IMG/VR virus record: IMGVR_UViG_3300021376_000465
Location: 1 to 20,029 of that record
DNA: 20,029 nt
From: a virus
Direction: 5' to 3' (one strand)
The notes under the pieces were generated by a model. It saw nothing but the letters and a program-made list of their open reading frames with translations, had not been told where the DNA came from and ran no database searches. Below are positions 1 to 20,029 of this stretch, piece by piece (position 1 is the first letter of the stretch; every line of letters begins with the position of its first letter). Position numbers and translations under genes: made by a program.

Positions 1-1
1 A

Positions 2-382
2 AATACAGGAAATGATACAACATTAAGGACATTTTTACAACTTGCAACAATTGATGATATTATACGACATTTTTGTAGAGCAAGATTTGCAAATAATGCT
101 ACAACGTGTATTTCATTTGAAAATGAAACTATTATTAATTCTACTATTTTCTTTTGTAATGCAGCTCCAAATGAGTTTAATTATAGCACAAACCCTACAT
201 ATATTGATGAAACAGGTAAAATTAATGTTGTTGACACATTAACTGATCAACCATTTAGTTATATTACGACAATAGGTTTGTATGATGTTAGTAATAATTT
301 ATTAGCTGTTGCAAAATTATCAAGGCCTGTTGAAAAGAATCCAAATAATAATTTAACTATAAGGGTTAGACTGGATTATTAA
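2..382 (+). CDS. C-terminal end of a virion structural protein (partial, 5' end outside window)
   Basis: An open frame runs from the left edge to a TAA at 380-382, giving the last 126 residues of a larger protein. I do not recognise a named family. The final ~45 residues, with the motifs YITTIGLYD, LLAVAKLSRP and a closing IRVRLDY, line up well with the end of the next gene (YITGVNLHD, IVAKAKFAQP, IRLKMDF). The stretch before it (FNYSTNPTYID) matches that gene's GGFNISNNKTYKK. The two neighbours therefore share a C-terminal module, which suggests related tail or baseplate virion proteins in one transcription unit. The structural role is inferred from this resemblance and from the neighbouring LamG-like domain. 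The start and most of the protein are not visible. Confidence 0.75.
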   Translation, partial: NTGNDTTLRTFLQLATIDDIIRHFCRARFANNATTCISFENETIINSTIFFCNAAPNEFNYSTNPTYIDETGKINVVDTLTDQPFSYITTIGLYDVSNNLLAVAKLSRPVEKNPNNNLTIRVRLDY

Positions 383-423
383 TTTTATTTCTCTCCTTAT
401 TTTTTAATATTTATTATAAAAAT

Positions 424-429
424 AAAAGG
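424..429 (+). promoter_or_regulatory. Ribosome binding site fixing the start at 440
   Basis: AAAAGG lies 10 bases before the ATG at 440 but only one base before the in-frame TTG at 431. That spacing makes the ATG the likely start and removes three residues from the longest open frame. A TATAAAAA box at 415-422 lies just upstream and could be a late-promoter-like element, but it is weak evidence in such AT-rich DNA. Confidence 0.5.
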
Positions 430-439
430 TTTGTTAGTA

Positions 440-3400
440 ATGACGATCATTGGATTAAATGATTCAAATAGAAACTTCGAAGAGATAAAAATTCTTAACG
501 AAAATTCATTTAAATTAAAAAACGAATATACAACAGATAATTTACAAGTTTATGCAAACAATAATACTCGAGGCATTTCTGCAAATAATTACCCTTTAAG
601 TGGTTATACTTCACAAGGTTTATTATCAGTTTATTCTTATCGAACAAAAAATATTAAACAGCATAAAGGTAATACAGTATATACTCCTGGACAACAAAAT
701 GTGACGGGAAATGGATATAACAATAATGTTTTTAACTATTACGATGATGAAGTATTATCAAATATTAATAATATTAGATTAGCAGAACGACCTACAAATG
801 TTTCAGCATTAAATCTACGTGATGAATTAAATTCTAGTTTCTTTGGTGTCAAGAGACTCTCAAATGAATTAATTCCTTTTAGCAATACTTTGGCGAAAAA
901 GAATATTGTTAGAAATTTATATAAAACAAAAGAATATCTAAATAAATCGTTTCATAATCAACAGTTTAGTCAATCAATTTACAATTATCACACTTTTAAT
1001 TTTTTTAATTTACTACCTACTCAAAAATATCTTACGCAAAGTCAAAAAGATCAATTAAATAACAATACACACAAATCGATATTAATATACAATAATTCTA
1101 AAATCGATAATTCGAATATTTTTTTTGGAACTAATAAAAAATTATCGATTAATTTTTGGATAAATCCTAAAAGAACTTCGCATCCAGACAATCTATATAA
1201 TCCAGGATGTATATTACATATACCCGGCATTGTTGCAGTATATCTTATTGCAGATATGACAGCTTTAAATTCGATGTCACAGCCGATTGAATTTAAAATT
1301 GGATGTGTTTTTGGAAATGATTCAAACAAATTATATAATAATTCAACAATTTCATCTTCAAAATTAGAATCAATAAGTAATTTATCTTTAAATACATGGC
1401 ATAACATTTCTATTATAATAAGCCCATCCAATGCAATGATACTTGTTGATGATTTCGAAACATCTTTTAACGAGGTGAAAGCGCAGACATTTCAAAACTC
1501 TTCAATTTCTTTTGCACAAAACTATTCATCAATTTTTACAATAGGTAATAGATTAAGTGATGAAAATAATATTTGGTCATCTTCTAATTCTCGTAAATTA
1601 GTTACATCTTTTTTTAATTTTAACACTTATTCAAATCTACATTTAAATGAATTTGAAATAAACACAGATAATGATTGGGAAAGTAATGTATTACCATCAA
1701 ATTTATTAAATATTAATACTAGAATTATTAAAAAGAATGAAGCTTATAATACACTTTATGCGTTAGAATCACATGCTTTAAACGCAGAAATTTATGGAAT
1801 TTCAATTTTTGATAATGACTTATCAGCTTATACATTAAAAAATTATGGATATGGATATGACAAATCTATCTCTAACGATATAAATTTAATATTTTATTTA
1901 CCCTGTATATATCTCTCTGAAACCGTACAAAGGAAAGGTTATATTAATTTAGGTTTAAGACATAATATTTCATACCAATCAGTTGTTAATCCATATTTTG
2001 CTCATAAAATATACGGACATGAATTATCTATCGAACATTTTGTAAGGGATATTGTTAATTTAAGATTGCCTGTTATTTTAGGTATGAATGGTAAAGAATA
2101 CGACGGTTTATTAACTTCATCAAATAATTTATATAATGACGCTAATCAGCAAAATCAAAATCAATACAATCAAATGAAATTATCATTAGCTAATGATTTT
2201 TGGGTAAATGATAAAAATGTATCGACTATCTTAAATCAATTAGCATGTACACCTTTAATATTAACAGACACAAAATTAGTAAATCAAGATTTTCAATATG
2301 ACAATTTAATTTATCGAAATAATTTTATTCTCCCTTGCGATAATGGAAAATCTAAAATTGACTTAACAAATATTTTCTCATTAACTAAAATATCAAATTT
2401 AATAAAGAATTTTAAAGATTTTTTCTATTTTAATTCAAATCCTCATTACATAAAAATAGACGCTCTGTATAAAGATAATGATCAATTTACATATCAAAAA
2501 CCAACTGACTTTTTAAAAAACAATACACTTATAGATTATTTATTAAATGACACTCGTACAGTTTTTAACTCGTCTTTTATTACTAATGCAAGAAGAAATG
2601 GAATTACAACAATAACAAAAAATATTCATAACTTTTTTATTGAAAAATCGTCTTACTTAACTAGTGGTAGAAAAAATATACTTTTTCTTTGTTTACCATC
2701 AGGTTATACAAATATTACAGACGCTCAGTCATTAAACAACATTTTTTCAAAAACAAAACTGATTCCCGATCAATTTCAACATCTAACTTGTAATTCTATT
2801 TTTAAAAATATCGATAAAAAATACACATTGACAGGTGATGAATTAATTATTAATGCATTTAAAACAATCACTTTTTTAAACGAATTAACGTCATTTGATG
2901 ATGAAACTATTTCAATTCCTTATTATAAATATTTTAATTCTCATTTTTCTTTAGAAGGCGATACACATGAAACACATTCTGTTTTATTTGACATTTCAAA
3001 TTTATTTTATTCAGGTAAAATTTATCCTGATTCTGTCGAATTAAATGATGTTGATCTTAATGGCACAGGTGGTGCGTTAAGTATTAAATTAAAAGAAAAT
3101 CGATGCTTGATGTATCGAGCTGATTGTGTTGGGCCTCATGCTACTTGGTCACATGTTGGTCATATTTTTCATTATGACGGTTTAATAAATATTTTACACC
3201 CGGGCTTGGCGAATTTTGGTGAAAATAATTTTAATATTAAACTTAATGGTGAACATTCAATGTTTTTATTGGAATATAATATTCCTGTCGAAAAAGGTGG
3301 TTTTAATATTTCAAATAATAAAACATATAAAAAGTTAAAACCCTCTAATAATTTATCAGATTTAGACGAAGATCAGTTTGTGTATATTACAGGCGTTAAT

Positions 3401-3505
3401 TTGCATGATGAAAATTTAAATATTGTAGCAAAAGCAAAATTTGCGCAGCCTATTATAAAAAGAATGAATGATCGATATAACATTAGACTAAAAATGGATT
3501 TTTAA
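440..3505 (+). CDS. Large virion structural protein with LamG/concanavalin-like domain
   Basis: The 1021-residue protein is rich in Asn, Ser and Tyr, with no signal peptide or membrane segment seen. Residues about 234-372 look like a LamG/concanavalin A-type jelly-roll: a KLSINFWINP strand, then a TWHNISIIIS strand, a VDD turn and a closing FTIGNRL strand. Such domains bind glycans or act as structural modules in tail fibres and other virion appendages. From about residue 906 (VGHIFHYDGLINILHPG) to the end runs a module shared with the upstream partial gene. The middle (about 380-900) has no recognisable motif. The ATG at 440 is chosen for its AAAAGG site. A tail, baseplate or fibre role is inferred from composition, domain and paralogy; a host-binding role is possible but unproven. 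Confidence 0.8.
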   Translation: MTIIGLNDSNRNFEEIKILNENSFKLKNEYTTDNLQVYANNNTRGISANNYPLSGYTSQGLLSVYSYRTKNIKQHKGNTVYTPGQQNVTGNGYNNNVFNYYDDEVLSNINNIRLAERPTNVSALNLRDELNSSFFGVKRLSNELIPFSNTLAKKNIVRNLYKTKEYLNKSFHNQQFSQSIYNYHTFNFFNLLPTQKYLTQSQKDQLNNNTHKSILIYNNSKIDNSNIFFGTNKKLSINFWINPKRTSHPDNLYNPGCILHIPGIVAVYLIADMTALNSMSQPIEFKIGCVFGNDSNKLYNNSTISSSKLESISNLSLNTWHNISIIISPSNAMILVDDFETSFNEVKAQTFQNSSISFAQNYSSIFTIGNRLSDENNIWSSSNSRKLVTSFFNFNTYSNLHLNEFEINTDNDWESNVLPSNLLNINTRIIKKNEAYNTLYALESHALNAEIYGISIFDNDLSAYTLKNYGYGYDKSISNDINLIFYLPCIYLSETVQRKGYINLGLRHNISYQSVVNPYFAHKIYGHELSIEHFVRDIVNLRLPVILGMNGKEYDGLLTSSNNLYNDANQQNQNQYNQMKLSLANDFWVNDKNVSTILNQLACTPLILTDTKLVNQDFQYDNLIYRNNFILPCDNGKSKIDLTNIFSLTKISNLIKNFKDFFYFNSNPHYIKIDALYKDNDQFTYQKPTDFLKNNTLIDYLLNDTRTVFNSSFITNARRNGITTITKNIHNFFIEKSSYLTSGRKNILFLCLPSGYTNITDAQSLNNIFSKTKLIPDQFQHLTCNSIFKNIDKKYTLTGDELIINAFKTITFLNELTSFDDETISIPYYKYFNSHFSLEGDTHETHSVLFDISNLFYSGKIYPDSVELNDVDLNGTGGALSIKLKENRCLMYRADCVGPHATWSHVGHIFHYDGLINILHPGLANFGENNFNIKLNGEHSMFLLEYNIPVEKGGFNISNNKTYKKLKPSNNLSDLDEDQFVYITGVNLHDENLNIVAKAKFAQPIIKRMNDRYNIRLKMDF

Positions 3506-3590
3506 TTTTCATAATTAAAAACTTCGTTATAAAATTTGTAATAGCTAATTTCGTTTAATATAATTTAAATTAAAAAGTGATTAAAAACAG

Positions 3591-4169
3591 ATGCTTATAG
3601 GTTTAGATATTTCTTCCAGTATAGTTGGCGTATCAATATTTAATGATGATAATACATTATTTGATTTAAGAAATATTGATTTACGCAAAATTGACAGTTT
3701 CTTTAAAAAGGCCGATTATGTTCGAGCCAGATTGCAGGATATAAAATGCGAAATAACTTCACTCACTAAAAAAGTGCATATAATTTCAGTTGAAGAATGT
3801 GCACAGTCATTCCGTAAAGGTTTCTCATCTGCACAAACAATTTCAACACTAGCTAGATTTAACGGAGTTGTATCCCAGATCGCTTATGAGATATTTTATG
3901 TTGAACCATTATATTACAATGTCGTTTCATCTCGCAAATCACTAGGGATAAAACTGGATAAATCTGGCGAAATTGATACCAAAGAACAAATTGTTGCTTG
4001 GGTTTCATTACAAGAACCAACATTTAAGTGGCCTACAAGAATTTTATCAAAAGGTAAAAATGTGGGTACTCAAATTTACGAAGTCTATTGTTATGACATG
4101 GCTGATGCTTATGTCATTGGAAAAATCGCAGTTCAAAAAAATGCAGAAAACAACAACGGAAAAGCTTAA
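3591..4169 (+). CDS. RuvC-like Holliday-junction nuclease
   Basis: This 192-residue protein has the RNase H-like RuvC layout. A first strand LIGLDISSS carries Asp6, a central strand IISVEE carries Glu68/69, and a C-terminal helix YDMADAYVIG carries Asp169 and Asp172, together a plausible metal-binding D-E-D-D set. RuvC-type enzymes cut four-way DNA junctions as dimers. T4 itself uses the unrelated endonuclease VII (gp49), so here a RuvC-like enzyme would clear branched replication DNA before packaging. Its end overlaps the primase start by 29 bases, suggesting translational coupling. The ribosome binding site is weak (AAGTGA about 8 bases upstream). Function is inferred from motif layout; another RuvC-fold nuclease role is possible. 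Confidence 0.78.
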   Translation: MLIGLDISSSIVGVSIFNDDNTLFDLRNIDLRKIDSFFKKADYVRARLQDIKCEITSLTKKVHIISVEECAQSFRKGFSSAQTISTLARFNGVVSQIAYEIFYVEPLYYNVVSSRKSLGIKLDKSGEIDTKEQIVAWVSLQEPTFKWPTRILSKGKNVGTQIYEVYCYDMADAYVIGKIAVQKNAENNNGKA

Positions 4170-5148
4170 TTTTATTAAAGATGTCGCTCAAAATTACAGA
4201 AATCCAAAAGGTAAAGCTGATATTGCTGTTTGGTGTCCATTCTGTAAAAACGACAATAAACACAAACTAAAAATGGTTATTGAGGTTGATAAAGGTATTT
4301 ATCACTGTTGGGTTTGCAATTCAAAAGGCAGTAATATATCTTTTTTAATTAAAAAAATTGACCAAAAGAAATACGAAGAAAGTTTAAAATTCTTCCCACT
4401 CAGAAACAAGAGTATAGATAATTCTGAGTGGAATGATCTTTTAAAATTACTTAATAATGATAATTCTGATGATGCCACAACTGTTCAACAACAAGTTTCC
4501 ATTCCAACTAAATTTGAATTTTGCGCATTAAATTTAAATGCAAAAGATCCAGATGTTAGAGATGTTGTAAATTATATTGTCAATAGAGGTTGTTCTGAAC
4601 ATAAAATGTGGATGCTTCGTTTAGGGTTATCTCGTGATTCAAACTTCCACAGAATGTTAATAATACCTTCATTTGATAAAGATGGAAATTTAAATTTTTA
4701 TACATGCAGAAAAATTGATTCATCGACTCGAGATTCAACAAAATATAAAAATTGCGAAATTTCAAAAAAATCAATTATTTTTAATGAACTTTTAATAGAC
4801 TGGACACGACCTCTAACATTAGTTGAAGGACCCCTAGATTTATTAAAAACGAATGATAATGCGACATGTTTACTAGGTAGTTCATTACCTATTGACAGTT
4901 TATTGTTTAAAAGAATTGTCGAAAATAAAACACCTATTATGTTAGCTTTAGATCATGACGCATATCAAAAAGCAATTAGAATTGCTCAAGACTTAATTTC
5001 TTATGATATTGATGTATCTATAATTGACACGTCAAAAGCTGATGATGTAGGTGATATGTCATTAGAAATGTTTAATGATCTATATCATCAGGCTTGTAAA
5101 GTCGATCCTGAAAGTTTATTATTAAGTAGAATTTTAAATATAGTTTAA
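4141..5148 (+). CDS. DNA primase, gp61/DnaG type
   Basis: This 335-residue protein is close in size to T4 gp61 (342). It makes RNA primers for lagging-strand synthesis with the replicative helicase. A zinc ribbon near the N-terminus has Cys32/Cys35 (CPFC) and Cys56/Cys59 (CWVC). A catalytic TOPRIM part follows: LTLVEGPLD with Glu229, then LALDHD with Asp271 and Asp273, then DDVGD near 301. The open frame extends upstream to 3973, but that part overlaps the RuvC-like gene and lacks family character. The ATG at 4141 puts the zinc ribbon where primases have it. No strong ribosome binding site precedes it, which fits coupling to the overlapping upstream gene. The helicase is not in this window. 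Confidence 0.88.
   Translation: MQKTTTEKLNFIKDVAQNYRNPKGKADIAVWCPFCKNDNKHKLKMVIEVDKGIYHCWVCNSKGSNISFLIKKIDQKKYEESLKFFPLRNKSIDNSEWNDLLKLLNNDNSDDATTVQQQVSIPTKFEFCALNLNAKDPDVRDVVNYIVNRGCSEHKMWMLRLGLSRDSNFHRMLIIPSFDKDGNLNFYTCRKIDSSTRDSTKYKNCEISKKSIIFNELLIDWTRPLTLVEGPLDLLKTNDNATCLLGSSLPIDSLLFKRIVENKTPIMLALDHDAYQKAIRIAQDLISYDIDVSIIDTSKADDVGDMSLEMFNDLYHQACKVDPESLLLSRILNIV
4396..4431. repeat. Inverted repeat inside the primase gene
   Basis: CCACTCAGAA (4396-4405) and TTCTGAGTGG (4422-4431) are perfect 10-base inverted copies around a 16-base loop. They extend by two A-T pairs if one C is bulged. The arms are half G+C in very AT-rich DNA. The hairpin lies about 30 codons after the zinc ribbon, in the stretch between the ribbon and the catalytic part. 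No U-run follows, so it is not an ordinary terminator. Confidence 0.55.
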
Positions 5149-5175
5149 CACACAACAATAAAAAAAAGGATCAAA

Positions 5176-8100
5176 ATGAGTTTTAAATGTATCCATATTG
5201 CAGATATTCATTTTCGAGGTTTAAGTCGACACGAAGAATATAAAAATGTTTTCAGCCAACTTTTTCAACAAGCTCGTGAAATTAAACCTGACGTTATCTT
5301 TGTGGGTGGTGATATTGTACATACAAAAACGCAAGGTATTTCACCTGAACTTATTGACGTTTTAAGCTGGTGGTTTAATAATTTATCATCAATTGCACCA
5401 ACCCATATTGTGTTAGGAAATCATGATGGTTTAATTCAAAACCATGACAGACTTGACGCAATTACACCGATTGTTGATGCGTTAAATAATCCTAGACTAT
5501 TTCTATATAAGAAAAGTGGTGTATACACAACTGGCGTCAAAGGGTTTAATTGGTGCGTTTTTTCATGTTTTGATGAAGAAAATTGGGTAAATGTCAAGCC
5601 AGTGCAAGGTGAAATCAATATTGCGACATTTCACGGAGCTGTTAAAGGAAGTACAACAGATGTTAATTGGGAGCTTGAAGGTGATGTTGATGTTGGCTTT
5701 TTTAATAATTACGATTTTGTATTATTAGGTGATATACACAAGATGCAGTATATGGATTTTGAAAAAAGAATAGCATATTCAGGTTCAACAATTCAACAAA
5801 ACTATGGAGAGTCAATTAATAAAGGCTTTTTATTATGGGAAATTAATTCTAAAAATGATTATAAATCAACATTTTATTCATTAAAAAATCCAAATCCTTT
5901 TGTCACTGTCGAGTGGCAAGATACTTTTGAAAATACAATCAAAGAGTGTGATAAATTTGATAATTTTTCAAGATTTAGAGTAAAATCCAAACAGAAATTA
6001 GATATAAATAACACAAAATTAATACAATCATATCTTAAAGATCATAAAAAAGCTGTTGAAGTTGTTTTTAAGAATGAAGGTGTTAAAAATAGTGTATCAT
6101 TAATTGATGAGACTAAAAAGAAATTCAGTATTTGGGATAATGAGATTAGATTGAAGATGTTACGTGATTTTTTTGATCATACTGTTACAAATGAGCAGAT
6201 CAAAGAGATAAACGAACTTTTCGTAAAATATTTACAAAATCTGTCTCCTGAACAAGCGCTTAAATCATATCAATGGCAATTAAAAGATTTGGAATTCAAT
6301 AATATCTTTTCATATGGTGAAGGAAATTATTTAAATTTTGATAATATGAATGGCGTTGTAGGTGTTTTTGGTAAAAATGCCATCGGTAAGTCATCGATTA
6401 CAACAGCGTTAATGTATACACTTTTTAATTCAACTGATCGAGGATCTGTTAAAAATTTGCATGTTATCAATCATAGCAAAGAGAATTGCTCAGCCAAGGC
6501 TGTAATTGAAGTTAATAACAATAAATACTTGATTGAAAGAAATAGTAAAAAAGTTACAAATAAAAAGCGAAATGAGACATCTGCGTCAACAGATTTATCA
6601 CTTACAAGATTAAACAATTCTGATTCAAAGACAAATGAATCAGATGAACAGCGTAGAGAAACAGAAAAAATTTTACGTGAATTAATTGGAAATGCCGATG
6701 AATTTCTAATGACGACATTCGCATCACAAGGTAATATTAACGCATTTATTAATGAAAAGAGTGGTAGTCGTAAGCACTTTATTTCAAAATTTTTAAATTT
6801 AGATATTTTTGAAGATTTATTAAAAATTGCTAAAGACGATTCAATTGAGATTAAAAGTAAATTAAAGAATGTAAATTCAAAAAACGGTAATAGTTCTTGG
6901 CAAATGCTTAGAAATGAAGCATATCAAAAAATTAATGAAAATTTAACACAAATTGAACAGTTTGAACAAAAGCTGGATCAAACTAAAACTGATGAGATTG
7001 ATTGTAGAATTAATCTTGAAAACATTAAAAATAAAAATGTAGATTTATCTTCGATCAAAATTTTGCAAGAAGAATTATCTTTATTAAAAAATTCAAATCA
7101 AAAAGATATTACATTAAATGATAGATATGTTGAAGAAATTAGTGAAATAACATTAAAAATTGAAAAATTTGAAAAATTAAAAGCGTTAATTAATCTCCCC
7201 GAATTAGAAAGTGACAAAGAAAGACTGATTAATTTAAAGGCTCAATTAACAATGTCTATTACTAATTTCGAAAATTTACGACGAGATATTGATAAAAAAA
7301 GAAATGCACATAAACTTTTATCGAGTGTTCCATGTGGCGATAATTTTCCGACGTGTAGATTTATTAAAAACGCTTATGAAGATTATCAAAATATTACACA
7401 AAACGAAGATCAAATCATTGAACTAGAAAAGTCTATAATCGATTTAAAAAAAATTGTTGACGAAATTGAAAACAAGCAAATTTCATCAAAAATTGAAAAA
7501 TATTATGAACATTTTAACAAAAATCAACAAAATGAACTGCAACTTAATTTATTGCAACAAAAGAAAATTCTGCAACAAAGTAAGATTGATGACAATAATT
7601 TAAAAATTGATAATTTAATAGACAAGTTAGATAAATTATCAATGTTAATTAATAATGACGATATCGCTTTACTAAAAGAATATCAAAATAAATTAACATT
7701 GATCAAGAATCAAATAACATCAATCGATTCAAATTTGTCTTCATTAAAAGGTGAAAATATTTATTTAAAGAAAAATATTGAAAACTACATAATTGAAGAA
7801 GAAAAAGAAAAAGAATTAATTGCACAATGGAAAATATACGAATTATTTATGAATTCAGTATCAAAAAAGGGTTTACCTTCAACTTTATTAAAAGAAATGT
7901 TGCCGTCTTTAAATAAGGAAGTTAAGGAAATCTTAAATGATATTGTTGAATTCACAATTGATATTGAGATACAAGATGACGATTTAGAGATTTATTTGAA
8001 CAATCATAATCAACGTCGGATTATAGAAACAGCATCAGGAATGGAAAAAATGATCACTTCTTTAGCCATTCGTGTCGGTTTAATCAATATTAGCAATTTA

Positions 8101-8307
8101 CCTAAATCAAATATTTTTATTATTGATGAAGGTTTTGGCGCTTTAGATGATACAAATATCGGAGCTTGTATAAAATTATTAGAAAGTTTTAAAAGATTTT
8201 TTAAAACAGTCTTGATTATATCACATGTTGATGCAATTAAAGATGCAGTTGATAATATTGTATACATAGAAAAGCAAGGAAATGATTCTTATGTTAGATT
8301 TGACTAA
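5176..8307 (+). CDS. Fused Mre11-type nuclease and Rad50-type ATPase (gp47-gp46 / SbcD-SbcC)
   Basis: One 1043-residue chain joins two proteins that are separate in T4 (gp47, gp46). The N-terminal part is a metallophosphoesterase: Asp10 and His12 (ADIHF), Asp46 (GGDIVH), Asn82-His83 (GNHD), then FHGA and GDIHK. From about residue 370 a Rad50/SMC ATPase begins: Walker A GKNAIGKSS at 399-407, long Lys/Glu/Asn-rich coiled-coil arms (about 560-930), a Cys pair at 720 and 727 at the arm tip, signature SGMEK at 954-958, and Walker B IFIIDEGFGALD at 980-991 followed by an ISH switch. In T4 the complex resects DNA ends for recombination-dependent replication and helps degrade host DNA. AAAAAGGA lies just before the ATG. 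There is no stop or frame change between the halves. Confidence 0.93.
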   Translation: MSFKCIHIADIHFRGLSRHEEYKNVFSQLFQQAREIKPDVIFVGGDIVHTKTQGISPELIDVLSWWFNNLSSIAPTHIVLGNHDGLIQNHDRLDAITPIVDALNNPRLFLYKKSGVYTTGVKGFNWCVFSCFDEENWVNVKPVQGEINIATFHGAVKGSTTDVNWELEGDVDVGFFNNYDFVLLGDIHKMQYMDFEKRIAYSGSTIQQNYGESINKGFLLWEINSKNDYKSTFYSLKNPNPFVTVEWQDTFENTIKECDKFDNFSRFRVKSKQKLDINNTKLIQSYLKDHKKAVEVVFKNEGVKNSVSLIDETKKKFSIWDNEIRLKMLRDFFDHTVTNEQIKEINELFVKYLQNLSPEQALKSYQWQLKDLEFNNIFSYGEGNYLNFDNMNGVVGVFGKNAIGKSSITTALMYTLFNSTDRGSVKNLHVINHSKENCSAKAVIEVNNNKYLIERNSKKVTNKKRNETSASTDLSLTRLNNSDSKTNESDEQRRETEKILRELIGNADEFLMTTFASQGNINAFINEKSGSRKHFISKFLNLDIFEDLLKIAKDDSIEIKSKLKNVNSKNGNSSWQMLRNEAYQKINENLTQIEQFEQKLDQTKTDEIDCRINLENIKNKNVDLSSIKILQEELSLLKNSNQKDITLNDRYVEEISEITLKIEKFEKLKALINLPELESDKERLINLKAQLTMSITNFENLRRDIDKKRNAHKLLSSVPCGDNFPTCRFIKNAYEDYQNITQNEDQIIELEKSIIDLKKIVDEIENKQISSKIEKYYEHFNKNQQNELQLNLLQQKKILQQSKIDDNNLKIDNLIDKLDKLSMLINNDDIALLKEYQNKLTLIKNQITSIDSNLSSLKGENIYLKKNIENYIIEEEKEKELIAQWKIYELFMNSVSKKGLPSTLLKEMLPSLNKEVKEILNDIVEFTIDIEIQDDDLEIYLNNHNQRRIIETASGMEKMITSLAIRVGLINISNLPKSNIFIIDEGFGALDDTNIGACIKLLESFKRFFKTVLIISHVDAIKDAVDNIVYIEKQGNDSYVRFD

Positions 8308-8518
8308 AGATAAGTGGAAAACGTTAGATAATGATTTCGTAGAAATTGAAACGAATGATATCAGAATTTTAAAGCACAAAGATTGGGAAGATATCCCGAT
8401 TGACTGTCCACAGTGCAATAATCTTTTTGGAGGAGCTGAGGATGTCGAAGCTTTTAAACGACATAAAATGTGTGAAAGTTGTGAATTAAACAACTGGGCA
8501 AAGTTAACAAAAGAATAA
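8291..8518 (+). CDS. Small zinc-ribbon protein
   Basis: A 75-residue protein with two Cys pairs, CPQC (39, 42) and CESC (61, 64), spaced as in a four-Cys zinc ribbon. There is no other recognisable domain. It overlaps the end of the Mre11-Rad50 gene by 17 bases. An in-frame ATG at 8282 would add three residues, but the AAGGA at 8276-8280 sits one base from it and 10 bases from the ATG at 8291, so 8291 is preferred. Its place in the replication block suggests a nucleic-acid-binding or adaptor role. That is inference only; a transcription accessory factor is equally possible. Confidence 0.7.
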   Translation: MLDLTKDKWKTLDNDFVEIETNDIRILKHKDWEDIPIDCPQCNNLFGGAEDVEAFKRHKMCESCELNNWAKLTKE

Positions 8519-8556
8519 AACAATATATATAATATTATAAAACAATAGAGGAAATA

Positions 8557-8931
8557 ATGAAAAGTATTACAAATTCGCATGCTTTAGGACAATGTCTAGA
8601 CAACGTTTTTAATTCAACTTCAGACGGTACACGTAAGGTTATTGCAAAATTATCTGGCAATTTATTAACACTAACTTTTCAAACAATTGCACAATTTGGT
8701 AGAGAACAAGGTTTACATGTACAAACAGATAAACTAAAAAATGAAGGTATTCAATTAATTACAGATCGTTTGAATGCCCTTAAATCATCTTTTAAAGATT
8801 TATGCCAAATATCTTTAAAGGCTCAAAAATGTAATGAGTCAGATTCTTTCGAAACAATTTCAACATCATCACTTTCACCTAGACGTGTTATCAAATATTC
8901 ACTTAATATTCAATTTGAAATAAACGATTAA
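8557..8931 (+). CDS. Unrecognised 124-residue protein upstream of terminase
   Basis: I do not recognise this protein. It starts at an ATG behind a good AGAGGA site. The first ~95 residues look mostly helical (KVIAKLSGNLLTL, then LKNEGIQLITDRLNALKSSF), and the last ~20 look like strands (RRVIKYSLNIQFEI). It ends 11 bases before the terminase start. In T4 that place belongs to the small terminase gp16, but no helix-turn-helix or oligomerisation signature is clear, so a small-terminase role is only a positional guess. A TTAACA/TATAAT-like pair (8504 and 8528, 18 bases apart) lies upstream but is weak evidence in this AT-rich DNA. Confidence 0.65.
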   Translation: MKSITNSHALGQCLDNVFNSTSDGTRKVIAKLSGNLLTLTFQTIAQFGREQGLHVQTDKLKNEGIQLITDRLNALKSSFKDLCQISLKAQKCNESDSFETISTSSLSPRRVIKYSLNIQFEIND

Positions 8932-8942
8932 TGGTATAATTT

Positions 8943-10568
8943 ATGTCTATTAGACAACAACAAATTAATGAAATTCTTAAATGCGGAAAAGATCCTTCAT
9001 ATTTTATTAACACATATTTAAAAATTGAACATCCTTTAAAAGGTCTAATACCTTTTAAGACGTATAATTTTCAAGATCGTTGTTTAACTGACTTTAACGA
9101 TCATCGTTTTAATATTATTTTGAAAAGTCGACAATTAGGTATCTCAACTATCGTTGCTGCATATTCTATTTGGCAAGCCTTATTTTATAAAAATAAAAAT
9201 ATCCTGATTATTGCAACAAAACTAGCTGTTGCTCAAAATTTTGTTAAAAAAGTCAAAGTTGCAATTGAAGCACTACCTCCATGGTTGGTACAATTTGCTC
9301 CAATCACTGCTAATAATAAACAACAAGTCGTGTTTAAAAATGGTTCTTCTATTAAAGCGATTCCTACATCTGATGACGCAGGTCGTTCTGAAGCTTTGTC
9401 TTTATTGATTATTGATGAAGCTGCTTTCGTTCGAAACTTTGATGAATTATGGACAGGTCTTTATCCTACATTATCAACGGGTGGTAGAGCGATTATTTTA
9501 TCAACACCTAATGGTGTCGGTGGTCAATATTATGATTTGTGGTTAGGGGCAGAACAGAAAACAAATGTTTTTAACCCAATTAAACTCAGCTGGGATGTGC
9601 ATCCTGAACGTGATATGAAGTGGTTTGAAGAAGAAACCAAGAACATGTCTGAAAAACAAATTGCGCAAGAATTATTATGTGACTTTTCAGCATCGGGTGA
9701 TACATTTTTTCAAAATGCTGAAATTGATTGGGTCAGAAGTCGAACAAGATCACCAATTGAGATGACAGGACCAAATCAAGATGTTTGGGTGTGGCGTTAT
9801 CCCAGAGAAGGTCATAAGTATGTATTATCAGCTGATATTGCAAGAGGTGATGGATCTGACTCTAGCGTTTTCCATATTATTGATGTTGATAATTCATCAA
9901 TTGACGTTGAATATAAAGGTAAATTGACGCCTGATAATTTTTCACAATTAGTTTATGATTGGGCTAGACGTTATAATAAAGCTTTAGTCTGTCCTGAAAA
10001 TAATACATATGGGTACATGGTTTTATCCAAATTAAATGATCTAGGATATCAAAATTTTCATTTTGAAAATGAAAGAATGAAATATGAGTTTACTTATGCT
10101 ATGGACAAATCTGAATTTATTGCAAAGGCTGGATTTAGTACACAGAAAGATAGTCGTGCAAAAATTTTATCGAATTTAGAAGAAGCAGTACGTAATCACC
10201 GTTATGAGATAAACTCACTACGTCTTTATGAAGAGTTCAAAACGTTTATTTGGTTAAATAATAAACCTGTTGCAATGAAAGATCACCACGATGATGCTAT
10301 ATTATCCTGTGCAATTGGTTTATGGGTTGCAGATAAGTTTGGTTCGAAATTAAAATCAACAGAATCAACAACTGCCAATGAAATACTAAAAGGCATGAAG
10401 ATAAATCAGACATCATCAGCTGATACTGTGATAAGCCCGTATTATAATAATCAGTTGACAAAACAAATAAATCCTTTTTTACCAGTGCCGATGAGTGATA
10501 GCATTATCGATACAGGTCAATCTAAAAAAATTAGTGCATTAGGTGATTTTTCTTGGTTGGTTAGATAA
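8943..10568 (+). CDS. Terminase large subunit (gp17-like packaging motor)
   Basis: The packaging ATPase and nuclease pumps DNA through the portal and cuts concatemers. The 541 residues (T4 gp17 has 610) carry both domains. In the ATPase, the P-loop is KSRQLGIST at 61-69, Walker B LLIIDEA at 154-160 with Asp158/Glu159, and the coupling motif STPNG is at 187-191. In the RNase H-like nuclease, Asp298 (LSADIARGDGSD), Glu352 (CPENN) and Asp450/451 (HHDDAILS) form the acidic triad. The P-loop has Ile where T4 gp17 has its catalytic Lys (SRQLGKT); Lys61 at the front of the loop may substitute. No clear ribosome binding site precedes the ATG, and the upstream stop is 11 bases away, so coupling is likely. 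Confidence 0.95.
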   Translation: MSIRQQQINEILKCGKDPSYFINTYLKIEHPLKGLIPFKTYNFQDRCLTDFNDHRFNIILKSRQLGISTIVAAYSIWQALFYKNKNILIIATKLAVAQNFVKKVKVAIEALPPWLVQFAPITANNKQQVVFKNGSSIKAIPTSDDAGRSEALSLLIIDEAAFVRNFDELWTGLYPTLSTGGRAIILSTPNGVGGQYYDLWLGAEQKTNVFNPIKLSWDVHPERDMKWFEEETKNMSEKQIAQELLCDFSASGDTFFQNAEIDWVRSRTRSPIEMTGPNQDVWVWRYPREGHKYVLSADIARGDGSDSSVFHIIDVDNSSIDVEYKGKLTPDNFSQLVYDWARRYNKALVCPENNTYGYMVLSKLNDLGYQNFHFENERMKYEFTYAMDKSEFIAKAGFSTQKDSRAKILSNLEEAVRNHRYEINSLRLYEEFKTFIWLNNKPVAMKDHHDDAILSCAIGLWVADKFGSKLKSTESTTANEILKGMKINQTSSADTVISPYYNNQLTKQINPFLPVPMSDSIIDTGQSKKISALGDFSWLVR

Positions 10569-10570
10569 AA

Positions 10571-10614
10571 AAAGAAGTAAATTTTTATATTTCTTTGTAT
10601 AATATTTATATTAT
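10571..10614. repeat. Hairpin plus palindrome in the terminase-portal gap
   Basis: AAAGAAGTA (10571-10579) pairs with TATTTCTTT (10588-10596), one pair being G-U. It is followed directly by the palindrome ATAATAT-TT-ATATTAT (10599-10614). No T-run follows, so a normal intrinsic terminator is unlikely. The box TTATTAAAAT (10611-10620) overlaps the palindrome and recurs identically before the gene at 15667. A regulatory role at the portal gene is possible; chance is a real alternative in A/T-only sequence. Confidence 0.35.
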
Positions 10615-10644
10615 TAAAATTACAAAAATCATTTGGAATATTAA

Positions 10645-12726
10645 ATGGCAAAAGAAGATAGTTTATTTAAAAGATTAACTGATTTATTTCGTTCAGGGCC
10701 AACTGTTCGAAAAAAGGTAAAAGCTAATCAAAAGAAAACAGGTGGATCGCCTAGCAGTTTGGATTTATTTAAGAAAAATCATAGTGACGTGTATAATTCT
10801 ACAATTTCTGCATATGGTTCATATGATAGAATGGCTCGTTATTCAGATTTTAGCGAGATGGAATCGACCCCGGAACTGTCCAGCGCCCTAGATATTTACG
10901 CAGAAGAAACAGTATCAGCAGACTCAAACGGAAAAGTCTTACATATCTATTCTGAAAATCGTAAAATTAAACAATTACTTGAAAATCTATTTTATGACGT
11001 ACTAAATGTTGAATTTAATTTAGTCATGTGGGTTCGTAATCTCTGTAAATACGGTGATTTCTTTCTCTTTAATGATGTTTCACCTGAATTTGGTGTTATT
11101 AATGTTTTCCCTATTCCAATCGCTGAAATTGAACGTGAAGAAGGCTTTGACCCTGAAGATCCTTCAGCTGTTCGTTTTCGTTGGATTACACAAGGTAACA
11201 GAATTTTAGAAAACTGGCAAATCAGTCACTTCAGATTATTGGGTAATGACGCATTCTTACCTTACGGATCCTCTGTTTTAGAAGGTGCAAGACGTATTTG
11301 GCGTCAATTAATCTTAATTGAAGATGCAATGTTGGTTTATCGTGTTATTCGTGCACCTGAACGTCGCGTTTTTTATATTGATGTTGGTAATATTCCACCT
11401 GAAAATATCGCCGATTACTTACAACAAGCACAAACTTCGTTAAAAAGAAACACCGTTGTCGATAAAACTTCAGGTAAAGTAGATTTAAGATATAATCCAC
11501 TATCAGTTGATGAAGACTATTTCTTACCTGTACGTGGTGGTGATACAGGTACTCGTATCGATACTTTGGCAGGTGGTCAAAATACTTCTGCAATTGAAGA
11601 CGTAGAATATATTCAAAAAAAATTATTTGCTGCCCTTAAAATTCCAAAAGCTTACCTAGGTTATGATGAAGAAATTGGTAGTAAATCTACATTGGCGCAA
11701 GAAGATATTCGTTTTAGTCGAACCATTCAACGTATTCAAAAAACTGTTTTGGCAGAATTAAATAAACTAGCGATGATTCATCTCTATTCACATGGTTATA
11801 GTGAAGAAGATTTATTGGATTTCGAAATCAAATTATCAAATCCATCCAGTATTGCTCAACAACAAAAATTAGAATTAATTCGTACAAAGTTTGATATTGC
11901 ATCATCAGTACCTGAAGGATTGGTTGATTCTGAATGGGTATCTAAAAATATTATGGAATTTAATGATGATGAAATTGCACGTATTAAAAGAGGAAAAATT
12001 AAAGACAAACTGGAAGGTCTTAAACTTGAAGCTGTTACATTACCTGGTAGCAATGACAATCAGGTTGAAGGCGGTGGCGGTGAAGGTGGCGGCGGTGGTG
12101 GCGGTGATATGGGTGGTGCAGAAGATATGGGTGGTGGTGCAGGTGGTGGTGAAGGTGAAGCAGCGATGGGAGGAGGAGGATTGGCAGATTTATTCTCAGG
12201 TGATATGAAATTAGGCACAATTTTAGCTGAAGATGATGAAGATAAAGATGATGTGTTATCTGATGATAATCAATTCTCTGATGGGGGTGATTTTCATGAA
12301 GAAGATAATCCCAGAAAGAAGATCGATGTTGTTCCATCAAAGATGTATAAAAATCAAAAATATCGTAATGAAAAATTAAAAAATCATGGATCTAATTCAA
12401 CATATGGTAGAGATCCAGATGGTAGTTCTTTTATTAAAAATTCAGCTGCAAGTTTGAGTAATAAGTCTAATTATTTAAATAACGCAGGTGATTCAAGTCG
12501 TAGTTTAATACCTGATCCACCTGGGTCAGATGATTTAGGATTTGATAGTAAACCTATTTCTGTTAGTCCAAAACAATCAAATGAAAATCAAATGAAAAAA
12601 ATATTTGATTCAATGAATAGAAACTTTGGATATAAATTTGCGAATAATAAAAATAAAAGTCCGAATTTATTAAATGAAGATGCAGAAATGATAATTATTG
12701 ATAATGAAGATATTGGAGAGGATTAA
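10645..12726 (+). CDS. Portal protein (gp20-like) with glycine-rich and acidic C-terminal extension
   Basis: The portal forms the dodecameric ring at the head vertex through which terminase packages DNA, and nucleates prohead assembly. The T4-type core spans about residues 60-465: an N-terminal STPELSSALDIYAEE, then GSSVLEGARRIW with RAPERRVFYIDVG (about 206-250), and the IPKAYLGYDE and STLAQEDIRFSRT segments (about 333-360). At 693 residues it is about 170 longer than T4 gp20 (524). The excess is a Gly-rich stretch (476-512), then an acidic, Ser/Asn-rich, probably disordered tail ending in DNEDIGED. The tail contains LAE (527-529) and LNE (676-678), which fit the gp21 cleavage pattern. The start is set by TTGGAA seven bases upstream. 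Confidence 0.94.
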   Translation: MAKEDSLFKRLTDLFRSGPTVRKKVKANQKKTGGSPSSLDLFKKNHSDVYNSTISAYGSYDRMARYSDFSEMESTPELSSALDIYAEETVSADSNGKVLHIYSENRKIKQLLENLFYDVLNVEFNLVMWVRNLCKYGDFFLFNDVSPEFGVINVFPIPIAEIEREEGFDPEDPSAVRFRWITQGNRILENWQISHFRLLGNDAFLPYGSSVLEGARRIWRQLILIEDAMLVYRVIRAPERRVFYIDVGNIPPENIADYLQQAQTSLKRNTVVDKTSGKVDLRYNPLSVDEDYFLPVRGGDTGTRIDTLAGGQNTSAIEDVEYIQKKLFAALKIPKAYLGYDEEIGSKSTLAQEDIRFSRTIQRIQKTVLAELNKLAMIHLYSHGYSEEDLLDFEIKLSNPSSIAQQQKLELIRTKFDIASSVPEGLVDSEWVSKNIMEFNDDEIARIKRGKIKDKLEGLKLEAVTLPGSNDNQVEGGGGEGGGGGGGDMGGAEDMGGGAGGGEGEAAMGGGGLADLFSGDMKLGTILAEDDEDKDDVLSDDNQFSDGGDFHEEDNPRKKIDVVPSKMYKNQKYRNEKLKNHGSNSTYGRDPDGSSFIKNSAASLSNKSNYLNNAGDSSRSLIPDPPGSDDLGFDSKPISVSPKQSNENQMKKIFDSMNRNFGYKFANNKNKSPNLLNEDAEMIIIDNEDIGED
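12070..12180 (+). repeat. Glycine-codon low-complexity tract in the portal gene
   Basis: About 110 bases of GGT/GGC/GGA codons mixed with GAA, GAT and ATG encode residues 476-512 (runs such as GGGGEGGGGGGG). This is a sharp G-rich island in otherwise AT-rich DNA. Many GG doublets and a few GGG runs on the coding strand could form weak two-layer quadruplexes. It marks the join between the conserved portal core and its extra tail. Confidence 0.8.
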
Positions 12727-12728
12727 TA

Positions 12729-13583
12729 ATGAAGAATAGAAGCCACAATAAAAAAAGAAATGTCGGCATCATATATGAACAGTTAATAAACCATATGTGT
12801 CAATGTGTGATTAAAAATGACGAAAGTGGTATTATCAAATCAAAAGGTATTATTAAAGAAAATTTTAAAAAAACATCACAGTTACATCGTGAATTAAAAT
12901 TTTTTAATGCTTTAATCCAAACAAGAGGTATTGAAGCAAGCCTTGCAACAAGTATTATACAGGAAGCTAAAAGAGCTTGCCAAAAACATTTTTCAGATGA
13001 TCTTTTGGAGAGAGAAAAGTCACATTTAATTAAAGAATTAAATTATTCTTTTGGTAAAGGTAATATTTTTGAAAGCAAAATTAAAAACTATAAAATTTTA
13101 GCAACTGTTCAAACATTATTAAACGAATGGAGAAAAGGTTCACAATCTGATTTTCAAATCACAACTGAATATGAACGTCAACTTCATGAATGGATGACAA
13201 CAAAAGAAGAAGAAGTTATTGTTGAAACAAATTTGGTATCACCTGATATCGATGAATTAACATTCAGATTAATGAATGAAAAATTCAATAAGAAATATGA
13301 TAAATTATTAAATAACGATCAAAAAAGAATTATTAAACTCTTTGTGGAAAGTAAATCACTTGAAAACGAGAGTGAATTAATTGATCTTTTTGAAGAAATT
13401 AAATTAAAATCAACAAAATTATTAGAAAATTATCGATGCGATAATCAAATGCTATCTGAGAGTTATGATATTGTCAAACACAAAATAAAAAATGTTAAAA
13501 CTCAAGAAATAACCGAAGAAAATGTTAAAAGATTTTTAACTTTATGTAAATTAAACGAAGAATTAAAAGGTGATGATAAATGA
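12729..13583 (+). CDS. Helical protein between portal and prohead protease; possible prohead core protein
   Basis: I do not recognise a named family. The 284 residues are charged and almost entirely helix-forming, with a basic N-terminus (KNRSHNKKRN) and only three Cys. It starts two bases after the portal stop behind a strong GGAGAGG site, and its TGA overlaps the protease ATG (ATGA), so the three genes are probably co-translated. In T4 the same interval holds the prohead core proteins gp67 and gp68, so a core or protease-associated role is the natural guess. It is larger than either and no sequence match to them is visible to me. Confidence 0.7.
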   Translation: MKNRSHNKKRNVGIIYEQLINHMCQCVIKNDESGIIKSKGIIKENFKKTSQLHRELKFFNALIQTRGIEASLATSIIQEAKRACQKHFSDDLLEREKSHLIKELNYSFGKGNIFESKIKNYKILATVQTLLNEWRKGSQSDFQITTEYERQLHEWMTTKEEEVIVETNLVSPDIDELTFRLMNEKFNKKYDKLLNNDQKRIIKLFVESKSLENESELIDLFEEIKLKSTKLLENYRCDNQMLSESYDIVKHKIKNVKTQEITEENVKRFLTLCKLNEELKGDDK

Positions 13584-14188
13584 GCAGACTATTAACAGAA
13601 TGGATCGCTTTTGAATATGATAAAAAAATAATTCAAGAAGCAAAAATTGGCGGAGGTCCACTAATCATGAAAGGAATACTCCAAAAATCAGATACTCTTA
13701 ACCAAAACGGCAGAGTTTATCCCCGCGTAATTCTTGAAAGAGAAGTTAGAAATTATCAAAAATTCATCAAAGAAAATAGAGCATTAGGCGAATTAGATCA
13801 CCCAGATTCCTCAGTCGTTGAATTAAAAAATGCCTCACATATTATTCGTGAAGCGCATATGGAAGGCAACATTTGTTACGGAACAGTTGAAATATTAAAT
13901 ACACCTGCAGGTAAAATTCTACAATCATTGGTTGAAAGCGGCGTCACCTTAGGTATTTCTTCTCGAGGTGTAGGCTCAACACAACCCCAAGGTGAATTAC
14001 AAATTGTGCAAGATGATTTTCAATTAATTTGTTGGGATTTCGTCTCTGAACCATCTACACCTGGGGCTTTTATGATGAAAGAAGGAAAAGAAATTTCTTC
14101 ACGACAATTACATGAAATAAACTCATCATTTTTTAACAAAAGTGATAGATTATATAGAATTTTTAATGAAATAGGAGACTGGAAATAA
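13580..14188 (+). CDS. Prohead core protease (gp21-like)
   Basis: This serine protease acts inside the prohead, digesting the scaffold and trimming the capsid proteins before DNA is packaged. Its 202 residues match T4 gp21 in size (212). The family core is clear: MKGILQKSDTLNQNGRVYP (30-48), GELDHP with the probable catalytic His74, GISSRG with the probable nucleophile Ser127 or Ser128, and a C-terminal WDFVSEPSTPGAFM (152-165). The first 20 residues end in IIQE followed by A, a sequence fitting the family's own (I/L)-x-E cleavage rule, so self-trimming is possible. The start overlaps the previous stop by four bases. Confidence 0.94.
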   Translation: MSRLLTEWIAFEYDKKIIQEAKIGGGPLIMKGILQKSDTLNQNGRVYPRVILEREVRNYQKFIKENRALGELDHPDSSVVELKNASHIIREAHMEGNICYGTVEILNTPAGKILQSLVESGVTLGISSRGVGSTQPQGELQIVQDDFQLICWDFVSEPSTPGAFMMKEGKEISSRQLHEINSSFFNKSDRLYRIFNEIGDWK

Positions 14189-14189
14189 A

Positions 14190-14609
14190 ATGGCAAACGA
14201 ACAACAAATGCAAGCTGATGCGCTTAAAGAACACAACCACAGATGGCCTTCACCCAATCATAATTTTGTACCTGAATATCAACAATCAGGTATTCCATTT
14301 GCAAAAAAAGTTAATTCGAACTCAGAAGTAGAATTCCCATCAGTTACAAGATGGATTTCAATATCATGTGCAACTGATTGTTATATTAATTTTAAGCAAG
14401 AAAAACCTGGAAATGTTATAGGAAATGATTTTTCATTTTATATTCCTGCTAAAACAGTTACACGTTTTGAATTGAAATGCAAAAAAATAAATGTTGAATC
14501 TGTTGCTATTGGTGGTGTTGATAATTCTGTTTATATTTTAGCAGGTTTAACAAATGTTCCAACAAGAAATTTCCCAGATCAAACAGCAGCGAATGGATTT
14601 TCAGTGTAA
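14190..14609 (+). CDS. Small beta-rich protein, probable virion component
   Basis: I do not recognise a named family. After a polar N-terminus (residues 1-40, with HNHRWPSPNHN) the 139 residues look like a single beta-sandwich: short alternating strands such as RWISISCATDCYINF, FSFYIPAKTVTRFEL and SVYILAGL. No membrane segment or enzyme motif is seen. It starts one base after the protease stop, behind AGGAG (14173-14177) and a nearer GGAA. The small beta fold inside the head gene cluster suggests a head decoration, neck or other structural protein. That is inferred from context only. Confidence 0.65.
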   Translation: MANEQQMQADALKEHNHRWPSPNHNFVPEYQQSGIPFAKKVNSNSEVEFPSVTRWISISCATDCYINFKQEKPGNVIGNDFSFYIPAKTVTRFELKCKKINVESVAIGGVDNSVYILAGLTNVPTRNFPDQTAANGFSV

Positions 14610-14611
14610 TT

Positions 14612-15217
14612 ATGAAATTAGGATACGATGATTTAAAAGAATTAGTTAAAGAAGCGCTTGTTGAAATTCTGCAAGAAGGTTTAGGTAATTTATTATTATC
14701 TGATACACGAGTTAACAGAGATGTCGCAGATAATCATGATGATGAAGAAATTGAAGATACAGTTTCAGTTGCGAAACAAAATCAAACAGCTCGACAGGTA
14801 TCAGCACCTTTTACTAAATCAAGTCAAGCGCCTCAAAAACAACACAAGACCAATGAATCACAAAATCGTGGTCAGCAAACATTGACATCCATGTATGAAG
14901 CTAAAACTTTACATAAAATGGGTGAACAATTATCTAAACAAAAAGCTACACAAACTGGAAAAAGCGGTTTAATTGGTAAAAATACAATCAAGTCAATTAC
15001 TGATGATCCGTTAATGGCTTCAATTTTTGCAGATACAGCAAAAACAACTTTGCAAGAACAAACCAAGGCTGAAAGTTCAAATATTGGTTTACAACGTGGG
15101 CATGATCGTGCTGCGCAAATTGCTGCAGAAAATGATCCAATGGATTTATTTGATGAAAATGTATCTTCAAATTGGGAAAATTTGGCTTTTGGTCCCACCA
15201 ATCCTGCAAAAAAGTAA
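14612..15217 (+). CDS. Putative prohead internal protein with capsid-targeting-like N-terminus
   Basis: No named family is recognised. The 201 residues begin with an amphipathic helix, LKELVKEALVEILQE (8-22), followed by a disordered-looking region rich in Gln, Ser, Thr and Lys (about 40-130) and a more ordered end. The helix resembles the start of the gene at 17385 (LRKLIKEAVIKHLLSE). Its end, L20-Q-E22 before G, fits the (I/L)-x-E cleavage rule of the gp21 protease. In T4, short N-terminal targeting peptides of this kind bring internal proteins into the prohead core and are then cut off. A packaged internal or core protein is therefore inferred. It starts two bases after the previous stop with no strong ribosome site. 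Confidence 0.62.
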   Translation: MKLGYDDLKELVKEALVEILQEGLGNLLLSDTRVNRDVADNHDDEEIEDTVSVAKQNQTARQVSAPFTKSSQAPQKQHKTNESQNRGQQTLTSMYEAKTLHKMGEQLSKQKATQTGKSGLIGKNTIKSITDDPLMASIFADTAKTTLQEQTKAESSNIGLQRGHDRAAQIAAENDPMDLFDENVSSNWENLAFGPTNPAKK

Positions 15218-15301
15218 CTTATAACTAAAAAATTTATTAAAATCTAATATAGAATAATAATTATTAAGAAAACAATAAACATTTATTTTATAGGAGATAA
15301 T

Positions 15302-15580
15302 ATGTCAACCAAAAGATTAACAGATGATGTTTTACGTCAAATGATTGCTCAAGAAAAAAGACGTTTGGTCGAAACATTAGAATTGCAATTAAAAAGACCT
15401 GAAGATGCTCATAAAAAAGCACGCGAAATAAAGGCTGATGATTATGCAAACACATTAAGCACAAAAATTAATCATTATAATGCAATGAAATTACATGAAG
15501 CTGAATTGCTTAAACAATATATGAAACTTCGTGAAGCCCGTGAATTACTTAAATCACAACTTCTTAAGGCGCTTAAGTAA
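15302..15580 (+). CDS. Small all-helical charged protein in the head cluster
   Basis: I do not recognise this 92-residue protein. It is almost wholly helical and charged, with heptad-like Leu spacing (VLRQMIAQEKRRLVETLELQL and AELLKQYMKLREARELLKSQLLKAL), and probably forms a coiled coil or helical hairpin. A strong TAGGAG site precedes the ATG. TTATTAAGAA at 15261-15270 may belong to a set of AT-rich boxes upstream of structural genes. Its position between protease and scaffold suggests a prohead core component such as gp67/68; this is unproven. Confidence 0.62.
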   Translation: MSTKRLTDDVLRQMIAQEKRRLVETLELQLKRPEDAHKKAREIKADDYANTLSTKINHYNAMKLHEAELLKQYMKLREARELLKSQLLKALK

Positions 15581-15590
15581 AATTTTTTCT
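15563..15590 (+). terminator. Possible weak intrinsic terminator at the end of the 92-residue gene
   Basis: CTTAAG (15563-15568), a GCG loop and CTTAAG (15572-15577) can form a six-pair hairpin that overlaps the last codons. Within a few bases comes a run of six T (15583-15588), then a T-rich stretch. The stem is short with only two G-C pairs, so termination would be weak. The next gene has its own strong ribosome site and a possible promoter, consistent with a boundary here. Confidence 0.35.
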
Positions 15591-15635
15591 TTTCATTCTT
15601 TTTAACAATACTATTTAATTTTTGTGATATACTTA

Positions 15636-15645
15636 TTATTAAAAT
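15636..15645 (+). promoter_or_regulatory. AT-rich box TTATTAAAAT upstream of the 15667 gene, candidate promoter element
   Basis: This ten-base box is identical to the one before the portal gene (10611-10620). It lies 21 bases from the start codon; the portal copy lies 24 bases away. Just upstream, TGATATACT (15625-15633) resembles an extended -10 element. Both readings are tentative, because TTATTAAAA also occurs inside coding regions as Leu-Leu-Lys codons. Confidence 0.3.
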
Positions 15646-15666
15646 AAAACTTTAGGAGTGTAATTT

Positions 15667-16491
15667 ATGAAAAGAAATACTTATCCTGTCGCCGAAAATG
15701 CACAAGCAGTAGCATATCGTGAAATATTTAAAGATGACACAAAAGTTGGACGTGTAAAAGGAATTAATAATTCCCCTAATTTAGTTTCTCTATTTCCAAA
15801 TTCACCTTTTAATACAGGTGGAATAGAAAATGATCGTGGAAATTTGTTGGATTCTGAAACAACAACAGGACCATTGACTAATGATTTAATTGCTAAAATG
15901 TTTCAAGCTGTAATAGATGGTAAACATGAGTTTGATGAAGTTACTAACGAGATTTTTAGAGTTACACCACATGTTACAAAAAGTAACGAGCCCGGTCATA
16001 ATTACAATTGGTTGTATCGAGACACACGTATGGATATGAATTTTAAATATTTAGATGAAGCTGGTAATTCAAATTCACCTAATGCTGACACGGCGCCTGT
16101 TGGTTCAAATGCACCAATTCCTGATAATCTAGCGCCTAGTGATCATCCATTTTGGGGTCATGCAAATTTAAATGTACCTTCGGTTAATTGGAATGAACCA
16201 CGTGGCAGTCATTTTAAAGACGGAAAAGGTATACCACAATTACAAAGAGGTTCAGGCGGTTTTGGAACAGTATATACTGTGTCAAATAAAGCATTTGCTG
16301 CTCAAGAAAAAATTGGATTTTACTTTACAAATTCCTATATCGATGCAAAAGTTGCGGGTACAGAAACAGCTCCTTTAGATAGAATGAATAAAACAACAGG
16401 TGTCAATGGTAAATCTATTAAAGATGATTCAAATACAATTGCTGATAATAATAGCAACTTATATCAAAATATTGATAAAGAATTTAACTGA
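15667..16491 (+). CDS. Unrecognised 274-residue protein in the head cluster
   Basis: I do not recognise this protein. It is polar, rich in Asn, Gly, Pro and Asp, and has no Cys, membrane segment or catalytic motif. The N-terminus (AQAVAYREIF) may form a helix. The centre has aromatic, turn-rich segments such as GHNYNWLYRDTRMDMNF and SDHPFWGHANLNVPSVNW, and the end is low-complexity (DNNSNLYQNIDKEFN). This composition is typical of an extended virion protein. It has a strong TAGGAG site and its own possible promoter box, so abundant expression is plausible. A structural head role is inferred from position between the protease and capsid genes. Confidence 0.62.
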   Translation: MKRNTYPVAENAQAVAYREIFKDDTKVGRVKGINNSPNLVSLFPNSPFNTGGIENDRGNLLDSETTTGPLTNDLIAKMFQAVIDGKHEFDEVTNEIFRVTPHVTKSNEPGHNYNWLYRDTRMDMNFKYLDEAGNSNSPNADTAPVGSNAPIPDNLAPSDHPFWGHANLNVPSVNWNEPRGSHFKDGKGIPQLQRGSGGFGTVYTVSNKAFAAQEKIGFYFTNSYIDAKVAGTETAPLDRMNKTTGVNGKSIKDDSNTIADNNSNLYQNIDKEFN

Positions 16492-16494
16492 GTG

Positions 16495-16510
16495 TTATAA
16501 AGTTATAAAG
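16495..16510. repeat. Tandem TTATAAAG repeat in the 16491-16523 gap
   Basis: Two copies of TTATAAAG lie back to back, followed by AAAGTATAAAAA, immediately after the TGA of the previous gene and 12 bases before the next ATG. The copies resemble late-promoter boxes (TATAAATA). Alternatively they may simply be spacer sequence standing in for a poor ribosome site (AGAAAG). Confidence 0.35.
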
Positions 16511-16522
16511 AAAGTATAAAAA

Positions 16523-17338
16523 ATGCAAAGTGTAGGAACAGGTATACAGTCTGGAACAAGTTTAGGTTCAGGATTTTCTTCAAGACCTGATCCTTCACCA
16601 CGTAAAATAGGAATAGGCAACCCTAGAACTTTAGGGGGTTCAACTGCAGGAATATATAAAACGTCAGAAAGAAGTCAATATGATCAACCTGACGCGTACG
16701 ATGAAGATGTTGATGAAGAAGATATTGATGTTGCAAAAAGAAATATTCCTATCTCGAATATTGATGGTGTTCGTTCTGCGACAGATTCAATGTCTAGAAT
16801 TGGAACAAAAGCGCAAACAAACCAGGCAACAGCTGGCGGTATCGGTTCTTACGCTGGTGCAGTTGGTCCGATTGGTGAGAGTATTTTACGTAGTTATATT
16901 TATGAAATGATATTATCTGAAAATTCTATTGCACGTGTTTATGGATATAATTCTTTGGGTATTGGCAATCAGACAGCAGCTAAGAATTTAGGAAGTCGTA
17001 AAGGTGGTCCTCTTGTAGGAAATAATTTTAATGCTAATGGTGGAATTGTAAGAAATCGTAGTAATGGGCAATCTCGATTTGGTATGCAACAACATTCAGG
17101 TGAAAGAACAGGTAATCCAGCCAAATGGGTGAATGGTATTTCTCCAATACAGCAACCGTCGTTGGAAGATGAAAATTTAGGTGAAATTACGCATGTGATT
17201 GATGATAATCAAAGAGAAGAAGAGGGAATTGGGCAGTCAACGTATGAATTATTTACAAATTCAGTTGAAAATCGTGATACAAATACAATTGGTTTAAGAC
17301 GTCATCGAGAGCAAAGAATAAAAAGTAAGAATAAATAA
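16523..17338 (+). CDS. Unrecognised Gly/Ser-rich 271-residue protein with an embedded L-x-E helix
   Basis: I do not recognise this protein. The first ~115 residues are Gly/Ser/Arg-rich with an acidic patch (YDEDVDEEDIDV), so probably disordered. Residues 121-133 form the one clear amphipathic helix, ILRSYIYEMILSE. It resembles the N-terminal helices of the genes at 14612 and 17385 and ends in L-S-E. The C-terminal part is Gly/Asn-rich, ending in a basic tail (RRHREQRIKSKNK). No Cys is present. The ribosome site is poor. If the embedded helix is a cleavage or core-binding site, the protein could be a prohead component processed in its middle; this is inference. Confidence 0.6.
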   Translation: MQSVGTGIQSGTSLGSGFSSRPDPSPRKIGIGNPRTLGGSTAGIYKTSERSQYDQPDAYDEDVDEEDIDVAKRNIPISNIDGVRSATDSMSRIGTKAQTNQATAGGIGSYAGAVGPIGESILRSYIYEMILSENSIARVYGYNSLGIGNQTAAKNLGSRKGGPLVGNNFNANGGIVRNRSNGQSRFGMQQHSGERTGNPAKWVNGISPIQQPSLEDENLGEITHVIDDNQREEEGIGQSTYELFTNSVENRDTNTIGLRRHREQRIKSKNK

Positions 17339-17384
17339 TACTTTACAATTAATATATAATTATTAAATAAAAAGATGAGATGTT

Positions 17385-17777
17385 ATGAGTTTAATTAAAA
17401 GTAGTACTCTTAGAAAACTAATTAAAGAAGCTGTAATTAAGCATTTATTGAGTGAAATTAAAAAAGAAGATAAGCCAGATGATGATTGTAAAGATTGTGA
17501 TAAACCTGTGTCTAAATCATCAAAAAGTTCAAAAACAATTGGTAAAAAGCCTTATCGCGGTCAGAAAGTTGATCCAATGTCATTACATAAAATATCAGGA
17601 ACATCAACAAAAAAAGCAAAAGCAAAATCTTCTGTATCAAATACGAAAAGTAAAACAAGTGATGATGACGAGCCTAAAGAAATGAGAAAATTTGGTTCGC
17701 ATTATGATGATGAGGCTTATGATTTGGAAGAATCTGATTATGAGCATGAAGAAGCAGAAGATGAATTTGAAGATTAA
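17385..17777 (+). CDS. Small putative internal protein with capsid-targeting-like N-terminus
   Basis: No named family is recognised. The 130 residues start with an amphipathic helix, LRKLIKEAVIKHLLSE (9-24), very like the start of the gene at 14612. A short CKDCDKP segment follows, then a Lys/Ser-rich basic middle (40-90) and a strongly acidic end (DYEHEEAEDEFED). The helix ends in L22-S-E24, fitting gp21 cleavage. The remainder would be a small, highly charged, disordered polypeptide, as expected of a DNA-associated internal protein. Its position just before the scaffold gene supports a prohead core role. The box TTATTAAATA (17360-17369) lies 15 bases upstream of the ATG. Confidence 0.62.
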   Translation: MSLIKSSTLRKLIKEAVIKHLLSEIKKEDKPDDDCKDCDKPVSKSSKSSKTIGKKPYRGQKVDPMSLHKISGTSTKKAKAKSSVSNTKSKTSDDDEPKEMRKFGSHYDDEAYDLEESDYEHEEAEDEFED

Positions 17778-17817
17778 TTTGTTTTATATAATATATTTTG
17801 ATAAATAAATTGATAAA

Positions 17818-17825
17818 TATAAATA
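17818..17825 (+). promoter_or_regulatory. T4-type late promoter box TATAAATA before the scaffold gene
   Basis: This exact match to the T4 late-promoter consensus lies in the 57-base gap before the scaffold gene. In T4, transcription begins about six bases after the box, here near 17831. That gives a near-leaderless message for the ATG at 17835 but a 19-base leader for the ATG at 17850. The same octamer also occurs inside coding regions (2924, 6003), so chance cannot be excluded. Confidence 0.5.
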
Positions 17826-17849
17826 AAATATTAAATGAAAGAAAAAGAC

Positions 17850-19697
17850 ATGACTAGTAGTTTATTTAATGAAGCATTAAATGACGCTAAAGCAATTCGC
17901 GCAGCGGCTGAAGAACGTGCTAAGCAACAGTTATTAGAAACAATGTCACCTAAATTAAAAAAAATTGTTGAAAATACAATTAATCAACAGATGGGTCTAT
18001 TTGAAGAAGAAAGTGATGATATCGATTTAGATAATCTCGAGCAAGAGTTAGCTGATGAGACTGAATCAACATCGTCAACAGCATCTTCAACTAGTCAAAT
18101 GTCTGAGGATGATGATCTAGGTGAAATTGATTTAAATGAAGAAGAAGTTGAAGAATGTGGTCAAAATTATTCAATGGAAAGTGATGAACCTTACGATCGA
18201 AAAGTAAACGAATCAGCCAAAGAAGTTTTAAACATTCTTTTAACCAAAGATGTAATAAAAAGAAATTTACAAAAAGAAGTAAAAGCTTTTGAAAAAGAAG
18301 TAAAATTACTAAAAAATATGTTTGTAATGATTGAAAATCACAAAGTTGATAATAAAACTGTTAAAAAAGTTGATCAAACATTATTAAAATTAGTTGAAAA
18401 TTCAAAAAATATCGCCAGTAACGATATAATTAAAAATCAAACCCAAATTAAACTACAATTTAGCAATGCGTTGCAGGAGTTAAACCAAATGACAAGAAGA
18501 AGAAATAACATTTTAGCTGAAAATTATGCTAGCTTAGCACGTCGTTCTAGACGTCTTTTTGAAGCTGAAGGTGATGAAGAAGAAACAGACGATTTATCAG
18601 ATGTTCCTGCTTTAGATGATGAAAGTCCCGAAATGGATGACGAAATGGATATGGGCGCCGATATGGATTCTAAGTTTGAAGAATCTGATCCTGAAACCTT
18701 AGAACGTATTGCCAATCAAATTAGACAAATGTTAAACGGCGAAGGTGGCGATGAAGAAGGTATGGAAGATATAGGCGATGAAGAAGGTATGGAAGATATG
18801 GGCGATGAAGAAGAAGAAAAAAGCCCTAAGACTGAATGGGCTAGACGTCGCGGTCGTTTATTTGCAGAATCCGATGATTTAGAAGAAGTTGAAGATTTAG
18901 AAGAACAAGAATATTGTGAAGATGATATGCCAGAAATGCAAACAGAATCAGATTATTTCTTTGAAGCCGATAGGAAAGAAACTGCAGCTCAGAAAAAAGC
19001 ACGTTTAGCTAAGGAAAAAGCAGCAGCTGAAAAGAAGAAGAATGAAAAGAAGAAGACAACTGAATCTCAGCGTCGTGGTGGTGATGTCTTCTTGGAAATT
19101 GATGAAAACATGTTGAAGCGTGAAATTTCTCGTATGAAGAAACTTCGTGAAGGTGATGCTGAAGATATGATTTCTCATTTTGGTGGTGCTAAGAGTGAAG
19201 GGGAACCATTCTTGGATTTCGATGATAGTGACTTAAATGGTAATGTAGATAATTTAGGAAGTTTTCCTTCAAAGGGTGGACGTTTAAAAGAAGGTCGCTC
19301 TTACAATAGCAACGGACAAACCAGATTGCTCGAAGGTAAAGTTCAAAATTACAGAAAAGCATTAACCGGTATGAAAAATCAACTTAGCGAAATGACTTTG
19401 TTCAATGCAAAGTTATTGTATGCTAACAAACTTATGCAAAATCGTGATCTTACAAACTCACAACAACGTCATATTGTTGAAAGTTTAGATCAAGCTAAAA
19501 ACCTTCGTGAAGCCCAACTTCTTTTCGAAGGTCTTAGCAAGAGCTTAACAAAGGGAACAGGTCGTTCTGGTTCTCTTAACGAAAGCGCAAGTCGCCGAAT
19601 CGCCGGTGGTTCAAGCAGATCAACTTCTAGTGCACAATCAGCACAAAATAGAATTGAAACAGACCGCTGGGCAATCTTGGCTGGTATCAAGAAATAA
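17850..19697 (+). CDS. Prohead scaffold/core protein, gp22-like, unusually long
   Basis: The scaffold fills the prohead and is destroyed by the protease. From ATG 17850 it has 615 residues against 269 in T4 gp22. Layout: N-terminal helix SLFNEALNDAKAIRAAAEERA (3-23); acidic stretch (~47-115); coiled coil with EVKAFEKEVKLLKNM (~125-225); acidic repeats (~235-350); Lys/Glu-rich helix (~370-410); and a C-terminal helical domain with LLYANKLMQNRDL and SLDQAKNLREAQLLFEGL (~515-570), the recognisable scaffold part. Two copies of RRx(R/G)RLF (231-237, 332-338) and many L-x-E or L-x-x-E sites suit protease digestion. The in-frame ATG at 17835 has no ribosome site, so 17850 is preferred. It directly precedes the capsid gene, as in T4. 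Confidence 0.85.
   Translation: MTSSLFNEALNDAKAIRAAAEERAKQQLLETMSPKLKKIVENTINQQMGLFEEESDDIDLDNLEQELADETESTSSTASSTSQMSEDDDLGEIDLNEEEVEECGQNYSMESDEPYDRKVNESAKEVLNILLTKDVIKRNLQKEVKAFEKEVKLLKNMFVMIENHKVDNKTVKKVDQTLLKLVENSKNIASNDIIKNQTQIKLQFSNALQELNQMTRRRNNILAENYASLARRSRRLFEAEGDEEETDDLSDVPALDDESPEMDDEMDMGADMDSKFEESDPETLERIANQIRQMLNGEGGDEEGMEDIGDEEGMEDMGDEEEEKSPKTEWARRRGRLFAESDDLEEVEDLEEQEYCEDDMPEMQTESDYFFEADRKETAAQKKARLAKEKAAAEKKKNEKKKTTESQRRGGDVFLEIDENMLKREISRMKKLREGDAEDMISHFGGAKSEGEPFLDFDDSDLNGNVDNLGSFPSKGGRLKEGRSYNSNGQTRLLEGKVQNYRKALTGMKNQLSEMTLFNAKLLYANKLMQNRDLTNSQQRHIVESLDQAKNLREAQLLFEGLSKSLTKGTGRSGSLNESASRRIAGGSSRSTSSAQSAQNRIETDRWAILAGIKK
18747..18818. repeat. 27-base tandem repeat encoding GDEEGMEDI/M
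   Basis: Two full copies of a 27-base unit beginning GGCGATGAAGAAGGTATG (18747-18773 and 18774-18800) differ at the last base only. A shortened third copy (18801-18818) follows. They encode acidic nine-residue repeats in the scaffold. The near identity suggests recent slippage duplication and possible length variation between relatives. Confidence 0.85.
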
Positions 19698-19721
19698 AAA
19701 AAGAATTAGTGAACGAAAAAA

Positions 19722-19762
19722 AGTTTTAAAACTGATATTCTAGAGTATATTTAGTTTTAAAA
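19722..19762. repeat. Direct repeat AGTTTTAAAA upstream of the capsid gene
   Basis: AGTTTTAAAA occurs at 19722-19731 and 19753-19762, start to start 31 bases (about three helical turns). Between them lies the imperfect dyad ATATTCTAGAGTATAT. Both lie in the 95-base gap before the major capsid gene, the longest clear gap in the head block. They could be binding sites or part of the capsid gene's promoter. No exact TATAAATA is present in this gap. Confidence 0.4.
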
Positions 19763-19792
19763 AGAAAAAAACATCAGGAGAAATAAAAAATT

Positions 19793-20029
19793 ATGTCAAG
19801 TTATACACTACAATCACTCACCGAAGGCATCAGACAACGCCACGTCGGTGTACAAAATAAAAGATTAGTCGAAAAGTGGGCACGTACAGGTCTTCTCAGA
19901 GGTCTCAACGATGTAAATCGTGAAAATATGTCTCAACTTCTAGAAAACCAAGCCTCACAACTCCTCCGCGAATCAAATACCCTCGGTAACGATGCTGTTA
20001 AAGGTTTCACCTCTATCGCTTTCCCCATC
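19793..20029 (+). CDS. Major capsid protein (gp23-like), N-terminal part, cut by window edge
   Basis: Only the first 79 residues are present. They show the T4-type capsid propeptide: a charged helical head (SLTEGIRQRH, RLVEKWARTGLLRGL, MSQLLENQASQLLRE) followed by SNTLGNDAVKGFTSIAFP, which is typical of the start of the mature capsid shell protein. Cleavage by the gp21 protease is predicted after Glu60 (L58-R59-E60, then Ser), close to the T4 site after residue 65. AGGAG at 19776-19780 lies 12 bases before the ATG. Codons switch to many C-ending forms (CTC, ACC, GGC, CGC) unlike most neighbours, as expected of a very highly expressed gene. Confidence 0.9.
   Translation, partial: MSSYTLQSLTEGIRQRHVGVQNKRLVEKWARTGLLRGLNDVNRENMSQLLENQASQLLRESNTLGNDAVKGFTSIAFPI

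Follow-up and report, generated by a model that had tools for sequence, protein, structure and literature searches.

The closest described system is the capsid-targeting sequence (CTS) of phage T4, a short N-terminal peptide on proteins with unrelated bodies (IPI–III and Alt) that is cut by gp21. Residues 4 and 7 of the CTS are reported to govern targeting, and residues 8 and 10 processing (PMC9026906). The T4 internal proteins (IPs) are injected inhibitors of host restriction, and T-even phages can do without the internal-protein genes, which vary among them (PMC12373910). In the giant phages SPN3US and phiKZ, the prohead protease cleaves head and ejection proteins behind an E to remove their N-terminal propeptides, two of which have identical N-termini (PMC5694885).

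We analysed a window of 20,029 nucleotides from an uncultivated T4-like virus (IMG/VR virus record IMGVR_UViG_3300021376_000465, positions 1 to 20,029), which, like T4, encodes an S77 protease (Table 1). The original prediction had placed a capsid-targeting-like segment in three of its proteins. Re-reading the window translation confirmed all three positions exactly: LKELVKEALVEILQE at residues 8–22 of gene 14612, LRKLIKEAVIKHLLSE at 9–24 of gene 17385 and ILRSYIYEMILSE at 121–133 of gene 16523. With a probability of about 0.7, we consider these segments to be targeting tags of an expanded T4-like head-loading system, in which tagged proteins would be packaged, cut and injected.

Table 1. Features of the window relevant to the tags and the head-gene cluster.
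Feature	Position	Strand	Evidence
gp20-type portal	10645..12726	+	PF07230 E=7.6e-80
gp21-type prohead protease (Peptidase_S77), presumed tag cutter	13580..14188	+	Pfam PF03420 E=1.7e-27; PHROG head maturation protease E=9e-49
Head-cluster gene of family A; tag helix at the N-terminus, then a variable linker and a conserved C-terminal part	14612..15217	+	Orthologues in 67/80 loci
Type I tag LKELVKEALVEILQE; candidate cuts after E14, E22	14633..14677	+	Residue conservation, predicted helix
Family B head-cluster gene	15302..15580	+	Present in 64 loci
Type I-like tag VLRQMIAQEKRRLVE	15329..15373	+	Cargo-only model, relatives' sequences
Family E head-cluster gene, type II tag internal	16523..17338	+	60 relatives
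Type II tag ILRSYIYEMILSE	16883..16921	+	Type II HMM
Tagged gene specific to the lineage; product a putative core or cargo protein	17385..17777	+	Single orthologue, in the closest relative (L003)
Type I tag LRKLIKEAVIKHLLSE	17409..17456	+	Cargo-only model
gp22-position scaffold candidate, acidic; presumed tag-binding core	17835..19697	+	Synteny; orthologues in 60 loci
gp23-type major capsid gene, start only	19793..20029	+	L003 orthologue

The product of gene 17835 had a net charge of -48 and contained 20 [LI]-x-E sites; synteny suggests that it is the scaffold. The L003 orthologue of the 19793 product was identified as Gp23 (E=1.1e-77) and also matched gp23 structures. The 19793 product itself has a candidate propeptide cut, LLRE/S, after residue 60.

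The idea of a common tag was borne out for all three proteins, but the tag came in two flavours: type I resembles MKITKRQLRRIIKEE, and type II, the internal one of 16523, resembles MKLLREYIRELLTE. HMMs trained on other phages were scanned against the 51 ORFs of the window. With the type I model, 17385 scored highest (10.4 bits, E=0.0014), followed by 14612 (8.6 bits, E=0.005); with the type II model, 16523 came out on top (11.2 bits, E=0.0008). The first type I model had contained the 14612 orthologues. In a cargo-only model, from which the family A and B orthologues were taken out, 17385 still reached 10.1 bits (E=0.0015) among the window ORFs, and 15302 (E=0.06) and 14612 (E=0.09) were each borderline alone. 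Taken singly, the family A and family B copies in the window resembled the tags from gene arrays of relatives only weakly. The 14612 tag was accepted because the motif is conserved across relatives (67 of 67 orthologues), not on its window score. The modest scores of single window segments could also suggest that three amphipathic helices are alike by chance. This is practically excluded: the independent models place exactly these ORFs at the top of the 51, dozens of relatives conserve the tags, and this conservation already refutes a chance likeness.

Among the relatives, L8, K9, K13, E14 and E18 of the 14612 tag were invariant, and V12, L16, L20 and E22 were nearly so. The predicted structure of the 14612 product contained a helix at residues 5–33, with a pLDDT of 87–92 across residues 1–20; the tag helix was confident, the whole fold was not (pTM 0.28). 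The bodies had been described as charged and disordered, but disorder was only partial and the conserved C-terminus of 14612 was helical. A fourth carrier, 15302, had been overlooked. Its tag has Q at the core site where E is usual (relatives read LRRIVxEER...LNETLE), and an N-terminal Phi-x-x-Phi-[LIV]-x-E was present in 53 of the 64 family B orthologues. The internal tag of the 16523 family scored at least 6 bits in 22 of 60 relatives.

Each of the three window segments contained a pair of [ILV]-x-E sites, either overlapping or in tandem. An ending in L-x-E had been expected for each; a later L-x-E did occur in 60% of tags, but the most conserved cleavage-like site was I/V-x-E at residue 14. 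The core [LIV]-x-E was present in 95% of tags. A second site at residues 17–27 was found in 60% of tags, compared with 16–23% in equal downstream windows.

The register agreed with that of T4: L8, I11, I12 and E14 of the tag correspond to Y4, F7, I8 and E10 of the T4 CTS MKTYQEFIAE (ipII/ipIII in the T4 record). The hydrophobic spacing and the [IL]-x-E ending are identical, and the T4 CTS and both tag flavours have the pattern Phi-x-x-Phi-[ILV]-x-E in common (YQEFIAE in T4). When T4 proteins were compared with the tag models, no head protein or IP was among the significant scores. Judged by sequence, the link to T4 is a common register without detectable homology; the system would work like the T4 CTS rather than be a member of it. 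Helices that fit Phi-x-x-Phi-[ILV]-x-E are not rare.

There were also clear differences. The tag is basic and 15 residues long, whereas the T4 CTS is not basic. At the known T4 IP site, A follows the cut E; here, the residue after the core E was most often E (59%). T4 differs further in that two interchangeable flavours exist here and that tags also occur on core genes and inside proteins. Giant-phage propeptides mostly span 100–130 residues and end in A-x-E or S-x-E, in contrast to the 15–25 residues and [ILV]-x-E of the tags, but the position of the internal 16523 tag resembles the giant-phage propeptide length. The tagged core genes resemble those of T4 gp67 and gp68 in coding for small charged proteins beside portal, protease, scaffold and capsid, but the gene order differs, the tagged core genes coming after the protease. 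Neither gp67 nor gp68 matched the tag models, and gp67 was rejected as a homologue. For 14612, 15302 and 17385, Pfam and PHROGs gave no convincing match, and the scoring of T4 proteins with the tag models showed no homology of the tag region to T4 core proteins.

In relatives, the 14612 and 15302 orthologues lie directly 3' of the prohead protease. Across all ORFs of 80 protease-bearing loci, the cargo-only model (at least 8 bits) matched family A 46 times, family B 23 times and other ORFs twice. With nearly every match in these two families, the putative cargo and the head-core proteins carry one and the same tag. Of 14 large tag-bearing contigs, 10 have family A beside the S77 gene; of 13 controls, none does. 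The mere presence of S77 (13 of 14 tag-bearing contigs of at least 100 kb) was dropped as proof of a link, since 5 of 8 random contigs of at least 100 kb also had it. Judged from their conservation, 14612 and 15302 are head-cluster genes and not variable cargo. The core of the proposal, a modular tag tied to the prohead protease that marks other genes as candidate cargo, was strongly supported in relatives.

The expectation that genes elsewhere carry the tag was met in relatives, the genome of the window being known as a 20 kb piece. In total, 634 genes in 257 loci had an N-terminal tag, frequently in arrays, and matches of at least 20 bits were mostly N-terminal (528 versus 60 elsewhere). The bodies of the tagged proteins were mostly acidic and fell into ~400 unrelated clusters (309 singletons). 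For T-even phages, by comparison, at least 10 Ips have been reported, against ~400 body families here and between 3 and 46 tag matches on a single contig. Pfam assigned 6 families among 100 representative tagged proteins, and Pfam and PHROGs run on the cargo bodies mostly gave no match.

The same kind of body was found behind either tag type; for example, a zeta-toxin-like kinase carries one type at L111:7639 and the other at L495:11926, the two copies being 54% identical over 244 aa. DNA identity among tagged genes was 0.6–0.8 in codons 1–15 and ~0.3 from codon 16 on. Third codon positions in the tag were near-random, and therefore selection acts on the peptide. This divergence rules out recent duplication behind the common N-termini; old duplication with fast divergence of the bodies may be their origin. 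One could then argue that only the head-cluster genes (14612, 15302 and 16523) code for protease-cut core proteins, and that the array genes keep the helix by old duplication and act inside the infected cell. The conserved head-cluster nature of families A and B and the array bodies mostly without known domains agree with this. We regard it as quite improbable, as selection holds the array peptide with conservation stopping at codon 15, tags are swapped between bodies, and tagged genes are biased to the head-gene strand (166 of 173 versus 2082 of 2456, p=9e-6).

The T4 late promoter TATAAATA was not enriched in these genomes. A different late-promoter-like motif, ATANTTA, was enriched and marks virion genes. 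Upstream of type I tagged genes, ATANTTA showed no enrichment (p=0.5); upstream of other CTS-like N-termini, enrichment was weak (p=0.048). The negative result for type I genes would suit another role for the tag, as a helix that docks onto a partner other than the prohead (nucleic acid, membrane, host factor or a structure of phage replication), with [ILV]-x-E as a mere consequence of amphipathic-helix shape. The charge of ~+3.75 over the first 14 residues, the distance of many arrays from the head genes and the 40% of tags without a second L-x-E point the same way. Such docking is nevertheless unlikely, given that the cargo-only model finds almost only the two families directly after the protease, that bodies exchange the tag for a second one, which is different but has its [ILV]-x-E register, and that the second cleavage-like site is in excess.

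For head loading, the preferred reading, the following course is proposed. The basic amphipathic helix, N-terminal or, in the 16523 family, internal, would bind the prohead core during head assembly, probably through the gp22-like scaffold, which is acidic. Cutting after the E of [ILV]-x-E by the S77 (gp21-type) protease would then free the body inside the head, from which it could be injected along with the DNA. The tag is carried by conserved head-core genes near the protease (the 14612, 15302 and 16523 families), by lineage-specific genes such as 17385 and, in relatives, by hundreds of small candidate cargo proteins.

If the tag does the same job as in T4, ~600 genes in our sample are candidate injected host-takeover or anti-defence proteins. 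They could be found by a 15-residue signature and not by homology, nearly all being without a known domain, and phages would gain new cargo whenever a further body acquires a small, exchangeable tag. The odds are roughly even that a large aquatic lineage of T4-like phages, as yet uncultivated, packs and injects dozens of small proteins per virion via interchangeable 15-residue tags, which would make the tag a reading key to several hundred effector families.

A literature search on the tag sequence found no paper. In a tblastn search of tag peptides against named phages, matches were limited to one uncultured 484 kb phage and the cultivated Flavobacterium phage immuto (host Flavobacterium sp. 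LMO8), which carries such tags. In immuto, QQO91870.1 has a tag-like MKKSQLRQIIKE with a candidate cut before ALD, QQO91856.1 and QQO91855.1 are candidate tagged proteins, and further candidate cuts (MENFDLKKFLVE/N and LAGIITE/S) lie in other proteins. A tag-like YQKIVQEVVREVIAE with a candidate cut before N was also seen in WWT39310.1 of Microcystis phage Mel-JY01.

All three amphipathic segments that the original prediction took for capsid-targeting-like tags near the prohead protease lie at the residues it gave (8–22 of the 14612 product, 9–24 of 17385 and 121–133 of 16523; genes are named by start position). To test the segments without using the window itself, other phages served as the training set for tag models. 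Over the 51 window ORFs, the model for type I, one of two flavours of short tag peptide, ranked 17385 first (E=0.0014) and 14612 second (E=0.005), and the type II model ranked 16523, whose segment is of that flavour, first (E=0.0008). After training without orthologues of 14612 and 15302, 17385, which has a single orthologue among the relatives, was still significant (E=0.0015), and the window copies of the two families were borderline (15302: E=0.06; 14612: E=0.09).

The record of 20,029 bases, the fragment from which this virus is known, also encodes a T4-type terminase and portal. Relatives of its protease were present in at least 477 IMG/VR stretches, 80 of which were fetched for comparison. 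The 14612 family (family A) was present in 67 of the 80 loci, with the motif kept in all 67. Its N-terminal 30 residues and C-terminus are conserved and its linker is variable. Residues with little or no variation include L8, V12, E14, L16, L20 and E22, which means that the two [VL]-x-E sites are preserved. AlphaFold2 predicted a helix at residues 5–33 of the 14612 protein (pLDDT 87–92 across residues 1–20), a disordered linker and further helices of low confidence. The 15302 family (family B), overlooked in the original prediction, had the motif in 53 of 64 members, and the 16523 family a mid-protein type II tag in 22 of 60 (≥6 bits).

Features of the window and of related loci and contigs
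Feature	Position	Remark
S77 prohead protease	13580-14188	window
Small-gene block	starts 14190, 14612, 15302, 15667, 16523, 17385	window
Acidic protein, gp22 position	17835	window; 20 [LI]-x-E sites
gp23-type capsid gene, start only	19793	window; orthologue in L003, the closest relative, confirmed as Gp23
Multi-tag proteins, examples	L278:11992, L210:5786, L465:15491, L234:1412, L182:4972	locus:gene position
ATANTTA contigs	G005, G006, G010, G013, G019, G032	whole contigs of relatives

In large contigs of relatives, tandem genes each begin with MKITKRQLRRIIKEE or a near variant and diverge completely thereafter. The number of tag matches was 3 to 46 per contig (19 contigs) and zero in 13 control records; several controls have an S77 match. 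Of 84,980 cellular genomes scanned, just three MAGs contained the pattern. Contig NHDW01000006.1 (305,838 bases), binned in one of them, the bacterial MAG Methylococcaceae TMED69, has tag arrays; as it also has genes for an S77 protease and for family A, it is most likely the genome of a jumbo T4-like phage.

An N-terminal type I tag was found on 634 genes in 257 loci, a non-random sample picked by tag pattern, with several loci from related viruses. At ≥20 bits, 528 matches in these loci were N-terminal and 60 elsewhere; some of the latter were start-codon miscalls made by the simple longest-ORF caller, and others were genuine second tags. At least two type I tags, ≥40 residues apart and some at the extreme C-terminus, occurred in 36 proteins, an arrangement that would fit a fusion of several cargos or targeting of both ends.

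Position 8 of the tag is L in 95%, position 12 I in 92% and position 14 E in ~95%. DNA identity among tagged genes was 0.6–0.8 at codons 1–15 and dropped to ~0.3 at codon 16, and third codon positions were near-random even inside one locus. Hence, the peptide rather than the DNA is conserved, with a sharp end. The core [LIV]-x-E was present in 95% of tags, and a second [LIV]-x-E at residues 17–27 in 60%, vs 16–23% in equal windows further in. The core E is mostly followed by another E, in contrast to the known T4 internal protein (IP) cut site; tags that have a second site may therefore in fact be cut there.

The bodies behind the tags formed 397 clusters, 309 of them singletons. Compared with other ORFs, they were more acidic (per-residue net charge: median −0.061 vs −0.010, p=2e-60), and only 6 Pfam families, including zeta toxin, M78 peptidase and exonuclease, were matched among 100 body representatives. 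Genes with type I-gene bodies and different starts revealed the second N-terminal tag, type II (MKLLREYIRELLTE-like). At ≥10 bits, the type II model gave 91 N-terminal matches, not one of which was also type I, and 7 at other positions. Bodies common to both types are, among others, those of a zeta-toxin-like kinase (L111:7639 and L495:11926) and of the GDVILTGRFKNKR protein (L455:1068 and L438:4290). The tags are interchangeable between bodies.

The cargo-only model, trained without family A and B orthologues, found 46 family A proteins, 23 family B proteins and just 2 others among all called ORFs of the 80 protease-bearing loci (≥8 bits). Of 14 tag-bearing contigs, 10 have full-length family A adjoining the protease, vs 0 of 13 controls. 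The head-gene strand carries 166 of 173 tagged genes vs 2082 of 2456 other genes, neighbouring genes not being independent. We infer that tagged proteins are packaged, cut and injected.

In T4, residues 4 and 7 of the capsid targeting sequence are reportedly responsible for targeting and residues 8 and 10 for processing, with gp21 cleaving after L/I-x-E (PMC9026906). The N-terminus of IPII and IPIII is MKTYQEFIAE|A (T4 record; the bar marks the cut), and the tag has matching spacing (L8-x-x-I11-I12-x-E14). Since T4 head and IP proteins went undetected by the tag models, the likeness is one of design and does not establish descent. The N-terminal leader is the sole shared part of T-even internal proteins, which are injected and inhibit type IV restriction enzymes (PMC12373910).

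Tags were also found in cultivated phages. Flavobacterium phage immuto, whose protease is 49% identical to that of the window, carries MKKSQLRQIIKEAL, MKKSQLREIIRKEL and MKKSELVKLIKEEL, which score 20.5, 15.3 and 8.7 bits, respectively. It also has two private shared N-termini, MENFDLKKFLVENKLT (four genes) and MKKQILSEQFKRMQxLAGIITES (two genes); nearly all its tag N-termini have Phi-x-x-Phi-[IL]-x-E (Phi, hydrophobic). In Microcystis phage Mel-JY01, YQKIVQEVVREVIAE was spotted by eye and motif in the gene directly after the protease; the family A model score for this gene was not significant.

A late-promoter test was negative for type I tagged genes. In nine genomes, ATANTTA was enriched roughly tenfold or more 12–60 bases upstream of genes, notably portal, scaffold, sheath and tube; its common forms were below expectation genome-wide. 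As a candidate late promoter, it differs from the TATAAATA of T4.

The N-terminus of the gp23-type protein has a conserved ...LLENQASQLLRE|S (bar, candidate cut) at residue 60 (window 19961–19972; VLRE or VLKE in relatives), close to the T4 propeptide cut position, 65. In L003 (18005–20606), two large genes directly after the capsid gene begin LKKIINKSLKE and LKKIIKNKLLE; the window stops short of that place. At window 5176–8307, a single 1043-aa ORF fuses a calcineurin-like phosphoesterase with an SbcC/RAD50-like ATPase, whereas in T4 these roles are divided between gp47 and gp46.
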